From NCBI GenBank assembly GCA_028532855.1, contig JAQQAL010000021.1, forward strand, positions 1 to 64,000: a stretch of DNA of 64,000 nt, written 5' to 3'. Source of the stretch: Candidatus Thalassospirochaeta sargassi (lineage in GTDB: Bacteria > Spirochaetota > Spirochaetia > UBA9216). The position numbers were made by a program, and so were the translations under genes. The notes beneath the pieces are model-generated. The model worked only from the letters and a program-made list of their open reading frames with translations, searched no databases and was not told the DNA's origin. This document shows positions 1-64,000 of this stretch, piece after piece. Positions within the stretch are counted from its first letter, which is position 1. Each line of letters starts with the position of its first letter.

Positions 1-1
1 C

Positions 2-433
2 GAAAGAGTGAAACAGGGGATCCGTTGGCTGCGCCTCTATGCTCATATTGTCGGCCTTACAGCTGCAGGCATTCTATTTTTCGCAGGCAGCACGCTTGCC
101 GGCCTTTTCAATGAAGATACAATGGTCAGAACAACAGCCGCCGCCTACCTGATGATTGTACCAATCGGCTACGGCCTTTACGGCTGCGGGCAGGTAGGCG
201 CATCAATACTGAATGTGTACCATAAACCCTTTCTTGCCGGAGCGCTTTCGCTGATTCAGATAGCTTTGGTTGCTGTTCCACTTGCCTATCTACTTCCGAG
301 AGCTCTGGGTGTCAACGGCGTTTTTGCGGCCATTCTGATAAGCTTTGCGGTTATAGGTATATTATCTTTTATTGTTGTAGGCCGGGAATCAAAGACTATG
401 ATAGGAAAGACTGCTATTCCAGTCCGGAATTAA
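2..433 (+). CDS. MATE-family efflux transporter, C-terminal part (cut by window edge)
   Basis: The reading frame is open to the left edge, so this is the 3' end of a larger gene; the GTG at 8 in the ORF track is an arbitrary start. The visible ~143 residues hold about four hydrophobic segments with small-residue-rich helices (for example YLMIVPIGYGLYGCGQVG), in the style of the last helices of MATE cation/drug antiporters, which use Na+ or H+ gradients at the inner membrane. The end overlaps the convergent gene on the minus strand by 20 bases. The family call rests on only about a third of the usual ~450 residues, so another polysaccharide/multidrug flippase family is possible. Confidence 0.7.
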   Translation, partial: ERVKQGIRWLRLYAHIVGLTAAGILFFAGSTLAGLFNEDTMVRTTAAAYLMIVPIGYGLYGCGQVGASILNVYHKPFLAGALSLIQIALVAVPLAYLLPRALGVNGVFAAILISFAVIGILSFIVVGRESKTMIGKTAIPVRN

Positions 434-1280
434 TTGTCACATCCCTTATATTGAATTTGGCATAGCAGAATTGACCATCGTTTCTCTCCCAGAGAGCTTC
501 TCCGTAACCAGGTAGATTCAAACCATTTATTTCCCTGTATTCGCCTACCGGAGTAGACCAGCTCAGCAGCTCATAAGTACCATCCTCATTCAGAAAATAC
601 CTGTCATTGGAAACAAAATTAATCAGCTGACCCTTCTCATTAAAGAAGAGCACCCCCTTTACTGCTATACCCGCATTCGTATATGTCCCTTCAACAGTAA
701 AATCATCAATCTCACGCCAGCTAATCCGCGAATCAATCAAGGCGGCAGGTGCGAGTATGCACATATCGTTAAAGATGGTTACAGTCTCGCTCCTGTTCAT
801 TTCGATACCGCGTGCTTGAGCAACCTTGAAGACATCAAGAATCTTGATATCCATTGAAGCAGCAGCCGATTCATAGTGATGGAGGCCGAAAATCTTCAGC
901 CCCAAAAACTTTAGCTCCATATAAAACAATCTGACAGGATTATCCGTAAAACTAATCTGTTCGACCAAAACAGGAGCCCAGGCTCTATCCTGACTCATTT
1001 TAAACTCACCATCGATGACTACCGAGAAATTGCGGACTTTTTCTGTACCTGTGACACCTACATACTCAAGATATTTCCTGACAGGAGCCGGCAGATCAAT
1101 CAGATCCTTCTGCGAGATAAGCTCCTTATCAGAAGACTCTACATCTGCAAAAAGGCGTTCAACCTGTGAACGGTAGTATCTATATGTCGAGTTAATATAG
1201 CGGTAAATGAGCAATACGGATGTAAAAATAAGAATAACTGAAATAGCAATTCCAAAACCGGTCAAGATTCTATTTCTCAT
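414..1280 (-). CDS. DUF6544-family membrane-anchored protein
   Basis: This is a 288-residue protein with one N-terminal membrane helix (about residues 8-27) followed by a soluble domain. The stretch LPAPVRKYLEYVGVTG near residue 63 is the hallmark I associate with the DUF6544 (formerly DUF6920) family, whose function is unknown. The start is supported by a GAGGAG Shine-Dalgarno five bases before the ATG. It lies 9 bases downstream of a TetR regulator on the same strand, so the pair is probably one transcription unit and the regulator may control this gene. The C-terminus overlaps the convergent MATE gene. Confidence 0.75.
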   Translation of the reverse strand: MRNRILTGFGIAISVILIFTSVLLIYRYINSTYRYYRSQVERLFADVESSDKELISQKDLIDLPAPVRKYLEYVGVTGTEKVRNFSVVIDGEFKMSQDRAWAPVLVEQISFTDNPVRLFYMELKFLGLKIFGLHHYESAAASMDIKILDVFKVAQARGIEMNRSETVTIFNDMCILAPAALIDSRISWREIDDFTVEGTYTNAGIAVKGVLFFNEKGQLINFVSNDRYFLNEDGTYELLSWSTPVGEYREINGLNLPGYGEALWERNDGQFCYAKFNIRDVTINSGLE

Positions 1281-1289
1281 ATCTTCTCC

Positions 1290-1877
1290 TCATGTTTCCA
1301 GAAGATTTTTGTAGAAGTTAAACACTAATTCTGTCTTATCATTCAGTTCATCAGCATTCACCGGTAGACTCTTATTAATTAACTCGACTGCTATCCCACG
1401 GATTGATGCAAAAAGCAAAAACATTGTAAACGCCGAATCGCCGTCCATTTTTAAATATGGCTCCAGACTTTCTGAAAGGTATTGTTCAAATTTCAGCTGA
1501 TTCGGACCGGGCTCGAAACCCTTCCCCTGAATAATTTGAATAACTGCATTGTAATAATTCACATTTTCGACCGCCGTTTTCAAATGATAACTAACCGCAG
1601 CCCTGAGATGCTGTTCCGCTGATAACCCACTGTAATAGTCGTTGGCCTCAAGATTCTGTACGGAAGCAGCAAAGCCGTATTCCACTATCGCCTTCAGAAG
1701 TTCCTCTTTGTCTGAAAAGTAGAGATATATTGTCCTCGGTGAGTATTCTATTCTTTCAGCAAGCTTGCGAATTGTCAGAGCCTGAAAACCATCTTCATGT
1801 ACAATTCTGATTGCTGTCTCAAGAATCCTGTTTCTAAACTGCTCTTTCTCTCTCTGTTTTCGTTCTTTAATACACAT
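1290..1877 (-). CDS. TetR/AcrR-family transcriptional regulator
   Basis: This 195-residue protein carries a TetR-type helix-turn-helix at about residues 15-60 (ILETAIRIVHEDGFQALTIR, then SPRTIYLYFSDKEEL), which is the diagnostic 'YxHFxxKeeLl' region. The C-terminal ligand/dimer domain is the WHG-like type by overall style, but its ligand cannot be read from sequence. It is the first gene of a short unit with the DUF6544 gene and is divergent from the arsenic operon; the 102-base gap between them must hold promoters for both directions. No convincing Shine-Dalgarno precedes the ATG. Confidence 0.85.
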   Translation of the reverse strand: MCIKERKQREKEQFRNRILETAIRIVHEDGFQALTIRKLAERIEYSPRTIYLYFSDKEELLKAIVEYGFAASVQNLEANDYYSGLSAEQHLRAAVSYHLKTAVENVNYYNAVIQIIQGKGFEPGPNQLKFEQYLSESLEPYLKMDGDSAFTMFLLFASIRGIAVELINKSLPVNADELNDKTELVFNFYKNLLET

Positions 1878-1979
1878 TGTATTTTATATATACACTGTTT
1901 ACTTATTTTTCAAGACTATATAAGCAAATATTCTCAAAAAAACCTAGAGTAATTAACAAGACTTGATCTCTACGCAACA

Positions 1980-2747
1980 ATGTTGTACCCTTACGTCATG
2001 GACGTAATTAAACGACATTCAGAACCCTTTTCAGAAACTGAACTCAAAATCTCAGAGGCTGGCAAACTGCTAAGCCATCCCGCACGGATAAGAGTGCTTA
2101 ACCTGATCCTGGAACACGGGTCTATGACAACCAGTGAAATGGCAGGCCTTGTCCCGTTGGCACGCACGACTGTCCTTCAGCATATTGCTGCATTAAAGGA
2201 AGGCGGCTGGCTAAACACCACGACCGACGGCAGCAGCATTAAATATCACATAAACAGCAGTGCATTAGCCCCTATATCCCAAATGTTGGAATCTATTTTT
2301 AACGACTGCTGCGAGAGGAGATCGACAGAAGATGACACAAAGCTGACAAAGATTCTGTTTCTATGCACAGGCAACAGCGCAAGGAGTCAGATGGCGGAAG
2401 GTTTTATCAATTCTTTCACAGATAACCATAATGTGAAAGCTGTAAGCGCAGGAACCAGGCCGGCAAAAGAGGTAAATCCCCTTGCAATAGAGGTTATGGC
2501 AGAAAGAAATATCGACATAAGCAGCCAGCAACCCAAAACAGCTAAAGAGTTCATCGGAGATAAAACGATTGATCTGGTTATAATTGTCTGTGATCAGGCG
2601 GAAAGGGAATGCCCCTACTTATTCCCTCATTCAAAGCACAGGATTTCCATGCCTTTTAAGGATCCAAAAACACCGGAAGAGTTCAGGAAAGTTCGTGATC
2701 AGATAGAGAAGAGACTAAACCACTTAATGGAAGAATTACAGGAGTAG
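1980..2747 (+). CDS. ArsR-ArsC fusion: arsenite-responsive repressor joined to arsenate reductase
   Basis: The 255-residue protein has two parts. Residues ~22-108 form an ArsR winged helix ([14 protein letters not shown], then [15 protein letters not shown]), ending in vicinal cysteines C110-C111 that could bind As(III). Residues ~122-255 form a low-molecular-weight-phosphatase-type arsenate reductase: [10 protein letters not shown] gives the Cys-x5-Arg loop (C129, R135), and CDQAEREC supplies the two extra cysteines seven apart that thioredoxin-coupled ArsC enzymes use. It would reduce arsenate and control its own operon. GAPDH starts 5 bases after its stop. The ATG at 1980 or the one at 1998 could be the start; neither has a clear Shine-Dalgarno. 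Confidence 0.92.
1991..2007. promoter_or_regulatory. Perfect dyad at the start of the ars operon (possible ArsR operator)
   Basis: TTACGTC-ATG-GACGTAA is a perfect inverted repeat with 7-base arms and a 3-base centre. It is centred on the ATG at 1998, the second possible start of the ArsR-ArsC fusion. A dyad at the translation start of a gene that begins with an ArsR repressor domain is a reasonable autoregulatory operator, but this is inference. Confidence 0.4.
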
Positions 2748-2752
2748 ATGAA

Positions 2753-3754
2753 ATGGCAAAGAAGGTATTAATAAACGGATTCGGAAGAATGGGAAGGCTC
2801 TTTTTCAGAGCTGCCTTCGATAATAAGGAATTTGACATAGTTGCAATCAATGAACTAAAAGGTGGAGCCGAAAGCGCCGCCCATCTACTGGAGTTCGATT
2901 CAGTCCACGGTAAATGGAGCAGGGATATTACAGCAGTTGACAAATCTCTGACTGTAGACGGTAAAGAAATCAGATTCTCTGACGCTTCAAAACCCGAATC
3001 AATCGATGTTGCAGGAATCGATATAGTTGTTGAATGCAGCGGAAAGTTTAAAGATGAAACTTCTCTGCAGCCCTACTATGACAAGGGCGTGAATACTGTT
3101 CTGGTTTCAGCTCCGGTTAAGGGAAGGGCCTTGAATGTCGTTTACGGTGTGAATGACAATCTGTATAACCCCGCCAGGCATAATCTTGTAACCTCGGCTT
3201 CATGCACAACCAACTGCCTTGCCCCCGTTGTAAAGGTTATAAATGACAAACTCGGCATCAAACACGGCACTATGACGACTATTCATGATATTACAAATAC
3301 CCAGACAATTATCGATGCTCCTCACAAGGACCTACGAAGAGCCAGAGCATGCAGTCAGTCACTGATCCCCACAACAACGGGGTCGGCCAAGGCCATCACT
3401 ATGATTTACCCTGAACTCAAAGGTAAACTGAATGGTCTGGCTGTCAGGGTTCCACTATTAAATGCCTCACTTACAGACTGTGTATTCGAAGTGAACCGTG
3501 AAACCTCTAAAAAAGAGGTAAATGCTCTTTTGAAAGAGGCTTCTGAGACATACCTCAAAGACATACTGGGCTTTGAAGACAGACCCCTTGTTTCAGTTGA
3601 TTACAAAGACGACATCAGATCATCGATAGTTGACGGGCTTTCAACCATGGTAATCAACGATACACAGGTCAAGATCCTGGCCTGGTACGATAACGAAATC
3701 GGCTATGTTAATAGAATGGCTGATTTCTGCAGCAGGATAGCGGACTCAATATGA
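2753..3754 (+). CDS. ArsJ-associated glyceraldehyde-3-phosphate dehydrogenase
   Basis: This 333-residue GAPDH has the NAD-binding INGFGRMGR motif at residues 7-15 and the active site [11 protein letters not shown] with catalytic Cys151. In the known ars pathway this paralogue forms 1-arseno-3-phosphoglycerate from glyceraldehyde 3-phosphate and arsenate, and ArsJ then exports the labile ester. The assignment to that role rather than glycolysis rests on context: it sits 5 bases after the ArsR-ArsC fusion and overlaps arsJ by 4 bases (ATGA), so translation is probably coupled. It acts in the cytoplasm. A glycolytic GAPDH should exist elsewhere in the genome. Confidence 0.93.
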
Positions 3755-4947
3755 ACAAATTAAGATCCTATGGTATTGTAACCGGCTCCTACTGGGCATT
3801 CATGCTTACCGACGGAGCCCTGCGAATGCTGGTACTGCTGTATTTCAACAAGCATGGCTACTCTCCCCTGACACTGGCTTTCCTCTTTCTTTTTTATGAA
3901 TTTTTCGGCATGGTTACCAACCTTCTTGGAGGATGGCTTGCTCAGGGCAAGGGTCTTAAGTTCACCCTGATAATGGGGCTATCTATACAACCAATAGCCC
4001 TGATAGCCCTCTCCTTCATGAACGACAGCTGGGGACCGTCACTGACAATTCCGTTTGTAATGATTATCCAGGCTGTATCAGGAATCAGCAAGGACCTTAC
4101 GAAAATGAGTTCCAAAACAGCAGTTAAGTTCCTTGTCCCTGAAGACAAGAGCTCCTCACTGTTTAAATGGGTCTCTCTTCTGACCGGCTCAAAAAATACC
4201 ATTAAGGGGCTTGGTTTCTTTGTCGGGGGCTTCCTGCTGCAGGCATTGGGCTTCCGGTTCGGATTGTGGATTCTGGCGGGTATAATAGTCTTCGTCTTGA
4301 TACTTTCTCTGACTTCTTTGCCGGAGAGCATTGGAGAAACAAAGAGCAAAATCAAGTTCAAAAAGCTTTTTGACATCAGCAGGCCGCTTAAACTGCTTTC
4401 AGGCGCCAGGGTTTTTCTTTTTGCAGCCAGGGATATCTGGTTTGTAGTAGCACTTCCGGTTTACTTTTCCAGCATATTCAGCTGGAGCCACTCACAGGTT
4501 GGCGGATTCATGGCCCTTTGGGTTATAGGCTACGGTGTTATTCAGGCTTTTGCACCCGTCATTCTTAAATTCTGGACAAGGGGTGAGGCACCTGCCGGTC
4601 TTGCCGCATCAAATGTATCCGGTTTGCTTGTTCTTACTATGACAGCCATTGCCCTGCTTTTTGGATTAAATATTCAGCCGGCATGGTCAATAACAATCGG
4701 GCTTGTAATATTTGGAATAATATTTGCGCTCAACTCTTCTGTTCATTCATTTCTTGTGCTGGATTATGCCCAGGGCAATAAGGCTGCATCCAATGTAGGC
4801 TTCTATTACATGGCCAATGCTACCGGCAGACTGATTGGAACCCTGATGTCGGGGCTCTTGTTTCAGTTCGGAGGCATCCTCTGGGCTCTGACGGGCTCCG
4901 CAATATTCCTGATAATCAGCTTTATAATAACAAGGCGGCTGAGGTAG
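3751..4947 (+). CDS. arsJ: ArsJ organoarsenical (1-arseno-3-phosphoglycerate) efflux permease
   Basis: This is a 398-residue major facilitator with about 12 hydrophobic segments. The N-terminus has the ArsJ signature [17 protein letters not shown] followed by [19 protein letters not shown], which I recognise from characterised ArsJ proteins. It extrudes 1-arseno-3-phosphoglycerate made by the GAPDH next to it, which falls apart to arsenate outside the cell. The start codon overlaps the GAPDH stop by 4 bases. The gene ends the operon and faces a convergent gene 15 bases away, without an obvious hairpin terminator between them. Confidence 0.93.
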
Positions 4948-4962
4948 GATTCTCTCTGCCAA

Positions 4963-5403
4963 TCAGCGCTGAAAGTCGTTGCGATAATCTATCCCCTCTG
5001 GGGGATATTGATTTCTGTATAGAAAAAGCAGGCGGAGATTCAGCATTTCACCTCCGTATTCAATAAAACTTTTATCCCAGTCCAGAGAGTCTCCATTTAC
5101 GATTATATCGTATCGCCTGCGGTGCCCCTCGGGATATCGTTCATCCCAACTTAGAAACCACGACCAGACCTCTTCAACCTCTATAATTTTATATTCTACA
5201 GATCCCTCAACCCTTTCCAGATATCGATTATTCTTCAGCATATTTATGCAGTAAACTGCGCTTTCGGCATCAAGCGAAAAAGGAGCAGAACCCGGAATTA
5301 TTATATCATCAAACTTTATCGAATCCTGCGTATATAGCTGTCCGCCGGACAGCATTAAGAATATTAATAAAACGTAAAAAACCGGCTTCTGTCTTTCATG
5401 CAT
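4963..5403 (-). CDS. Exported protein of unknown function
   Basis: I do not recognise this 146-residue protein. It begins with a short charged stretch and a hydrophobic segment (PVFYVLLIFLMLSGGQLYTQ) that looks like a Sec signal peptide, so it is probably periplasmic or outer-membrane facing. The mature part is rich in Asp, Glu, Tyr and Trp and contains VWSWFLSWDERYPEGHRR. Its ATG overlaps the end of a 38-codon upstream reading frame by 8 bases, which suggests translational coupling or a frameshifted longer gene. It converges on arsJ. Confidence 0.6.
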   Translation of the reverse strand: MHERQKPVFYVLLIFLMLSGGQLYTQDSIKFDDIIIPGSAPFSLDAESAVYCINMLKNNRYLERVEGSVEYKIIEVEEVWSWFLSWDERYPEGHRRRYDIIVNGDSLDWDKSFIEYGGEMLNLRLLFLYRNQYPPEGIDYRNDFQR

Positions 5404-5512
5404 AATTGTGTAATCGTAATACGATATCCTTCTGTCTACCAGCCGTCAATGCGACCAGCGGCAGCAGCCTGCCAAACACTGATAATAAAATAAATACATT
5501 TTTTTGCTTCAT
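5396..5512 (-). CDS. Possible 38-residue signal-peptide-like small ORF
   Basis: The ORF track starts this frame at 5632, but the ATG at 5512 is better: GGGAG lies 5 bases before it and the peptide starts MKQKNVFILLSVFG, a typical signal-peptide N-terminus. It ends by overlapping the next gene's start over 8 bases. It may be a real tiny exported protein, an uptake/leader ORF, or the 5' part of a gene broken by a frameshift into the following frame, which itself starts with a second signal-like segment. I see no family match. Confidence 0.35.
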   Translation of the reverse strand: MKQKNVFILLSVFGRLLPLVALTAGRQKDIVLRLHNYA

Positions 5513-5632
5513 ATAAACTCCCGGGTTTAGAGAATATGAAATATTATAAATTGCGAATGTTTTGGTTATGTAAAGATCCTGTAACGGTGAAAAAAACTTT
5601 TTTATTTGTTCAGGACACGGTTGCGGCTGCAA

Positions 5633-6262
5633 TTATTTACCGATCTTCGCCCGAAGCTTCAATGCCTCATCAACCGGATTTTCAGCTGAACCGACTGCTC
5701 CGCCAACTATCAGTACATCAGGCTCCAATTCAGCATACAGCGGGACTGTAGCCAATGAGATACCACCGGCAACATAGACTTCGGCATTCTTACAATGCCG
5801 TTTCATTACCTTTAAATCATCAAGCGGAGTTCTCCCCTCTCTCTGCTGATCAACTCCGGTGTGTACAGCAATCCCATGCACTCCAACAGCCTCAAGCCGG
5901 GCTATTTTTGATGGAATATCATCCACACATATCATATCAGCAACAATTTCCCTACCGTGCTCATTAGCCACTGAAACACAGGCTTCCACCGTCGCTATGT
6001 CAGTCACAGCCAGAACGGTTATATAATCAGCACCTGCTTCAATTGCAGATAATGTTTCCAGCTCACCTGCATCCATGATTTTAGTATCCGCAAAAATTTT
6101 TTTATCCGGAAAAGTTTTACGAAATTGCCTGACTGCGTTCATTCCTTCCTCGAGAAGAAAGGGTGTTCCAATCTCAATAATATCAATATGTCCTTTTATC
6201 TGCTCGGTCAGCGCCAGGGCATCCTCTAATCTGAAAACGTCTAATGCTAATTGCAGTTTCAT
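5633..6262 (-). CDS. hxlA: 3-hexulose-6-phosphate synthase
   Basis: This 209-residue (beta/alpha)8 enzyme of the OMP decarboxylase superfamily matches the normal length of HPS (about 210). It starts MKLQLALDVFRLEDAL, has VEIGTPFLLEEG-like DIIEIGTPFLLEEGM, and the acid motif ADTKIMDAGE (D-x-K-x-x-D) that binds Mg2+ and the enediolate. HPS joins formaldehyde to ribulose 5-phosphate or splits hexulose 6-phosphate in reverse. It is 9 bases downstream of the hexuloisomerase gene, its standard partner. The related 3-keto-L-gulonate-6-phosphate decarboxylase (UlaD) is the main alternative; the IMDAG form and the neighbouring PHI favour HPS. Confidence 0.85.
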   Translation of the reverse strand: MKLQLALDVFRLEDALALTEQIKGHIDIIEIGTPFLLEEGMNAVRQFRKTFPDKKIFADTKIMDAGELETLSAIEAGADYITVLAVTDIATVEACVSVANEHGREIVADMICVDDIPSKIARLEAVGVHGIAVHTGVDQQREGRTPLDDLKVMKRHCKNAEVYVAGGISLATVPLYAELEPDVLIVGGAVGSAENPVDEALKLRAKIGK

Positions 6263-6271
6263 TATTCCTTC

Positions 6272-6835
6272 CTATTCAAGATTCGCGTGACGCGTAAACA
6301 TTGTATCTGAATCAAATCCTTTCTTCTCCATAATTCTTAAAATTACAGCATCAAAAAAGAGCAGCATGCTCTGCTCAAACAGAGAGCCCATCGGTTGAAT
6401 TGATTTAAAGTCTCCTGCGGATTCAGCCTTAGGTGTCGGCGCTGGAATTTTAATGATAATATCGGCTGCCCGGCCGACGGAGCCTTCAGGGCGAATGGTG
6501 ACCGTCGCAAGTACGGCTCCGATTTTTTTCGCTTTTTCAGACATAGTTAAAAGGCTGCCTGTCTCTCCGGAGCCTGATGAAATTATCAAAAGATCATCCG
6601 ATTCAAGACTGGGGGTAACTGTTTCACCGACAACATAGGCATCAAATCCCATATGCATCAGCCTCATAGCAAATGCCTTTGCGGCAAAACCTGAGCGTCC
6701 GGCACCCGCAACCAGGATTTTCTTAGATTTTATGATCTGGTTAGTTAATGCTTCTCCGCTTTCCGGAGAGATTTTATTCAAAGCTGTTTTCAATTCTTCA
6801 GCAATGAGATCAGCATATTCAGTTGTATTCATCAT
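6272..6835 (-). CDS. hxlB: 6-phospho-3-hexuloisomerase (SIS domain)
   Basis: This 187-residue protein is one SIS sugar-isomerase domain, the standard size for PHI. The N-terminal part has VAGAGRSGFAAKAFAMRLMH and the later LLIISSGSGETGSL, both typical of PHI phosphosugar binding. It interconverts D-arabino-3-hexulose 6-phosphate and fructose 6-phosphate, working with the HPS directly downstream (9-base gap). Upstream, D-lyxose isomerase ends 15 bases before the start. Together HPS and PHI fix or release formaldehyde through the ribulose monophosphate reactions, or supply ribulose 5-phosphate from fructose 6-phosphate. Confidence 0.9.
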   Translation of the reverse strand: MMNTTEYADLIAEELKTALNKISPESGEALTNQIIKSKKILVAGAGRSGFAAKAFAMRLMHMGFDAYVVGETVTPSLESDDLLIISSGSGETGSLLTMSEKAKKIGAVLATVTIRPEGSVGRAADIIIKIPAPTPKAESAGDFKSIQPMGSLFEQSMLLFFDAVILRIMEKKGFDSDTMFTRHANLE

Positions 6836-6850
6836 TCCTCCATTAGCCGC

Positions 6851-7531
6851 TTACTCTGCAGCCGGATATTCATTACAAAGAAGCCGGTACGGCTTCGCAT
6901 CCTCTTCAATCTCAGGGAACCGGCCCAGCGGCTCATAAAATCTGTTGTCGTTATTATCATCATTCACCCTGGAGACTTCTCCGACCAGAACCGAACCTGT
7001 ACCAGGCTGGACTGTAAACTCATGATAGCAGTACGGGTAAAGCGTCAGGCTTTCTCCCGGCATCAGCAGAACATCCGAACCGGCGCAGACTGTAAACCTG
7101 CATCCGTCCTTATATATTTCTACATCGGTATTCAGTTTGTTACCGTCTTCATCAGCATTGAACAGTCTGAAAATAACATTGCCTCCGCCCCTGTTTATTA
7201 TATCCTCCATCTTGTTCCAATGAAAATGCAGAGGAGCTGTCTGCCCCTCATAAACCATCAGAATCTTTTCGGAATATGTTTTTTTATACGCGGGATTATT
7301 GATGTTTCCGTTACGGAGAGTCACCAGTACCAGCCCCTGCTTTTCAAATTCACCAAGCCCATAATCGGTCACATCCCATCCCAGCATATTATCTCTTATT
7401 TCATTATATTCAACACCCTTATCCTGCCAGTCCTCTGCTGTCCAGCTGCAGAATCCGGGAAGGGCAAAGCTCAAATCCTGTAACAATTTTTCCAAATCCA
7501 TAATGGCTTTATTGATTCCAGAACGCTTCAT
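6851..7531 (-). CDS. D-lyxose ketol-isomerase
   Basis: I set the start at the ATG at 7531 (MKRSGINKAIMDLEK), giving 226 residues as in characterised D-lyxose isomerases; the track's start at 7630 runs into the upstream gene. The cupin fold shows in NMLGWDVTDYGLG, the metal-site region APLHFHWNKMEDIINRGG, and YPYCYHEF. The enzyme isomerises D-lyxose to D-xylulose and often D-mannose to D-fructose. The gene overlaps the UroD-like gene by 23 bases and is followed by hxlB, so it belongs to the sugar/C1 operon. Confidence 0.88.
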   Translation of the reverse strand: MKRSGINKAIMDLEKLLQDLSFALPGFCSWTAEDWQDKGVEYNEIRDNMLGWDVTDYGLGEFEKQGLVLVTLRNGNINNPAYKKTYSEKILMVYEGQTAPLHFHWNKMEDIINRGGGNVIFRLFNADEDGNKLNTDVEIYKDGCRFTVCAGSDVLLMPGESLTLYPYCYHEFTVQPGTGSVLVGEVSRVNDDNNDNRFYEPLGRFPEIEEDAKPYRLLCNEYPAAE

Positions 7532-8666
7532 TTTTCTTACCATACCTCCGTGCAGCTTTAAACATTTTAACAATTGATTCAGGTGATAGATCATCCTGCA
7601 GATTATGAGCTGCCGCAAGAATATAACCACCGTCTCGATTCATAATTTCTATTACTGATCGCACATAATCTTCAATGGCATCAGGATCCTGAAACAATTT
7701 TTCCTGCGTGCCGATTCCGCCGTGCAGAACAATACGATCACCAAATAGAGGCTTTATTAATTCAGCCTCCATTCCCCTTGCTTCGGGCTGAACAGGATTC
7801 AGGATATCTACACCTGCTTCAATTAAATCATTGATGATATCCCGAACACTTCCACAGCTGTGATGTAGGTAGTAAGCCTCCGTATAAGTCTTGGTTCGGT
7901 TAATTCGTGTTTTATAATAAGGTTTTATTATCTCTCTGAACACATCAGGTGACATGAAAAGATTCTCCTGTGTTCCAAAATCATCTCCACTCGATGTATA
8001 ATGGATAAAATTACCCAGTGCTGAATAATACCGGTCAATTACCTCCAGCTGATAGGACAGGATAATATCAAAAAGTTTTCTAACAAAGTCCTGCTCTATC
8101 AGCAGCTTTACAAGGAAATCATCAAATCCACAGAGCCAGCACCCGAGTTCAAAAACACCATAAACCGGATGCTCGGCACAGATTATATAATCAGTATTAA
8201 TGAAAAGATTCTCAGCCTCTTTCCTGATATGATCAATTTCATCCTCAGATATAGAAAACGCTATAGGCCAGGGGTAAGAGTCCAGATCGTCAAGGCCTGC
8301 TCCTTTCAACGGTGTTGAAACAGCATCCCAGTATCGTCCGTTAAACTTCCTTTCTATACCCCATTCATCAATATAGTGATCTTTTGACAGCATCTTAAAC
8401 TGCGAAACTTCCGGCTTCAGTATTCCTCCGACCGAACGGGTATCAATATCAAGATATTCGAGAATTCGGGCATCAATTCTTTCAACTTTACCGAACAGCG
8501 AACGCTCAGTTTCATCTCTTTGCGGATAGCCCAGAAAATCAAGAAGGTTTTTCATACTCTCCCCTTCCATGCTGGAAAGAGGATTCCCTCCAAGATCAAG
8601 GATCAGATCAGACGGCTGTCTGTGATTCATAGTTCGGAAAAAATTTTCTCTCCTGGATATATTCAT
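7509..8666 (-). CDS. Uroporphyrinogen decarboxylase-family protein (methyltransferase-like)
   Basis: The preferred start is the ATG at 8666 (MNISRRENFFRTMNH), 385 residues, because GAGGG stands 7 bases before it and the upstream gene ends at 8677. The C-terminal half has YYLHHSCGSVRDIINDLI and LHGGIGTQEKLF, standard for the UroD superfamily. The His-x-Cys there matches the zinc-ligand pattern of MtaA/CmuA-type methyltransferases, so methyl transfer is more likely than haem synthesis. It lies in an operon with sugar isomerases and hexulose-phosphate enzymes. Similar orphan UroD-like proteins occur in sugar clusters without proven function, so the substrate is unknown. Confidence 0.8.
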   Translation of the reverse strand: MNISRRENFFRTMNHRQPSDLILDLGGNPLSSMEGESMKNLLDFLGYPQRDETERSLFGKVERIDARILEYLDIDTRSVGGILKPEVSQFKMLSKDHYIDEWGIERKFNGRYWDAVSTPLKGAGLDDLDSYPWPIAFSISEDEIDHIRKEAENLFINTDYIICAEHPVYGVFELGCWLCGFDDFLVKLLIEQDFVRKLFDIILSYQLEVIDRYYSALGNFIHYTSSGDDFGTQENLFMSPDVFREIIKPYYKTRINRTKTYTEAYYLHHSCGSVRDIINDLIEAGVDILNPVQPEARGMEAELIKPLFGDRIVLHGGIGTQEKLFQDPDAIEDYVRSVIEIMNRDGGYILAAAHNLQDDLSPESIVKMFKAARRYGKKNEAFWNQ

Positions 8667-8676
8667 TTGAATTCCC

Positions 8677-9741
8677 TCAGCATCCTTTTGGTAAACACTC
8701 AACAACAGTAATCCTGCCGTCTGTTACGATCTCCGCGCCCCGGGCACTATGCGGCATAAAAAAATATTCTCCTGCAGTTATTGCCCGGTTTAAATCAGAC
8801 CCTTTTAGAATTCCTGAACCTTCAACAGGAATGATAATCGAAGGTGTATTGTTCAGCTGAAACGAACCAGATTCAACAGTGTATGAATTCATCCTGAAAT
8901 TATTTGATTCTTTTTCAGAGATTAATTTTCTGGCTTCAATACCGCCGTTTTTAATAAAGGTTTCAGGTTTTATCTTTCCTTTTTTCAAGATAGATTCGGC
9001 ATTTCCGCTAAAATCAAAACACTCCAAAGCCTGCTTTTTGTTCAAACCCTGGAACATTTCCTCATTGGTGAGGTGAAGTTCATCACACCAATGCTCACAG
9101 AGCATTACAAAATCAGTTGATTCCTGAATCTCAAGAATTAAACAGCCGCTGCCGATTGTATGGACCGTCTTCCCCGGAACAAAATAAACATCCCCCGGCC
9201 TAATCTTAACAGGATTCAGCAATGATGCTGCAATGTCTTTATCATTTTCACTTTCATCGATCGCTCGAGAAAAATCGTCCTTGCTTACACCGTCTTTAAA
9301 ACCATAGTAGATGACCGCATCATCCTCAACTGCAAGGACAAGCCAGGCCTCTTCTTTTCCCTTTTCACTTGAAAAATATTTCCGTGAAAAATCGATATCT
9401 GGATGCGACTGAACCGGGAGCCTGACTGCGCTATGCAGAATCTTGGCAAAAATATTGAATTCTTTTAAATCACCAAGCATTTCCTTCGTATATTTATCCA
9501 AAAGTTCTGTGAAAGGAATGTCAGTATCTTTCACAATTGAAATACCATAACCGGGGATATCATCGTGCGGGGTACCCATTGCATTAACAGTCGATGCAAT
9601 CCATTCCTCCGGGTAAAACGTATCCTCGACTGGATCGTCAAAAAGATTCTTGAACAATTTACCGCCGCGATATACCCGGTAAATACGGTTGCGTTCAAAA
9701 AAAACAGGATTGTGTATAATTTTTTTAATATCAGGTGTCAT
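8677..9741 (-). CDS. manA: Mannose-6-phosphate isomerase, class I
   Basis: This protein of ~354 residues has LPVQSHPDIDFSRKYF with the QSHPD zinc motif of class I phosphomannose isomerases and a second cupin-like half ending AGEYFFMPHSARGAEI. It converts mannose 6-phosphate to fructose 6-phosphate using Zn2+. The ATG at 9741 (MTPDIKKIIHN) is the better start because AAGGA lies 6 bases upstream; the track's ATG at 9747 directly abuts that site. It is the first gene of the minus-strand operon that runs through UroD-like, lyxose isomerase, hxlB and hxlA. An inverted repeat covers the leader. Confidence 0.88.
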   Translation of the reverse strand: MTPDIKKIIHNPVFFERNRIYRVYRGGKLFKNLFDDPVEDTFYPEEWIASTVNAMGTPHDDIPGYGISIVKDTDIPFTELLDKYTKEMLGDLKEFNIFAKILHSAVRLPVQSHPDIDFSRKYFSSEKGKEEAWLVLAVEDDAVIYYGFKDGVSKDDFSRAIDESENDKDIAASLLNPVKIRPGDVYFVPGKTVHTIGSGCLILEIQESTDFVMLCEHWCDELHLTNEEMFQGLNKKQALECFDFSGNAESILKKGKIKPETFIKNGGIEARKLISEKESNNFRMNSYTVESGSFQLNNTPSIIIPVEGSGILKGSDLNRAITAGEYFFMPHSARGAEIVTDGRITVVECLPKGC

Positions 9742-9749
9742 ATTCATTC

Positions 9750-9771
9750 CTTTGAAAGTGAACTCTCAAAG
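9750..9771. promoter_or_regulatory. Inverted repeat in the leader of the manA operon
   Basis: CTTTGAAAGT-GA-ACTCTCAAAG has 10-base arms with one mismatch. It overlaps the ribosome-binding region of manA, so it could be a repressor operator or an RNA hairpin limiting translation. No regulator gene lies next to it. Which of the two it is cannot be decided by eye. Confidence 0.45.
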
Positions 9772-9815
9772 ATATTTTACATCATAAACATGACGCCGTG
9801 GTATCATTATTTTCT

Positions 9816-10979
9816 TTACAGCTTCCTGAAAAAAGATTCTATTTCATCTCTTGTTTCTTCACGCCAGAGCTTCATCTTATTTTGCCACTGATTTAATCCG
9901 GAAACATCAAGGAAACTTTTAAAGCTCTCGCCAAAAAACAAGGACAGGGTATCAAAGATCAGCTTCTTCATTTCCCGGTCCAGCTTGCTGTAATTTTCAG
10001 ACATCTTAAAAAAGTTGCTGAGGCCGCCATTGTTCAGTTCAGTCAGAGTTTTACTGTCGTTCACCGATAAAAGATCGAAGAGAACGGTTGAGAATGCCGC
10101 TCTTTGTTCAAGACTCAATTTTTTAAGCACAGATTTAGTTGTTTTATCGAAGATTCGCGCATCGTCCTTCAATTCCGGGAGATAGACAAAATCCTTACCC
10201 TTGACTTCCCAGCTTAATCCGTCATGCTGCATAATTCCCTTCTGGCTTGATTCAACAACCCTGTACTGCTCCTCATGTTCCAGCAGTAGTCCAACAACCG
10301 AACTCTTCGGAATCAAAGTTGTAATCCTGCCGGATATTTCCTGATATTCAGCCGTCTCAAGCAGGTTACTTCCAAATCCAGGTCCGTCATTGTTATAAAC
10401 TGTCTCAATACAGCGTTTGAGTCTCTTTTTTAAATGGACGGAAGCATACACCGCAAGGTTGCCGCCTTTTGAATGACCTCCAACATATATTTTTCTGTAT
10501 CCGTATTTACTTACAACATCATTCAGGTAGGAAGCTGCCTCAAGCTGGGCAGGCACAACATCCATGAAAGACATATTAAAATCTTCCTTCCAACCGACCA
10601 GCGTATCATCAGTACCTCTGAATGCAATATAAGCTGTCTTCCTGTCCAATTCAAAAACGACTGCAGAAAACTGAAGCTGATTATCAAAATCTATTTTGTT
10701 TATAAAAGCCCTTACAAACAAAGAACCGAAACGGGAACTGTCCCCCGCAGTCTCAAGCAGCGGTTTTGTACCTTCATTCAGCATCAAGCCAGGGTTCATC
10801 CGGGTTTCTGAATGGATGTACCGCCTGGAAATGCTGTCCAATTCCTCGCCCCGGGAATCCAGATCATCAAAATCGATGTAGGAAAGTCTGGCCAGTATCA
10901 GGTTATCAACCTCATTAAACGGATCAGCTGAAAAAGCAAGATCCCCGCGCCACTGTATGTAATCCAAGATGTTTGCCAT
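9816..10979 (-). CDS. Mbeg1-like (DUF2974) alpha/beta-hydrolase, lipase-like
   Basis: This 387-residue protein opens with ILDYIQWRGDLAFSADPFN, the recognisable N-terminus of DUF2974/Mbeg1-like proteins. The nucleophile elbow is YVGGHSKGGNLAVYAS near residue 170, a lipase-type G-x-S-x-G, preceded by FRGTDDTLVGWKEDF as in class 3 lipases. There is no signal peptide, so it acts in the cytoplasm on an unknown ester or lipid. It follows the FMN-reductase gene by 42 bases on the same strand and may be a late member of that unit, or be independent. Confidence 0.85.
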   Translation of the reverse strand: MANILDYIQWRGDLAFSADPFNEVDNLILARLSYIDFDDLDSRGEELDSISRRYIHSETRMNPGLMLNEGTKPLLETAGDSSRFGSLFVRAFINKIDFDNQLQFSAVVFELDRKTAYIAFRGTDDTLVGWKEDFNMSFMDVVPAQLEAASYLNDVVSKYGYRKIYVGGHSKGGNLAVYASVHLKKRLKRCIETVYNNDGPGFGSNLLETAEYQEISGRITTLIPKSSVVGLLLEHEEQYRVVESSQKGIMQHDGLSWEVKGKDFVYLPELKDDARIFDKTTKSVLKKLSLEQRAAFSTVLFDLLSVNDSKTLTELNNGGLSNFFKMSENYSKLDREMKKLIFDTLSLFFGESFKSFLDVSGLNQWQNKMKLWREETRDEIESFFRKL

Positions 10980-11021
10980 ATCGGCTATTATAACTACAAT
11001 TAAGTCAACGCAGCAATCACC

Positions 11022-11651
11022 CTAATTTAAAGATCCAGAGGGAAACAAAGTCCGCTGCCTGTTCAACTCAAGCGTTTTTAAAAGTTTCTTTCCGTTACTG
11101 TAGGCTGCATCCATCTGATCCTTAAACTGAAGAACTTTACCAGCTTCAAAGGCATGAAGAACCTTCTGGTTGAAAACTATGCGATAGCCGAGTGATTCAT
11201 AAGCAGCCTGCATTGCCGCAGGGGTAAAACCCATATCATCGGCGGAGTTCTGTTCACAAATCGAAATCAGACCTGCGAACCGTGGCCCTGTTTGAGGAAG
11301 GCGGCTTATCCAAACCGCCCGGTTTTCTTTATCAAACGAACAAAGACAGTAGCATCGGTCAATAAACTTTTTCATATCTGAGGACATGTTGTAAAAATAT
11401 GTCGGTGACCCGGCAATAAAAGCATCCGCTTCGAGGATTTTCGGATATATCTCCTGCATATCATCTTTAACAACACAGCGTCCGGTTTTAGCACAGCCTT
11501 CACAGCCATTGCAGCCGGATATATTCATCTTTCCCGGGTAGATAATCTCGGTTTCATGGCCATCCTCTATAAAGGGTTCCAGGGTTTTATTAATTATTGT
11601 TGCGGTATTGCCTTTCTCTCTACGGCTGCCGCATACAGCTATGATTTTCAT
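11022..11651 (-). CDS. Flavodoxin-fold NAD(P)H:FMN oxidoreductase / iron-sulfur flavoprotein
   Basis: This 209-residue protein starts MKIIAVCGSRREKGNTATII, the phosphate-binding loop of NADPH-dependent FMN reductases. CNGCEGCAKTGRCVVKDDM is the compact cysteine motif of the iron-sulfur flavoprotein subgroup and may hold a cluster or a redox disulfide. GSPTYFYNMSSDMKKFIDR follows as in the family. It lies 20 bases after the broken sugar kinase gene, so it may be co-transcribed with the Etf-linked catabolic operon and help dispose of electrons. The substrate is unknown. Confidence 0.85.
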   Translation of the reverse strand: MKIIAVCGSRREKGNTATIINKTLEPFIEDGHETEIIYPGKMNISGCNGCEGCAKTGRCVVKDDMQEIYPKILEADAFIAGSPTYFYNMSSDMKKFIDRCYCLCSFDKENRAVWISRLPQTGPRFAGLISICEQNSADDMGFTPAAMQAAYESLGYRIVFNQKVLHAFEAGKVLQFKDQMDAAYSNGKKLLKTLELNRQRTLFPSGSLN

Positions 11652-11671
11652 ATTCCCGTCCCGCCTTTTCT

Positions 11672-13124
11672 CTAAATTATATAAGATTGATTCTCTACAA
11701 CATTATGGATAGTCTGAAGCGTTTCGGATAGCATTGCAGTCAGATTCTTATAGGCTCCCTCATTTATTGCCTTATAACGCTTATGCTGCTCTTCGTCCCG
11801 GGTGAAGACCTTTTCCTGATGAACCATTTTTTGTACCGCTTCGTTGAAGCCGCCATAGTATCCGGTCCCGACGGCTGCACAAATTGCAGAGCCAAGGCCT
11901 GCTGCCCCGTTAACCCTGTTCCGGAGTGCTGTTACCCCGAACACATCGGCAATAATCTGCATAAAAAGATCGCTGTTAGAGCCGCCTCCACAGACTATAA
12001 ACTGCTCTGGACTGCTTCCCAGGTCTTTATTCATGGCATCAAAATTATTCTTCATCCGCATTGCCAAGGCTTCCATCATTGCACGATAGATGTGACCCCT
12101 TGTATGACGCTGATCAAATCCAATCATAACTCCTTTTTTATGAAGCTTGTCCGCAGGCGCAAGCCAGTCCGGAACTATCAGAAGACCGTCGGATCCGGCC
12201 GGTACAGCAACAGCCTCTTGTTCAAGCAGCTCCTCAACACTGCAGCCGCATAAAACGGCCTTATCGGCGAACTCTTTACCCAGAAGCTCAAGGATCCATG
12301 AAATATGCCACATACCGCCGCGAATCCCGGCGCATTCATAGAGGTACTGATGGGGGACAGATGATAGATTAGTAAAAACATTTTCTGTCTCATCCCTGTA
12401 TTCACTGCCGAACACCATTGCGGTTGTATAGGTACCAAGCGACAATAATCCTATGTTGGGTTCGATAAGACCAGAGCCGAGCGCTTCAACAGCCTTATCA
12501 TTGGCTGTGGCTGCAACGGGCAGGCCTTCCGGCAGGCCGGTCAACTTTGATGCTCCGGCTGTAACCCGGCCTATAATTTCCCCCCGGCAGATGCATTTCA
12601 AACAGTTTTTCCCTGGGAATCGCAAAACTATCGAAGACTCCTGCATCCTCCGACCATTGCCAGGTATTCATATCTACAGGAAACTGGTATTGGTACGAAT
12701 TTGAAATTGTGTCTTTCAGCTCTCCTGTTAGTCGGAATGTAAGGTAGCCTGAGGTAGACCCTGTATAGGCAATGCCCGGTTCATCTTCAAAGGTTTCATA
12801 TGCTCTTACATCCATCCAACTCATGACCGGAGCCGCAAGTGAACCGTCAGCTTTCATAAAAACCCTACAACATCTGATTGAGCACAGCCCGACTCCAATA
12901 ATATCATTTATTTTTCCGTCGAAAAGGCTGAATAATTCGCGCAGAGCAGCCTGCAGGCTGTCCCATAGATCGTCATCCGGATGCTCAACCCAGCCGTTTT
13001 TTCTGGAAATCATGGGCTTAAGAGGCTGACTTGCGCTGCAGACAACCTTTCCTTTGTCGCTGATTATTGAAACCTTCGTGCTCTGGGATCCGCTGTCTAT
13101 GCCTATAAAATATTTTTCACTCAT
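11672..13124 (-). pseudogene. FGGY-family carbohydrate kinase, split by a +1 frameshift in a G6 run
   Basis: Two overlapping frames (track ORFs 12498-13169 and 11672-12646) make one FGGY kinase. The N-terminal frame starts at the ATG at 13124 (MSEKYFIGIDSGSQSTKV, AGGA 7 bases upstream) and runs to FEMHLPG. The other frame resumes at GEIIGRVTAGASKLTG and carries the C-terminal ATPase half (GLLSLGTYTTAMVFG, then FIVCGGGSNSDLFMQI). The switch falls in six consecutive C on the plus strand (12580-12585); five would restore a 483-residue protein of normal length. It could be a sequencing error, a phase-variable tract, or a recent null mutation. The substrate is probably a ketose or polyol, judging from its operon. 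Confidence 0.85.
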
Positions 13125-13146
13125 ATTATTGTCCTGAATCTTGAGA

Positions 13147-13923
13147 TTACCTTGTAAGAAAACCGCCATCTACAGACAGAATATGACCGTTAACAAACTG
13201 TGATGCCTTGCCGGCCAGAAACACCGTGGTTCCCATCAAATCTTGAATTTCGCCCCATCGACCTTCAGGTGTATGGTCAACAATCCAGTTGTAGCGTTTT
13301 TCATCACTCATTGAATCACTTACAAGGCTGGTCTTGAAATAGCCGGGGGCAATCCCGTTAACCTGAACATTATACTGTGCCAGTTCATCACAGTATGCCT
13401 TTGTCAAACCCGCCAGACCGTGCTTTGTTGCTGCATAGGCCGGCGACTGCTGCCCCCCTAAAAAACTGAATAATGAACAGATGTTAATTATTTTCCCGCT
13501 TCTCTGCTCTATAAAATAGGGGGTCACTTCCTCTGACATCTCAAACGCAGCTGTAAGATTGACAGCCACCATAGGGTCCCATTCTTTCCTGCCGAACTCA
13601 CGAATATTTTTCAGGATAGATATTCCTGCACAGTTAACGAGTATGTCTACCGAACCAAGAAACCTGACACAGTGTTCTACAACCTGTTTCGGCATACCCG
13701 GCTCTGTAATATCGGCATTCATATAAACGGCTTTCACACCCTCGGATTCAACAAGGGAATTAAAATCCGGATCATCGGGCATAATACTCGGCATCAAAAT
13801 GTTTGCTCCAGCCTTCGCAAGAGCGAGAGTAAAGGCCTGTCCCAACCCTGTATTGCCTCCGGTGACTATAGCGTTCTTTTCTTTCAGCGAAAAATAATCC
13901 ATAGAAAAATCGGTAATATTCAT
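13147..13923 (-). CDS. Short-chain dehydrogenase/reductase, KduD-like
   Basis: This 258-residue classical SDR has the cofactor motif VTGGNTGLGQAF (residues ~20-31), NCAGI, and the catalytic YAATK with the upstream Ser. Its closest style is 2-deoxy-D-gluconate 3-dehydrogenase / KduD (the GGNTGLG form). It should oxidise a sugar, polyol or sugar acid with NAD(P). It overlaps etfA by 4 bases and ends 22 bases before the kinase start, so it is central to the Etf-linked operon: presumably one oxidation is by the FAD dehydrogenase/Etf pair and one by this enzyme before phosphorylation. The exact substrate is unknown. Confidence 0.88.
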   Translation of the reverse strand: MNITDFSMDYFSLKEKNAIVTGGNTGLGQAFTLALAKAGANILMPSIMPDDPDFNSLVESEGVKAVYMNADITEPGMPKQVVEHCVRFLGSVDILVNCAGISILKNIREFGRKEWDPMVAVNLTAAFEMSEEVTPYFIEQRSGKIINICSLFSFLGGQQSPAYAATKHGLAGLTKAYCDELAQYNVQVNGIAPGYFKTSLVSDSMSDEKRYNWIVDHTPEGRWGEIQDLMGTTVFLAGKASQFVNGHILSVDGGFLTR

Positions 13924-14867
13924 TTATATTCTCCCTTTCTTATCCTTTTAATTATTCTCGGGATAAACTCCCTTGCATCAGCTTCAACGACAATATTTGA
14001 AAGACTGCAGATGGGAGCCTGTCTGTCGGGATTAACAGCGATAATATTTTCTGCGTTTTTGATACCGACAACATGCTGAATTGATCCTGATATCCCCAGA
14101 GCGATATATAACGACGGATTAACAATTTTGCCCGATTGCCCCACCTGAATATGCCGCGGGGCTGCACCCCTGTCGACTACTTTCCGGCTGGCTGAAACCG
14201 ACCCGTTCAAAACCTCGGCAAGCTCATTAAGCTGATCAAAATATCGCGTCACTCCATCGCCACCGGACACCAGAACATTACTTTCCCTGATGTCCTCATC
14301 CTGGGGTTTAGGCTGGCTTGATATATACCTGATTCCCGGTTTCCGGAAAGGCTCCGGATTAAAGTTAATTTCTTCAGTCTTTTTCGTTCGCGGCCCGGCA
14401 TAAGAGAAGATGTTCTGTCGCACGCTCATCATTACCGGAGCGCCGCCCCTGTTCACAATACCGGCAAGCATCCTGCCGCTGAATGCCGGACGGACCATCA
14501 CAATCTCTTCATCGTGATGCCTGATCTCTGTAACATCAGCAACAAGTCCGGTTTGCAGTCGCATTGCAGCTCTGGGCGCTATCATTCTTCCAAAAACAGT
14601 GGCCGGAATAAGAACTGCATCAAATTGAAAATCCCTGTGCAGTTTTTCAATACTGTCTGCAATATATGCAGCATCGAACCCCTCAGCCCTATCCGGACTG
14701 ACACTTATCAATTTATCAAAAACTCCGAAGACGTCTGCTGGCGGTGTTCCGGGAACTATCCCGTACGAAAGGCTTTCTCCCGCACCGTAGATCTGTTCCG
14801 CAGCCTCGAGAAGATCAATGCTGTCCTTCACCGCTTGCGGGTCAATATAAATCAAAACCTTCTTCAT
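13920..14867 (-). CDS. etfA: Electron transfer flavoprotein, alpha subunit
   Basis: This 315-residue protein ends with the EtfA FAD domain: VGQSGKIVNPSLYIALGISG followed by QHVVGIKNAENIIAVN, both near-invariant in the family. With EtfB it accepts electrons from a flavin dehydrogenase; some Etf pairs bifurcate or confurcate with NADH and ferredoxin. The gene overlaps etfB by 4 bases and the SDR by 4 bases, giving a tight coupled chain. The adjacent FAD-binding dehydrogenase is the obvious electron donor. Confidence 0.95.
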   Translation of the reverse strand: MKKVLIYIDPQAVKDSIDLLEAAEQIYGAGESLSYGIVPGTPPADVFGVFDKLISVSPDRAEGFDAAYIADSIEKLHRDFQFDAVLIPATVFGRMIAPRAAMRLQTGLVADVTEIRHHDEEIVMVRPAFSGRMLAGIVNRGGAPVMMSVRQNIFSYAGPRTKKTEEINFNPEPFRKPGIRYISSQPKPQDEDIRESNVLVSGGDGVTRYFDQLNELAEVLNGSVSASRKVVDRGAAPRHIQVGQSGKIVNPSLYIALGISGSIQHVVGIKNAENIIAVNPDRQAPICSLSNIVVEADAREFIPRIIKRIRKGEYK

Positions 14868-15664
14868 GAGCAGACAATCCCCCGCTGCTTAAGGAACTGA
14901 TATACTTCTTCTATTCCCTCATCATCACATTTGAGAAACCGGGTATCCTTGCGGCCGAAACTATCAACCTCAACCTGCGACACCTTTGTCGGAGAGCCGG
15001 CTATCCCTGTTTCTGTATCACAGAAGCGGAGCCTGCTATTTGAGACTATCTCTAGCTGCCCGCTGACATCGCGTTCAAGATCTTCATACTTAATGTAGGG
15101 AAGCTTGATTTTTGTAGAATACTGGAAGCTCAGTATTGCCGGCCGTTCAATCTCAAACTGCAATACGGCATCTTCACTGTCCACCTCTGTCCTCACCCGG
15201 TCAGAAAACAAACCTGCCTGGTTAATCCTTAAAATATTTCCCATCTGTGGAATGTTCAGACATTCCGCAACCTGGGAAGGAACATGGGCGGTTCCGCCGT
15301 CTATTGAGTGGGTACCGCTGAAAATCCAATCAAAAGCCTCCCTCTCAAGATATCTGCTGATAATCCGGCTTGTTACGTAGGTATCACTTCCGACATAAGA
15401 TTTATCCGATATAAGAATTGAACGGTCAACACCCCGTTTAATAAGGTCCTCAAGATGAGGCCTGCAACCCTCCGGCCCCATAGTCAGGGTCTCTACCTGT
15501 ACATCAATATTTTCCTGCTTGAGCTTCAAAGCAACCGACAGAGCTGAACAATCCTCGGGGTTCAGTATCTGATGAACATTCTCCCTCACTAATACATTTC
15601 TTTCATAGTCGTATTTAAAGTTTTCAACATCAGGTACAAGCTTGACGAAACAGATTATCTTCAT
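14864..15664 (-). CDS. etfB: Electron transfer flavoprotein, beta subunit
   Basis: This 266-residue protein has the EtfB N-terminus MKIICFVKLVPDVENFKYD, and the conserved NPEDCSALSVALKLK region plus DWIFSGTHSIDGGTAHVP for AMP or FAD binding. It pairs with EtfA. It starts 8 bases after the FAD dehydrogenase stop. Whether the pair bifurcates cannot be settled by eye; a second FAD in EtfB is the usual marker. Confidence 0.95.
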   Translation of the reverse strand: MKIICFVKLVPDVENFKYDYERNVLVRENVHQILNPEDCSALSVALKLKQENIDVQVETLTMGPEGCRPHLEDLIKRGVDRSILISDKSYVGSDTYVTSRIISRYLEREAFDWIFSGTHSIDGGTAHVPSQVAECLNIPQMGNILRINQAGLFSDRVRTEVDSEDAVLQFEIERPAILSFQYSTKIKLPYIKYEDLERDVSGQLEIVSNSRLRFCDTETGIAGSPTKVSQVEVDSFGRKDTRFLKCDDEGIEEVYQFLKQRGIVCS

Positions 15665-15672
15665 AAGTTCAG

Positions 15673-17145
15673 TTACTTCTGATATTTCGCGCCTTCTTCC
15701 TGGTAATAAATCGTTCCAAAATTCATAATTCCGTTCGGATCAAATGCTTTTTTGAGCTTCTCCAACATATAAAATGCAGTTCCGTGTTCATCTTTTGACC
15801 ATTCATTACGGAATTTTCCGATACCGTGATGGTGACACATTGAACCGCCAAGTTTCAGTGTTTCTTCAACAATTATTTTCTGGAGCGGATGATGATAAAC
15901 CCTCATTTCATCTTCAGGAGCACAATTAATACTGTAGTTGTATACGAAATACATATTCGTTCCGTTTATGTAACTGTGAGACGAATGCCCGCCCAGCATT
16001 GTCAGATCATGAACCCGGTTGTATTCCTTTCTGATTCTTTCGATTGCGTTGTGGTATATCTTCGGGATTGTTTCCCAGTCAGCGGAAATCTCCGTAGTGA
16101 ACCCGTCGTGCGAATCGTTTTCAATCATTCCCTCGAACTCGTCGTCAATATCCTGCTGAGACCAGTTGAGGTTTACAAACCAGTTTTCAATCAGTTCGCT
16201 AGGAACCTCTTCGATTATACCTTCGTTGAACTTATCAACAGCCTCTTCTATGCCCCGGCTGGTTGCCTCAACAATACCCTTGTTTCCCTCGGCCATAAAA
16301 AGCAGAACACATTTACCCTTATAAAAATGGAAAAAATGCTGACGTGCATCCTCTTCCGAATATACCCTTGCAACGGAAGGCCGGTAGCCGTTAACCATCA
16401 CCTCGCGCAGGACCTTGAGACCAGTTTCAATATCCTCTGTAAGATAACCGTAAAATTTATTATTGTCCGGAAAATACCTGTATACCTTCACCGTTACTTC
16501 TGTGATATAGCAGAGCGTCCCTTCATTTCCTATTGCTATATGACGGATATCCGGTCCGCCCGCGCGGCGTGATACATTTTTAATCCGGGAAACATGGCCA
16601 TCAGGAAATACACATTCAAGCCCTGCAACCATATCCTCAATTCCACCGTAAAGCGTAGAAAACTGGCCTATACTCCGGGTAGCAACCAGACCGCCGTATT
16701 TTGCAACCGGCTTTGATTGAGGCGAGTGCCCCGTGGTAAGTCCAACCTTATTCAGCTCATCTTCCAGAGTCTGAAGGGCTACTCCGGCCTGAACGGTTGC
16801 CTGCATATTGTATTCATCAATTTTTATTATTTTATCCAGGTGTAGTGCATCAATAACGATGGTTTGCTCTTTCCAGTTTTCAAGTCCGCCTTCCGTCGCT
16901 GTTTTACCGGATCTTGGAATTACATTTATCTGATTTTCATTGCAGAAAGCCAGAAGCCTGGCAACTTCCTCAGTAGATTTTGGATACACAATGGCCAGAG
17001 GGACAGGAACATCAAGAACCTTTCTTGCCTTTGCGTATTTTTTATACCTGTCAGCAGCCGCATCATAGAGCTCTTCAGGGTCAGTGTTTATCTGATCATC
17101 CGTGAGGATTGTGGAGATGTTTTTCATGAGCTTATCATTTTCCAA
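15673..17145 (-). CDS. FAD-linked dehydrogenase (GlcD/AGPS-like) coupled to Etf
   Basis: This 490-residue flavoenzyme has the PCMH-type FAD domain (VIPRSGKTATEGG, then VATRSIGQFSTLYGGIEDMV) and the C-terminal HHHGIGKFRNEW motif typical of alkyldihydroxyacetonephosphate synthase and related D-2-hydroxyacid dehydrogenases. The start is a TTG at 17145 with AAGGAG 9 bases upstream. It leads the operon with etfB and etfA, the arrangement seen for Etf-linked D-lactate dehydrogenases, so it probably oxidises a hydroxyacid or polyol and passes electrons to Etf. The downstream SDR and sugar kinase argue for a carbohydrate-derived substrate rather than lactate. The real substrate is unknown. Confidence 0.85.
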   Translation of the reverse strand: MENDKLMKNISTILTDDQINTDPEELYDAAADRYKKYAKARKVLDVPVPLAIVYPKSTEEVARLLAFCNENQINVIPRSGKTATEGGLENWKEQTIVIDALHLDKIIKIDEYNMQATVQAGVALQTLEDELNKVGLTTGHSPQSKPVAKYGGLVATRSIGQFSTLYGGIEDMVAGLECVFPDGHVSRIKNVSRRAGGPDIRHIAIGNEGTLCYITEVTVKVYRYFPDNNKFYGYLTEDIETGLKVLREVMVNGYRPSVARVYSEEDARQHFFHFYKGKCVLLFMAEGNKGIVEATSRGIEEAVDKFNEGIIEEVPSELIENWFVNLNWSQQDIDDEFEGMIENDSHDGFTTEISADWETIPKIYHNAIERIRKEYNRVHDLTMLGGHSSHSYINGTNMYFVYNYSINCAPEDEMRVYHHPLQKIIVEETLKLGGSMCHHHGIGKFRNEWSKDEHGTAFYMLEKLKKAFDPNGIMNFGTIYYQEEGAKYQK

Positions 17146-17248
17146 TTTCGATTACTCCTTATATTGTTCATTTTATAATAAGTCTATACTTGCAGCATGA
17201 TACAGTCAATGCAAGTTTTCCACTACTACCCTGATGTTAATGTTTTTT

Positions 17249-17262
17249 TGGAAAATTTTCCA
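17249..17262. promoter_or_regulatory. Perfect palindrome TGGAAAATTTTCCA, probable RpiR-type operator
   Basis: TGGAAAATTTTCCA is a perfect 14-base palindrome in the 175-base divergent region between the Etf-linked operon and the rpiR-type regulator gene, 58 bases before the regulator. A second half-site, TTTTCCA, lies about 35 bases to the left. MurR/RpiR regulators often bind GAAA...TTTC palindromes, so this is the best candidate operator for both divergent units. Confidence 0.6.
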
Positions 17263-17320
17263 GAATATAGATGGTTTCAGCTTCACACATACCTAAAATA
17301 GTGATATACAATAAAAATAA

Positions 17321-18034
17321 ATGATAAATATTGATGAAACAAAACTGAATAATCTTGAGCTCAAAGTGCTGAAAACCCTATCCAAATATTCCAAGGATAA
17401 CCAGGCGCCGAAAATTACGGAAGCAGCTGCCCTCTGTGCCTGTTCTGTATCACAGGTTTCTAAATCAATAAAAAAAGCAGGCTTCGACGGATACAAGCAA
17501 TATATGCGTTATCTTTATTATGATGACAACCCGCAAAAAGAAATCCCGGAAGAACTTGTTCGAATAAGACAATTCGTTGAGGAGTTTGATGTTTCTCTGG
17601 CGGACGAATTGGCTAAACTTATCATATCTCATAAAAAGATAATACTGTTCGGCTTCGGCCCATCATTCATTTGTGCTCAATATATAGAATACAAACTAAG
17701 ATTATGCATCAATTCATTTGTCGATGTTCCGCCGGATGAACAATCCCTGCTTAATATGCTTGATGAGGACAGTTTGCTTATTATTCTTTCAACAACCGGA
17801 CGGTACCGCTCCTTCAATGAAATCACAGCAAAATCAAACGGCAGGGGCGCAGATGTGGTAATTATTTCCGAAGAGTTCAACCCCAACCTCATGGAGAACA
17901 ACAGCAGATATATATTTCTTTCCCGACATAATCAGTCAAACCTGCTTGAACCCCATGAGAAAACACGTACAACATTCTTTATCTTCTTTGAAGAGGTTAT
18001 TAAACGAATAATTCTCAATAAAAAAAATATTTAA
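17321..18034 (+). CDS. MurR/RpiR-family transcriptional regulator with SIS domain
   Basis: This 237-residue protein has an N-terminal RpiR helix-turn-helix (about residues 10-75, with VSQVSKSIKKAGFDGYKQY) and a C-terminal SIS domain (ILFGFGPSFICAQYIEYKLR and LLIILSTTGRYRSFNEI) that would sense a phosphosugar. It is divergent from the Etf-linked operon, and its 3' end abuts the ABC-transporter operon, whose last gene ends 7 bases away on the other strand. It is therefore the likely regulator of the catabolic genes and perhaps the transporter. The effector is probably a sugar phosphate made by the operon's kinase. Confidence 0.88.
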   Translation: MINIDETKLNNLELKVLKTLSKYSKDNQAPKITEAAALCACSVSQVSKSIKKAGFDGYKQYMRYLYYDDNPQKEIPEELVRIRQFVEEFDVSLADELAKLIISHKKIILFGFGPSFICAQYIEYKLRLCINSFVDVPPDEQSLLNMLDEDSLLIILSTTGRYRSFNEITAKSNGRGADVVIISEEFNPNLMENNSRYIFLSRHNQSNLLEPHEKTRTTFFIFFEEVIKRIILNKKNI

Positions 18035-18041
18035 CCCCAGC

Positions 18042-20027
18042 TCAATCTGCTGAATACAGATGACAGGCAATACTGTGAATTTCACCGAATCCTACCGGTT
18101 CCGGCGTTACATTCTCACAAATTTCACCAATCTTTTTATGACACCGCCCGGCAAAAGGACAGCCCTTGATCTTTTTTGTAGGATTCGGGGGTGCTCCTTC
18201 GAGTCGTACAGCGCCCTTTGTAAGAGCAGGATCCACATCAGGAACCGCACTTAAAAGCGCTTCGGTATATGGATGATATGGAGGCGAAGTTACCTCGTCC
18301 CTCTTTCCGAACTCGACTATTCGCCCAAGGTACATCACCATTATATAATCAGAAATGTAGTTTACTACATTCAAATCATGGGAAATAAAAATGTAGGAGG
18401 CACCCGAACGCTGCTGAAGATCTGTCAGAAGATTCAGGACTGATGACTGTACTGAAACATCAAGCGCCGAAGTAGGTTCGTCACATACTATCAGTCCAGG
18501 AGAAAGCACAAAAGCCCGTGCGACTGCTACGCGCTGCATCTCTCCACCGCTTAGCTGGGTGGCCTTCCGTTTCAGGTATTCTTTACCAAGATCGACCTGT
18601 TTCAGGATCTCGATAATTCTTTCCCTTCTCTCAGTTTTCGATTTTATTCCGAGCAACCTCTTCATCGGTCTACCGATAATCTGTTCGATGGTAAAAGACG
18701 GATTCAGACTCCGGCCGGGGTTCTGAAAAATCAACTGAATTTCCTTCAGAACCTCAGGCGATCTGCGCTTCCAGGTCATTGAGATATCAGTTCCATCAAA
18801 ATAAATTTTCCCTTTGCTTGGCTTCAACAATCCTGTAACAGTATAACCGAGAGTACTTTTGCCACAGCCCGATTCGCCGACAATACCAAGCACATTGTTC
18901 TTTTTCAAAGAAAAATTCAGCCCGTCAACCGCACGAACTTTTTTCCCCCGACTGTTGAATGTCTTATACAGATTCACAATATTCAGAGCTTCGCCGTCTT
19001 CCGTCTTTTCAATTACATCTACTTTTTTCGGTATCAATGAGTCATCCGCCACATCTTTAGCAAATGCCCTGTCACAGGCTGTAAAATGATCCTCAGCTAT
19101 TTCTCTGAGTCCATATCTGCTTTCGCAGTTTTCCACACGCTTTCCGCAGCGATCAAGGAAGGGACATCCACCTTCATCTATACTCCTTTTTCGCACATAG
19201 CCCGGAATAGTATTCAGACGATATTCTTCCTTCACAATTCCGCTTCTGGGAATACAGTTTATCAATGCCCTTGTGTAGGGGTGCTCAGGTTTATGAAACA
19301 TCGATTTCTTATCTCCGTATTCAACAACCTCTCCCCGGTACATTACCGCAATATTATCGCTAACTTTGTTAACTACACCCATATCATGTGAAATATAAAT
19401 CATTGACATCTGGTATCGTTTTTTAAGATCGTTAATAAGATCAAGTATTACTGCTTCGGTAGTTACGTCCAGTGCTGTTGTAGGCTCATCAAGAATCATC
19501 AAGTCCGGCCTGCATAAAAGTGCCATGGCAATACAAATTCTCTGCTGCATACCGCCGCTTATCTGATGAGGAAATCTTTTTACCAGCCCTTCCGCATCGC
19601 CGAGATAGAGATCCTTCAAAATTGCAACACTCTCTTTTCTTGCATCCTTTTTTGAAAGGTTCCGATGAAAAATCGTTACCTCATCAAGCTGTTTTCCAAT
19701 TGTAAGAGAGGGATTCAACGATGAGTATGGATTCTGATAAACCATTGCGATTTTATTTCCGCGCAAACCAACCATTTCGCGTTCGCTTTTCTCAAGAATA
19801 TTCTCACCCTGATATAGAATGTTACCGTCTGTACTGCCGTTTGAGGCAAGATAATTCATTATAGAAAAGGCAAGGGTGCTTTTGCCTGATCCGGACTCAC
19901 CAATTATACCAAGAGACTGTTTTTCTTTCAGTTTGAAGGTAACATCCCGCAATGCAGAGACAGTACCATAATAGGTTTGGTAATTAACGCTGAGACCTTG
20001 TACATCTAGTATTATATTATGATTCAT
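18042..20027 (-). CDS. Dipeptide/oligosaccharide ABC transporter, fused double ATPase (DppD-DppF type)
   Basis: This 661-residue protein contains two full ABC ATPase domains. The first has Walker A GESGSGKST, signature SGGMQQR and Walker B LMILDEPTTALD (about residues 1-270). The second has GESGCGKST, SGGEMQR and LIVCDEPTSALD (about 345-600). Each is followed by the oligopeptide-transport C-terminal extension with a CxxxxxRC-type motif (CPFLDRCGKRVENC and CPFAGRCHKKIGEIC) usual for DppD/DppF. Most systems encode the two separately; here they are fused. It overlaps the DppC-type permease by 11 bases and powers that importer. Confidence 0.95.
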   Translation of the reverse strand: MNHNIILDVQGLSVNYQTYYGTVSALRDVTFKLKEKQSLGIIGESGSGKSTLAFSIMNYLASNGSTDGNILYQGENILEKSEREMVGLRGNKIAMVYQNPYSSLNPSLTIGKQLDEVTIFHRNLSKKDARKESVAILKDLYLGDAEGLVKRFPHQISGGMQQRICIAMALLCRPDLMILDEPTTALDVTTEAVILDLINDLKKRYQMSMIYISHDMGVVNKVSDNIAVMYRGEVVEYGDKKSMFHKPEHPYTRALINCIPRSGIVKEEYRLNTIPGYVRKRSIDEGGCPFLDRCGKRVENCESRYGLREIAEDHFTACDRAFAKDVADDSLIPKKVDVIEKTEDGEALNIVNLYKTFNSRGKKVRAVDGLNFSLKKNNVLGIVGESGCGKSTLGYTVTGLLKPSKGKIYFDGTDISMTWKRRSPEVLKEIQLIFQNPGRSLNPSFTIEQIIGRPMKRLLGIKSKTERRERIIEILKQVDLGKEYLKRKATQLSGGEMQRVAVARAFVLSPGLIVCDEPTSALDVSVQSSVLNLLTDLQQRSGASYIFISHDLNVVNYISDYIMVMYLGRIVEFGKRDEVTSPPYHPYTEALLSAVPDVDPALTKGAVRLEGAPPNPTKKIKGCPFAGRCHKKIGEICENVTPEPVGFGEIHSIACHLYSAD

Positions 20028-20850
20028 GTATAAGCACCTTTGAGAAGAAGTCGGAAATCAGGGATATTGCAATTACGAGAGAAGCAATAGCCAATGCAGG
20101 ATATAATACTGACCATGGGGCAACAGATATTATCTGCTTATTTTCAATAACCATCATTCCCCAGTCAGGGGTAGGCGGCTGTAATCCGACACCTAAAAAT
20201 CCAAGCGACGCAACCATCATGATGGAATACGCAAAACGGGCGGTAGCTTCTACTATAATCGGCCCAAGCGTATTAGGAAGGATCTGTCTGAACATTATAG
20301 AAAAATTGTTTTCACCCATTATTCGGGCAGCATCAACATATTCCCGGCCTTTATGAGTCAACAGAGTTCCACGGGCTACTCTGGCTGTCGCCGGAATATA
20401 GGCAATGGAGATCATAAGGGTAAGACTCATTATCGTGGAATCACCTAATACCCCCAAAATAACCATGGCAAGTACCAGAGCCGGAATCGACATCAATACA
20501 TCCAGAATTCTTAAAAAGATTTTGTCTACCAAGCCGCCGAAATAGCCGGCAGAAAATCCGATAATTATTCCTGCCGCTGTAGAGAAAAAAGAGGTAAATA
20601 GAGCAACGGTCAGTATGGATCGACTTCCTGTTACAATTCTCGCAAGGAGATCTCTTCCCAATGCATCAGTACCCAGAAGATGGCCGCCGGTTCCCGGTGG
20701 AGCTATCTGATTTTGCGTATCCATTTCCGTATAAGTAAAATTCATTAGCGAAGGACCTGCTAAAGCGAGGAAGATCCAAAGAAACAGAACCGCAAAACCG
20801 GCTATCGCTAGCGGATTTGATTTCAGATCATGCAGTATGCGCCTCATCAA
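20017..20850 (-). CDS. ABC transporter permease, DppC type
   Basis: This 277-residue permease has an N-terminal membrane helix, then a short periplasmic part containing HLLGTDALGRDLLARIVTG (the conserved DppC 'GTDxxGRDxxSR' motif), and the EAA coupling loop around ARIMGENNFSIMFRQILPN. It has about six membrane helices. It pairs with the DppB-type permease, whose stop overlaps its start by 4 bases. The complex imports peptides or, in many spirochaetes and Thermotogae, oligosaccharides. Confidence 0.93.
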   Translation of the reverse strand: MMRRILHDLKSNPLAIAGFAVLFLWIFLALAGPSLMNFTYTEMDTQNQIAPPGTGGHLLGTDALGRDLLARIVTGSRSILTVALFTSFFSTAAGIIIGFSAGYFGGLVDKIFLRILDVLMSIPALVLAMVILGVLGDSTIMSLTLMISIAYIPATARVARGTLLTHKGREYVDAARIMGENNFSIMFRQILPNTLGPIIVEATARFAYSIMMVASLGFLGVGLQPPTPDWGMMVIENKQIISVAPWSVLYPALAIASLVIAISLISDFFSKVLIHES

Positions 20851-21812
20851 TCCACCCCCTTCGCCAGTCTGACCCTGGGATTCAACACTCCGTACAGGGT
20901 ATCGGTTATCAGTGTGGAAACAACAAAGATAAAGGTAATGAACAATACACAGGCCTCAATAAGCGGGACATCCCTAGTTTTTATCGCACTCATTGTCAGA
21001 GATCCGAGTCCGGGAAAACCGAAGAGGGTTTCAACAACTATCAGCCCGCCAAAAAGCCATCCCATGTTCATACCGATGATAGTAATCGTAGGCAGGAGAG
21101 CATTTTTCAATGCATGTCTGAAAATTACATATCTTCGCGGCAGCCCCTTAAGAGTGGCGGCTCTGACATAATCAGAATCCATTACCTGGATCATTGACGA
21201 TCTCTGCATTCTCGAAACATAACCGAACATGACAATTGTAATTGAAAGTGCAGGAAGAATGAGAATATTCAGATTACCCCATAATGATTCACCAATCGGA
21301 ATAACACTGGTTATTGGAAGAATTTTAAGCTTTACCGAAAACAGCGTTATAAACAAAACTCCTGAAACAAATTCCGGCAAAGCCATTGTAGCCAGACCGA
21401 AAAAAGAGATAATCTGATCAGAGAGTTTTCCCGCCCTTACCCCGGCAACCACCCCGAAAAATATCGAAAGCGGAACATAAAAAAGCAGCGCGGTAATAGC
21501 CAGAACAAGCGAATGACCAACCTTTCTCCAAAGAATGGAATTAATTGCAACTCCACGCATATAGAGACTCTCTCCAAGATCGCCTTGAAGCAGTCCGGAA
21601 AACCACCGCCAGTAGCGAACCAGGAAAGGATCATTCAAGCCCATACTCTCACGAAGAGATGCGAGCCCTTCCGGTGTGGAATTCTGTCCCAGAACCATCT
21701 GGGCGACATCACCGGGCATCAGTTCTACAAGGAAAAAGATTAAAAATGACATTACGGCCAGGGTCGCAACCATGGACCCCAGCCGTACAATAAATCTACG
21801 AATAAAAAACAT
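20847..21812 (-). CDS. ABC transporter permease, DppB type
   Basis: I place the start at the ATG at 21812 (MFFIRRFIVRLGSMV), 321 residues, because it follows the binding-protein stop by one base and has CGGAG about 5 bases upstream; the track's longer version starts inside the upstream gene. It has the DppB N-terminal helix, the VELMPGDVAQMVLG motif (PGDP-like), and the coupling loop YVRAATLKGLPRRYVIFRHAL. It has about six membrane helices and forms the import channel with the DppC-type partner. Confidence 0.93.
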   Translation of the reverse strand: MFFIRRFIVRLGSMVATLAVMSFLIFFLVELMPGDVAQMVLGQNSTPEGLASLRESMGLNDPFLVRYWRWFSGLLQGDLGESLYMRGVAINSILWRKVGHSLVLAITALLFYVPLSIFFGVVAGVRAGKLSDQIISFFGLATMALPEFVSGVLFITLFSVKLKILPITSVIPIGESLWGNLNILILPALSITIVMFGYVSRMQRSSMIQVMDSDYVRAATLKGLPRRYVIFRHALKNALLPTITIIGMNMGWLFGGLIVVETLFGFPGLGSLTMSAIKTRDVPLIEACVLFITFIFVVSTLITDTLYGVLNPRVRLAKGVD

Positions 21813-21813
21813 G

Positions 21814-23313
21814 CTACTCCGAAATATAGGTTTCTTTATACCTGGTAACAAAAGTCATCGGCTGAGAATAGTCTTTGACTTCCTTCCTTAAAGCAACATA
21901 ATACGGAACCTGTATATTGAGGATAGTTCCGCGATCATAGAAAACCTTTGCCAGTTCATCGTAATATCCCTGACGTACCGTATCATCAACCTCTGCAAGG
22001 ATTTTGCCGATTAGCTCATCAACCCTGGGCTCATTTATATGAGATTCATTCCAAGGCCCTTCGGAATGGTAGGCAAGCATCAGCAGCATGGAAGGATCAG
22101 GTCGACCGCCCCATCCTGTAAGCAGCATCGGAGCATTCATCCAGTACTGTGAAAGATAAACATCTCTGGAATAACCCTTAAGCTGAACATCAAAACCTGC
22201 AGGCGCCGCAAGCTCCTTTATTGTCTGAGTAAGTTCTTTTCCGAAAGGATGGTCAGATCCATAGTATAATTCTACTGACAAACCGTTCGGATAACCGGCT
22301 TCTGCAAGAAGCTCTTTTGCTTTTTCAATATCCTGTCCCCTGAAAGGAATATCATAATACTGAGACTGATTATTCAAAATAGGCGATTCGTTATAAAAGA
22401 TATCTACACCAAGTTCACCCTGACATGCTGCGGCAAGAACTTCCGGATCCATACAGTACTTCATAGCCTGTCGAACACGGTTGTCGTTGAAGGGCTCCCT
22501 GTCTGCCGCAAGTGCTACAAAACGATGCTCCTGATAAGGAGAAATAACTTCAAACCCTGCAGCTTCCAAACGGTCTTTGTGGATAACTGTTGCGAAAGGC
22601 GCAATATCTACCTTACCGGCCTCGAGCATATTCATACTTGCATCAATATCAGGTACAAAATATATTCTGAGTTCATCAGCCTTGGGCAGCCCTGCTACCC
22701 AGTATTCTTCATTTTTTACGAGAAGAGCAGATTCTTTCGGTCGCAGTTCAGCCATTTTAAATGCGCCCGTACCCATGGGCTGTGATTCGCCGAGTGAAGC
22801 ATAATCATAATCAGAAGAAAGCATCATCATGTTATATGCCAGGAAAAGATAAATAAATGTAGGACGCACTTCTTTCAAAGTAAGCACTACTGTATAGTCA
22901 TCAGGTGTTTCTATACTTTCAACAATCTGGAAGTCTGCTTTTTGAAGATGCCCCAGATCAGGATCCTGTGTTCTTTCAATTGTGAACTTCACATCCTCAG
23001 ATGTAAAATCAGATCCGTCATGAAACTTAACTCCTTCCTGTAGTTTTAACGTCCAAACCTTACCATCGGTAGTACTCCAGTCTTTTGCCAGACATGGAAT
23101 AACTTCATTGGTTTCAGGATCCAGTTCTACAAGATATTCGTATATAGTGCAGTTCATGGAAAAGGTCTGCCCATCCCATACCCCCGGGGTAATCAGGTTC
23201 GGAACCTGATCTGCAACTCTTACAATGTTCTTAGGTGTTTCCTGCTGTCCAGTCGCAGAAACAGAAAAGATTAATAGCATAGCCATAAGAATTAGAAAAA
23301 GTGATTTTTTCAT
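21814..23313 (-). CDS. ABC transporter substrate-binding protein, family 5 (DppA/OppA)
   Basis: This 499-residue protein has a signal peptide (MKKSLFLILMAMLLIFSVSATG), without a lipobox cysteine, so it is secreted rather than a classical lipoprotein. The mature part shows the family-5 pattern: TWTL-like KVWTLKLQEGVKFHDGSDFT and DNRVRQAMKYCMDPEVL. It would bind peptide or oligosaccharide in the periplasm and deliver it to the DppBC-type channel. It is the first gene of the transporter operon; the 240 bases upstream, shared with a divergent MarR gene, hold the promoters. The substrate is not evident; the adjoining sugar operon suggests a glycoside. Confidence 0.93.
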   Translation of the reverse strand: MKKSLFLILMAMLLIFSVSATGQQETPKNIVRVADQVPNLITPGVWDGQTFSMNCTIYEYLVELDPETNEVIPCLAKDWSTTDGKVWTLKLQEGVKFHDGSDFTSEDVKFTIERTQDPDLGHLQKADFQIVESIETPDDYTVVLTLKEVRPTFIYLFLAYNMMMLSSDYDYASLGESQPMGTGAFKMAELRPKESALLVKNEEYWVAGLPKADELRIYFVPDIDASMNMLEAGKVDIAPFATVIHKDRLEAAGFEVISPYQEHRFVALAADREPFNDNRVRQAMKYCMDPEVLAAACQGELGVDIFYNESPILNNQSQYYDIPFRGQDIEKAKELLAEAGYPNGLSVELYYGSDHPFGKELTQTIKELAAPAGFDVQLKGYSRDVYLSQYWMNAPMLLTGWGGRPDPSMLLMLAYHSEGPWNESHINEPRVDELIGKILAEVDDTVRQGYYDELAKVFYDRGTILNIQVPYYVALRKEVKDYSQPMTFVTRYKETYISE

Positions 23314-23553
23314 TATATTTCTCCTTTATATACGATTGTAAATTTATTGCAGCAATCTTGTCAACGAATATTTAGACTTCTAAGGATTATATAGACGTAA
23401 TAAGGTTATATATCACCATTTACATTGTTATTTTAATAGAGTTCTAAATATTAGAGGTGTAAATCTTTTTTTGTTTTTTGGAGTTTATTGTATTTACGTC
23501 TCATTAAACATCATATATAGTTTATAAAATACTATTTTACGGGTTGGAAAAAG

Positions 23554-24027
23554 TTGAACATTGATCTTAGCGATGAACTATTATCCAGTCTACGTCGGAT
23601 TATCAGGGCTGTAGACATTCATTCAAAATCACTGCTGAAAAAGTACGGACTGACAGGACCACAGCTTATTGTCCTTTCAGAATTGGAAAGATCCAAGGAA
23701 CTGAGTATTTCCGCAATATCAAAAAAAGTGAGCCTGAGTCAGGCAACGGTAACAACAATTATCAACCGGCTTGAACAGCAGGGCCTATTGTCCAGAGAGC
23801 GAAACAGTCTGGATAAACGCAGAGTTAATGTACGATTCTCCGACAAAGGTGAAGCAATCCTTCAAAAAAAGCCGAGTTTGCTACAATTAGATTTTGTAAA
23901 GAAATTCAATAAACTTGAGGAATGGGAACAGTACCTACTACTCTCCAGTGTTAGCAAAATCGCTTCAATGATGGACGCTGAAAATATCAATGCTGAACCG
24001 GTTCTGACTTCCGAAGAAAAAATATAA
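23554..24027 (+). CDS. MarR-family transcriptional regulator
   Basis: This 157-residue protein has the MarR winged helix: YGLTGPQLIVLSELER, then ISKKVSLSQATVTTIINRLE and the wing RERNSLDKRRVNVRFSDKGE with the diagnostic D-K-R. The start is a TTG preceded by a weak GGAAAAAG. It is divergent from the ABC transporter operon and lies 36 bases upstream of the EIIA-diadenylate cyclase gene, so it could be co-transcribed with it or control either neighbour. The ligand is unknown. In several marine bacteria MarR proteins control osmolyte genes, which would suit a c-di-AMP neighbour, but that is speculation. Confidence 0.9.
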   Translation: MNIDLSDELLSSLRRIIRAVDIHSKSLLKKYGLTGPQLIVLSELERSKELSISAISKKVSLSQATVTTIINRLEQQGLLSRERNSLDKRRVNVRFSDKGEAILQKKPSLLQLDFVKKFNKLEEWEQYLLLSSVSKIASMMDAENINAEPVLTSEEKI

Positions 24028-24063
24028 TACCTGTTTCTGATAAATTCATTATATAATTATCCC

Positions 24064-25332
24064 ATGAACATAAAAGCTGTAATACTTGACAGCAGTAATT
24101 CCAAAGATGACGCCCTGGAATTACTGATAAACAAGGCATCCATCCACACAAATAAATTATCCGGAACTGAGATTAAACACCTGGTGCATGAAAGAGAAAA
24201 AATCGCAACAACATTAGTGTCAGAAAATATCGCCTTTCCTCATGCTGTCAAACAGGGTATGGATGAAAGCCTGATTATACTAGGCGTGGGTCGCAAACCG
24301 ATTCTATGGACTAAGCCTGATCAGTATGTACAGGTGATCGTCCTATTTGTCGGAGGAAACAAACAGCATCTGCAATCCATGAGTTTTACTGCCAGGATAT
24401 TGCGAAACCCGGTAATCCTGAAAGAAATCCTTAATGCAGAGGATGAGAAGGATGTACTTGATATCATCCGCAGAAACTCAGCTGCAACCGACAACCCGGC
24501 CGATTCTGAAAGTGCGCAGGAACATAATATCGCCATGCTGAAAGCGGCCGAAATGCTTCAAACGGAATTACACAACTCGGCTCTTGCTGTCATCGATGAT
24601 GTGTTTTCAAGCAGTAAACCGGCCAGCAGCTGGTATGAAAATTTTGACGGATGGGTTTTGACCACCAGAAGCTGCTGTCTGTCTGATAAAGACATTGCAG
24701 AAGACAGACAGGTATCTATTTCCAATTCCGATATCATTTTTACCGAAAATGAATTAAAGCACTTAACAATGGAGGGATATTTCAAAGATATAGATTCTCT
24801 GATAATCCTCTATGGCAAGCAGGCAAGCAACAGCATTTCTTCAATACGGGTTGTTAATCTTCAGCACAAAGAAGAGATAAGCTTTATTGAAGGTATTCCA
24901 TATGACGTTTCACGGAGAGCCCTGCAGCTTGCCCGCGAAATCGGTATGGAAGGGCGTGAAGGAAAACCTGTAGGATGCCTCTTCGTAATAGGTTCCGAAG
25001 AAACATTGAAAGACTACACACATCAACTCATAGTTAATCCGTTTTCAGGCTATCCGGAAGAGCAGAGAAATATCATTGATCCTTCACTGGAAGAGACCGT
25101 CAAGGAATTCTCCAAGATAGACGGGGCATTTATCATCAAACCTGACGGCACTATTAAATCAGCAGGAACCTACATTGCTATCTCGCCGCAGACCCTGGAG
25201 CATCACCCCGGAGAAGGGGCGAGACATGCGAGCGCCCGTGGCATAACAGCTGTCACAGACTGTCTTTCCATCGCAGTATCCGAGTCTACCGGTCGAGTAT
25301 CCGTATATGCTAGGGGTCAGAGGATCCTATAG
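24064..25332 (+). CDS. PTS EIIA-diadenylate cyclase (DisA_N/DAC) fusion protein
   Basis: This 422-residue protein joins two domains rarely seen together. Residues ~3-140 are a PTS EIIA type-2 (fructose/PtsN) domain with IAFPHAVKQGMDES, where His60 matches the phosphorylated histidine. Residues ~290-422 are a DAC domain: DGAFIIKPDGTIKSAGTYI gives the DGA motif, and GEGARHASARGITAVTDC the RH-containing motif, followed by LSIAVSESTGRVSVY. The usual RHR is RHA here, as in some archaeal-type DacZ enzymes. It should make c-di-AMP from two ATP, perhaps under control of PTS phosphorylation. The middle (~150-290) is unassigned. Its 3' end overlaps the convergent msrA gene by 23 bases. Confidence 0.85.
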   Translation: MNIKAVILDSSNSKDDALELLINKASIHTNKLSGTEIKHLVHEREKIATTLVSENIAFPHAVKQGMDESLIILGVGRKPILWTKPDQYVQVIVLFVGGNKQHLQSMSFTARILRNPVILKEILNAEDEKDVLDIIRRNSAATDNPADSESAQEHNIAMLKAAEMLQTELHNSALAVIDDVFSSSKPASSWYENFDGWVLTTRSCCLSDKDIAEDRQVSISNSDIIFTENELKHLTMEGYFKDIDSLIILYGKQASNSISSIRVVNLQHKEEISFIEGIPYDVSRRALQLAREIGMEGREGKPVGCLFVIGSEETLKDYTHQLIVNPFSGYPEEQRNIIDPSLEETVKEFSKIDGAFIIKPDGTIKSAGTYIAISPQTLEHHPGEGARHASARGITAVTDCLSIAVSESTGRVSVYARGQRIL

Positions 25333-26056
25333 AATCACGCAGATACGTCGCGCCCTTTTCGGACAGACCATAGCTGCTTAATTCCGCCTCCAGTTCTTCA
25401 GCTGTTCCGTATCCGGAAACATATCCGTTCAAACGGGCTGCTATTGTAGAATTTACAATCTCCTCTTCGGATGAATGAACGTTTAAAAATTCAGACATCA
25501 GAAACTTATCAGCCTGAAGAAAGTACTTCTGATGGTAAAACTCTGCGAGGGTGAACCCCGTTAACGGCGCAACTGCAGTAGTAAAGACTACTCCTGCCGC
25601 CTTTTCTCTATTGCTTTTTGACTCTTCAGCCAGCAACCTCTGTTCTTCATTATGATACAGAATTATTGACCGGTATTGACTGAACCCGCCGCCGTATAGG
25701 GGATTGTGGCTGTCCCAGAAAAGTTCCAGCAGCCTGGAATATGAAATAATCTCAGGATTATAATCTATCTGAATAGTTTCGGTGTGATTGCCGATATTCT
25801 GGTAAGTCGGATTATCCGTTGTTCCGCCGGCATAACCAACCCTGGTGCGAATGACTCCTGGTAACTGCCCGAACCGGGCATCAGGGCCCCAGAATCATCC
25901 AAGGCCGAAGGTAGCTGTTTCTACTCCATCAGACCGGGGAATATCAACCGGAGAAGTTTTAAAATCGCCTGACGAATCCTGCTCCATACCCCCTGATGCC
26001 GAGATGGAGAATACAGCCATAGTCAGAATAAAGCCTGCAATAATCATCTTTTTCAC
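25310..26056 (-). CDS. msrA: Selenocysteine-containing peptide-methionine (S)-S-oxide reductase MsrA, exported
   Basis: The ORF track shows only the 3' part (25310-25636), but one frame runs from a GTG at 26056 (GGAGGT upstream) to 25310, 248 codons, broken by a single TGA at 25895-25897. The TGA is codon 54 and reads TATFGLG-[TGA]-FWGPDA; in MsrA this position is the catalytic Cys of GCFWG, so TGA most likely encodes selenocysteine. Downstream are GVIRTRVGYAGGTTDNPTY, GFSQYRSII and EFYHQKYFLQ, all standard MsrA. A signal peptide (IIAGFILTMAVFSISASG) sends it to the periplasm. There is no cysteine at all, so no resolving Cys. A bSECIS-like hairpin follows the TGA. A plain nonsense mutation is the alternative. 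Confidence 0.88.
25857..25885 (-). promoter_or_regulatory. bSECIS-like hairpin just after the msrA TGA codon
   Basis: On the coding strand, 16-28 bases after the TGA, GCCCG-GTT-CGGGC forms a perfect 5-bp stem with a 3-base loop, flanked by an outer CCTG/CAGG stem. The loop begins with G and lies 21-23 bases downstream of the TGA. This fits the bacterial SECIS rules as I know them: an apical loop about 16-37 bases from the UGA, a stem of at least 4 bp, and a G among the first loop bases. SelB would bind here. Confidence 0.75.
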
Positions 26057-26184
26057 CGACCACCTCCAATAGGTACTTTACTATTATACTAATGATTTAC
26101 TGTTAGGAGAAGGAAAAATAAACGCATTCTGAAAATTACCCTTACTTGATGCGAGGACCCCGTATCTAAATACAGTTTATTCAA

Positions 26185-27006
26185 TTAGACAAAAAAATCG
26201 CTTTCAACTCTTCGAACATATTCGCTGTCCAGCATGGCGACATGTGATAAAAATGCAGGATCATCAAAGTATTTAGCATTAACAGGACAGCTCAGAACAC
26301 AGGCATGACATTTAATACATACGCCTGAAACCAAACTTACATCTGTACTGTCGATCGATCCCATGGGACAGACCCGGGCACAAATTTTACACTTAGTACA
26401 TTTAACTTTGTTCGTTTTCGGTTTAGCCTTTAAAAAGTTTGTCGCTTCTCCATTAACACCTTTGGGGCAATAGTATTCTTTAGCCGGAGATACACCCTTT
26501 ACCTCAATCTGCCGATGCATATTGTATTTACCGAGCTTATAGCAAATATCCTGAGAAAAACCTTTCAGCCTGTCAATATCATCCGCATCAGGGCGGCCGG
26601 ATGCCAACACATCAGAAAAAGGATGGCGGCCGACAACAGCTGCGCCTGCAATGGTTCTGAAATCATTTGCTTCCAGCAAATCCCGCAGCTCACTCAACGC
26701 GTCATCATAGCTTCTGTTGCCGAATGTAACCACGGGAATAGCAAAAGCACCGTTACCTGCAAAGTTTTCTTTTACAGCCGGCAGGGTCTTATTAGGAATT
26801 CTCCCGGCGTAAACAGGTAAACCGAAAACCACTATAGTGTTTACATCAAAAACCCATCGTGTTCTTCTGGCTTCAGGTAGTGTAAAATTAATCGTTTCTA
26901 TTTCATCGTCAAAAGAGGCGGCGATCTCTTCGGCAATTTTTGTTACAATCTTTTCAGTATTCCCTGTAGGGCTGAAAAAAACGGCTTTTATATTGTATTT
27001 TTTCAA
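26185..27006 (-). CDS. EFR1-family ferredoxin (flavodoxin domain plus two 4Fe-4S clusters)
   Basis: This 273-residue protein has an N-terminal flavodoxin-like domain (FFSPTGNTEKIVTKIAEEI) and a C-terminal double ferredoxin: CTKCKICARVCPMGSID and CIKCHACVLSCPVNAKYF, each a CxxCxxCxxxCP cluster site. That order defines EFR1 ferredoxins, which carry low-potential electrons in anaerobes. It overlaps the next flavodoxin gene by 4 bases, so the two are coupled and may exchange electrons. The partner enzymes are unknown. Confidence 0.92.
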   Translation of the reverse strand: MKKYNIKAVFFSPTGNTEKIVTKIAEEIAASFDDEIETINFTLPEARRTRWVFDVNTIVVFGLPVYAGRIPNKTLPAVKENFAGNGAFAIPVVTFGNRSYDDALSELRDLLEANDFRTIAGAAVVGRHPFSDVLASGRPDADDIDRLKGFSQDICYKLGKYNMHRQIEVKGVSPAKEYYCPKGVNGEATNFLKAKPKTNKVKCTKCKICARVCPMGSIDSTDVSLVSGVCIKCHACVLSCPVNAKYFDDPAFLSHVAMLDSEYVRRVESDFFV

Positions 27007-27461
27007 GCTATCGACTTTACCCAGCTTAAAATATCTTTATAATCATCCTCGTTAGGATGCCTGCGCCTGATGTTCAACATTCTCCCAAAGCAGGTTTTGT
27101 AGTTTTCTTCCAGTTTCAAATTTTTATCTTCAACTAGGTTTTTAATCTTAGCCAGGGTAGTCTTATCTGATTTACCCCTGCCGATCCAGGTAATAAAGCT
27201 ATAAATTTTCACCTCTTCATGGAAAGATGCGCCGTTGATTTGAACCAGCCACTCTCGAAGATTCTTATGCAGATTATTTCCATATACTCCTGATCCGATA
27301 ACAATCGTCTCATAATCCTTCAGGTTACATTTTTCATCCTGATCAATTACAACCAAATCCGCATCGCTGTTTCTTTCTACATAACTTAACACGTCGTAGG
27401 TATTCCCTTTATTTTTCGGGCTTACAAGCAATACACTCACATCTTCCTCCGTTAGCTTCAT
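27003..27461 (-). CDS. Flavodoxin-domain protein (HemG/protoporphyrinogen oxidase-like)
   Basis: The ORF opens at 27494, but I prefer the ATG at 27461 (MKLTEEDVSVLLVSPKNKGN), giving 152 residues and a normal flavodoxin N-terminus; neither start has a good Shine-Dalgarno. SPKNKGNTYDVL is the FMN-phosphate loop and VIGSGVYGNNLHKNLREWL the second conserved segment of the flavodoxin_5 family. It is the first gene of a two-gene unit with the EFR1 ferredoxin, overlapping by 4 bases. It is small and lacks a HemG membrane anchor, so a general electron carrier or reductase is likelier than haem synthesis. Confidence 0.75.
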   Translation of the reverse strand: MKLTEEDVSVLLVSPKNKGNTYDVLSYVERNSDADLVVIDQDEKCNLKDYETIVIGSGVYGNNLHKNLREWLVQINGASFHEEVKIYSFITWIGRGKSDKTTLAKIKNLVEDKNLKLEENYKTCFGRMLNIRRRHPNEDDYKDILSWVKSIA

Positions 27462-27604
27462 ATAAAATAACATAAGCAGGGCTATTATTACCATTAAAAA
27501 GTAAATTACAGAAAGATAATTGCCTTTTCTGTCTTAATTCCGAAACAGCGTCCCCTGTGGTATGCCGAATTATTTTTACTCTAATAATTATTTATCGATA
27601 CAGC

Positions 27605-27633
27605 TTGACTTTTTTCTATATATATATTATTTT
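27605..27633 (+). promoter_or_regulatory. Candidate sigma-70 promoter for the CoA-disulfide reductase gene
   Basis: TTGACT at 27605 and TATTTT at 27628 are separated by 17 bases, within a very AT-rich stretch of alternating TA about 35-60 bases before the start codon. The -35 matches consensus well and the -10 only moderately. Confidence 0.4.
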
Positions 27634-27666
27634 ATATATATAACACAGACTATTATAGGGAAAAAT

Positions 27667-29691
27667 ATGAATAAGATATTAATTATAGGTGGAGTAGCAG
27701 CCGGAGCAACGGCAGCAGCAAGAACAAGAAGACTTGACGGTAAAGCGGAAATTACCCTGCTTGAAGCCGGAGATGATGTATCATTCGCAAACTGCGGGCT
27801 GCCATATTATATAGGCGGAGATATTGAGAGCCGATCATCCCTGATACTTGCCAGTACTGAAACATTCAGAGATCAATATCAGGTTAAGGTACATACCGCA
27901 ACCGAAGCAATTAATATTGATCGGGAAGCAAAACAGGTTACCGCACTGAATAAAAAAACAAACGAAGAAAAAGTATATAAATACGACAAACTCATCCTCG
28001 CACAGGGAGGAAAACCTATAGTCCCGCCTATACCGGGAGCAACTCAGGACAATGTGTTCCAGCTCTGGACCCTTGATGATATGGATGCAATAGATGAATT
28101 CATAACAGAAAATGAGCCTGAAACTGCCGTAGTTGTCGGCGGAGGGTTTATCGGCCTTGAAATGGTAGAGGCATTGAGCAAGAGAGGAATGAAGGTGAGC
28201 CTTGTTGAGATGTCTCCGCAGATTATGCCAAACCTTGAGAGCGAAATGGCAGGATTTCTTACGAAGGAGCTGCAGGATTACGGGGTTAAACTTCACCTTG
28301 GAACTGCCCTTGAGAGCATAAAAGACAAAACAGCAAAGCTGTCAAATGGGAAAACACTTGATGCGGACATGATACTGATGTCTGTAGGAGTTCGCCCAAC
28401 CCTGAAACTTGCCCGGGAAAGCGGACTTGACATCGGTGAGGCCGGAGGGCTGCTCGTTAATGACATGCTCAGGACAAGCGATGAATCAATCTTTGCCGCC
28501 GGAGATATGCTTGAAATTGAAAACAATATCAACAACCGCAAGGTTCGTATACCCTTAGCCGGTCCAGCAAACAGACAGGGCCGCATGGCGGCAGAGAATG
28601 CCCTCGGAGGAAACAGGCACTACAAGGGAGCAAACGGCACCAGCATTGTAAAGCTTTTCGGTGCGGTTGCCGGCAGCGCAGGGTTAAGCCTGAAACAGGC
28701 AAAGGTCGCGGGGTTTGATGCAGATGCGGTTGTAGTGCACAAGGCCAGCCACACAGCCTATTACCCCGGCAGCGAAAAAGTCAGTCTGATGATGATTTTT
28801 GACAGAACAAACGGCAAAGTACTTGGCGCGCAGGCTGCTGGCCGTCATGGTATAGACAAGCGTATTGATGTAGTCGCAACGGCTATTGCCGCCGGCATGA
28901 CACTGAGTGACCTGGAAGAACTGGACCTCGCGTATGCGCCACCGTTTAACAGCCCCAACGGGCCTGTGCACATGGCAGCTTTCACCGCGGAAAACCACCG
29001 TACAGGATTCAGCCCGTCAATCCTTGCTTCTGAACTGGAAGATTTCCTTCCCGGAAAAGAAGTTATAGCACTGGATCTGCGTGATCCTATAACATTCAGC
29101 AAGGCAAATCTGAAAGGTTCTGTAAACATCAGCCAGAACATCCTAAGAGAACGGATGAATGAACTGCCTGAAGATCATCCCATACTCCTGATAAGTGAAG
29201 ATGGACAGAAGGGCCATGTATCGCTTCGAATGCTTAAGGGCGAAGGTTTTGATAATGTTTACAACCTTTCCGGAGGCTATATATCGCTCGAACGGTATGA
29301 AAGAGCCTGCCCTTCGGCGAACCTGCAGATTGGACTTCTTCCGATTGAAAACAAGAGTATTGAAGATCTTGAAGCCGGGAATCAGGAGAAAACTTATGAA
29401 CCAGTTGATGGATCTACAGCAATAGAAGAATCAGACAGCACAGGCACAATTGTTCTTGACGTCAGAACACCGATGGAATTCAACATGGGAGCCTACCCCG
29501 GGGCTGTAAACATCAACCTTGATGAGCTGCCTGCCCGCGCCGATGAACTCGGGCCAAAGGATCGTGAGATACTTGTATACTGTGCAAGCGGCGCACGATC
29601 AAGCTACGCTCAGCGTATTCTTATGGAGTCAGGTTTTACAAACGTCGAGAATGTCGGAGGACTTCACGACATGATGGCAAGGGCAAGCTGA
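27667..29691 (+). CDS. CoA-disulfide reductase-type flavoprotein with two C-terminal rhodanese domains
   Basis: The true start is the ATG at 27667 (MNKILIIGGVAAGATAAART), with AGGG a few bases upstream; the track's start at 27562 lies in the AT-rich leader. The 674-residue protein has an FAD/NAD(P) disulfide oxidoreductase core with active cysteine in SFANCGLPYYIGG (~Cys43), as in CoA-disulfide reductase and persulfide reductase. Two rhodanese domains follow: the first (VIALDLRDPITFSKANLKGS) has ISEDG where the active cysteine should be, and the second (VLDVRTPMEFNMGAYPG) keeps it in YCASGARS. It probably reduces CoA or glutathione persulfides in sulfur metabolism. Confidence 0.9.
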   Translation: MNKILIIGGVAAGATAAARTRRLDGKAEITLLEAGDDVSFANCGLPYYIGGDIESRSSLILASTETFRDQYQVKVHTATEAINIDREAKQVTALNKKTNEEKVYKYDKLILAQGGKPIVPPIPGATQDNVFQLWTLDDMDAIDEFITENEPETAVVVGGGFIGLEMVEALSKRGMKVSLVEMSPQIMPNLESEMAGFLTKELQDYGVKLHLGTALESIKDKTAKLSNGKTLDADMILMSVGVRPTLKLARESGLDIGEAGGLLVNDMLRTSDESIFAAGDMLEIENNINNRKVRIPLAGPANRQGRMAAENALGGNRHYKGANGTSIVKLFGAVAGSAGLSLKQAKVAGFDADAVVVHKASHTAYYPGSEKVSLMMIFDRTNGKVLGAQAAGRHGIDKRIDVVATAIAAGMTLSDLEELDLAYAPPFNSPNGPVHMAAFTAENHRTGFSPSILASELEDFLPGKEVIALDLRDPITFSKANLKGSVNISQNILRERMNELPEDHPILLISEDGQKGHVSLRMLKGEGFDNVYNLSGGYISLERYERACPSANLQIGLLPIENKSIEDLEAGNQEKTYEPVDGSTAIEESDSTGTIVLDVRTPMEFNMGAYPGAVNINLDELPARADELGPKDREILVYCASGARSSYAQRILMESGFTNVENVGGLHDMMARAS

Positions 29692-29731
29692 TTTTAGGCT
29701 TAACTGTTATATTAGACCTTAAAACCATATC

Positions 29732-29769
29732 AGGGGCGTCTGCGTATTATATTTGCGGACCCCCTTTTT
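29732..29769 (+). terminator. Rho-independent terminator after the CoA-disulfide reductase gene
   Basis: AGGGGCGTCTGCG...GCGGACCCCC followed by TTTTT forms an imperfect GC-rich hairpin with a T-run, about 40 bases after the stop codon. Confidence 0.7.
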
Positions 29770-29869
29770 GATATCTGTATTGCAAACAAAATAATTAAAA
29801 CTCAGCAGAGGATAGTTTTTTTAAAATACTACTTGATTTTTGCACATATGCTCATTATCTTGATGTACA

Positions 29870-31045
29870 ATGAATAAACGATTCAAATACAAGAAGGTCA
29901 CCGCAGTTTCTATCGGACACCTGTTCAATGATATTTTTGCGGCCTTCCTTTCTCCGGTAATACCTGTGCTGACAGAAAAACTCGGTATTACGGTATCAAT
30001 GGCAGGATTCCTGGATATAATCAGAAATGCACCCTCCATACTTAATCCTTTTATTGCCTTTTTTGTTGAAAAACTAAGAGCAAAATATATTGTCATCTTT
30101 ATGCCTGCAGTTACATCTATCTCAATGAGCCTTCTTGGAATTGCAACTAATTATGCGGTTTTAGTTATACTTATTCTGACTGCAGGTATAAGTTCAACCC
30201 TATTTCATATACCCGCCCCCGTTATGATAAAGAATTACTCCGGAACAAAAACAGGGAGGGGTATGAGCTACTACATGCTAGGCGGCGAGCTGTCAAGGAC
30301 CCTGGGGCCCCTTGTAATAACTGGTGCAATAACTCTTTGGGGGTTTGAAGGGACATGGAGGCTGGTTCCGTTTGGAATAATCGCCAGCACCATACTTTAT
30401 TTTTTACTTAGAGGTCATTCAGAGCCGGATTACAAGCCTGCCGCAAAAGAAAAGCTGAAAAGATTTCCGGAAATAAAACAAATCTCGCCCCACCTTATCT
30501 TTATTGGGCTGTTCTTAATCTTCTTTATGGGACTTAAAGTTCTCTCTACACTATATTTGACTGCCTTCATGGTAAACAGGGGGCAGACGCTGATGGCTGC
30601 AAGCCTCAGACTTTCCATACTACAGTTATCAGGAGCGGCGGGAACCCTTTTGGCTGGTCATTTATCGGACATTATAGGGAAAAAGGCGACAATGCTTGTC
30701 TCTGCGGTTTTTTCTCCGCTTCTGCTGTTTGCCTTCCAGTTTGCAGGGCCGGCCGGGCAATTTCCAATTTTAATTGGATTGGGGTTTGTCCTTTTCGCAC
30801 CGGGACCGGTTTATCTTGCTATTATCCAGGATGCCGATGCCGACTCACCTTCATTTGCCAACGGTCTCTACATGACTATTCAGTTTGCAATTCGTGCCGG
30901 GATAGTTTTTCTAAGCGGCATGGCAATCGACAAAATAGGATTCGATAGAACCTATGTGATTGCTATAATTGCCGGTCTAGGCACAATTCCTGTTGTACTG
31001 TTTTTTCCTAACCGACGGGTTTTTAAATCCATTAAAAATGATTAA
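29870..31045 (+). CDS. Major facilitator superfamily transporter (fosmidomycin-resistance-like)
   Basis: This 391-residue membrane protein has about 12 hydrophobic segments. The N-terminus SIGHLFNDIFAAFLSPVIPV recalls the Fsr/fosmidomycin-resistance branch of MFS, and LAGHLSDIIGKKATM is the usual cytoplasmic loop 8-9 motif. It would export a small organic compound by proton antiport, but nothing nearby shows the substrate. It follows the terminator of the CoA-disulfide reductase gene, so it has its own promoter. Confidence 0.82.
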   Translation: MNKRFKYKKVTAVSIGHLFNDIFAAFLSPVIPVLTEKLGITVSMAGFLDIIRNAPSILNPFIAFFVEKLRAKYIVIFMPAVTSISMSLLGIATNYAVLVILILTAGISSTLFHIPAPVMIKNYSGTKTGRGMSYYMLGGELSRTLGPLVITGAITLWGFEGTWRLVPFGIIASTILYFLLRGHSEPDYKPAAKEKLKRFPEIKQISPHLIFIGLFLIFFMGLKVLSTLYLTAFMVNRGQTLMAASLRLSILQLSGAAGTLLAGHLSDIIGKKATMLVSAVFSPLLLFAFQFAGPAGQFPILIGLGFVLFAPGPVYLAIIQDADADSPSFANGLYMTIQFAIRAGIVFLSGMAIDKIGFDRTYVIAIIAGLGTIPVVLFFPNRRVFKSIKND

Positions 31046-31148
31046 AAGACTGCTATTTTATCACTTTATTGCCTGTTCGCGGGTGCCGCCTGCACAACAT
31101 GATAGAAGCAAGTTGCTGTTCTTTTTAACCTGAAGCTTCCAGTTATAT

Positions 31149-31904
31149 TCAACCAGCCGCCACTACTTCTATACCGAGCCGCTGAAACTGCTCCTGCTCA
31201 GTAAATCCTGAATCAGTATACAGTATATCAATATCATTCTTTTCAGCAAAAATAGAGAAAGCCTCAGCTTCAAATTTTGAACTGTCAGTCAAAATAATTT
31301 TCAAACGGGAGACACTCAAAGCAACCTTTTTTAATCTTGTTTCAATTATATTTTGAGAGGAAAAGCTGCCTGTTTCATCGAATGCGGAACACCCAAGAAA
31401 ACAAACATCCATACGAAATTGCCGCAAAGTATCCTCTGCTAAAGGACCGATGTATGAGCCGGCCTCTCTTCTGTAATTACCCCCTACAGACACCAAAGCT
31501 ATCCCGGGCTCCCCAGAAAGGATGTTCATCACCTCAAGACTGTTCGTAAGAACCCTCAGGTCACGCCCCTTCATTAGTTTAGCCAACTCAGCAGGGGTAC
31601 TGCCGGCATCTAAATATACGGTATCTCCATCCGTGATTAAATCAGAGGCTGCTCTTGCGACAGCCTCTTTCTGTTTCGGAAAGGAGTTTAATCTCTGAGC
31701 CAGCATGGGGTGAACGTGACGGTTTTCCGCCAGCATTGCTCCGCCGTGGGTCCTAATCAACAACCCCTGCTCTTCAAGAAAGGATAGATCCTTTCTGATA
31801 GTAACTGTTGATACATCCATCCGCCGGGTTAGTTCCTGGACGGATATCTTTCTGAATTTTCTGATCAGTACCAGTATCTGGTCATGCCGGGGATTCTGTG
31901 ACAA
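31149..31904 (-). CDS. DeoR/GlpR-family transcriptional regulator
   Basis: This 251-residue protein has a DeoR helix-turn-helix (ISVQELTRRMDVSTVTIRKD, about residues 19-38) and RTHGGAML, then the sugar-phosphate-sensing DeoRC domain with VYLDAGSTPAELAKLM and the late LTDSSKF. It lies 12 bases downstream of the 6-phosphogluconate dehydrogenase gene and is probably co-transcribed with it, so it likely responds to a sugar phosphate of that pathway. The target operon may lie elsewhere. Confidence 0.9.
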   Translation of the reverse strand: MSQNPRHDQILVLIRKFRKISVQELTRRMDVSTVTIRKDLSFLEEQGLLIRTHGGAMLAENRHVHPMLAQRLNSFPKQKEAVARAASDLITDGDTVYLDAGSTPAELAKLMKGRDLRVLTNSLEVMNILSGEPGIALVSVGGNYRREAGSYIGPLAEDTLRQFRMDVCFLGCSAFDETGSFSSQNIIETRLKKVALSVSRLKIILTDSSKFEAEAFSIFAEKNDIDILYTDSGFTEQEQFQRLGIEVVAAG

Positions 31905-31916
31905 TATTCAAAGCCT

Positions 31917-33374
31917 CTAAACATTATAAGTGGTAGACGAAACATTTCCACCTTCACCAGTCCAGTCGGTATGATAGAATTTACCTCTCGGTGAATCGTT
32001 TCGTTCATAGGTATGGGCTCCGAAATAATCTCTCTGCGCCTGAAGCATATTAGCCGGCAGAGATGCGGAGCGGTATCCGTCAAAAAACATCAGCCCGGAA
32101 CTCATAGCAGGCAGAGGGATTCCTGTCTGAACCCCAAGGTTTATAATCCGGCGCCATGCAGCCTGACTGTCCTGAAGGATTTTACTGAAGTAGGGATCAA
32201 CTATCAAGCTTGCCAACTCTTTGTTGTTACTGAATGCATCTGAAATGTTATCAAGAAATCTGCTTCGTATTATACATCCGCCGCGCCACATCCTTGCAAC
32301 CGCCTCATAATTCAGTTCCCATTGATTTTCAAGGGCCCCCTGTCTCATCAGCATGAAACCCTGAGCATAGGAAACGATTTTTGAAGCCAGAAGAGCTTTT
32401 TCCAGATCATCAATAAGTTCCTCGACATTCTCTGGCGTCTCATTTTCCGGTCCGGTAAAACATTCAGAAGCGGCAACGCGCTCCTGCTTCAGGGCCGACA
32501 AACATCGCGCAAAAACAGCCTCACTTATCAGGGTGAGCGGGGTTCCCGTCTCGAGTGCGTTGATACCCGTCCATTTCCCAGTACCTTTCTGACCGGCTGT
32601 ATCGAGAATTTTCTCAAGCAAAGGTTCCCCATCGGCATCTTTATATGAAAGAATATCCGAAGTTATTTCGATCAAATAGGAATCCAACGGCCCCTTGTTC
32701 CATTTTTCAAAAATTTCATGCATTCGATCATGATCCAGCTTAAGTACCGACTTCATAAGGTGGTAGGCCTCCGATATAAGCTGCATATCCCCATACTCTA
32801 TACCATTATGAATCATTTTAACATAATGCCCCGACCCTTCATCTCCAACCCAGTCACAGCAGGGCTCGCCCTTAATGGTTTTTGCGGAGATATCCTGAAG
32901 AATAGATTTTACATGAGTCCATGCGGCAGGATTTCCTCCAGGCATAATACTGGGACCGCGGCGGGCACCTTCCTCACCACCGGAAACACCTGTTCCGATA
33001 AAAAGAATATTTTTCTCAGCAAGATTTTTCATTCTTCGGGAACTGTCAGTAAAAAGACTGTTGCCGCCGTCGATAATTACATCACCTTCTTCAAGAAACG
33101 GCAGAATCTGAGAAATAACCTGATCTACAACATCTCCGGCCTTGACCATAAGAAAAACCTTACGGGGCCGCTCCAGCATACTGATAAACTGTTTGAGATC
33201 ATCGGCACCCTCAATTGAATCCCTGCCGGCAGCAGGCCCTTTCAAAAAATCCTCAAGCTTTGATGATGTTCTATTATAAACAGCAACCCGATACCCATGA
33301 TCATTCATGTTAAGAACAAGGTTCTGTCCCATAACGGCAAGGCCTATCAGTCCAATGTCAAATTTCTGCTTCAT
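31917..33374 (-). CDS. gnd: 6-phosphogluconate dehydrogenase, decarboxylating
   Basis: This 485-residue enzyme has the Rossmann motif GLAVMGQNLVLNM, the catalytic/substrate site GTGVSGGEEGARRGPSIMPG and KMIHNGIEYGDMQLI, and the C-terminal tail ending near RNDSPRGKFYHTDW. It matches the long dimeric NADP-type family (about 470-485). It oxidises 6-phosphogluconate to ribulose 5-phosphate, giving NADPH and pentose in the cytoplasm. GAGG stands 5 bases before the ATG. It is the first gene of a unit with the DeoR regulator. Confidence 0.95.
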   Translation of the reverse strand: MKQKFDIGLIGLAVMGQNLVLNMNDHGYRVAVYNRTSSKLEDFLKGPAAGRDSIEGADDLKQFISMLERPRKVFLMVKAGDVVDQVISQILPFLEEGDVIIDGGNSLFTDSSRRMKNLAEKNILFIGTGVSGGEEGARRGPSIMPGGNPAAWTHVKSILQDISAKTIKGEPCCDWVGDEGSGHYVKMIHNGIEYGDMQLISEAYHLMKSVLKLDHDRMHEIFEKWNKGPLDSYLIEITSDILSYKDADGEPLLEKILDTAGQKGTGKWTGINALETGTPLTLISEAVFARCLSALKQERVAASECFTGPENETPENVEELIDDLEKALLASKIVSYAQGFMLMRQGALENQWELNYEAVARMWRGGCIIRSRFLDNISDAFSNNKELASLIVDPYFSKILQDSQAAWRRIINLGVQTGIPLPAMSSGLMFFDGYRSASLPANMLQAQRDYFGAHTYERNDSPRGKFYHTDWTGEGGNVSSTTYNV

Positions 33375-33539
33375 TATATCCTCTTTCTATGAAAGTTTCT
33401 TTTTCTTTCTAATTTGGCAACAATACGTAACATTTTAATGCAGAAAAATAGCCTTGTCAAGTTTGTTTATACTTATGGTCATAGTGGGAAAAAACTTCTG
33501 ACACACAGCTCACCTGGAGCTTCGATCAAATATTCGACT

Positions 33540-33677
33540 TTACTCCGGCCAGATTTTTTTAACCTCTTTCTTCATATCGAAAGCGGGCACATAGTGGTCT
33601 ACCAGATAGGAAACACTCTCCATGCATGAAGGGGGAATATAAAGGCTGTTACCGGTTGCTGTGAATAACATTTTCAT
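33540..33677 (-). CDS. Possible small ORF or gene remnant (45 codons)
   Basis: The minus strand has an open frame MKMLFTATGNSLYIPPSCME... of 45 codons. The phrase FTATGNSLYI resembles the phosphate-binding loop of flavodoxin/EFR1 proteins, and the C-terminus VKKIWPE is protein-like. There is no Shine-Dalgarno and no promoter that I can support, so it may be a degraded fragment or chance. Confidence 0.22.
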   Translation of the reverse strand: MKMLFTATGNSLYIPPSCMESVSYLVDHYVPAFDMKKEVKKIWPE

Positions 33678-33700
33678 GCTTTATCATTTTGCTACTTGTT

Positions 33701-33721
33701 ATGTAGTTTATGAAACTACAT
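33701..33721. promoter_or_regulatory. Perfect dyad ATGTAGTTT-ATG-AAACTACAT
   Basis: The arms are 9 bases with a 3-base centre, lying alone in the gap between gnd and the SDR gene. It looks like a TetR- or MerR-type operator, but the nearest genes on either side are about 180 and 330 bases away, so its target is unclear. Confidence 0.4.
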
Positions 33722-33897
33722 GAATTTTAATTGGCGCCGACATCAAGACGTAGAAATCTTTAAACATGCCTATTTTTATTATTCCAGTTATATTTTGTGG
33801 TTTAAAGCAGAAACTTCTGCATAAGCAGGATTAAGTTCAGGAGAGGAGCCTGTTTATCCGGACAAACTCCTCTATATTTACTTAAAACTCTGCGGAA

Positions 33898-34848
33898 TTA
33901 AAACCCCCAGCCTACCCCGGTTGCTTTTTCTGTGACTTCCCACAGCCTTTTCGATACTGCTTTATCCTTTGCATGAGACTTCAATTCACATTCTCCAACC
34001 GGACCAACCCAGTAACTTCGACCCGTAGGGCCATAAAATCCACGCTCCTTCAAGTCAGGTTCTGTTGCACACATCAGCTCAGGATAGGCCCCTTTTTCAG
34101 CGGGCTGAGTAAGGGGAGAGAGTTTCATCAATCCAAATGTCAGCCGCATCAAAAAGCTGCCGCTGGTTTTGATAAGTGAAGTTCGCGACGAACCGGGATG
34201 ACAGGCATAAGCTTTTACGTTGGTCTTACCAGCTGCCTTTAATCTGTCCTGTAGTTCATAAATTGTCATAATCTGGGCCAGCTTGCTCTGACTGTATGCG
34301 TCATTAGCAGTGTAATCCTTTTCCCAGTTCATATCGTCAAACTTGATAGTCTTAAGCCCCATGTCATAGCCCATACTTCCGACAGTTACAATACGCCCAT
34401 TAGATTTTTCGATCAGCGGGAAGAGCAATGCCTGGAGGGTCCAGTGACCGTAGTAGTTTACGCCAAGCTGGCTTTCATGTCCATCAACGGTTAACTGCCG
34501 TTTGGGCACCTGTGCGATAGCGCCGTTGCACATCAGGGCATCGATGCGATCCACTTTCTCAAGAACCTCTGCTGCAGCCGATTTTACTGACGACTGATCG
34601 CCAAGGTCGATCCGAATAAAAGAGACACCCGCCTTGCCGCCGAGTTCTTCTTTTATTGCTGCAATGCAATCCTCTGATTTTTCAGGGTTACGGTTCAGCA
34701 TAACTACCTTAGCGTCTTTGGATGCAAGAATCTTCGCTGCTTCAAATCCAGTACCGCTTGTCGCGCCTGTGATTAGGAAGGTCTTTCCTCTAAGTGATCC
34801 GATCCTATCCGGTGTCCATCCATTTTTTCCAAATTGTTTATCTGCCAA
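33898..34848 (-). CDS. Short-chain dehydrogenase/reductase (retinol-dehydrogenase-like)
   Basis: This 316-residue SDR has the cofactor motif ITGATSGTGFEAAKILA (residues ~27-43), CNGAIAQ, and the catalytic YSQSKLAQ. The layout RIVTVGSMGYDMG and the length fit the protochlorophyllide-reductase/retinol-dehydrogenase-like group of SDRs, which act on diverse ketones or aldehydes with NADP(H). It is divergent from an AraC-family regulator 163 bases away, a common arrangement in which the regulator controls the SDR. The substrate is unknown. Confidence 0.88.
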   Translation of the reverse strand: MADKQFGKNGWTPDRIGSLRGKTFLITGATSGTGFEAAKILASKDAKVVMLNRNPEKSEDCIAAIKEELGGKAGVSFIRIDLGDQSSVKSAAAEVLEKVDRIDALMCNGAIAQVPKRQLTVDGHESQLGVNYYGHWTLQALLFPLIEKSNGRIVTVGSMGYDMGLKTIKFDDMNWEKDYTANDAYSQSKLAQIMTIYELQDRLKAAGKTNVKAYACHPGSSRTSLIKTSGSFLMRLTFGLMKLSPLTQPAEKGAYPELMCATEPDLKERGFYGPTGRSYWVGPVGECELKSHAKDKAVSKRLWEVTEKATGVGWGF

Positions 34849-35011
34849 TTATAAACTCCTTAAGTTTCAATATCTGATGCAACAGGTGTTTTCCCTGTCT
34901 AAAATAAATATAACTCTTGCAAATGCATAAATATAGACGTATTTATCTCTAATACATGCCTATTTGTATCGTTAGGTTGCCATATGTATTTTTGAGTGCT
35001 ATATTTGCCTC

Positions 35012-35950
35012 ATGAGTAAAGAGCAGATTAAACAAATCATTAAAAACAGAGTCAGTGAGGACGGCCTGGTCGAAACAGGGGTCAGAGGCGTGCAGATCTT
35101 TCGGGTTTCCGAACCGCTTCGCTGTACCCCTGCCATATACGAGCCCACAGTTGTAGCCATCGTGAATGGAGCCAAAGAAGCTATACTGGATGGTGAAAGA
35201 CATGTATACGACAGCAGCCGGTATATGTGCTGTTCCACGACCATGCCGGTTGAGGCGGGAACTCCTGCAGCCTCGCCGGAGAACCCCCTGCTTGGAGCCT
35301 ATATCTCCCTCGACACAAAGGTGATGACCGAACTGTCGATAGAAATGGAAAGTGCTGCCGGTGCAATCAGAAAACCTAAGAGCGGACCGCTACCGCAGGC
35401 AATTACGCTCGCCCGCTGGGATAATGCGTTCACTGAAGCACTGCTGCGGCTGCTGCAATTGGGAGGCAGCCCCGCGGATACTGCAATCCTTGGAGACAGC
35501 AGGCTTAGGGAATTATACTACGCTATATTAAAGGGTGATGCAGGAGATTCAGCAAGACGATCCTTCGGGGTGGGCAATGAAATCGCGCGTTCCATCGAGT
35601 ATTTGTCTTCTCACTTAAGCGAAGCGGTTACTATTGAAGATATGGCCTATCAGGTCGGGATGAGCCGGGCAGTATTCCACCGTAAATTCAAAGAGGCTAC
35701 AAGCATGCCGCCAATTCAGTTCGCGAAGTCCATGCGGCTGACCAACGCCGCTATGAAGCTTGCAGGGGGCATGAATGTGAATGATGCGGCCATGGAGGTA
35801 GGTTATGTGAGTTCCTCTCAATTCAGCCGTGAATTCAAACGCATGTACGGCCAGTCTCCAAGGCAGTGGGCAAACTCAAAGCAGCTACCGGATGGAATGC
35901 ATCGGCAGCAGGCTCAGGTTTTTGACCTGCTGCAGCGAACTATGATATAG
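35012..35950 (+). CDS. AraC-family transcriptional regulator (AraC_N type)
   Basis: This 312-residue protein has an N-terminal cupin-like AraC_N domain (PVEAGTPAASPENPLLGAYI region) and a C-terminal pair of AraC helix-turn-helix motifs: TIEDMAYQVGMSRAVFHRKF and VNDAAMEVGYVSSSQFSREF followed by the usual YGQSPRQW. This subgroup often sits divergently to SDR or aldo-keto reductase genes and activates them; here the SDR is on the other strand. A hairpin terminator follows. Confidence 0.92.
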   Translation: MSKEQIKQIIKNRVSEDGLVETGVRGVQIFRVSEPLRCTPAIYEPTVVAIVNGAKEAILDGERHVYDSSRYMCCSTTMPVEAGTPAASPENPLLGAYISLDTKVMTELSIEMESAAGAIRKPKSGPLPQAITLARWDNAFTEALLRLLQLGGSPADTAILGDSRLRELYYAILKGDAGDSARRSFGVGNEIARSIEYLSSHLSEAVTIEDMAYQVGMSRAVFHRKFKEATSMPPIQFAKSMRLTNAAMKLAGGMNVNDAAMEVGYVSSSQFSREFKRMYGQSPRQWANSKQLPDGMHRQQAQVFDLLQRTMI

Positions 35951-35975
35951 CAAGGCGGTATTATTAAGGATGAAC

Positions 35976-35997
35976 AGCCTCCCACGGGCGGCTTTTT
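35976..35997 (+). terminator. Terminator after the AraC gene
   Basis: AGCCTCCC-AC-GGGCGGCT followed by TTTTT forms a short hairpin with one mismatch, 26 bases after the AraC stop codon. Confidence 0.7.
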
Positions 35998-36028
35998 ACA
36001 GATGCTGTGAATTGGATCAATGATTAAT

Positions 36029-36379
36029 TCAACTTCGTAAAATCTTCTCTAAAGACTTACCTCCGGCAAGTTCATCTATTAACTTATCAAGATAACGAAT
36101 TTCCCTCATCATCGGGTCTTGAATATCTTCAACCCTGACACCGCACACAACACCTTTAATCAACCTTCTGGCCGGATTCAATTCCGGAGATTCAGATATG
36201 AATGTCTCAAAGTCAGTTCCTTTTTCAATTTGCTGACCTAATTCATCTCTGCTGTAACCAAAAAGCCAGTGAATTATCTCATCTACTTCTTTTTTTGTCC
36301 GGCCTTTCTTTTCAGCCTTGGCGATGTAATGAGGGTATACACTTGCAAAGCTCATTCCATATATTCTGTGCTTTTTCAT
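36029..36379 (-). CDS. DUF2200-family protein
   Basis: This 116-residue protein begins [20 protein letters not shown] and continues [16 protein letters not shown], the recognisable DUF2200 pattern, and has the family's usual length of about 120. Its function is unknown; it is small, soluble, and without a signal peptide. It stands alone on the minus strand between the AraC terminator and the exported hydrolase pair. Confidence 0.85.
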
Positions 36380-36491
36380 ACTACCTCTTCAAAATCTGTT
36401 AGTTAGATTTGAATATCCCTATCAGCAAACGATCCGGTTTTCAAAATAATCTTCACCAGAAGAAAAACCCAGAGGATCTTAACCTGATCCA

Positions 36492-37304
36492 TCATTCCCA
36501 GACAACCCTGTTGCTTAATATACCGATATTTTCTATTTTGACTTCAATCAGATCTCCTTCACTTACTCTCTGGGTTCTCCCGGGAGTGCCAGTGAAAATA
36601 ATATCACCCGGTTCAAGGGTTATGTAACGGCTGACCCAGGATACAATTTCTTCTGGTGAATGAATCAGCTTGGCTGTGCTTTCGTTTTGTCTGAGCTCTC
36701 CATTTACAAAGGTGCTTATAAGCAGGTCCGACCACTCCTGTCCCTGAACAAGTTTGGGTCCGACAGGGGCGAAGCCATCACTTGCCTTGGCTCTTGTCCA
36801 TTGCAAGTCGGAAGATTGCCAGCTGCGCTCTGAAATATCATTTCCGATGGTAATTCCAAAAATCGATTCACGTGCTTCTCTAACATCTACATCCTTTGTC
36901 TCACGACCTATGACAATTACCAATTCTCCTTCATAATGAATATTCACCGCATCTTCCGGAATAAGAATATTCCCTCCTCCCTGCACAGAGGAGGGAAACT
37001 TTGCAAATAATTCCGGTTTTGCAGCGCCTGCATCACCGCTGTGACTGCGATAATTCAGGCCGATTGCGAGCACTTTCGTTGGACTCACCGGAGGGAGCAA
37101 GTCTACTTCTTCAAGTGAATAGTACCGTCCGGTCTCTCTTTGATTTATCCATGGGGCAGCATCAATTTCAATTATTCTATGCTCCCGGAGAATACCCCAG
37201 GACTCTGAATCCTTGAAGGTAAATTTCACAAATGATACAGGATCAGCAAACAACAAGGTTGCATGCATTATTAGAAGATACAGAAATACTAACTTTTTCA
37301 TCAT
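36492..37304 (-). CDS. Fumarylacetoacetate hydrolase-family protein with signal peptide
   Basis: This 270-residue protein has a signal peptide (KLVFLYLLIMHATLLFADP) followed by an FAH fold: KVLAIGLNYRSHSGDAG, the metal-binding YEGELVIVIGRETKDV, GITIGNDISERSWQ and the terminal FTGTPGRTQRVSEGD. The metal ligands E-x-E (here YEGELV) and the Asp of NDISER appear intact, so it should be active. FAH enzymes normally work in the cytoplasm on acylpyruvates or similar diketo acids, so an export signal is unusual. It lies 15 bases downstream of the exported dienelactone-hydrolase-like gene, probably in the same unit. Confidence 0.85.
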   Translation of the reverse strand: MMKKLVFLYLLIMHATLLFADPVSFVKFTFKDSESWGILREHRIIEIDAAPWINQRETGRYYSLEEVDLLPPVSPTKVLAIGLNYRSHSGDAGAAKPELFAKFPSSVQGGGNILIPEDAVNIHYEGELVIVIGRETKDVDVREARESIFGITIGNDISERSWQSSDLQWTRAKASDGFAPVGPKLVQGQEWSDLLISTFVNGELRQNESTAKLIHSPEEIVSWVSRYITLEPGDIIFTGTPGRTQRVSEGDLIEVKIENIGILSNRVVWE

Positions 37305-37319
37305 GTTTCCCCAGACTGT

Positions 37320-38087
37320 TTAGTTAAAAATCGAATCAAAAAAACCGAGCATTGAATCCCAGGCCATTTCAGCTTCTTTCTCATAGTAGGAGGATCCTGC
37401 AGGATTGGTAAAGTTGTGGGCTTTCACATTATCATAGATGATATAGGTATAATCAGCTCCACTGGCCTTCATTTCATTTTCAAAAGCTGTTTGTTTTTCA
37501 AGAGGGGCTACAGGATCCATATCACCCTGAATTGCCAGTATCTTTGTATTGATGTCTCCGCTCTTAGCTGTCAGCCCTGTATTGAGGGATGAGTGGAATC
37601 CCACAACACCGTTAATGTCAGTTCCCATCCTGGCCATATTCAATACAATTCCCCCTCCAAAACAATAACCGATTGCCGCAATGTTATTATCGTCCGTGTA
37701 CTTATGACCTTTTATTATATCAAGAGCTGCATTGAAACGTTTGCTTATCAGGTCGAAATCTGAACCAACCCGCCTGGAAATGGAGGCTGCATCTGAGCGG
37801 GGAACCTCTTTTCCATCCCCATACATATCCAGCGCAAATGCAACATAACCTTCTTTTGCAAGATCCATAGCTCTTTTTTTGGCATAATCGTTTATGCCCT
37901 GCCATTCATGTACAACCAGAATGCCCGGTCTTTTTCCCTGGATAGAAGAATCATAGGTCAATAACCCCTTAAAAGATTGTCCATCAACAATATATTCGAT
38001 CTCTTCGCTAATGATGGAATCTACGGCAAAAGCTGAAGAAAGCGGCACTATTGAAATCAACATTAAAATAATCAAAAAATATTTCAT
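37320..38087 (-). CDS. Exported dienelactone hydrolase-family protein
   Basis: This 255-residue alpha/beta hydrolase starts with a signal peptide (YFLIILMLISIVPLSSAFA). The DLH motifs are GILVVHEWQGINDYAKKRA, the Cys nucleophile in AIGYCFGGGIVLN, the Asp in QGDMDPVAP and His in KAHNFT, so the Cys-Asp-His triad is complete. It should cleave a lactone or ester in the periplasm. It precedes the exported FAH-like gene by 15 bases; together they look like a small unit for hydrolysing a cyclic or diketo compound outside the cytoplasm. Confidence 0.88.
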   Translation of the reverse strand: MKYFLIILMLISIVPLSSAFAVDSIISEEIEYIVDGQSFKGLLTYDSSIQGKRPGILVVHEWQGINDYAKKRAMDLAKEGYVAFALDMYGDGKEVPRSDAASISRRVGSDFDLISKRFNAALDIIKGHKYTDDNNIAAIGYCFGGGIVLNMARMGTDINGVVGFHSSLNTGLTAKSGDINTKILAIQGDMDPVAPLEKQTAFENEMKASGADYTYIIYDNVKAHNFTNPAGSSYYEKEAEMAWDSMLGFFDSIFN

Positions 38088-38559
38088 AATCGGTCCTTAT
38101 CAGTTTGTTAGGTGCTCCTAACTCTGTATAGTAGAAATATAATATATGTAATTTATAAAATCAAATAATTATTGAAGAAACTTTTTAAGTATCAGGGCTC
38201 TGGTCCCGGTTTACAAATCCGGACTGACAATTGAATACGCCATAAAAATCAGCAATGCCGCCGGTTATCCAGGATAGACCCTCATTTCATTTATCTTCAA
38301 AGATCCGAAAAATTGCGAACCCTTAAGTTTTCTGTCCCGCTCATATACGAAAAGCAGATTAGCCCGCATTGACTACACAAAAGGGGAAGTGCTAATATTT
38401 TTCCGGAGCCTATAACCAATTCTGAAAAAATTCAATCAGCGCTTCTGGCAGCCGATTACGTTAACCCAGAAGGCTCACTTGCCGCAATCCATTTTACAGT
38501 CTGGATTGTTGATATATGACGGATGCTGAACACTGACAAAATACAGGAAAAATATCATA
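38088..38559. other. 472-base intergenic region with protein-like broken frames
   Basis: No intact gene is seen. The plus strand has a 42-codon frame at 38391-38519 that reads like real protein (SEKIQSALLAADYVNPEG), but no start codon or Shine-Dalgarno, and neighbouring bits in other frames (LVPVYKSGLTIEYAIKIS) look similar. I take these as remnants of a decayed gene I cannot name. The region also holds promoters for the exported hydrolases and the DUF89 gene. Confidence 0.35.
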
Positions 38560-39783
38560 ATGAAGAGCCCCAAAAACGAGAACGAATACAGACCTGCTGA
38601 AGCAATTCTCAGCGACCCCTCCAATCCATTCGCTCATTACACCGTCAAAGTACGCCTGCCGGCCATAATCGACCGGGTTATTGAAGACAATCCAGATATA
38701 GGGGCCCACTCAGTAAAAGCCTTGAAGAAACTCAGACAGGATCTGTTGAACAACATGCCTATGCGCATGTTTGCCCCGCCTGCACCGGATTATGAACAGT
38801 GGTCATCATACTTCAAAGACCACGAACAGCGTCTTGGTCACAGCGCAACATGGCAGCATGCAGAATGGTTTTTCCTGGAGCACTTCTTTTTCCGGAGTAT
38901 ATTGTCTGCTGTGGACTACTGGAAAACCGGGCTTGATCCGTTCCGATCGGCAAAGACACGCGAACTAAACGCTTTGCAGCACAAAAAACAGATAGATACA
39001 ATACTGTCTTCACGCAGTAATCCGTTGCATATTGATGTTCTCGCCGACGACTTCACCCACAGGCTATCCTTTGGTTTGTGGGGGAATCAGATCGATCTAA
39101 GCCATGATGAATCTCAGGCACATGCTGCTGAACGTCAAACGACTTTACTGACTGCTAACAACCTCATTGTTGATGATACCGCTTCAATATGCAGGCTGGC
39201 TTTACAGGCGTCAAAGCCAATCCATATCGTATGCGACAACGCAGGAACTGAGCTTACTGCAGACCTTTGCATAGCTGACTGGTTTATAAAAAACAGATCA
39301 ATTAAGGTTTATCTGCATGTCAAGGAACAACCGACCTACGTAAGTGACGCTACTGAGAATGATGTTGAAGATCTTATTAAAATGCTCGGATCAACAGCCG
39401 GGCCTCGAGCGCGGCTTGAGTTTGCTGATCGCCTCATTGAAGCGAAGGAATCTGGTAATCTGATGGTCAAACCGGAAATTTTCTGGAACAGTCCGCTTTT
39501 TTTCAATTCACTTCCGGAGAGGATACAGCAGGCATTTTCGGACGCCGGTATAATCTTTATAAAGGGTGATATGAATTACCGCAGGCTGCTTTCAGACAGG
39601 ATCGTACCTGCTGCCGACCCGCTATCACATTGGGCGGCCCACTTACCCGCCCCCGCAGTTATACTGCGAACTATGAAAAGCGACCCCGTTGCAGGAGTCT
39701 CTTCCGTCCGCCTGGATTCCCTGGAAAAAGAGCATCCGGACTGGCGAACATCCGGAAGGCACGGCTTAATCCAATTGCTATGA
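38560..39783 (+). CDS. ARMT1/DUF89-family protein (damage-control phosphatase-like)
   Basis: This 407-residue protein matches the ARMT1-like (DUF89) family: N-terminal PFAHYTVKVRLPAIIDRVIE, the metal site HIVCDNAGTELTADLCIADW (Asp-Asn), and FIKGDMNYRRLLSDR. The family members use Mn2+ or Ni2+ to dephosphorylate damaged sugar phosphates such as fructose 1-phosphate or to hydrolyse other phosphoesters, in the cytoplasm; the human member was described as a methyltransferase. The Shine-Dalgarno is weak. The gene has no operon partner, and the hexulose-phosphate operon elsewhere in the window shows no linkage. Confidence 0.88.
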   Translation: MKSPKNENEYRPAEAILSDPSNPFAHYTVKVRLPAIIDRVIEDNPDIGAHSVKALKKLRQDLLNNMPMRMFAPPAPDYEQWSSYFKDHEQRLGHSATWQHAEWFFLEHFFFRSILSAVDYWKTGLDPFRSAKTRELNALQHKKQIDTILSSRSNPLHIDVLADDFTHRLSFGLWGNQIDLSHDESQAHAAERQTTLLTANNLIVDDTASICRLALQASKPIHIVCDNAGTELTADLCIADWFIKNRSIKVYLHVKEQPTYVSDATENDVEDLIKMLGSTAGPRARLEFADRLIEAKESGNLMVKPEIFWNSPLFFNSLPERIQQAFSDAGIIFIKGDMNYRRLLSDRIVPAADPLSHWAAHLPAPAVILRTMKSDPVAGVSSVRLDSLEKEHPDWRTSGRHGLIQLL

Positions 39784-39825
39784 AAACCGGTGACAAGAGA
39801 ATTATTACAATCTTTAATTCAATAA

Positions 39826-39957
<132 letters not shown>

Positions 39958-39969
39958 TCAAATGGGACA

Positions 39970-40000
39970 TAGCTTTTTGCAATTGAATTGCAAAAAGCTA
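39970..40000. repeat. 31-base perfect inverted repeat
   Basis: TAGCTTTTTGCAATT and its exact reverse complement are separated by one G. It lies between the SDR remnant and the next gene. It could be a transposition or deletion scar, a repeat-element end, a bidirectional terminator (the arms carry five-base A/T runs inside the stem, not after it), or an operator. Copies elsewhere in the genome would decide. Confidence 0.6.
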
Positions 40001-40074
40001 AGAAATATACCTAAACATTGCAGGGTTTCGCGAACCTTAATTGACAGAGACAGCAACTTCTCCTATCATCAATT

Positions 40075-40650
40075 ATGAAAAAACGGCAACTGATGATCGT
40101 TCTGCTTTTAGCTGCGCTCTCCTCAGTCTCTCTTTATGCCCGGGAAAATGAAAAAAAGCTGTGCTATAAAATCTCATACTATGGTAATAATCTCTGGAAT
40201 CCGGGGTTTAACGCCGGATTGGAATACCCATATTCAACCAAAGAAATAACTGATCGAAAAGAAAGGACTGACATACTTCAGAGCGCTGTCTCCGTTGATC
40301 TGGCCTTTTATGCAGATCCCGGCAGTCATGCTGCAATCCTGCTTCATTCCGGATTAAAACTAAAGAAAATCACGGAGAATGCACTCGCTCTATATATTGG
40401 TTTCAGTCCGCTGGGAATATACCGCTCATTTCTTCCTGAAACCTATGATGTATCTGATGAATGGGCCGTAACCAGGGTTAACCTTCCAGGTCGCACTTAT
40501 TACGCCCCGAATATCTCTTTCGGAATCGAAAATCGATTATCCCGACCCCACCTTGATGCATGTTTTCTGGAAATGGAAGCTACCACCCTGGTTCCATACA
40601 ATACCTACGCAATGTTTTTACTGAACATAAAACTGGGAGTGAGACTATAG
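40075..40650 (+). CDS. Exported protein of unknown function, possibly outer-membrane
   Basis: I do not recognise this 191-residue protein. The N-terminus MKKRQLMIVLLLAALSSVSLYARE is a good signal peptide. The mature part alternates hydrophobic and polar residues and ends in NIKLGVRL, with strand-like segments reminiscent of a small beta-barrel, so an outer-membrane location is possible. It lies 4 bases upstream of a lipoprotein alpha/beta hydrolase on the same strand and is probably co-transcribed, perhaps with a related envelope role. Confidence 0.6.
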   Translation: MKKRQLMIVLLLAALSSVSLYARENEKKLCYKISYYGNNLWNPGFNAGLEYPYSTKEITDRKERTDILQSAVSVDLAFYADPGSHAAILLHSGLKLKKITENALALYIGFSPLGIYRSFLPETYDVSDEWAVTRVNLPGRTYYAPNISFGIENRLSRPHLDACFLEMEATTLVPYNTYAMFLLNIKLGVRL

Positions 40651-40654
40651 ATCT

Positions 40655-41689
40655 ATGAAACGCATGAAAAAGATGCTTCCAGTTATTATGGCTCTTCTAA
40701 TAAGCGCATGCTCCAGCCCGGAAATCAATCGTATTGACGAAACTATCTATCTGCGATATCAGGGTGCTGATATGCCCGCCTATGTTCATGGCAGTCTTAT
40801 AAACAATACTATTCTTGTGGTTCTTCATGGAGCAGGCTCCTTCGGACTCTCCTTCCGGGATGAGGGATTTAAATCCTTACTGGAGAAGGACTATCTTATA
40901 GTCTACTTTGATCAACGCGGCCAGGGTATGTCCCAGGGCCATTACTCCACCCCTGATGATGTGGTTCTCGCCATGGCAAACGATGTCAATGCCCTGATAA
41001 AGGTCCTCAAGCAGCGCTATGGAAATGAGAACAAGTACTTCCTTATGGGGCACAGCTTCGGAGGAGCAGTGGGGAAACTTGCCCTATTGTCAAATGATCT
41101 CCAGACTGAACTGGCGGGCTGGATTTCTGTTTGCGGAGCACACGATTTTCCATCCATTGCGGCAGCACGGAAAATGCTGATTCTGGATATTGCACAAGAA
41201 CAGATCACCTCCGGAAACAGCATTTCGAAATGGGAGGAGCTGACAGAAGAACTTGAAAACCTGGATGCAGCGTCAGATGATGATTACACAAAAATCCTCC
41301 TTATAGCAGGAACAGCTATGGAGCTTTTGAAAAAAGATGATGTAGTAGCAGAGGTCGATTATTCCGACCAGCTAATCAATACAATCTTTATCAACAACCC
41401 CATTACCTGGCAGGTATCCCACCTCTTCAATAAACCGGTAAATATCGCTATAACAGAGGATTTTTCATTAACCGGCCGGTTAAGCGAGATCACCCTGCCC
41501 ACACTGCTGATCTATGGGAAATACGATATGAGTGTACCATACACTATCGGGGAAACTGCTATTGACGATCTTGGATCGACCAACAAGAGATTCATCCTGT
41601 TCGAAAACTCCATGCACCACCCCAACCATTCCGAATCGGAGTTATTCGCATCATCGTTGACGAATTTTATTCAAGAGGTGTCAGAATAG
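40655..41689 (+). CDS. Lipoprotein alpha/beta hydrolase
   Basis: This 344-residue protein has a lipoprotein signal (MKRMKKMLPVIMALLISACSS, lipobox ISAC) and so is anchored by Cys at about residue 20. The hydrolase fold shows in VLHGAGSFGLSF (oxyanion region), the nucleophile YFLMGHSFGGAVGKLA, the Asp of IYGKYDMSVP and a terminal His in SMHHPNHSESE. It follows the exported unknown protein by 4 bases. It would hydrolyse an ester, peptide or epoxide in the envelope; proline iminopeptidase-like proteins are the nearest general style. Confidence 0.85.
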   Translation: MKRMKKMLPVIMALLISACSSPEINRIDETIYLRYQGADMPAYVHGSLINNTILVVLHGAGSFGLSFRDEGFKSLLEKDYLIVYFDQRGQGMSQGHYSTPDDVVLAMANDVNALIKVLKQRYGNENKYFLMGHSFGGAVGKLALLSNDLQTELAGWISVCGAHDFPSIAAARKMLILDIAQEQITSGNSISKWEELTEELENLDAASDDDYTKILLIAGTAMELLKKDDVVAEVDYSDQLINTIFINNPITWQVSHLFNKPVNIAITEDFSLTGRLSEITLPTLLIYGKYDMSVPYTIGETAIDDLGSTNKRFILFENSMHHPNHSESELFASSLTNFIQEVSE

Positions 41690-41697
41690 TTCTGAGA

Positions 41698-42660
41698 TTA
41701 CATGTACCTGTCATAGTATTTGCAGTAGCTCGAATACATAAAATCCAGCGCATCTTTGCCAACACTTGTGTTCGGTGCGATCTGGTCAAAACCATGGAAA
41801 CACCCTTCGTAGATCCTGAATTCAGTCGGAATGCCGGCTTGCTTCAACTCTTCCACATATGCGGTGGTTTCATGAAGAAACGGATCAAGGCTACCTACGA
41901 AAGTGATGGTCGGAGGAAAGTCACTATAGTCGTGATTTCGAGCTGGAGACGCATATGCGGGAACCTCCGCCCCTTCCTTAATTATTCCGGCAAGATAAGA
42001 CTGCCAGCCGAACAAATTCGTCGCCGTGCCCCAGGCTGGAGATTCAATTTGTCGCGCAGGGTCAAAAGGCTGCCTGTCGTCTATCATCCCGTAGAGAGGC
42101 ATCTGGAATGCCACTGACATATCCATCGTATCCCGGGCTTTTAATGTTACCGCAGCCGTCAGACCTCCCCCTGCACTAGTACCCGCAATAATCAGTTTCC
42201 CCGGATTCACACCAATTGCGTCTCCATGGCCCCGGAGCCACAGTAATGTGTCGTAACAGTCATTGAAGCCGGCTGGAAACGGCTTGGTGAATGCCTTTCT
42301 GTAATCGGGAGCGACAACAACACATGGTCTTGCCCTTATAAAACCCTCAATCAAATCGGTATACATCTCTGGAAGCCCGGTAATATATCCGCCGCCATGA
42401 AGAAAAAGCATCACCGGCAAGTCCGGAGGGGCATCCGCAGGTTTAAAAATTATTGTGCGGATTCGGCATTCTCCGTCAGAACTTGGAACATAAATTTCCC
42501 TACAATCCAGACCGGACACAGTCCTTCCCCTCAACACCTTGTTGATTAGAAGATTCATCAGCCTGGTCGTAGTTTTTCTTCTCATGATTTTTTCTGTCAG
42601 GGATGCAGGCGTGTAATATCGTCTTAGATCCTTGTGCAGCATTTGCCTAGTTACTTTCAT
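41698..42660 (-). CDS. Alpha/beta hydrolase, hormone-sensitive-lipase (acetyl esterase) family
   Basis: This 320-residue protein has the HSL-family motif MLFLHGGGYITGLPE (HGGG oxyanion hole), the nucleophile GTSAGGGLTAAVT, the Asp in GSLDPFL and the His in CFHGFDQI. It has no signal peptide and probably hydrolyses short acyl esters in the cytoplasm. It lies 14 bases downstream of the CrtI-like oxidoreductase gene on the same strand and may be co-transcribed with it. Confidence 0.9.
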   Translation of the reverse strand: MKVTRQMLHKDLRRYYTPASLTEKIMRRKTTTRLMNLLINKVLRGRTVSGLDCREIYVPSSDGECRIRTIIFKPADAPPDLPVMLFLHGGGYITGLPEMYTDLIEGFIRARPCVVVAPDYRKAFTKPFPAGFNDCYDTLLWLRGHGDAIGVNPGKLIIAGTSAGGGLTAAVTLKARDTMDMSVAFQMPLYGMIDDRQPFDPARQIESPAWGTATNLFGWQSYLAGIIKEGAEVPAYASPARNHDYSDFPPTITFVGSLDPFLHETTAYVEELKQAGIPTEFRIYEGCFHGFDQIAPNTSVGKDALDFMYSSYCKYYDRYM

Positions 42661-42674
42661 ATTTTATCTCTCTA

Positions 42675-44294
42675 TCAGCTTCGATCTCTAAGCAGTTCTC
42701 TGCCCACCATATCTGATGCAAGTTTAGCAGTAAGAATACAGGTAGGTAAGCCTGCCGGGCTGCCGGCCCATTGGCCAACCTTGAAAATATCGGGAAAAGC
42801 CGTCCTGACCGCTTTTTTCATATTCAGCATACTGCCCTTTACCGGAATAGGCTGATCAAAAGACCAACCCACAATTGCACCCTCTGAACTCCTCACCCTA
42901 TGCTGAATGGCAAGGGGGCTGGCAGCGAGGCTGAACAAAAGCTTATCTTTAAGCCCGGGGTATACCGAAGCATCAAGTACATCAATCATCTCCTTCTTCA
43001 TGAAACCTACAAACTCATCCGACCAGCCCTTCTCTTCCAGCCTTTTTACAAGTGCGTAATCTAACAGACAACTTGCAATAATCCCGGTCTTGCCGGGAGG
43101 CGCTGTCCCCGGATCATTGAGAACCGGGATAGAAATCTCGTAGGTATTCAATCGACAGAATCGCGCTGCCCAGTCCAGTACATCTGATTTCCGGAGATCA
43201 TCTTTGTTGTCCAGCATTCCCCTGAATTCCCCTCTTTGAATATCATTTAAACCTTCCTTTGAGGGTGTATAAAAGAAATGTCCGTGCGAAATATTTCTAA
43301 AAAACTCCGGCTCCATATCAACTGCCATAAAAACTGAGAAAACAGATTCAGCACCCCTGCTTCCCAGTATTTTTTTCTTATCAGCCTCTATTGGAGCAGA
43401 GACACTGGATTCAAGATTATCTAAATCAACAATGCTATATAGTTGTTTTAGATCGGCAGCCCAGATCAGCTTATCGTATTTATATATTGAACCATTCTGA
43501 TCTGTTACAGACTTCTTAATAAAATCCACTGCTATGATATCAGTATCAGGCAGAAACTCTCCCCCGGAATCAAGAAGAGCCTCCTTTATCTTTAAGGGAA
43601 GTTGACCCGTACCTCCTCTGGGATAATAATAATCGATATATAATGCGAAATAACTCATAGCAAAAAAAGCCGGGGTTTTAATAAAAAAATGCTGACTTAT
43701 AATATCATTCAGGGAACGGTTTTTTATTATCTTCTTAAGGAAATCTTCTACAGGGATCTGCATTTTCACAATTGCCCTTATAGTTCCTATAAGCTTGAAC
43801 AGCCAGGGTAGCAAACCCTTGATAAAATACCATTTGTCTCTTTTTTTATCTTTAAAAAATGGACTGTCACTTCCAAAAAGAATATTCATATGATTTTTCA
43901 TATCCTGGATCACGTTAACAACATTATCTACATCCTGAATACTTTCAGGGTAAATTCTTTTAAGCTGTTTTTCATAATCAATGAGGCTTTCGTCAGTTTC
44001 CACATGGATAATATCATCTTCAATGCCCAATGAAATTTTGCTCTCGAGCATTTCAAGGTCAATGTCCAGTTCTTTGATCATGGGTAGGATCATCCCGGCG
44101 TTCTCAATAGCCCTGATTCCTCCATCAAAGAGAAATCCATCCCTGACAAAGGAATTTACAAGACCGCCGCATTCACCATTTTTTTCAATGAGCGTCACAT
44201 CAAAACCTTTTTTCGACAGATATGCGGATGATATCAGGCCAGACATACCCCCACCAACAATCAGGATTTTCTTTTTCTGATCTTTAGTTTTCAT
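42675..44294 (-). CDS. Phytoene-desaturase-like FAD-dependent oxidoreductase
   Basis: I set the start at the ATG at 44294 (MKTKDQKKKILIVGGGMSG), 539 residues; the track's start at 44336 lies in unlikely coding sequence. The FAD-binding ILIVGGGMSGLISSAYL, EKNGECGGLV and the C-terminal GSPAGLPTCILTAKLASD match the CrtI / all-trans-retinol-saturase group. These reduce or desaturate polyenes or similar double bonds. No carotenoid synthesis gene lies nearby, so the substrate is unknown. A hydrolase follows in the same direction, perhaps giving an esterified lipid substrate. Confidence 0.85.
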   Translation of the reverse strand: MKTKDQKKKILIVGGGMSGLISSAYLSKKGFDVTLIEKNGECGGLVNSFVRDGFLFDGGIRAIENAGMILPMIKELDIDLEMLESKISLGIEDDIIHVETDESLIDYEKQLKRIYPESIQDVDNVVNVIQDMKNHMNILFGSDSPFFKDKKRDKWYFIKGLLPWLFKLIGTIRAIVKMQIPVEDFLKKIIKNRSLNDIISQHFFIKTPAFFAMSYFALYIDYYYPRGGTGQLPLKIKEALLDSGGEFLPDTDIIAVDFIKKSVTDQNGSIYKYDKLIWAADLKQLYSIVDLDNLESSVSAPIEADKKKILGSRGAESVFSVFMAVDMEPEFFRNISHGHFFYTPSKEGLNDIQRGEFRGMLDNKDDLRKSDVLDWAARFCRLNTYEISIPVLNDPGTAPPGKTGIIASCLLDYALVKRLEEKGWSDEFVGFMKKEMIDVLDASVYPGLKDKLLFSLAASPLAIQHRVRSSEGAIVGWSFDQPIPVKGSMLNMKKAVRTAFPDIFKVGQWAGSPAGLPTCILTAKLASDMVGRELLRDRS

Positions 44295-44370
44295 ACTGCA
44301 GATTATTGTAGTACAGAAAAACGGGTTTGGAAACAAAGGAATGATTTAATTCATTTGTGCATACAGCATT

Positions 44371-44958
44371 TTAACCGGATAGAATCTCAAGATTTGAGCT
44401 TAGAACATCTCCTGAAAAAAGAACCTGTAAGGCATTCTCTATATTAGCGCTGGCTAATCCGGGCAAAAGATCTTCCCTGAGAGCTCCGGCCAGCAATCCT
44501 ATGTTCTGTAGTCTCACATCAGGAAGATTCTCTGTCAGGATCTCATATACGGATGAAGTTCTATTTTCAGCCTCAGTCTTAATCAACGCCTCTGTAACCT
44601 CTTTCTCATCCCCTATTCTCACATTAAGACTCTGCCAGGAGGTGTTATAGTAGATGAGAACTCCGCCCGGCTTGAGGTAAGTTACCAAAGCCCTGTATGC
44701 CTCCGTTCGCTCAAGACAGACTGCAATATCTGCAGTTCCGGGTTCTATCAGCGGACTGCCGGCGGGGCCCCCTATCCTAAGATGAGACTCCACTTTTCCT
44801 CCACGCTGAGCAAGGCCGTGGGTATCAACGCCTTTAACCTCGTATCCGGCATCATCATAGGCCCGGATAAGTACTTCACTCAGAACACCAATACCCTGAC
44901 CCCCGACACCGCTCATATAAATATTAAGACTCAAATTCTTCAATTCTGTATTATTCAT
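44371..44958 (-). CDS. iorB: Indolepyruvate oxidoreductase subunit beta
   Basis: The start is taken at the ATG at 44958 (MNNTELKNLSLNIYMSGVGG), 195 residues, with GAGG six bases upstream; the track's 45030 start lies inside iorA. The N-terminal YMSGVGGQGIGVLSEVLI and HGLAQRGGKVESHLRIG are the marks of the gamma-type subunit of 2-oxoacid:ferredoxin oxidoreductases. It works with IorA to oxidise aryl pyruvates (indolepyruvate, phenylpyruvate) from aromatic amino acids to aryl-acetyl-CoA, reducing ferredoxin. It overlaps iorA by 8 bases. Confidence 0.92.
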   Translation of the reverse strand: MNNTELKNLSLNIYMSGVGGQGIGVLSEVLIRAYDDAGYEVKGVDTHGLAQRGGKVESHLRIGGPAGSPLIEPGTADIAVCLERTEAYRALVTYLKPGGVLIYYNTSWQSLNVRIGDEKEVTEALIKTEAENRTSSVYEILTENLPDVRLQNIGLLAGALREDLLPGLASANIENALQVLFSGDVLSSNLEILSG

Positions 44959-46843
44959 GCTCAGCCTCATTTTTCTTTTTAATACCAATTGCCGAAACAG
45001 GACAAACCTGTACGCACGAACCATCACCAATGCAGAGTTCTTTATTTACACTGATACTTCCGGTCTCTTTATTTACCATAAAAGACGGACAGCCGAATAC
45101 TTTTATGCAGGCTTCAATATTTTTACATTTCGCAGGATCAATACCTGCCTGTCTGTCGGGAGTGATTCCTCTATGCCGGTTTTCCCTTGTGAATTTTAAC
45201 ATGCATGGATGCCTGGCTATTGCAACACTGAAGCCCTTTACAGCAAGCGCATCATCAACCGCCTTTGTGAGGCTGCTCTGGCTGTAAGTATCAACCTCGT
45301 AGACTGCTTCTACACCAAGACCTTCAAGCACAGCCTTGATTGAAATCTTCTTTTTACCTGACTCGCTATCTGCTTTACTCCCGGCATGGTCCTGATGCCC
45401 GGTCATTGCGGTAGTCCCGTTCTCCATGACAATGAGGGTTATATCATGATTATTTCTTACTGCATTTATTATGCCGGGTAATCCTGCATGGAAAAAGGTT
45501 GAATCTCCCAGAATAGTTACTATTCGTCGTGTTCTGTTAAAAAGCGACAGACCTGCGCCCGTTCCGTTTGAATGTCCCATGCTAAGAAGAACTTTTCCAA
45601 ATTCATACGGACGCATATACCCCAGGGTATGGCAGCCGATATCAGCAACGGTGATATCATCCTCTTTCAATGCTTTTTTTATTGCGTAAAATGCTGAACG
45701 ATGACCACAGCCGGGACACAGCTGAGCAGGACGCGGCTTAATTTCAGTTAATGCGGACAGGGGTACTGCAGGGCTTTTAAGCCCAAGCTCCGGCCACTTC
45801 GAATTAATAAAATGCCTGAGGTTCTGCTGATTCAATTCGCCTATAAAATCATCAGGTTCAGTTTTACCGATAATTTTCAGCTTAAGCCCCCGGTCAAATG
45901 CAGCAGCCTTGACTTCCTTTTCAATAAAATCATCAAGCTCCTCAATGATAAGGACCTCATCATGGTTCTCACAGAAATCACAAATAAACGAGAGAGGAAG
46001 AGGCCAGACCATCCCGATAGTAAGGACATCAGGTTTATCCTCAATTTCCGACAGGAGGTCGGATAATGATAATGAGGGCAGTCCGCAGATAATTATTCCT
46101 TTTGACGCATTCCTGTCTGTCAAATAATTAAAGCGGGAATTTTCAGACCTCTCTCTGATCTTTCCAAGCTTCAGGATAGAGCGCTTCTTCATCGGAGCAA
46201 CAGCAGAGGTAAGGGGAATGTATTCACCAAAGTCCGGATCAAAAGACGGCCCCCTCCCGGATCTCACAATTGTTCTATCTCCAAAGCTCACCCTGCTTTT
46301 GGCGTGGCAGACATGGGTTGTCATCCTAAGAAATACCGGCATTTTATTTTCTACCGATATTTCTACCGCTTCGATAAACATCTCATAAACCTGCTGCGGG
46401 TCTGCCGGTTCCAGTACTGGAATATTTGTCATTCTGGCAAAATGCCTGTTATCCTGCTCATTCTGTGATGAATTAGCCCCCGGGTCATCCCCGAGAATAA
46501 TTACAAGGCCTCCTTGAGGTTCAAGCAGTGAAAACTGTACAACTGAATCGGACGCTACATTCAGCCCTACGCTCTTAAAAAAGACAACCGATAAACGTCC
46601 GTTTAAAGAAGCGCCGAAAGCTACCTCGGCAGCGACCTTCTCATTTGTAGAATATTCAAAATAAAACGGTGATTCATACTTAAGAACAGCCCTTGCCGCC
46701 TCAGCTATTTCGGGGGTCGGCGAACCGGGATATGTTGTTACAACCTCAACCCCGGCTTCTATCATAGCGCGAACAACTGCAGCATTTCCCATCATTATAT
46801 CTGAAAACGGTTCCTTCTCTAATAATATCTTACCAATATCCAA
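44951..46843 (-). CDS. iorA: Indolepyruvate ferredoxin oxidoreductase subunit alpha
   Basis: This 630-residue enzyme has the alpha-type domain (VVTTYPGSPTPEIAEAARAV), the TPP domain (LCPGCGHRSAFYAIKKAL, then TILGDSTFFHAGLPGI) and a C-terminal ferredoxin region with CIKVFGCPSF and CIGDGSCVQVCPVSAIG. The layout and length match IorA. The start is TTG with AAGGAGG 9 bases upstream. It acts in the cytoplasm in amino-acid fermentation, making reduced ferredoxin; the flavodoxin and EFR1 proteins in this window are possible acceptors. Confidence 0.95.
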   Translation of the reverse strand: MDIGKILLEKEPFSDIMMGNAAVVRAMIEAGVEVVTTYPGSPTPEIAEAARAVLKYESPFYFEYSTNEKVAAEVAFGASLNGRLSVVFFKSVGLNVASDSVVQFSLLEPQGGLVIILGDDPGANSSQNEQDNRHFARMTNIPVLEPADPQQVYEMFIEAVEISVENKMPVFLRMTTHVCHAKSRVSFGDRTIVRSGRGPSFDPDFGEYIPLTSAVAPMKKRSILKLGKIRERSENSRFNYLTDRNASKGIIICGLPSLSLSDLLSEIEDKPDVLTIGMVWPLPLSFICDFCENHDEVLIIEELDDFIEKEVKAAAFDRGLKLKIIGKTEPDDFIGELNQQNLRHFINSKWPELGLKSPAVPLSALTEIKPRPAQLCPGCGHRSAFYAIKKALKEDDITVADIGCHTLGYMRPYEFGKVLLSMGHSNGTGAGLSLFNRTRRIVTILGDSTFFHAGLPGIINAVRNNHDITLIVMENGTTAMTGHQDHAGSKADSESGKKKISIKAVLEGLGVEAVYEVDTYSQSSLTKAVDDALAVKGFSVAIARHPCMLKFTRENRHRGITPDRQAGIDPAKCKNIEACIKVFGCPSFMVNKETGSISVNKELCIGDGSCVQVCPVSAIGIKKKNEAEHE

Positions 46844-47007
46844 TTTAGAGATCCTCCTTTTATATAAGACATATTATAACCCGGAAAACTCAATAACAAA
46901 ACTTGGTGTTTTTATTATACTTTCCGGCTTCAGATTCATCACAGCTGATAGTTTAATTGAGAGTATACCTATCATAATTACACAAATATCGTTACACTCA
47001 TTCAAGA

Positions 47008-49131
47008 ATGAATGAACAGAACATCATAAAGTACCTGAAAAATCAGAAAAAAGAACCGGTAAACAGAACAACAATACTGAGCGACTTTGGCGGCCATGAC
47101 GAAGAAATGGTGACCAGTATGCTCGATAAACTGCTCGAGGCCGGAGAAATAGTGAGATATGACAGAATGATAGGCCTGCCGGAACAGTTTGACCTCGTTT
47201 CCGGAATACTCCGGATAGCCATGGGAGGATTCGGTTTCATTAAACAGGCTGCTGACGGAGACGACTTATACGTCCCAGCAAAAAATATCGGAAAGGCTTT
47301 CAGCGGCGATACTGTCCTCGCCAAAAAGCTGAAGAACCTAAATAAGTCAGACAGTTATATCGGGAAGGTTATAAGGGTGACAAACCGGGCCAAAACGGAG
47401 TTTGTCGGGACGTACCGTTCCTCGGGCTCTTATGGTTTTGTAACCCCGGACGACCGCAATATGCGAAACGCCTTTTTCATCTCCGACGATAAGCGGAAGG
47501 GAGCAGTAACGGACCAGAAGGTTGTTGTAAAACTCCTCACATGGAGAGACGGAAAAGATAATCCAGAGGGTGAAATTACCCAGGTGCTGGGACATAAAGA
47601 TGCACCGGGCATGGACATAACCGCCCTTCTCAGACGATACGAAGTATCAGCCTCATTCCCCGAAGAGGTCGAAACCGCCGCCGCAGCTTTATCAGCCGGA
47701 GATCCGGAGATAGATCCGTCAGGACGCCAGGATTTTCGCGATCTGCCCACAGTCACCATAGACAGCGAATCCACAACGGTTCGGGATGATGCAATCTCAG
47801 CGGTTGCGGGGGATGACGGCTCATACCGGCTATATGCTCATATTGCAGATCCGCTTTATTATCTATCAGCCGAAAATCCCGGCCCCATGTTCGATGAGGC
47901 GGAGAAACGCGGAAGGAGCATCTACCTGCCCGGGACTACGGTGCCAATGCTTCCCAGTGAAGTCTGCGAACACCTTGGAAGCCTGAACCCCGGGGTAGAC
48001 CGGCCGGCAATGTCGGTTATTATTGAAATAGACAAGCAGGGGAACTCAACCTCCGTAGATGTTGTTGATTCGATAATCAGGTCAGACGGATGTGTTTCCT
48101 ACAGGCAGTTATCTGAATATCTCGAAGGCGACAAAGAAAGCATAATGGCAGAACTGAAAGATGCTGGATTTCCAGCCGACAATTTTGAAGTTGAATTCCT
48201 TAGACTCCGGGATGCCGCAACTCTCCTCCGGGAGAACAATATACAGAAAGGCCGGGTAGAGTTCTCATCAAAAGATTTCTTTTTCGAATTCGATGAAAAC
48301 GGAAAAGCCATTGATATACAAGTGAAAGAACAGGGTATTGCCGAGCGCATTGTTTCCGAGTTTATGCTGGCTGCTAATGAATCCGTGGCTGAATACTGCC
48401 GACAAAAGGGTATTCCCTGCCTCTATCGTACCCAGGCTGAACCGAACGAAAGTGAGGTTGCACGTTACACCGAGAGCCTCAATCAGTTCGACGGGCTGCG
48501 CGGGATGGTTGGAGAACCTTTCACATCCGGACAGATGCAAGCCATTCTGAAAATGGCTGAGGACTGCGAGCGGCCGCTCCTGGTAGAACGGCAAACCCTC
48601 AAACTCCTCCGAAAGGCTGAATACTCAGTAGAACCGAAACCTCATTTTTCCCTGGCAACTTCCGGCTATTGCCAGTTCACTTCACCTCTCCGACGATTTT
48701 CCGACCTGGTCATCCATCGTTCTATCCGGCTCAGCAGGTTGGGCTCTGAAGAGAATAAATGGTTCGCAGACGCTGAAAAGCGGATCGAGGCCCTTTCTGA
48801 GGTTGATAGGACTGTGAATTTTATTTCAAAAGAGGCTGAGAATATGAAGAAAGCGGAATATATGAGCCAGCATATCGGCGAAGAATTCCAGGGAATTATC
48901 GTGAATGCGGCGAGGTTCGGCCTTACCATTGAACTGGAAAATTCAGTAAGAGGGCTTGTTCCGGTAAAATCCCTGAAAGACGATTTCTATCAGTTCGATC
49001 CTGAGACTATAGCGTTGACAGGGAAAGACAGCAGAAAGAGTTTCACACTAGGTGACCCTGTATCCGTGATCACTAAATCTGCCGATACTGTTTCCGGAGA
49101 GATCGTCTTTGAAATTGTAAATCATGATTAA
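47008..49131 (+). CDS. rnr: Ribonuclease R-type exoribonuclease (RNB domain)
   Basis: This 707-residue protein has an N-terminal winged helix, two cold-shock domains (GGFGFIKQAADGDDLYVP and GSYGFVTPDDRNMRNAF), an RNB nuclease domain (about 225-550, with YAHIADPLYYL and YCQFTSPLRRFSDLVIHRS) and a C-terminal S1 domain (VNAARFGLTIELENSVRGLV). It degrades structured RNA 3' to 5'. The catalytic acid cluster reads IDSESTTVRDDA: the canonical form I know is ID..... D.DDA, so one of the four Asp appears to be Val. The other three, and the downstream signatures, look intact. It is monocistronic, with a terminator after it. Confidence 0.88.
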   Translation: MNEQNIIKYLKNQKKEPVNRTTILSDFGGHDEEMVTSMLDKLLEAGEIVRYDRMIGLPEQFDLVSGILRIAMGGFGFIKQAADGDDLYVPAKNIGKAFSGDTVLAKKLKNLNKSDSYIGKVIRVTNRAKTEFVGTYRSSGSYGFVTPDDRNMRNAFFISDDKRKGAVTDQKVVVKLLTWRDGKDNPEGEITQVLGHKDAPGMDITALLRRYEVSASFPEEVETAAAALSAGDPEIDPSGRQDFRDLPTVTIDSESTTVRDDAISAVAGDDGSYRLYAHIADPLYYLSAENPGPMFDEAEKRGRSIYLPGTTVPMLPSEVCEHLGSLNPGVDRPAMSVIIEIDKQGNSTSVDVVDSIIRSDGCVSYRQLSEYLEGDKESIMAELKDAGFPADNFEVEFLRLRDAATLLRENNIQKGRVEFSSKDFFFEFDENGKAIDIQVKEQGIAERIVSEFMLAANESVAEYCRQKGIPCLYRTQAEPNESEVARYTESLNQFDGLRGMVGEPFTSGQMQAILKMAEDCERPLLVERQTLKLLRKAEYSVEPKPHFSLATSGYCQFTSPLRRFSDLVIHRSIRLSRLGSEENKWFADAEKRIEALSEVDRTVNFISKEAENMKKAEYMSQHIGEEFQGIIVNAARFGLTIELENSVRGLVPVKSLKDDFYQFDPETIALTGKDSRKSFTLGDPVSVITKSADTVSGEIVFEIVNHD

Positions 49132-49199
49132 AATCAACAATTAGCACGATCATTTAATTTAACCAATTCTGACTATTGATTTTATGGAATCTGGTTGAC

Positions 49200-49228
49200 A
49201 GGAGCCTCCTAACACAGGCTCCTTCTTT
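49200..49228 (+). terminator. Terminator after the RNase R gene
   Basis: AGGAGCCT-CCTAACAC-AGGCTCCT is a perfect 8-bp stem followed by TTCTTT. It lies between two convergent genes and may serve mainly the plus strand. Confidence 0.8.
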
Positions 49229-49246
49229 ATAAATACAGACGGTGAA

Positions 49247-50335
49247 TCAACTCCTAAGACTCTTTCCATAGGCGTCTGCTGCCAGGATCGCGGCATAGAG
49301 GCTGTCGACACCAACATCGAAAGGCATATTGAAGACAGTCTCGCCTTCAGCACAGGTTGCTTCTGCTACCTTTCTTATCTCTTCATCCGAGACATCTCCA
49401 AGGCCGAGCTGGTCAAGACATACCGGCAGACCAATGCTCAGACAAAATCCGGCAACCTCATCAATCAGATCCATCTCTTCATTTGCAAGGAATAACTGAA
49501 CAAGTGTTCCGAAAGCAACCTTCTCACCATGATAATATTCATGACAGCCAGAGAGCACAGTCAGTCCGTTATGCACTGCATGAGCTCCAGCTAATCCGGC
49601 ACTCTCAAAACCGATACCGCTGAGGTATGTGTTCGCTTCAATTATATTTTCAACCGCGGAGGTAAGAGCTTTTCTCTCTGCTGCGAGTTTCGCCTTGTAT
49701 CCATCTGCAAGAAGCGTATCATAGCAGAGCTCTGCCAGCGCGACAGAAGCTTTAGTTGAGAGCCCTCCAGCGCAGCTTGTAGCCCCTGAGGCCTCACATG
49801 CCTTCGCCTCAAAATAAGTCGCAAGCGCATCTCCCATTCCAGCGACGAGAAGCCTGGCAGGGGCGTTTACAATTATCCTGCTATCCATTAGAACCAACTC
49901 AGGGTTCTTAGGCAGGAAGAGGTACTCTTCAAACTCGCCCTGATCTGTATATATTACCGAAAGCGCACTGCAGGGCGCATCAGTAGATGCTATTGTAGGA
50001 ACAATAACAACAGGAAGCTTTGAGTAATGAGCGACCGCCTTCGCAGTGTCGAGGGTTTTACCTCCGCCTATACCAATCACAATATCAGCTGCCCCATCAA
50101 GGACCTTAGTCTTAAGTCTTTCAATCTCGGTCTTTGAACACTCCCGGTTAAACTCTTCGAAGACAACAGCATTTTCATTTCCAAAGGAGGCGACGACTAA
50201 ATCTTTTGTCCTTTTAATTGCTCCCGATGAAGCAATTACAAAGGGTGTCTGACCAAGATTTTCGGTTAGTGTTTTCAACTCTGAAATGGCTCCCGGTCCC
50301 TGTACATATCTTGATGGTGCAATGATAGTTCTCAT
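49247..50335 (-). CDS. gldA: Glycerol dehydrogenase
   Basis: This 362-residue iron-type alcohol dehydrogenase has IGIGGGKTLDTAKAVAH (NAD loop), metal ligand regions AGMGDALATYFEA and GLAGAHAVHNGL plus CHEYYHGEKVAFG, all in the GldA style. It oxidises glycerol to dihydroxyacetone with NAD, or runs in reverse. The start has GAGGG upstream. It has no operon partner; some members act on 1,2-propanediol or other small polyols, so the substrate is not certain. Confidence 0.92.
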   Translation of the reverse strand: MRTIIAPSRYVQGPGAISELKTLTENLGQTPFVIASSGAIKRTKDLVVASFGNENAVVFEEFNRECSKTEIERLKTKVLDGAADIVIGIGGGKTLDTAKAVAHYSKLPVVIVPTIASTDAPCSALSVIYTDQGEFEEYLFLPKNPELVLMDSRIIVNAPARLLVAGMGDALATYFEAKACEASGATSCAGGLSTKASVALAELCYDTLLADGYKAKLAAERKALTSAVENIIEANTYLSGIGFESAGLAGAHAVHNGLTVLSGCHEYYHGEKVAFGTLVQLFLANEEMDLIDEVAGFCLSIGLPVCLDQLGLGDVSDEEIRKVAEATCAEGETVFNMPFDVGVDSLYAAILAADAYGKSLRS

Positions 50336-50526
50336 AATTCCCTCTCTTATAAATATTATTTTATCGATACAAATATAGCATTACAGCTTCATTAAAGCAA
50401 GATCTCCAATTCGATATTTTCTGGATTTTTAATAGTGAAGACAAAACAAGCCTCTGCATAGAGCATCATATTATATCAGCAGCCATTATAATGCCCTCTT
50501 CTTGAACTATTATCGCTATAAAATTA

Positions 50527-50555
50527 TTGACTGTTAACGCAAACATTATTATATT
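50527..50555 (+). promoter_or_regulatory. Near-consensus sigma-70 promoter for the 49-codon gene
   Basis: TTGACT at 50527 and TATATT at 50550 are separated by exactly 17 bases. The predicted RNA would start about 20-25 bases before the ATG of the small gene. It is the strongest promoter-like sequence I found in the window. Confidence 0.75.
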
Positions 50556-50583
50556 ATGTGTATAAAACAATGAGGAGGATGTC

Positions 50584-50733
50584 ATGAAAAACATCAAAAC
50601 TAATCATCCAGAGATAGTTTGTCTACCTTTTTCAGGTGTAACCCCGTTCCACAAAAAGTATGAAAAAAACTGGGCTAAAACGGACGTTAAGTCATCAGTG
50701 TTTCCTTCAATGGGAGGTTACAGATTCTTCTAA
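50584..50733 (+). CDS. Solitary 49-residue protein, strongly expressed in appearance
   Basis: This gene is missing from the ORF track because of its length. The ATG at 50584 has a perfect AGGAGG six bases before it, a near-consensus promoter 29 bases further up, and its own terminator 24 bases after the stop. The peptide begins MKNIKTNHPEIVCLPFSG and ends SVFPSMGGYRFF. It has one Cys, no membrane helix and no signal peptide, with many Lys, Pro and aromatic residues toward the C-terminus and a GG near the end. I recognise no family. Candidates are a ribosomally made modified-peptide precursor, a small regulatory protein or toxin. No maturation enzyme lies nearby. Confidence 0.75.
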   Translation: MKNIKTNHPEIVCLPFSGVTPFHKKYEKNWAKTDVKSSVFPSMGGYRFF

Positions 50734-50756
50734 TTAAAAACAGACCAAACTATTAA

Positions 50757-50791
50757 GCCGCTTTTAGACATATTCTAAAAGCGGTTTTTTT
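50757..50791 (+). terminator. Terminator after the 49-codon gene
   Basis: CCGCTTTTAGA-CATAT-TCTAAAAGCGG is a perfect 11-bp stem with a five-base loop followed by seven T. It isolates the small gene as its own transcript. Confidence 0.9.
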
Positions 50792-50895
50792 GTATAAAAG
50801 GTTAATAATGAGGCCATGTGTCATTTTACAGGCCTGAAGGGTTAATTAAAATTCAGCTGAATTGAATATTTTAAATTACAAACTTCATAAAAAAG

Positions 50896-50922
50896 AGAGG
50901 ACTGTTACATTAACAGTCCTCT
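50896..50922 (-). terminator. Terminator of the TAXI-TRAP/MBL operon
   Basis: AGAGGACTGTTA-CAT-TAACAGTCCTCT is a perfect 12-bp stem with a three-base loop. On the minus strand it is followed by a T-run (CTTTTTTA), 27 bases after the MBL-fold gene. Confidence 0.9.
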
Positions 50923-50948
50923 ATAAACGATTTTAAAGATTTAATTAT

Positions 50949-51815
50949 CTATACAAATTCATATTTATAAACCGCCCCGTCTTTTACGATCCGCCCGATA
51001 CTGGGGGAACAGATGTGAGTGGGGAAAATCACAACGCCCGAATCAGCATATTCTTTAAAAAAATCTTTTCTGGTTTTTATAGCAAGTTCATGATCATAAT
51101 CAGGTCTTACATACCAGTCGGGATTCTTGCATTGCACAGGCGAGTGAATTAAATCACCCGTAAATATACCGGTTTCTCCCTCACTTTCAATCTTAATTGA
51201 ACAATGATTAGGCGTATGACCAGGAGTCTGGATAAACGACAATATATCTTCTAGTACGTAATCTCTACTCACAAGTCGAATCAATCCGGCATCAAAGACA
51301 GGAAGAACGCTGTCTTCGAGGTGATCGAGTGGTTCTGTTTGATGTTTATCAACCCAAAAGTTGTATTCAGTCTCCTGAATCACATATTCGGCATTAGGAA
51401 ATGTTGGAACCCAGTCATCACCCTTCTTTTCAGTAAACCACCCGACATGATCTGCGTGTAAATGCGTACTCACAACATAGTCGATCATATCCGGTGATAT
51501 ACCTATTGATGCCAATTCATTAAGAAGTATTCCATCGTGCTTAAGATGCCAGTGAGATCTGGTCGCTCTCTCTTTGTCATCACCTACACAGGAATCAAGC
51601 AAAATTTTCTTACTTCCTGTATCTATGAAATGACATTGGATTGGGAAAATGAGATCTCCGCTATCTTTATCCATAGCCTGAGGTTTCATCCATGAAGCTT
51701 CCCTTTCCCACATTTCCCGGGTTGTTCCCGGGAAAAAGAATGTAGGCTTTATGTCAGAATTCTCTGATTCTGTAATCCTGTAAATCTTAACATCTCCCAA
51801 ATTATAAACGTTCAT
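50949..51815 (-). CDS. MBL-fold metallo-hydrolase (lactonase-like)
   Basis: The ATG at 51815 has AGGAGG six bases upstream (the track's first codon is the GTG before it), giving 288 residues. The metallo-beta-lactamase motif is STHLHADHVGWF, the later His in GHTPNHCSI and Asp in FTGDLIHSPVQ. The family includes N-acyl-homoserine and other lactonases; the substrate here is open. It is the last gene of the GntR operon, 32 bases after the TAXI binding-protein stop, so it probably hydrolyses a lactone or ester of the imported acid. Confidence 0.85.
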   Translation of the reverse strand: MNVYNLGDVKIYRITESENSDIKPTFFFPGTTREMWEREASWMKPQAMDKDSGDLIFPIQCHFIDTGSKKILLDSCVGDDKERATRSHWHLKHDGILLNELASIGISPDMIDYVVSTHLHADHVGWFTEKKGDDWVPTFPNAEYVIQETEYNFWVDKHQTEPLDHLEDSVLPVFDAGLIRLVSRDYVLEDILSFIQTPGHTPNHCSIKIESEGETGIFTGDLIHSPVQCKNPDWYVRPDYDHELAIKTRKDFFKEYADSGVVIFPTHICSPSIGRIVKDGAVYKYEFV

Positions 51816-51847
51816 CACAGCACCTCCTCAATCTGAAATTATATTTT

Positions 51848-52864
51848 TTAGTCAATCATTCCCATTTCTTCATAAAATTTAAGTGCACCAGGGTGATAGG
51901 GCACAGGAACTTCTGAGTTCATTGATTCCGGAGCAAATCTTTTGAAATTTCCATATGCCTCAACCATTGCTTCTTTATTTGAGTAAAGGGTTTTAACAAC
52001 TTCGTATACAACATCGTCAGGCACATGACTTCCACATATAAGAAAGAACTTAGTTTCTATCATCACTGTAGGATCATCCACAACACCAGTTGCATCATCT
52101 GCCGGTGACATTAAAGTAAGTTTTGCTGAAGGAAAGTACTCAGAAATATCCGGCAGTTCTCCATCATAATCTATATTCAGATATCGCCATCCCTCAGACA
52201 TTGTTGCCATAGCCTCTTTTCCAGCACTGACATTCAAAGTAATAATGGCTGCATCAACTATTCCCTGTGAGAAATTCTTAATCGCTGTTACAAAACTCGG
52301 GGTAGGGACTAGCTGGAAATCATCAGAGCTCACACCTGATGCTCCCAGAAGAGCTTCAGAATAGTAGTGAAAAGTACGTCCTCCTGAATACTCCGATGAG
52401 ATCTTTTTTCCTTTAAGATCAGCTATAGTTTTTGCGTCACTTTCAGTTGCTACCGCAAAGCCTGCATAATTTGGTATTGTCGCAGCTACAATCCGGATAT
52501 TAGGGTTTGCTTTTCCGTCAAAAACCTCTATTCCTTCATAGGCGAATGTTGCCTCACCACCATTCGACAACCCGAAATCTAGTTCACCACTATTAATCAT
52601 TGGAATAAACGTAGATGATCCAGCGTATGGAGCAACCCTGAACTGAAGATCACCTTCTTCGATTAAAACCTTTGAAAGTGATACACCCATTGTATAAAAG
52701 AGTGAACCTGAAGGATTTGTACCTATATCCAGATATCCTGCTGATTTAGGTTTGGAATCATTAGCCGTCTGTGCCTCTGCCTCATCTGTCTTACTGCATG
52801 AACTTATCATGGCAATGACAAGTACTGACAGAAGTACTGCAAAACTCTTCTTCTTAAAACTCAT
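51848..52864 (-). CDS. TAXI-family TRAP transporter solute-binding lipoprotein
   Basis: The start at 52864 (MSFKKKSFAVLLSVL) is favoured by AAGGAG six bases upstream, giving 338 residues. The signal ends in a lipobox (AMISSCSK), so it is lipid-anchored. The mature part begins GYLDIGTNPSGSLFYTMGVS and contains DLKGKKISSEYSGG, typical of TAXI binding proteins, a TRAP subgroup known to bind glutamate or other carboxylates. It hands substrate to the fused permease encoded upstream in the same operon. The substrate is unknown. Confidence 0.93.
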   Translation of the reverse strand: MSFKKKSFAVLLSVLVIAMISSCSKTDEAEAQTANDSKPKSAGYLDIGTNPSGSLFYTMGVSLSKVLIEEGDLQFRVAPYAGSSTFIPMINSGELDFGLSNGGEATFAYEGIEVFDGKANPNIRIVAATIPNYAGFAVATESDAKTIADLKGKKISSEYSGGRTFHYYSEALLGASGVSSDDFQLVPTPSFVTAIKNFSQGIVDAAIITLNVSAGKEAMATMSEGWRYLNIDYDGELPDISEYFPSAKLTLMSPADDATGVVDDPTVMIETKFFLICGSHVPDDVVYEVVKTLYSNKEAMVEAYGNFKRFAPESMNSEVPVPYHPGALKFYEEMGMID

Positions 52865-52917
52865 AAAAATCTCCTTTTTCTGCAATTGCAGATTTTATCC
52901 CCATAAATAATTACAGG

Positions 52918-54810
52918 TTAATTATGAACAAATTGTTTTCTTAACTTTATTACTAAAAATATGAATATATTGATTAAAACAAAAACCAGGGGAAACACAT
53001 AATTCATATCCAACGCCTTTAATGGAATCAATAAAAGTACACCGGCTACACCTAGGATCATCCGGTACAATTTTGTAATCGGGGTAGTAAGATAGCCAAT
53101 AAAAGAAACCGATATTGAAAAAACACCCAAACCTGTAGTCAGGATATCTACTATGATTTCAAGAGTTTGTCCCTCAAGTAGCAATGTAGGGGAAAAGAAA
53201 AACAAAACGGGAACTATATAGGCAACCCAGCCTAGCTTCATTGACTCTATTCCGGTTTCAAGTTTCTCTGACCCGCTTATTGTAGAGGCTGTGAATGAGG
53301 CTAATGCTATAGGCGGGGTAATCATGGACATCATTCCGAAATACAGTAGAAACATATGGGCGGCAAGCGGAAAAACACCAACCTCCACTATAGCTGGTCC
53401 GAGCAACGCAGACAGAAGTACATAAACACCTGAGGTGGGCATCCCCATACCGAGGATGATACAGAGAAAAGCACTGATAACTAATGTTATCCAGAGATTT
53501 CCATTCGCAAGCTGAGATAAGGCTATTGAAATAGTGAATCCGCCACCGGAAATATTCAGTAATCCAATAATAACACCTGCGGCTGCAACAATGGGCACTA
53601 GCCCCAGCATGGAATAAATAGTCGACGAAAATGCCGGCAGCATTTGCCGAAAATTAATACGATCTCTCTTATATGGTTTTATAAGACCTATTATGAATAA
53701 ACAAACAACTGAATAAAGAGCTGATAACTCCGGTGTTATATTGAAATAAAACAAACATGCAAACAATACGATGAATGGTATAAATATAGGCCAGCCATTT
53801 TTTATTACATCTCTGAGAAGCGGCAGATCCATAAAATCTGTTTTCAGATTGTCTCTTGTTGCCATCAAATCGACCTGTATAAAAATAGCGAAGTAATATA
53901 GGGCCGCAGGAACAATTGATGCAATAACCACAGTCTTGTAAGGAATTTGCAGAAATGTAGCCATAATAAATGCAGCCGCACCCATTATCGGAGGAGTTAT
54001 TTGTCCGCCTGTAGACGCCACAGCTTCTATTGCGGCTGCTGTTTTTGACTTAAACCCTGCTTTCTGCATGAGAGGAATTGTCATTATACCGGTCGAAGCA
54101 ACATTAGACACGGCACTCCCTGATATTGAACCCATCAAAGCCGATGAAACAATTGCTATCTTAGCGGCTCCCCCGCGTTTATTACCAACACCGGACATGG
54201 ATAGGTCTATGAAAAACTCACCGCCGCCAATCAACATTAGAACATGACCATAGAAAATAAAAACAACTACAGTCCTGGCTATTACACTCAAAGGCATTCC
54301 CAAGATTGAATTTGGGTCCAGAGCGAGATAGGTAATCAACTTATTTATTGAATTTTCACGCCCGGTGAGTGGCATTGGAATTTTATGCGCAAATAATGCA
54401 AAGATAAAAAAGAACGCAACTACCCCCAATATTACATAACCGGTTGTTCTTCTTAAGGCTTCTAAAACTGAGATGAAGATGACAATCGACAGAATCAGTA
54501 GTTTTATACCGCCATATGCAAAATCAAGCTGAATCTGCTGATAGTTAAATGATAGATATAGTACTGCTGAAAAGGCAACTATACCCATTGCAATATTCAA
54601 CCAACCGCCAACACGACCGTTTTTCCTCATTGGTTTTTTGATAAAGATCAGCAGAAGCGAAAATGCTAGAAAGACAGCCAGATATTGTTCTTTATAAATC
54701 GATATTTTCAATACCGGCGCAATTTGTGCTGTCCACAGTATTGCTATCAGCATTGTGATAAATGCCGAAATAAAACTGACCTTCTCAAGCTTCTTATTTT
54801 CCAAGATCAA
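52918..54810 (-). CDS. TRAP transporter fused permease (TAXI type)
   Basis: This 630-residue integral membrane protein has about 16-18 hydrophobic segments: an N-terminal DctQ-like four-helix part, then a large DctM part with GSISGSAVSNVASTGIMTIP and ILGMGMPTSGVYVLLSALL, both hallmark TRAP permease sequences. TAXI systems normally fuse the two subunits, as here. It is a secondary transporter driven by a Na+ gradient. The start overlaps the upstream HMGL-family gene by 17 bases, so they are in one operon. Confidence 0.93.
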   Translation of the reverse strand: MILENKKLEKVSFISAFITMLIAILWTAQIAPVLKISIYKEQYLAVFLAFSLLLIFIKKPMRKNGRVGGWLNIAMGIVAFSAVLYLSFNYQQIQLDFAYGGIKLLILSIVIFISVLEALRRTTGYVILGVVAFFFIFALFAHKIPMPLTGRENSINKLITYLALDPNSILGMPLSVIARTVVVFIFYGHVLMLIGGGEFFIDLSMSGVGNKRGGAAKIAIVSSALMGSISGSAVSNVASTGIMTIPLMQKAGFKSKTAAAIEAVASTGGQITPPIMGAAAFIMATFLQIPYKTVVIASIVPAALYYFAIFIQVDLMATRDNLKTDFMDLPLLRDVIKNGWPIFIPFIVLFACLFYFNITPELSALYSVVCLFIIGLIKPYKRDRINFRQMLPAFSSTIYSMLGLVPIVAAAGVIIGLLNISGGGFTISIALSQLANGNLWITLVISAFLCIILGMGMPTSGVYVLLSALLGPAIVEVGVFPLAAHMFLLYFGMMSMITPPIALASFTASTISGSEKLETGIESMKLGWVAYIVPVLFFFSPTLLLEGQTLEIIVDILTTGLGVFSISVSFIGYLTTPITKLYRMILGVAGVLLLIPLKALDMNYVFPLVFVLINIFIFLVIKLRKQFVHN

Positions 54811-56014
54811 TACCCCTTTTCACGATAATGGCCTTGAATTCTTCTTCTGTCAGTAATCTCCGTTTATCCATACCCTCTTTTTTAACATCCTGAAGGATAG
54901 CAGTTATATCATCATCAGCGACATCAGTTATCCCCATCTTTTCCAGGGTATATATCACAGACATTTTTCCCGATTTTTTCCCTAGTACAACCTCGCCATT
55001 CTTCCCGAAAAACTCAGGGTCAGTGGCAAACATTGCAAGCGGATTTTTAACAACAAGATCCACTCCTATACCAGATTCTCGTGTGTAATTAAAACCGCCA
55101 GTTACTGGTTTATTTCTAGCAATTGGGATTCCTGTTAAATTTGACAAATACTCACATAATTCAATGAGTTTAATTATGTCGTATCCGTTATCAATACCGT
55201 AAAGCATTTTCAAACTGACAATTAAATCTTCAAGAGCAGCATTTCCTGTTCTTTCTCCCATACCATTAGCACAACTATGTACTACTGATGCACCTGCAGC
55301 AACTGCAGCAAGCTCTGTAGCAACACCAAGTCCGAAATCATTGTGTGTATGAATTTCAATTGGAAGACCAGTTAACTTCTTAGATTTTTTAACTAGATAT
55401 TTAATAGCCTCAGGTGTAGCACAGCCAGTTGTGTCTACGATACCTAATGAATCTGGAGATGCATTCTTACAGAGTTTCTCCAGGAGATTTTCAAAATCTT
55501 CAGTTCGCGCTCTTGTAGTATCATATGGAAAAAAGACTGTATATAATCCTTTTTCTTTAGCATAATTAATAACATCTGCACTTTTATTATAGACATCTTC
55601 CCATGTCCAGTTAAACTGATATTTTAGTTTTGGATACCCTATTGGCACTTCAATAACAACACCGGAAGCACCACACTCTTCCGCTAAATCTATATCTGAC
55701 TTCATAGCTCTAGAGAATGCAAATATCTTTGCATTCTTAACACGCTTGCTAATCTCTTTCATAGCCTCAAAATCTTCATTTGAGACTGCCGGCATACCAG
55801 CTTCGATTCTTTCAATACCGATTGAATCGAGATATTCAGCAATTCTAATTTTATCGTCTTTTCTAAAGACTACACCCGGGGTCTGTTCACCATCTCTTAA
55901 TGTTGCATCATGCACGATAACTCTTTCCGGAATTTCGAGATCTTTTTGAACCTCTTCAAGGAAGTTAAGCGGACTTACCCACCAACCGTTTTCTTTAAAA
56001 TAATTCGAACTCAT
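54794..56014 (-). CDS. Isopropylmalate/homocitrate synthase-family (HMGL-like) enzyme
   Basis: The start at 56014 (MSSNYFKENGWWVSPLNFLE) has AAGGAG six bases upstream; the longer track ORF extends into the operator region. The 406-residue TIM-barrel has VIVHDATLRDGEQTPGVVF (Arg-Asp active site), PIEIHTHNDFGLGVA (His-x-His metal site) and ANGMGERTGNAALEDL. It lacks the C-terminal LeuA regulatory domain, as do homocitrate and Re-citrate synthase relatives. It would condense an acyl-CoA with a 2-oxo acid, or cleave in reverse. Its operon partners (TRAP importer, MBL hydrolase) suggest catabolism of an imported acid rather than leucine synthesis. Confidence 0.85.
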   Translation of the reverse strand: MSSNYFKENGWWVSPLNFLEEVQKDLEIPERVIVHDATLRDGEQTPGVVFRKDDKIRIAEYLDSIGIERIEAGMPAVSNEDFEAMKEISKRVKNAKIFAFSRAMKSDIDLAEECGASGVVIEVPIGYPKLKYQFNWTWEDVYNKSADVINYAKEKGLYTVFFPYDTTRARTEDFENLLEKLCKNASPDSLGIVDTTGCATPEAIKYLVKKSKKLTGLPIEIHTHNDFGLGVATELAAVAAGASVVHSCANGMGERTGNAALEDLIVSLKMLYGIDNGYDIIKLIELCEYLSNLTGIPIARNKPVTGGFNYTRESGIGVDLVVKNPLAMFATDPEFFGKNGEVVLGKKSGKMSVIYTLEKMGITDVADDDITAILQDVKKEGMDKRRLLTEEEFKAIIVKRGIDLGK

Positions 56015-56047
56015 TTTATCTCCTTTCACTAAGCGCTGATGGACCTG

Positions 56048-56058
56048 TGGTCCTACCA
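56048..56058. promoter_or_regulatory. GntR/FadR-type operator TGGTCCTACCA
   Basis: TGGT-CCT-ACCA matches the TGGTnnnACCA consensus of FCD-type GntR regulators (FadR, PdhR, LldR). It lies between the GntR gene and the first enzyme gene of the operon, overlapping the likely second promoter. Confidence 0.65.
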
Positions 56059-56076
56059 ATAATATTATAAAAAAAA

Positions 56077-56787
56077 TTATTCTTCTGTTATTCTGCTATA
56101 AACAGATTCAACATGACTAAGCATATATTTAGCAGCAGAATCTGGATCCCGATTCTCGAGAGCTTCTATTATTTTCCCATGCATTTTAATTGTGTGGTCA
56201 CTTACACCGACTGCAGCTACTGTCGACTCTCTACTCACCTTCATTACATCGTGGATGGCCATGATTACTTCACTCATAATTTTGTTACCAGCCTTTGCGA
56301 TTGTCTCATGTATCTTAATTTCCAGCTCAATTCCTAGATTTCGATCATGCTGGTAATTTTTAAGCTCTGAATATAATTTTTTCAACTCTTTGATCTCAAC
56401 ATCAGTGATCTTTAAGGCTGCAGTTTTTACACTCTCAACTTCTATCAGTTTTCGGAATTCATAAAGTTCAAGCAGCATATTACTATCTGTTGCTATCAGA
56501 AAATTTAACGGTTTTGAAATTGATTGCGAGAGATTCAATCCGCTCAGTCGTATACCATGCCCATGCTCAACTTCAACTATACCCATCATATCCATGACAC
56601 GTATTGCTTCACGTAACGAAGACCTGCTGATGTTTAAGGCCTCTGAGAGATCCCTCTCTGTTGGCAGCCTATCACCTGGTTTGAGATTCTGAGAACGAAC
56701 CAGATCATAAAGGCTTTCGATAGCCTGCTCCACAACTGTTGTCTTTTTTATGGGCTTAATTTGAGTTTGCATTGCTAATAATAACAT
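56077..56787 (-). CDS. GntR-family transcriptional regulator, FCD (FadR) subfamily
   Basis: This 236-residue protein has a GntR winged helix (LKPGDRLPTERDLSEALNIS, SRSSLREAIRVMDMMGIVEV) and a C-terminal all-helical FCD domain with a probable metal/acid site (the LLELYEFRKLIEVES and IHETIAKAGN region). FCD regulators sense carboxylic acids. It heads the minus-strand operon, and two TGGTnnnACCA sites flank its own gene, so it likely controls itself and the HMGL-TRAP-TAXI-MBL genes. The start at 56787 or the ATG at 56772 are both possible; neither has a good Shine-Dalgarno. Confidence 0.92.
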   Translation of the reverse strand: MLLLAMQTQIKPIKKTTVVEQAIESLYDLVRSQNLKPGDRLPTERDLSEALNISRSSLREAIRVMDMMGIVEVEHGHGIRLSGLNLSQSISKPLNFLIATDSNMLLELYEFRKLIEVESVKTAALKITDVEIKELKKLYSELKNYQHDRNLGIELEIKIHETIAKAGNKIMSEVIMAIHDVMKVSRESTVAAVGVSDHTIKMHGKIIEALENRDPDSAAKYMLSHVESVYSRITEE

Positions 56788-56807
56788 TGAATATTTAGGA
56801 CGTCAAG

Positions 56808-56818
56808 TGGTTGGACCA
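56808..56818. promoter_or_regulatory. GntR/FadR-type operator TGGTTGGACCA
   Basis: TGGT-TGG-ACCA matches the TGGTnnnACCA consensus and lies about 20 bases upstream of the GntR start codon. A second palindrome, TTGTACAA, directly adjoins it. Confidence 0.7.
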
Positions 56819-56922
56819 TTGTACAACAGAACACTATCCTATAAATTTCAAGAAAAATATTGCCTCCTGTCAAAATTTTTATTCTATTTAATAGTGATAG
56901 TTTTATAAATGGAGATTTGTCT

Positions 56923-56988
56923 ATGACTGATTTAAATATTTCCAATATGACGTTTAAACTGAAAAGCCCGCTATTGAGCGGGTCTTAG
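56923..56988 (+). CDS. Possible 21-codon leader ORF or gene fragment
   Basis: An ATG with GGAG eight bases upstream begins MTDLNISNMTFKLKSPLLSG, which resembles the N-terminus of dihydroorotate-dehydrogenase-type proteins (LxxKNPxxxASG), and stops after 21 codons within a CCCGCT/AGCGGG hairpin. It is either a truncated gene remnant or a leader peptide; there is no supporting downstream coding sequence in frame. Confidence 0.25.
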   Translation: MTDLNISNMTFKLKSPLLSGS

Positions 56989-57088
56989 AAACAACATCCA
57001 TCTCTGGTATGATAAGATATTCTCAGGGTTGCAGCAGATAAAGCTCCCGGCTTTTAAATTATTTTTACTATGTTACAATTGGAGTAAT

Positions 57089-58309
57089 ATGACAGAAACA
57101 AATTTCTACAATGAACCGAAAAACATTTTGGAAGCTCGCTATAAAGAGGCTTATCCGGTATTTGCTACAGTCTTGAATGAAATAAAAGATCAAATTCAGG
57201 AGAGAGCGGCTGAGAAGGAATTATCTGTAACAGTGCGCCACAGGGTAAAAAGTTTTTCAAGCTGGCATGCTAAAATTTTTCGAAAAAGACCCCTTCAAGA
57301 AAGAATAAAAAGAAACTTCGTAACAGATATCCTAGGTATTAGAATAATATGTCCTTTTCTTGAGGAGATTGATTCAATTACTCTGATGCTTCAGGAATTA
57401 TTTCATATTGAAGAACACGAAGTAAAGGGGGCAAACTATCCTTATCAGCATTTTGGCTATGAATCTGTACATTTTTTAGTAGCTATTCCAGAGACAGCAA
57501 TTCCCACTAATTCTATAGCTGATATTTTTTTAGCTCCAAGGGTTTGTGAGATTCAGGTCCGTACAATCTTACAGGAAGCCTGGGCAGAGGTTGAGCACGA
57601 ATTGGTTTATAAATCGGAGTTCTCTCCGCTTGATGAACCATTAAAGCGAAAACTTGCGGCTATAAACGCAAACCTTACTCTTTCGGATATCATGTTTCAG
57701 GAAATCCGGGAGTATCAGAGACAACTTAAGGAGGCCCTCAAACAGCGCCGAGAAGACTTTTATAATCATATCAGCCAAAACGAATATGAAACGCCTCCTG
57801 AATCAGCGGCCTCCGGAAAACATCCGGCAAGAAGCCTCTTAAAGGAGACTGTGGATGCTCTTCTGTTAAAGGGACTTATTGCTCATAATCAGAAAAGATA
57901 TGAAGACGCAATTGAAATCTATTCAGATATTCTACTCAGAGACATCAGCGATGATATCAGGGCTGTTATCCTTGTACACCGGGGTATGGCTTATTTCTCC
58001 AATGATTTGCAAAAAGCTGCTTTAAGCGATTTCAATCAGGCGATTAAATTGAACCCTGCCCAGACAAAAGCACTATATTTCAGAGCTGTACACGCCAGAG
58101 TGAATGGAAAATTTACCGATGCTCTTGCCGATATCGAAGAATGCATTAAAGCTGACCCGTACAACCTTGAGTATCTAACTGCCAGAGCTGAAACACTGGC
58201 TGCCACAGGAGATTTTCAATCCGCCATTACCGAATGTATAAAAATACTAAAAATGGATTTGGATTTTAAGCCAGCAAAGCGGCTACTCAAAAATCTTGAA
58301 AATAGATAA
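57089..58309 (+). CDS. RelA/SpoT-domain alarmone synthetase fused to TPR repeats
   Basis: The start is the ATG at 57089 (MTETNFYNEPKNILEARYKE) with GGAG just upstream. The 406-residue protein has a synthetase domain: VTVRHRVKSFSSWHAKIF, TDILGIRIICPFLEEI, YQHFGYESVHFLVAI and CEIQVRTILQEAWAEVEHEL are all (p)ppGpp-synthetase motifs. There is no hydrolase (HD) domain, so it is a small alarmone synthetase type. Residues ~265-406 are three or four tetratricopeptide repeats (for example AALSDFNQAIKLNPAQTKAL), probably a partner-binding module. The combination would let a protein partner gate alarmone synthesis in the cytoplasm. Confidence 0.9.
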   Translation: MTETNFYNEPKNILEARYKEAYPVFATVLNEIKDQIQERAAEKELSVTVRHRVKSFSSWHAKIFRKRPLQERIKRNFVTDILGIRIICPFLEEIDSITLMLQELFHIEEHEVKGANYPYQHFGYESVHFLVAIPETAIPTNSIADIFLAPRVCEIQVRTILQEAWAEVEHELVYKSEFSPLDEPLKRKLAAINANLTLSDIMFQEIREYQRQLKEALKQRREDFYNHISQNEYETPPESAASGKHPARSLLKETVDALLLKGLIAHNQKRYEDAIEIYSDILLRDISDDIRAVILVHRGMAYFSNDLQKAALSDFNQAIKLNPAQTKALYFRAVHARVNGKFTDALADIEECIKADPYNLEYLTARAETLAATGDFQSAITECIKILKMDLDFKPAKRLLKNLENR

Positions 58310-58311
58310 AT

Positions 58312-58346
58312 ACCCGCATCAGGATGTTACCATCTCGGATGCGGGT
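58312..58346. terminator. Bidirectional terminator between convergent genes
   Basis: ACCCGCATC and GATGCGGGT form a perfect 9-bp stem with a 17-base loop, followed by TTTC on the plus strand. It lies between the TPR gene and the DASS transporter. Confidence 0.6.
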
Positions 58347-58407
58347 TTCAGAAATATTTCTTACATGCCTATAGGAAAATCTATCCACTGCATGCTGGAG
58401 CCATTTT

Positions 58408-59868
58408 TTAATATATTCCTGTGAATTGCCCAATAAAAAATAGAACTAATGCAACAGCAATCGATGAGAATATTGTCATGATAACGCCAACCTTAGCCAT
58501 ATCTGAAATGCTGAAATATCCAGCCGAATATGAAATTACAGTAGCCGGGGTTGAAGTAACAAGTATAAAAGCAATATTTGCAGTAATAGCCGCAGGTATC
58601 ACAATTGCGAGAGGGTCAAGCCCGAAGCCTTTTGCCAATTCTATCATAATCGGAATAATAATTGTTCCGGTAACTGCATTTGAGGACAGCGCAACTTTCA
58701 GCAGTGACACAAGAAAAACAATAAGAAATATTGTAACAAGAGTTGGCAGGGAAGCAATCTTTCCAAACAGAAGCATAGCAATCCACTTTGCGGCACCTGT
58801 CTGATAGAGCATCATCCCCAATGCTATACCAGTAAGAACCAGTATTATCGAAGACCAGTTTATCTCTTTCTCTATTTTACGCCATGGAATACTGCTCATA
58901 CCCGGCAAAAAGAAAAGGGTTCCTGTGAGGAAGACAGGCATGGATACCGGGATACTGATACCAAATATTTTCTGAAGCCAGGGGGTTGTCAACCACAGAA
59001 TGGCTGTGAGCGCAAAAACCAATGCTGTAATCTTTTCTTCTCGACCCATCGGAGCGAGCTCCTGGAACTCTTTTTTGAGTTCTTCCTTGGATTTGGAAAG
59101 ATGAGAGATTTCCGGCTTAAAGACGGTGATAAGAACCAGCCATGCAATCGGGATAAGAATTACTGCCGCGGGCACACCGTAGGACATCCATTCGGGAAAA
59201 CCTATCGCAATTCCTGCAACGTCCTGAAGGAAACCTATCGCGATCGGGTTTACGCTGCAACCGGCAGGAGTGCCAATTCCTCCGATGAGCGGTCCCCAGG
59301 CTGTCGAAATCAGCAGCGCTTTCGCAAAATTACTTTTAAGAGGTTCGCAACCTTCTTCTTTAACAATTGCGTGAGCCAGAGGCATAAGCATTGCGGCGAC
59401 AGCCATATCTGTAATCCACATCGAAAGAACTAACCCGGTAACCAGAAATCCTAAGATAATATTTCTCGTATTATTTCCGGTTTTTGACAGAATATACATA
59501 GCAATTCTCTTACCAAGCCCTGACATTGTGATAAAAGCTGAAAGTATGAGCACCCCGATAAAAAAAGCTACGGTATGGTTTCCAAAACCAACCCTGATAA
59601 TATTTTTAAAGGTATCCACTTGAAACAGCGCCATCAGAACTATACCAATCATACCAGTCAGATGAAACGGTATTGTCTCAGACATCCACAGGATAAGAGA
59701 AAACATCAATATCCCTATCGCAGTCTGGCCCATTACAGTTAACTCAGCACCACCGAAAAACCGCAATTCTTCCGATAAAGGAATGTACCTAATGAAAAAG
59801 AAGACTGCAAATGCTAACGCGATGAAACCCCATCTGGAAGAAGAACTCTTTGTAGTCTTAGGACTCAT
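58408..59868 (-). CDS. DASS/SLC13-family sodium:dicarboxylate or sulfate symporter
   Basis: This 486-residue membrane protein has about 12 hydrophobic segments. GGIGTPAGCSVNPIAIGFLQ and LSSNAVTGTIIIPIMIEL hold the S-N-T/S-N-A-type sodium and carboxylate motifs of the divalent anion:Na+ symporter family (VcINDY, CitT). It imports C4-dicarboxylates, citrate or sulfate with sodium. It stands alone; the convergent TPR gene and the upstream gap give no substrate hint. Confidence 0.92.
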   Translation of the reverse strand: MSPKTTKSSSSRWGFIALAFAVFFFIRYIPLSEELRFFGGAELTVMGQTAIGILMFSLILWMSETIPFHLTGMIGIVLMALFQVDTFKNIIRVGFGNHTVAFFIGVLILSAFITMSGLGKRIAMYILSKTGNNTRNIILGFLVTGLVLSMWITDMAVAAMLMPLAHAIVKEEGCEPLKSNFAKALLISTAWGPLIGGIGTPAGCSVNPIAIGFLQDVAGIAIGFPEWMSYGVPAAVILIPIAWLVLITVFKPEISHLSKSKEELKKEFQELAPMGREEKITALVFALTAILWLTTPWLQKIFGISIPVSMPVFLTGTLFFLPGMSSIPWRKIEKEINWSSIILVLTGIALGMMLYQTGAAKWIAMLLFGKIASLPTLVTIFLIVFLVSLLKVALSSNAVTGTIIIPIMIELAKGFGLDPLAIVIPAAITANIAFILVTSTPATVISYSAGYFSISDMAKVGVIMTIFSSIAVALVLFFIGQFTGIY

Positions 59869-60237
59869 AAATTTATCCTCACTATTATTCTTGAATAATC
59901 AATGCGGTTTAGCGTCTATAGCTGAATAATCGAAAATAGAAATATTCCAACAGAAAACTTCTCTGTACACCAGCTCTGAGAGGCACACCACTTAGAGAAA
60001 TAATTAAGAATGTAAATTAAGTATTACCCGAATGGGTTCTGACCAACGGCCTTTTTCCACCCGGGGTTAATAACAATGAAAATCGCACAATGTTATTGTA
60101 GGACAAACCTACAGCAAACAATTACAAAAGTCCAGATGATACTGCAAAGATCTTTATAAAGTTCTGAAATGAGGTGTTTTTAAATCTGTATGTGAACCAG
60201 TTCTTTAAATTATCAGGTAACACTGAAGAGTAAATAA
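59869..60237. other. 369-base intergenic region with two small dyads
   Basis: The region holds the promoter side of the DASS gene and the end of the DUF438 gene. I see TGTAGG-ACAAA-CCTACA at 60097-60113 and ACAAT-GTT-ATTGT at 60087-60099, overlapping, which could be a regulator site for the transporter, about 220 bases before its start. No coding sequence is evident. Confidence 0.4.
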
Positions 60238-61482
60238 CTACTCTTCATCAAGAAGCCGCTTTTCTCCTTCAAGCGCTCTTATACCGGATATTTCCTGGCT
60301 TACTTCAAGCACACCTTTATATGTGTCACTATCAAATAAAGGAAAATAGCGTATGTGTATAAACTTTTCTCCCATCTGAATCCAGAATTCGGCCATATCT
60401 CTTTTTCGAGCTTTAAAGTCTTCTACAATTTTTTGAACGATATGGACACTCTTCGGCGGATGACAGTTCTGAACTGAACGTCCAATGATTCCGGGGCTTC
60501 GCGGGAAAATCCTTTCCTTACCCTGGCTGAAGTACCTTACATTGTCATTCTCATCAACGTAAGTTATATCAATAGGGAGATTTTTAAGCATCAAGTCTAT
60601 CTGTGCTGCTGATAGTTTTCCGATACTTAAATCAATTAAGTCTTCACCTGTTTCTGTGCCGCTTCCCACACCACTTATAAAATCCTGGGTTTTGCTATGG
60701 GCAAGCAACTCCGGAGCCCAGAGGTTACCGGGTTTTATCCATGCAAATCCTATTTCTGTTTCACCCTTTCTAATTTCTGACCATACAGATTCCGGCAGCT
60801 TTCGGAGCGCGGTCGGGAATAAAATCTTTTCTTCCATAAAAATCATCCTCTTCAACTTAGGTATAAGCTCCTTGCCGGCACTTATGCATTCCTGGACATT
60901 CGCCGTTTCTGAAGATTTTCTTATCGCTCTAAACAAATCCCGAATCTCATCATGCTTACCCCACATAACATTGGATGGGCCTGAAAACCCGACTCCCTCA
61001 AGAAACGGGAATAACTGATTTTCCTTTCTTGCGTAGTGAATCTCTATCTTTGACAGACTTTCAACTGCCTCATTAACCCCCTTGAAATCACTGTTTCTGC
61101 GGAGCTTTTTCAGCGACTTTTTAAGTCCTGAAATTTTGGTTTTCAAAACCTTATTTTCTGCCTTATAATTTGCCACCGGATGTCCGCTAATTTTTTCATT
61201 ACCGTTTCCGGTTCTCTTTGAAGCTCCTTTCAGTGCATCATGGAAAGTATCGATATGAAGCTCGCACAGCTTCTGTACCTCATCAACGGGAACGCCCTCT
61301 GTAATCAGGGCTTGTTCGGCCTCGGCAATTTCTTCCGGACTCAGGGTCTCGAGAAGCTTCTTAAAATCCCTCTTTATCTCTTTCTGCGCCGCATAATGAT
61401 CCTCTGCCTCATTCAAGACACGGATTATCCGGCCCAGTTCATTCTTTCTATCTTTACTGTTATTCAGGTTTTCAGACATCAT
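60238..61482 (-). CDS. DUF438-hemerythrin-PAS protein, redox or nitric-oxide sensor-like
   Basis: This 414-residue protein has an N-terminal DUF438 domain (EVQKLCELHIDTFHDAL), a hemerythrin-like HHE domain (~residues 120-230, with HYARKENQLFPFLEGV, WGKHDEIRDLF and EEKILFPTAL) and a C-terminal PAS domain (NVRYFSQGKERIFPRSPGII to the end). The histidine/glutamate set should bind a di-iron centre that senses O2 or NO, and the PAS domain may carry the signal. It starts 33 bases after the flavodiiron protein stop in the same direction, so the pair may share a regulator and a role in O2 or NO defence. Confidence 0.9.
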   Translation of the reverse strand: MMSENLNNSKDRKNELGRIIRVLNEAEDHYAAQKEIKRDFKKLLETLSPEEIAEAEQALITEGVPVDEVQKLCELHIDTFHDALKGASKRTGNGNEKISGHPVANYKAENKVLKTKISGLKKSLKKLRRNSDFKGVNEAVESLSKIEIHYARKENQLFPFLEGVGFSGPSNVMWGKHDEIRDLFRAIRKSSETANVQECISAGKELIPKLKRMIFMEEKILFPTALRKLPESVWSEIRKGETEIGFAWIKPGNLWAPELLAHSKTQDFISGVGSGTETGEDLIDLSIGKLSAAQIDLMLKNLPIDITYVDENDNVRYFSQGKERIFPRSPGIIGRSVQNCHPPKSVHIVQKIVEDFKARKRDMAEFWIQMGEKFIHIRYFPLFDSDTYKGVLEVSQEISGIRALEGEKRLLDEE

Positions 61483-61515
61483 TTTTCCTACTTGAATTAT
61501 AATCTGATATATTAC

Positions 61516-62709
61516 TCAGCTTATTCTGCCGGCAAAATCCTTTCCGAATCTCTCGGCTTCCTGTAGTATCGCATCATCCGGTTCCCACAGGGTTTTAAGA
61601 CCTGCGTTAACCAGTTCAAAGCCCGAGTCTTCCAGAGCCTTGTTAAGAATTGATACCGATTCACCGCTCCACCCGTAGGGACCGAATGCTGCCCCCTTCT
61701 TTGCCTTGAATCTCAGGCCCTTCATCTCTTCAATCAGTGAAGCCATAGAAGATAGAATCCCCTTATTTATGGTCGGAGAACCGAGGAGAATCGCCTTTGA
61801 ACGGAAAATCTCCGTGATGATATCGTTCTTGTCCCGTTTCGCACTATTGAAAAGACGCACGTCCACATCGGGATCCGCCTTCTGGATCCCCTTCGAGATT
61901 GCTTCGGCTATCTTCCTGGTGCCTTCCCACATTGTGTCATATACGATGGTAATCCGGTTCTCCTGATATGAATTCGCCCATTCAAGATATTTCTTAACAA
62001 TCTGAGTAGGATCGTCACGCCATATCACTCCATGACTTGTTGCAATCATGTCAACAGGTACTTCAAGAGACAGGACTTCATTTATCTTTTTCGTAATCAG
62101 AGGACTGAAAGGAGTCAGGATATTCGCATAGTATTTAATTGATTCAGAATATAATTCATCCTGATCAACTAAATCGTTGAACAGATACTCTGAAGCATAA
62201 TGCTGCCCGAAAGCATCATTGCTGAAAAGAATATTATCACCAGTAAGATAGGTGAACATGCTGTCGGGCCAGTGCAGCATCGGCGCTTCGATAAAGACAA
62301 GCTGTTTGCCGTTTCCTATATCCAGCGTATCACCAGTCTTCACAATTTGAAAATTCCAGTCTTTATGATAATGGCCTCTCAGTACTTTTTCACCATTTGC
62401 GGTACAATATATAGGGACATCCGGGATCTGCTTCATGAGTTCCGGCAGTGCACCACTGTGATCTACTTCAGAATGATTTGCTACGATGTAGTCAATTCGC
62501 GATAACTCTATCTCTTTTGAGAGATTATCGACAAATTCTTTAGCAAAGGGAGCCCATACTGTATCTATCAATACTACTTTCTCTTCCTTAACAAGATAGG
62601 AGTTGTAAGAACTTCCGCGATGAGTGGAATACTCATTTCCATGGAAATGTGTTAATTCCCAATCAATTTTTCCTACCCAATCTACATTAGACTTTAACTT
62701 ACGCTTCAT
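61516..62709 (-). CDS. Flavodiiron protein (FprA/ROO type, O2 or NO reductase)
   Basis: This 397-residue protein has an N-terminal MBL di-iron domain with [18 protein letters not shown] (H-x-E-x-D-H-x) and [16 protein letters not shown], and a C-terminal flavodoxin ([20 protein letters not shown], residues ~255-397). It lacks the rubredoxin tail of NorV. It reduces O2 to water or NO to N2O in anaerobes, drawing electrons from rubredoxin or ferredoxin. The start is strong (AGGAGGCGTTT-ATG). A GTAACA palindrome lies 60 bases upstream. Confidence 0.95.
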
Positions 62710-62768
62710 AAACGCCTCCTGAAAGATAAGTGATGATCATATAGTAACATTAGATTCTTAAGGCGTCG

Positions 62769-62782
62769 GTAACATTTGTTAC
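62769..62782. promoter_or_regulatory. Palindrome GTAACATTTGTTAC upstream of the flavodiiron gene
   Basis: GTAACA-TT-TGTTAC is a perfect 14-base dyad, 60 bases before the start codon and within the gap after the YitT gene. Its form fits CRP/FNR-type regulators of nitrosative stress, for example HcpR-like sites, though I am not certain of that consensus. A GTAACAT half-site lies nearby at about 62744. Confidence 0.55.
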
Positions 62783-62796
62783 ATTATAAGGATAAT

Positions 62797-63690
62797 TTAT
62801 CTAATAGGCGAAATATAATATTTACTTGAAATTCCTTCCAGGTCATGAAAATAATAGAAACTGTCAGAATCAATTATTTTTAACTGTTCGATTAACACAG
62901 GAATCTCTTCTCTGGTCATTACTGTTTTTACAATCCTGAAAGTTTTACCACTGAACCCACCGCTCCCGGTTTGTACAGTGAAGGTTCTATGCTCAAAAGT
63001 CTGTTTAATCATTTGACCTATCTTATCAGGCTCATTAGTTACTATAGACATCATAGTAGTCTGAAATTTTCTGTATAGATTATTCAGTGTTTCCGCAGAT
63101 ACAAAAATATAGATACATGTGTACATCAGGGTATTAACTGCATTTTCAAAATTTAGATCTTTTAAAATATTCAGCGTAAGACCGAAAGAAGTGGAAACAA
63201 CCGCTGCTATTATAGAAATAAAACCTACCGGCCTGAGATATTTTGATGCAAAAAAGGCGCCTATGATATCCTCATCACCAGTAGAGCCCCGGTGCCTGAA
63301 TGAGATGGCTTTTGCAAATCCTGATAATATCCCCCCGAAGATAACTAATATTATTCTCTCATTCTGAGGTTCAGGCTGTGCGAACTCGAGCTCCGGCAAA
63401 AAGGTTAGAAAAAAGACTACAGTAGCTACTACACAGAACGTCCTGAATGCAAAGACTTTTCCTACCATGAATAGAGCAAAAACCAGTAAGATGAACTGAA
63501 AAGCAATGTACAAAACTAGAAAAACCCAATAGCTGTCAAAAAAATATGAAAGGGCCGAAGCAAGTCCTTCGGTCCCCGTTAAAATGACCCTGGAAGGTAG
63601 AATAAAATATTTTAATGATACAGAATAAATAAATCCTGAAAAAAAGATAAATCTATAATCAAATACTGTCTTTAATTTATTTAGTTTCAT
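62797..63690 (-). CDS. YitT-family membrane protein (DUF161/DUF2179)
   Basis: This 297-residue protein has five or six hydrophobic segments (residues ~15-205), including the family's ISFRHRGSTGDEDIIGAFFA loop, and a C-terminal cytoplasmic DUF2179 domain (HRTFTVQTGSGGFSGKTFRI to TREEIPVLIEQLKIIDSD). YitT proteins are common in Firmicutes and spirochaetes; their function is not known. It is on the minus strand between the partial ArsC gene and the flavodiiron gene, without clear operon links. The start has only a weak ribosome site. Confidence 0.9.
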   Translation of the reverse strand: MKLNKLKTVFDYRFIFFSGFIYSVSLKYFILPSRVILTGTEGLASALSYFFDSYWVFLVLYIAFQFILLVFALFMVGKVFAFRTFCVVATVVFFLTFLPELEFAQPEPQNERIILVIFGGILSGFAKAISFRHRGSTGDEDIIGAFFASKYLRPVGFISIIAAVVSTSFGLTLNILKDLNFENAVNTLMYTCIYIFVSAETLNNLYRKFQTTMMSIVTNEPDKIGQMIKQTFEHRTFTVQTGSGGFSGKTFRIVKTVMTREEIPVLIEQLKIIDSDSFYYFHDLEGISSKYYISPIR

Positions 63691-63727
63691 ATCCGAATAA
63701 TACCATAAAAAAAGTGAATATATTGTT

Positions 63728-64000
63728 CTATAAAACCGAACCGGGAAGTGTCAAAACAAATTCTCTGATTTCATCCCTGACTTTCCGGTAACAATCCAGT
63801 TTTTCATTCTCTGAGGCTCCCATTTCCGCAAGTTCTGATGCCATACGGGGAGGATCCTGAAATCCTACATGAACAACCTTTGCTCTCCCCAAAAATAAAG
63901 GACAATTCTCATGTGCATCGCCACAAACTGTAACAACAACATCAAATTCTTTATCCCTGAACTCTATAACGTTTTGAGACTTATGCCCTGATATATCAAC
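63728..64000 (-). CDS. arsC: Arsenate reductase ArsC (thioredoxin-coupled type), C-terminal part cut by window edge
   Basis: The frame is open to the right edge and is missing from the ORF track. The visible 90 residues read VDISGHKSQNVIEF, then VVTVCGDAHENCPLF, where two Cys seven apart match the second and third cysteines of thioredoxin-coupled ArsC, and VVHVGFQDPPRM as in the family. The first half with the Cys-x5-Arg loop is outside the window. It would reduce arsenate to arsenite. It is a second ArsC in addition to the fusion at the left end, so a further ars operon may lie beyond the edge. Confidence 0.88.
   Translation of the reverse strand, partial: VDISGHKSQNVIEFRDKEFDVVVTVCGDAHENCPLFLGRAKVVHVGFQDPPRMASELAEMGASENEKLDCYRKVRDEIREFVLTLPGSVL

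Follow-up and report, generated by a model that had tools for sequence, protein, structure and literature searches.

A conserved ygc-type operon pairing an AGPS-like flavoenzyme with EtfAB in Candidatus Thalassospirochaeta sargassi

Gene content of the locus

The window analysed here is the whole stretch of 64,000 nucleotides from contig JAQQAL010000021.1 of Candidatus Thalassospirochaeta sargassi. A set of genes for a FAD dehydrogenase, EtfB, EtfA, a short-chain dehydrogenase/reductase (SDR) and an FGGY kinase, all on the minus strand, was found where the first-pass annotation had placed it and, apart from the split kinase, under the correct names. The first gene encodes a YgcU-type FAD dehydrogenase resembling AGPS (15673–17145; domain, profile and fold searches; 56% identity to E. 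coli YgcU) and is followed by those for EtfB (14864–15664), EtfA (13920–14867; 315 amino acids, without a ferredoxin domain) and an SDR oxidoreductase orthologous to YgcW (13147–13923; 58% identity to the E. coli protein). The description of this SDR as KduD-like holds at the superfamily level only, its best NCBIfam score of 299.9 bits falling short of the 369 cut-off. On the plus strand, an RpiR-type regulator (17321–18034) is the probable repressor of the divergent operon. Beyond it, domain matches identify the four minus-strand genes (18042–23313) of a peptide/nickel-type (SBP_bac_5) ABC importer, a possible uptake system consisting of an ATPase (18042–20027), two permeases (20017–20850 and 20847–21851) and a binding protein (21814–23313); the same arrangement is present in two other spirochaete loci (L038 and L105). 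A second cluster in the same genome combining an AGPS-like gene with an FGGY kinase gene (L115) was set aside as a different set, linked to GlpA and Fe-ADH.

The operon looks intact and repressor-controlled, apart from its frameshifted kinase gene. The kinase was correctly recognised as an FGGY kinase in the first-pass annotation, but it is not a single open reading frame, and the frameshift went unnoticed there. Its N-terminal part (12498–13169, minus strand; 51% identity to E. coli YgcE) loses homology at a GGGGGG run (CCCCCC on the plus strand) near 12582–12587, a position accurate to within 1–2 bases, where a single extra G moves the C-terminal part (11672–12646, minus strand; 41% identity to YgcE) into another frame. 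The FGGY_N and FGGY_C domains are thus both present in the window, in two frames, whereas the orthologs read through the run as a single chain. An in-frame deletion, suspected from the early stop of the FGGY_N match, was rejected, the orthologs sharing the short N-domain. Because the kinase is frameshifted, the pathway may be broken in this assembly, or the extra base may be an assembly error. Decay of the operon in this genome, with the kinase as a true pseudogene, is a serious possibility but somewhat doubtful, and would be compatible with the explanation favoured below for the family: the one-base lesion contrasts with intact orthologs and no second copy of the kinase ortholog was found elsewhere in the genome, but both halves are still well conserved (74% and 68% identity to the L031 kinase) with no further lesion, and a homopolymer in a draft assembly of 53 contigs is a site at which a sequencing error is possible.

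The flavoenzyme and its electron partners

The dehydrogenase has a FAD_binding_4 plus FAD-oxidase_C architecture and scores 203 bits against the PDB profile of AGPS but only 88 bits against that of LctD; the top matches to its predicted fold are also AGPS. R260 and Y399 align with R419 and Y578 of AGPS, a HHH motif at residues 438–440 corresponds to AGPS H615–617, and all of these residues are invariant in the dehydrogenase family. By sequence, predicted fold and active-site residues, the flavoenzyme is therefore of the AGPS type and not of the lactate dehydrogenase type, although it is only about 23% identical to AGPS, has a shorter N-terminus and is linked to EtfAB and catabolic genes. Conservation of the AGPS fold and catalytic residues would also suit a biosynthetic operon for ether-lipid (alkyl-DHAP) synthesis. 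AGPS chemistry is redox-neutral overall, yet EtfAB is linked to the flavoenzyme in nearly all loci from anaerobes, the divergent RpiR gene and the importers point to catabolism, and there is no acyltransferase among the annotated recurrent clusters, making a biosynthetic role very unlikely.

A best alignment with true lactate dehydrogenases, which the first-pass annotation had named, together with a lack of kinase/SDR co-conservation, as the outcome that would speak against its reading, was not what the profile scores gave. A D-lactate (2-hydroxyacid) dehydrogenase–EtfAB confurcating complex, with the kinase and SDR present by coincidence, could draw on the shared domain architecture, the adjoining EtfAB genes and the fact that Ldh-EtfAB complexes are already known (PMC9232219). 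It is nevertheless the least probable of the readings considered here: besides the low LctD score, the enzyme has a CHHHGIGK motif in place of the Glu422–His423 pair forming the LctD active site (PMC9232219), its GlcD equivalog score is 152 against a cut-off of 568, and the SDR and kinase co-occur with it throughout.

The ETF resembles that of the LctBCD complex of Acetobacterium woodii, in which a VAO/GlcD-type FAD dehydrogenase is likewise encoded with EtfAB. Two markers of bifurcating ETFs are kept: the small glycine that replaces a bulky residue near the β-FAD (Gly123 in A. fermentans; PMC12630350), present in 76 of 77 EtfB sequences, and the EtfA arginine hydrogen-bonded to N5 of the β-FAD (PMC9232219), present in 71 of 72 EtfA sequences and corresponding to Arg126 in the window, where EtfA also has the α-FAD motif QVGQSGK. 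The β-FAD and NAD motifs are otherwise only partly conserved; the window has DGGTAHVPS (EtfB residues 122–130) and KSYVG at the sites of the full DGDTAQVGP and RxFxG motifs, and the family mostly has DG[DG]T.HVP, with DG and T kept almost everywhere. Other differences from LctBCD are the AGPS-type active site with its HHH motif, the lack in the window EtfA of the N-terminal ferredoxin domain of LctC, and the additional SDR, kinase and RpiR genes. For the bifurcation or confurcation proposed in the first-pass annotation, the glycine and arginine markers are kept; the full motifs are partial here, and the β-FAD motif is missing from the E. coli counterpart. With the β-FAD site partly kept, electron bifurcation or confurcation by this EtfAB is possible. 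A search of the organism's own genome found no ETF:quinone oxidoreductase (ETF-QO) domain; RnfC is present.

Conservation and the E. coli ygc cluster

Conservation was assessed in 70 loci reaching as far as the kinase, from Firmicutes, Spirochaetes, Desulfotignum, Chloroflexi and Alphaproteobacteria. The SDR gene is present in all 70, EtfB in 67, EtfA in 63 and an RpiR ortholog, divergent to the dehydrogenase gene, in 61; every listed locus lacking the SDR or kinase stops no more than about 4 kb from the dehydrogenase gene. The partners' pairwise identities are correlated (dehydrogenase–EtfB, r = 0.87; dehydrogenase–RpiR, 0.85; EtfA–EtfB, 0.93; dehydrogenase–kinase, 0.69), and a linked ETF is absent at the Bacillus, Vibrio and Streptomyces copies. 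The co-conservation of kinase and SDR with the dehydrogenase, on which the first-pass reading depended, was borne out, and the five-gene set is, on these comparisons, a conserved unit. No description of this gene combination was found in the literature, in a search that almost wholly preceded the link to ygc genes and so does not establish its absence.

Judged by sequence, the operon is orthologous to the ygcU/ygcW/ygcE (plus ygcRQ) set of E. coli K-12, an identity missed in the first-pass annotation. The E. coli ygcN-O-P-Q-R-S-U-W / yqcE-ygcE cluster (b2766–b2776), every product of which is annotated as 'putative', has the orthologous flavoenzyme, SDR and kinase encoded by adjacent genes, an EtfAB-type pair of its own and a YqcE-type MFS transporter common to relatives. 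The two ETFs occupy the same position but are distant relatives, the window pair being only about 25% identical to YgcQ with no window match for YgcR; YgcR lacks the DGxT motif, so the E. coli ETF looks non-bifurcating. E. coli also has the YgcP antiterminator and YgcN/YgcO, which we take to be FixCX-like, where the window has RpiR with its palindrome; a search without a positive control found no match for a YgcN-like protein in the spirochaete genome. The ygcU gene is present in 5,061 of 5,426 complete E. coli genomes (about 93%).

Regulation, transport and candidate substrate

The perfect 14-base palindrome reported in the regulator intergenic region was confirmed at 17249–17262 (TGGAAAATTTTCCA) and is a conserved operator candidate: GGAAAnnTTTCC occurs in 57 of 67 RpiR–dehydrogenase intergenic regions and in none of 50 shuffles. 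The 13-base core of the palindrome has its sole exact occurrence in the 3.8 Mb genome here; sites with one mismatch are also found elsewhere. RpiR, which matches the Pfam SIS domain above its cut-off (1.6e-9) and HTH_6 weakly (5.4e-4; 20.3 bits, below the curated cut-off of 28.3), is, from these comparisons, encoded divergently from the operon across a conserved palindrome. The same operator was rejected as a control site for the ABC importer, the upstream region of which has no match at up to two mismatches. A glycerol-3-phosphate-responsive antiterminator gene lies directly upstream in three loci (L006, L046 and L056) and in Streptomyces, and nearby in Enterococcus; its E. coli counterpart, YgcP, is 53% identical to the GlpP-type protein of L056. 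Such an antiterminator takes the place of RpiR in several lineages, and the relatives show that the two regulators interchange.

The first-pass annotation suggested a plain C4–C6 polyol or sugar as the substrate. This is unsupported as stated, the linked transporters elsewhere being of betaine, choline and carnitine types. BCCT genes lie in the same-strand run in 21 of the 70 loci and adjoin the operon core in Vibrio too; a betaine-type (OpuC/ProX-type) ABC ATPase gene is in the run in 13 and nearby in 23. The best PDB match of the operon-linked binding protein of Enterococcus is the choline/carnitine-binding protein OpuCC (E = 3e-95), that of L044 matches ProX best, and the BCCT of L040 is best matched by BCCTs for trimethylamine (TMA), DMSP and betaine. 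With importers of the BCCT and OpuC/ProX types as recurring partners, the candidate substrate is a small polyol-, glycerol- or sugar-containing compound, probably with a quaternary-ammonium (betaine/choline-like) group. Asn replaces a Trp of the aligned TMA and DMSP transporters in 20 of the 21 operon-linked BCCTs (FYW.NW for FYWAWW), and the ligand may therefore differ from simple betaines. Transporter neighbourhood is guilt by association, and the window's own importer is of the peptide/nickel type; the genes flanking the loci of Sphaerochaeta and Desulfotignum did not point consistently to any substrate.

A plain polyol or sugar-acid pathway, in which the SDR and flavoenzyme oxidise a C4–C6 polyol or aldonic acid, the kinase phosphorylates the ketose and the betaine-type transporters are incidental, would fit an SDR nearest to KduD and gluconate 5-dehydrogenases, and FGGY kinases and RpiR/SIS regulators, the usual role of which is in sugar use. 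MFS transporters, present in 30 of the 70 loci, score nearest to galactonate and phosphoglycerate carriers, none of five recognised transporter clusters is in the run in 26 of 70, and kduD/kduI lie nearby in Ilyobacter. We consider this pathway rather unlikely, however, as three unrelated importer families of the betaine/choline class recur across several phyla, often within the same-strand run, and the SDR falls below the KduD cut-off.

The operon is probably an inducible catabolic operon of the ygc type for a candidate betaine/choline-like polyol or glycerol compound, passing electrons to its own EtfAB. RpiR would repress it by binding GGAAAATTTTCC, and a phosphorylated intermediate produced by the FGGY kinase would bind the SIS domain and lift repression, making the kinase product the likely inducer; in other lineages, the glycerol-3-phosphate-type antiterminator would fill the role of RpiR. 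The NAD(P)-dependent SDR and the flavoenzyme would catalyse two oxidations around the phosphorylation step. The flavoenzyme would hand its electrons to EtfAB, and these would then pass to NAD+/ferredoxin in this organism, possibly by confurcation, with Rnf present and ETF:quinone oxidoreductase undetected. A more speculative and improbable version has ether-lipid chemistry running backwards: the kinase would phosphorylate a quaternary-amine glycerol ether, such as a betaine-lipid head group, the SDR would oxidise C2 to give a ketone resembling alkyl-DHAP, and the AGPS-like flavoenzyme would cleave the ether oxidatively, with the electrons going to EtfAB. If true, nearly all E. coli would carry an undescribed catabolic route based on ether cleavage.

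The catabolic ygc-type operon would thus represent a pathway without a function in annotation, present in many phyla, also on plasmids, and in about 93% of the complete E. coli genomes. Comparison across phyla adds testable clues beyond the E. coli locus: the sequence of an operator, an active site of the AGPS type, a substrate probably of the betaine class and a candidate phosphorylated inducer.

Operon layout and conservation

Gene calls and domain searches of the window confirmed the coordinates and gene names that the first-pass annotation gave for an Etf-linked operon on the minus strand, which runs from 17145 down to 11672 in the order dehydrogenase (15673-17145), EtfB, EtfA, SDR and FGGY kinase. 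A divergent RpiR gene (17321-18034) separates it from a peptide/nickel-type ABC importer. The kinase had been assigned to the right family and place, but consists of two overlapping ORFs rather than one. When it is aligned with its ortholog from Candidatus Marispirochaeta associata, its two halves lie in different frames, with the break coinciding with a run of six Gs; the protein is otherwise well conserved. No further ortholog of this kinase was found in the genome, so either the pathway is broken in this organism or the extra G in the run results from an error of assembly. Elsewhere in the window (5633-6835), a 3-hexulose-6-phosphate synthase adjoins a 6-phospho-3-hexuloisomerase, each exceeding its own NCBIfam cut-off, followed by ORFs that we take to encode putative lyxose-isomerase-like and uroporphyrinogen-decarboxylase-like proteins.

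A GTDB scan with the dehydrogenase yielded 80 loci, 73-85% identical, in Firmicutes, Spirochaetes, Desulfotignum, Chloroflexi and Alphaproteobacteria. When their flanking ORFs were clustered, one recurrent unit emerged, an RpiR gene divergent from dehydrogenase-(MFS)-EtfB-EtfA-SDR-kinase. Loci reaching the kinase contain the SDR (70/70), EtfB (67/70), EtfA (63/70) and RpiR (61/70). Among the loci listed before L077, a relative in which a longer antisense ORF masks the dehydrogenase ORF, those with no SDR or kinase have sequence ending at most about 4 kb from the dehydrogenase. Pairwise identities of the partners correlate, most strongly for EtfA-EtfB (0.93), dehydrogenase-EtfB (0.87) and dehydrogenase-RpiR (0.85), and median identity is 76% for the dehydrogenase, 67% for the SDR and only 44-49% for the kinase, ETF and regulator. 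Within its own phylum, the dehydrogenase is patchily distributed, being present in 8 of the 296 genomes sampled when E is limited to 1e-100.

The flavoenzyme and its probable electron acceptor

Against the PDB, the family profile of the dehydrogenase scores 203 bits with alkyl-DHAP synthase (AGPS) and 88 bits with the lactate dehydrogenase LctD. A fold search with its AlphaFold model (mean pLDDT 79, pTM 0.80) placed AGPS at the top (TM about 0.80, E 1e-29), ahead of D-lactate dehydrogenases (TM about 0.76, E about 1e-26); the predicted fold by itself separates the two little. In the alignments, it is the active-site residues that tell them apart: R260, Y399 and H438-H440, which do not vary among 22 aligned homologs, correspond to Arg419, Tyr578 and His615-617 of AGPS, and solved AGPS mutants carry, according to their structure titles, changes at Arg419 and Tyr578. 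The same genome has another AGPS-like and kinase set (contig C40, L115:2095-11006), in which a further AGPS-like protein of 587 aa, with an HHHGVG motif, adjoins an FGGY kinase, together with a GlpA-like FAD oxidoreductase, a Pyr_redox_2 protein, an iron-type alcohol dehydrogenase and a divergent FadR-type regulator.

The nearest PDB matches of the EtfA and EtfB profiles are bifurcating ETFs. Published markers of bifurcation are a glycine near the beta-FAD (PMC12630350) and an EtfA arginine together with the segments DGDTAQVGP and RxFxG (PMC9232219). The glycine is present in 76 of 77 EtfB proteins and the arginine in 71 of 72 EtfA proteins; the single EtfA that lacks the arginine is from a Pseudovibrio (L110), where the EtfB motif is also missing. 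The DGDTAQVGP position mostly reads DG[DG]T.HVP across the EtfB family, and in many cases RxFxG has lost its R. The E. coli homolog YgcR has SEGQNGQTP at the DGDTAQVGP position (alignment read by eye). Given these residues, beta-FAD binding is plausible for the ETFs of the anaerobes and unlikely for that of E. coli. The spirochaete's own genome encodes RnfC and has no match to the ETF-QO domain.

Regulation and probable substrate

The palindrome TGGAAAATTTTCCA (17249-17262) is a candidate operator. Of 67 intergenic regions between RpiR and the dehydrogenase, 57 contain GGAAAnnTTTCC, and none of 50 dinucleotide shuffles of the same regions does, a count that is strong but not independent, because these regions are related to one another to varying degrees. 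The exact 13-mer of the palindrome occurs only here in the genome.

BCCT transporters are linked to the operon in 21 of 70 relatives' loci, always inside the same-strand run. For betaine-type ABC systems the figure is 23 of 70, 13 of them within the run; the linked binding proteins are nearest to OpuCC (a choline/carnitine binder) and ProX. In 20 of the 21 BCCTs an Asn occupies the FYW.NW position held by Trp in aligned TMA and DMSP transporters (FYWAWW), suggesting that the ligand of this subgroup (e.g. L040:10864-12429) may not be a simple betaine. A G3P-responsive antiterminator (YgcP in E. coli) replaces RpiR directly upstream of the dehydrogenase in three relatives (L006, L046 and L056), lies upstream of the SDR in Streptomyces and is found near the operon in Enterococcus; some loci also gain the phosphatase SurE. 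In the spirochaete loci L046 and L056, SurE, an OsmF-type binding protein, a fumarate-reductase-like FAD_binding_2 protein and betaine-type ABC genes form a single run under the antiterminator. As associations, the transporters, antiterminator and SurE suggest that an intermediate is phosphorylated and resembles glycerol or a polyol, and that the substrate belongs to the betaine class.

We infer that RpiR would repress the operon until a phosphorylated inducer made by the kinase binds its SIS domain, that the substrate is a small polyol- or glycerol-containing compound, probably with a quaternary ammonium group, and that the SDR and the flavoenzyme would carry out one oxidation each. The flavoenzyme would pass its electrons to EtfAB, which would transfer them to NAD+/ferredoxin, possibly by confurcation; gene content, conserved palindrome and enzyme families are the observed parts of this scheme. 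A more daring reading is that AGPS-like chemistry would serve for ether cleavage; in ether-lipid synthesis an SDR reduces alkyl-DHAP, which serves as a lead only.

Relationship to the E. coli ygc cluster

A protein search of plasmid records led to E. coli, whose entries match at 56%. The K-12 locus comprises ygcN, ygcO, ygcP, ygcQ, ygcR, ygcS, ygcU, ygcW, yqcE and ygcE, all annotated as 'putative'. Identity to the window proteins is 56% for YgcU (dehydrogenase), 58% for YgcW (SDR) and 51% and 41% for YgcE (the two kinase halves), and the match of YgcQ to EtfA is weak. YgcP and the antiterminator protein of L056 share 53% identity, and YqcE matches several of the MFS clusters. The ygcW-yqcE intergenic region (L117:14275-14592) lacks the RpiR palindrome; it carries TGTGATCGTAATCACA, which resembles a CRP site, a feature that one would expect of catabolic genes. 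Among complete E. coli genomes, ygcU is present in 5,061 of 5,426 at a coverage of at least 80%. Plasmid-borne copies occur in Ilyobacter, Enterococcus, Priestia, Vibrio and Streptomyces; in the last three the unit is cut down to SDR-dehydrogenase-kinase, with no linked ETF. The gene set of the window is orthologous to this cluster of E. coli y-genes but differs in its regulator and ETF, and the pathway is real and conserved and apparently uncharacterised.

Follow-up and report, generated by a model that had tools for sequence, protein, structure and literature searches.

The closest described system is the MsrA of Clostridium (Alkaliphilus) oremlandii OhILAs (PDB 4LWJ, 4LWM and 4U66; PMC4479559, PMC4333827), a characterised enzyme of the 1-Cys type, i.e. 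without a resolving Cys, which combines a catalytic selenocysteine (Sec), a mature protein free of Cys and a C-terminal helical domain. Its Sec form is 20-fold more active than the Cys form, it is reduced by glutaredoxin and not by thioredoxin, and a dimer through the catalytic residues can form during catalysis (PMC4479559). Another bacterial MsrA counted as a selenoprotein, that of Syntrophobacter fumaroxidans, is known here by its listing in a 2006 survey, in which MsrA is not among the selenoproteins of Treponema denticola (PMC1794560). Repair of methionine sulfoxide outside the cytoplasm is represented by the SpMsrAB2 system of S. pneumoniae, where exported Cys-MsrA/MsrB is found with the thioredoxin-like lipoproteins Etrx1 and Etrx2 and with CcdA (PMC3914529).

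We analysed a window of 64,000 nucleotides from Candidatus Thalassospirochaeta sargassi (contig JAQQAL010000021.1). On its minus strand, a frame of 248 residues (25310-26056) runs from a GTG start at 26056 to a TAG stop at 25312-25310 and is interrupted solely by one in-frame TGA at 25897-25895 (codon 54), which falls within GLG-U-FWG, at the catalytic MsrA residue. With the TGA read through, the product matches the Pfam families PMSR (PF01625, E 5.6e-39) and MsrA_helical (PF20939, E 1.5e-8), the latter described in Pfam as "Selenoprotein methionine sulfoxide reductase A, helical domain"; this second match covers residues 197-233 (25360-25468, minus strand). Direct reading of the sequence shows an SD-like GGAGG just 5' of the GTG (GGAGGTGG, 26061-26068, minus strand). 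The gene contains no Cys codon, so that a resolving Cys is absent. A preliminary description of this DNA had claimed a complete MsrA frame broken only by a TGA at the catalytic position, a protein devoid of Cys and a gene reduced by ORF callers to a 108-residue fragment. All of this holds: the standard ORF list contains, for this gene, the 108-residue fragment 25310-25636 alone.

The comparison with known enzymes, which the same description had recommended, gives the C. oremlandii MsrA as the closest solved relative, with 85 of 186 residues identical (46%, E about 1e-51) and the TGA aligned with its Sec16. The active-site residues of that enzyme are all kept (Sec54, Phe55, Trp56, Tyr85, Glu93, Gln127, Tyr128, His175 and Tyr178). 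An AlphaFold model of the window protein built with 45 sequences reached a pLDDT of 88.4, and predicts helices over residues 197-243, most of them above 90. Its best PDB match by Foldseek is 4LWJ (TM 0.90 by target length), and the MsrA structures without the helical domain all rank lower. Sequence, MsrA_helical match, structural model and active-site residues place the window protein with the C. oremlandii Sec-MsrA, the characterised 1-Cys type without resolving Cys. Two differences are apparent: the host is a spirochaete, and the window protein is about 38 residues longer at the N-terminus, predicted signal peptide included. The enzyme type is thus already known; the less described part appears to be the export of the window copy and of many relatives.

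The N-terminus of the window protein, VKKMIIAGFILTMAVFSISASGG (25988-26056, minus strand), is a predicted signal peptide, as had been proposed, and its hydrophobic segment is conserved (AVFSxxASG) in locus L021, which begins with MKKISTVLGLLAVAVFSLPASGN; the N-terminus of L022 is also signal-like. Signal peptides are predicted in the window copy and in its two relatives in the class. Across the family, a signal, an anchor or a lipobox was recognised in 34 of the 62 Sec copies whose N-terminus could be read (a lipobox in 14 of these 34) versus 3 of 20 Cys controls, by a simple, home-made rule which missed L075 and L076, positive by eye, and which may also give false positives. Judging from these N-termini, many members of the family look exported. 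A literature search returned no paper discussing an exported Sec-MsrA, a negative that carries little weight, most subscription papers lying outside the search.

The genome encodes two other, complete MsrA, three in total. On contig C2 an MsrB-MsrA fusion has a signal-like N-terminus. On contig C6 (L150, G000:C6:147500-153500) four genes follow one another on one strand and likely form an operon. They encode a thioredoxin-like protein, a 560-residue CcdA/DsbD-thioredoxin fusion and, both with signal-like N-termini, an MsrB and a Cys-MsrA. All three MsrA of this genome appear to act outside the cytoplasm, because each has such an N-terminus. This bears on the most serious alternative, that the Sec-MsrA is cytosolic, its translation starting downstream of the hydrophobic segment or the enzyme working without it. 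It would agree with the mere 15 residues that precede Sec in the C. oremlandii MsrA, with the 28 of 62 family members lacking a signal by our rule, and with a glutaredoxin as the known reductant of the C. oremlandii enzyme, the clearest glutaredoxin of this genome (YruB-type, CTYC) having no signal. We nevertheless consider a cytosolic enzyme improbable, given the GGAGG that precedes the GTG, the hydrophobic segment kept in L021, the signal-like N-termini of both other MsrA proteins and the lipobox of 14 relatives.

The distribution of the TGA was then considered. Among 98 genomes (own genome, genus, family and class), TGA occupies the same codon in three: that of the window, G007 (56% identity) and G059 (52%), both of the latter with a strong tRNA-Sec. 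The G059 gene is identical to a Spirochaetales MAG record, L066, itself a duplicate of L022. One further candidate, G009, was excluded, its single TGA lying off the catalytic codon, and weaker tRNA-Sec matches in relatives were left uncounted, most of them resembling tRNA-Ser cross-matches. The genus-mates G001, G003 and G004 have a tRNA-Sec and lack the Sec copy, so that the gene is patchy, or accessory, within the genus.

When one genome per species was scanned, at least 80 loci were retained. In total, at least 64 distinct intact genes (that of the window and 63 others) have TGA at exactly the catalytic codon; L071, in which the TGA is present and the frame shifts soon afterwards, was left out of the tests. 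A conserved TGA in relatives, suggested beforehand as a check, is therefore found in G007, G059 and 61 further loci. According to record titles these genes span about 12 bacterial phyla, single assignments being possibly wrong because most of the genes come from metagenome bins: besides spirochaetes, Bacillota, Chloroflexota, Planctomycetota, Actinomycetota, Thermodesulfobacteriota, Myxococcota, Nitrospirota, Synergistota, Acidobacteriota, Verrucomicrobiota and Deinococcota. The preliminary description had confined bacterial Sec-MsrA without resolving Cys to "a few anaerobes", which does not hold for so widespread a family. The long-form Cys versions are mainly haloarchaeal among the matches listed. 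In a maximum-likelihood tree Cys copies are interspersed with Sec copies, with at least three changes, and the Cys copy of Halanaerobium saccharolyticum pairs with a Sec sister (support 99/96). No relative was found in the viral contigs searched.

In the gene neighbourhood of the family, MsrB is the sole conserved partner, encoded next to msrA chiefly in Actinomycetota/Coriobacteriia; the loci linked to MsrB are L121, L103, L062, L077, L091, L097, L098 and L101. MsrB is apparently fused upstream of Sec-MsrA in L121 and downstream of a Cys version in L103. Some Sec-MsrA end with a short Cys tail (L056, L069, L070, L100 and L106, with GCPL, SCPL, TCPVR, KCPVV and SCPAPKK), whose Cys could be a resolving one; the window protein has no such tail.

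If TGA is read as Sec, a bSECIS element is expected after it, and the preliminary description had reported a hairpin of this kind with its loop 21-23 bases past the TGA and G as first loop base. The stem is indeed present, as GCCCG-GUU-CGGGC at positions 19-23/27-31 (U of UGA = 1), with the loop at 24-26, i.e. 21-23 bases past the TGA, and G first. The whole apical stem-loop, pairing 18-23 with 27-32, occupies 25866-25880 on the minus strand (loop GUU, 25874-25872). Folding of this sequence alone adds a lower stem, in which the UGA region pairs with 25858-25850, to give a predicted hairpin of -21.1 kcal/mol over 25850-25899. At this single locus the 51-nt fold has a z of -2.4, and 1.4% of synonymous recodings of the same peptide produce this 5-bp stem with a G in the loop.

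Across the 64 homologues the signal is far beyond chance. Synonymous recoding of each gene, with codon usage taken from the locus in question, gave for the hairpin region a mean z of -1.88 (SE 0.11) in the 64 TGA genes versus -0.48 (SE 0.21) in 20 Cys genes. The pairs 20-30, 21-29 and 22-28 are jointly intact in 58 of 64 TGA genes versus 1 of 20 Cys genes, a contrast to be taken as indicative and not as matched, because the Cys controls cover a wider diversity and come in part from other lineages. The first base of the apical loop is G in 63 of the 64. Two further pairs covary: pair 23/27 alternates between G-C (33 genes) and A-U (18), with 11 A-C exceptions (Fisher p 2e-8), and pair 19/31 between G-C (23) and U-A (17), with 9 G-A exceptions (p 5e-7), kinship being ignored in both tests. 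On the 64 sequences, RNAalifold alone did not recover the stem and gave a different, very weak structure (-0.47 kcal/mol), so we scored the stem directly, as a named structure. In it 86.7% of the cells pair, and the covariation score is 0.380 versus at most 0.157 with slid partners; none of 500 shuffles reached 0.380. On supported branches only, independent covariation pairs are too few for significance and none contradicts the stem. A search of Rfam at a permissive threshold returned chance matches and no SECIS family. The Cys-MsrA (TGT) of a Bacteroidota bin (L117, about 4996-5030) retains a stem found in Sec genes, GCCCGGTTCGGGG, perhaps a fossil SECIS following a recent Sec-to-Cys change.

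The genome, 3.8 Mb in 53 contigs, has a complete machinery for Sec. Its tRNA-Sec (anticodon TCA, UCA in the RNA) scores 68.6 bits and forms one cluster with the adjoining selA and selB; selD is also present, so that the four genes named beforehand as a check (selA, selB, selC and selD) were all found. Among the peroxiredoxin-like, glutaredoxin and DsbD proteins that this genome encodes, no in-frame TGA was found. Machinery, covarying SECIS and codon conservation together lead us to infer that Sec is inserted at UGA-54. A pseudogene, i.e. a former Cys-MsrA hit by a random nonsense mutation or misread in sequencing, might be suspected from the patchy occurrence within the genus and from the two other complete MsrA genes; it is made very unlikely by the same TGA in at least 64 genes of many phyla, by the otherwise intact frame, by the covarying stem and by the complete machinery, and we give it almost no weight. 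Reassignment or suppressor reading of TGA, e.g. as Trp or Cys, for which no supporting point was found, is hardly credible because TGA is a normal terminator (10 of the 33 long frames of the window) and the tRNA-Trp seen has a CCA anticodon, and because tRNA-Sec, selA, selB and selD accompany a SECIS after the codon. A spirochaete gene apparently interrupted by a stop is thus, almost certainly, intact and codes for an enzyme that uses selenium to repair oxidised methionine. As a whole, the locus is best explained, with very high confidence, as an intact selenoprotein gene for a Sec-MsrA of the 1-Cys type with a predicted export signal.

The following mechanism may be proposed. SelB, acting on the hairpin just past UGA-54, would deliver Sec-tRNA(Sec) and yield a full-length MsrA with a catalytic selenocysteine, which the predicted signal peptide would direct out of the cytoplasm. 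By homology, the selenol would reduce methionine-S-sulfoxide and become a selenenic acid. With no Cys in the protein, the selenol must be restored by a thiol from elsewhere: by analogy with the C. oremlandii MsrA, a glutaredoxin-like or thioredoxin-like protein may provide it, possibly by acting on a dimer linked through the catalytic residues. More speculatively, the best candidate donor in the envelope is the exported thioredoxin-like/CcdA-DsbD relay encoded on contig C6 with an exported MsrB and MsrA, a gene set comparable to SpMsrAB2/Etrx/CcdA of S. pneumoniae (PMC3914529). The enzymes of SpMsrAB2-type systems rely on a catalytic Cys, whereas the window protein has Sec and no Cys to resolve the intermediate. 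For the family, we tentatively raise a broader view, to which we lend somewhat less than even credence: exported Sec-MsrA enzymes, periplasmic or anchored as lipoproteins, would form a large clade that extends across many phyla and is for the most part mis-annotated; they would work beyond the cytoplasm with no resolving Cys, fed by a DsbD/CcdA-thioredoxin relay and not by glutaredoxin.

Two other genes, on the plus strand of the window, were also recorded. The first (24064-25332) encodes a 422-residue protein made of a PTS EIIA type 2 domain (residues 4-137) and a DAC diadenylate cyclase domain (294-419), and this gene and msrA share 23 bases at their 3' ends. From its domains, this fusion would link sugar transport to c-di-AMP; a literature search found no paper naming both the PTS EIIA and DAC terms. 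The second (27562-29691) encodes a 709-residue protein of the CoA-disulfide-reductase kind, a pyridine nucleotide-disulfide oxidoreductase that also carries two rhodanese domains.

The chief value of these results lies in the breadth of the Sec-MsrA family and in its exported subset. Counts of a widespread enzyme of methionine repair are probably too low, because ordinary ORF calling cuts the present gene, and likely its relatives, to a fragment. If the export prediction is true, many bacteria would keep a repair enzyme based on selenium in their envelope, the first place that oxidants hit, and which envelope thiol reduces an enzyme without resolving Cys would become a directly testable question.
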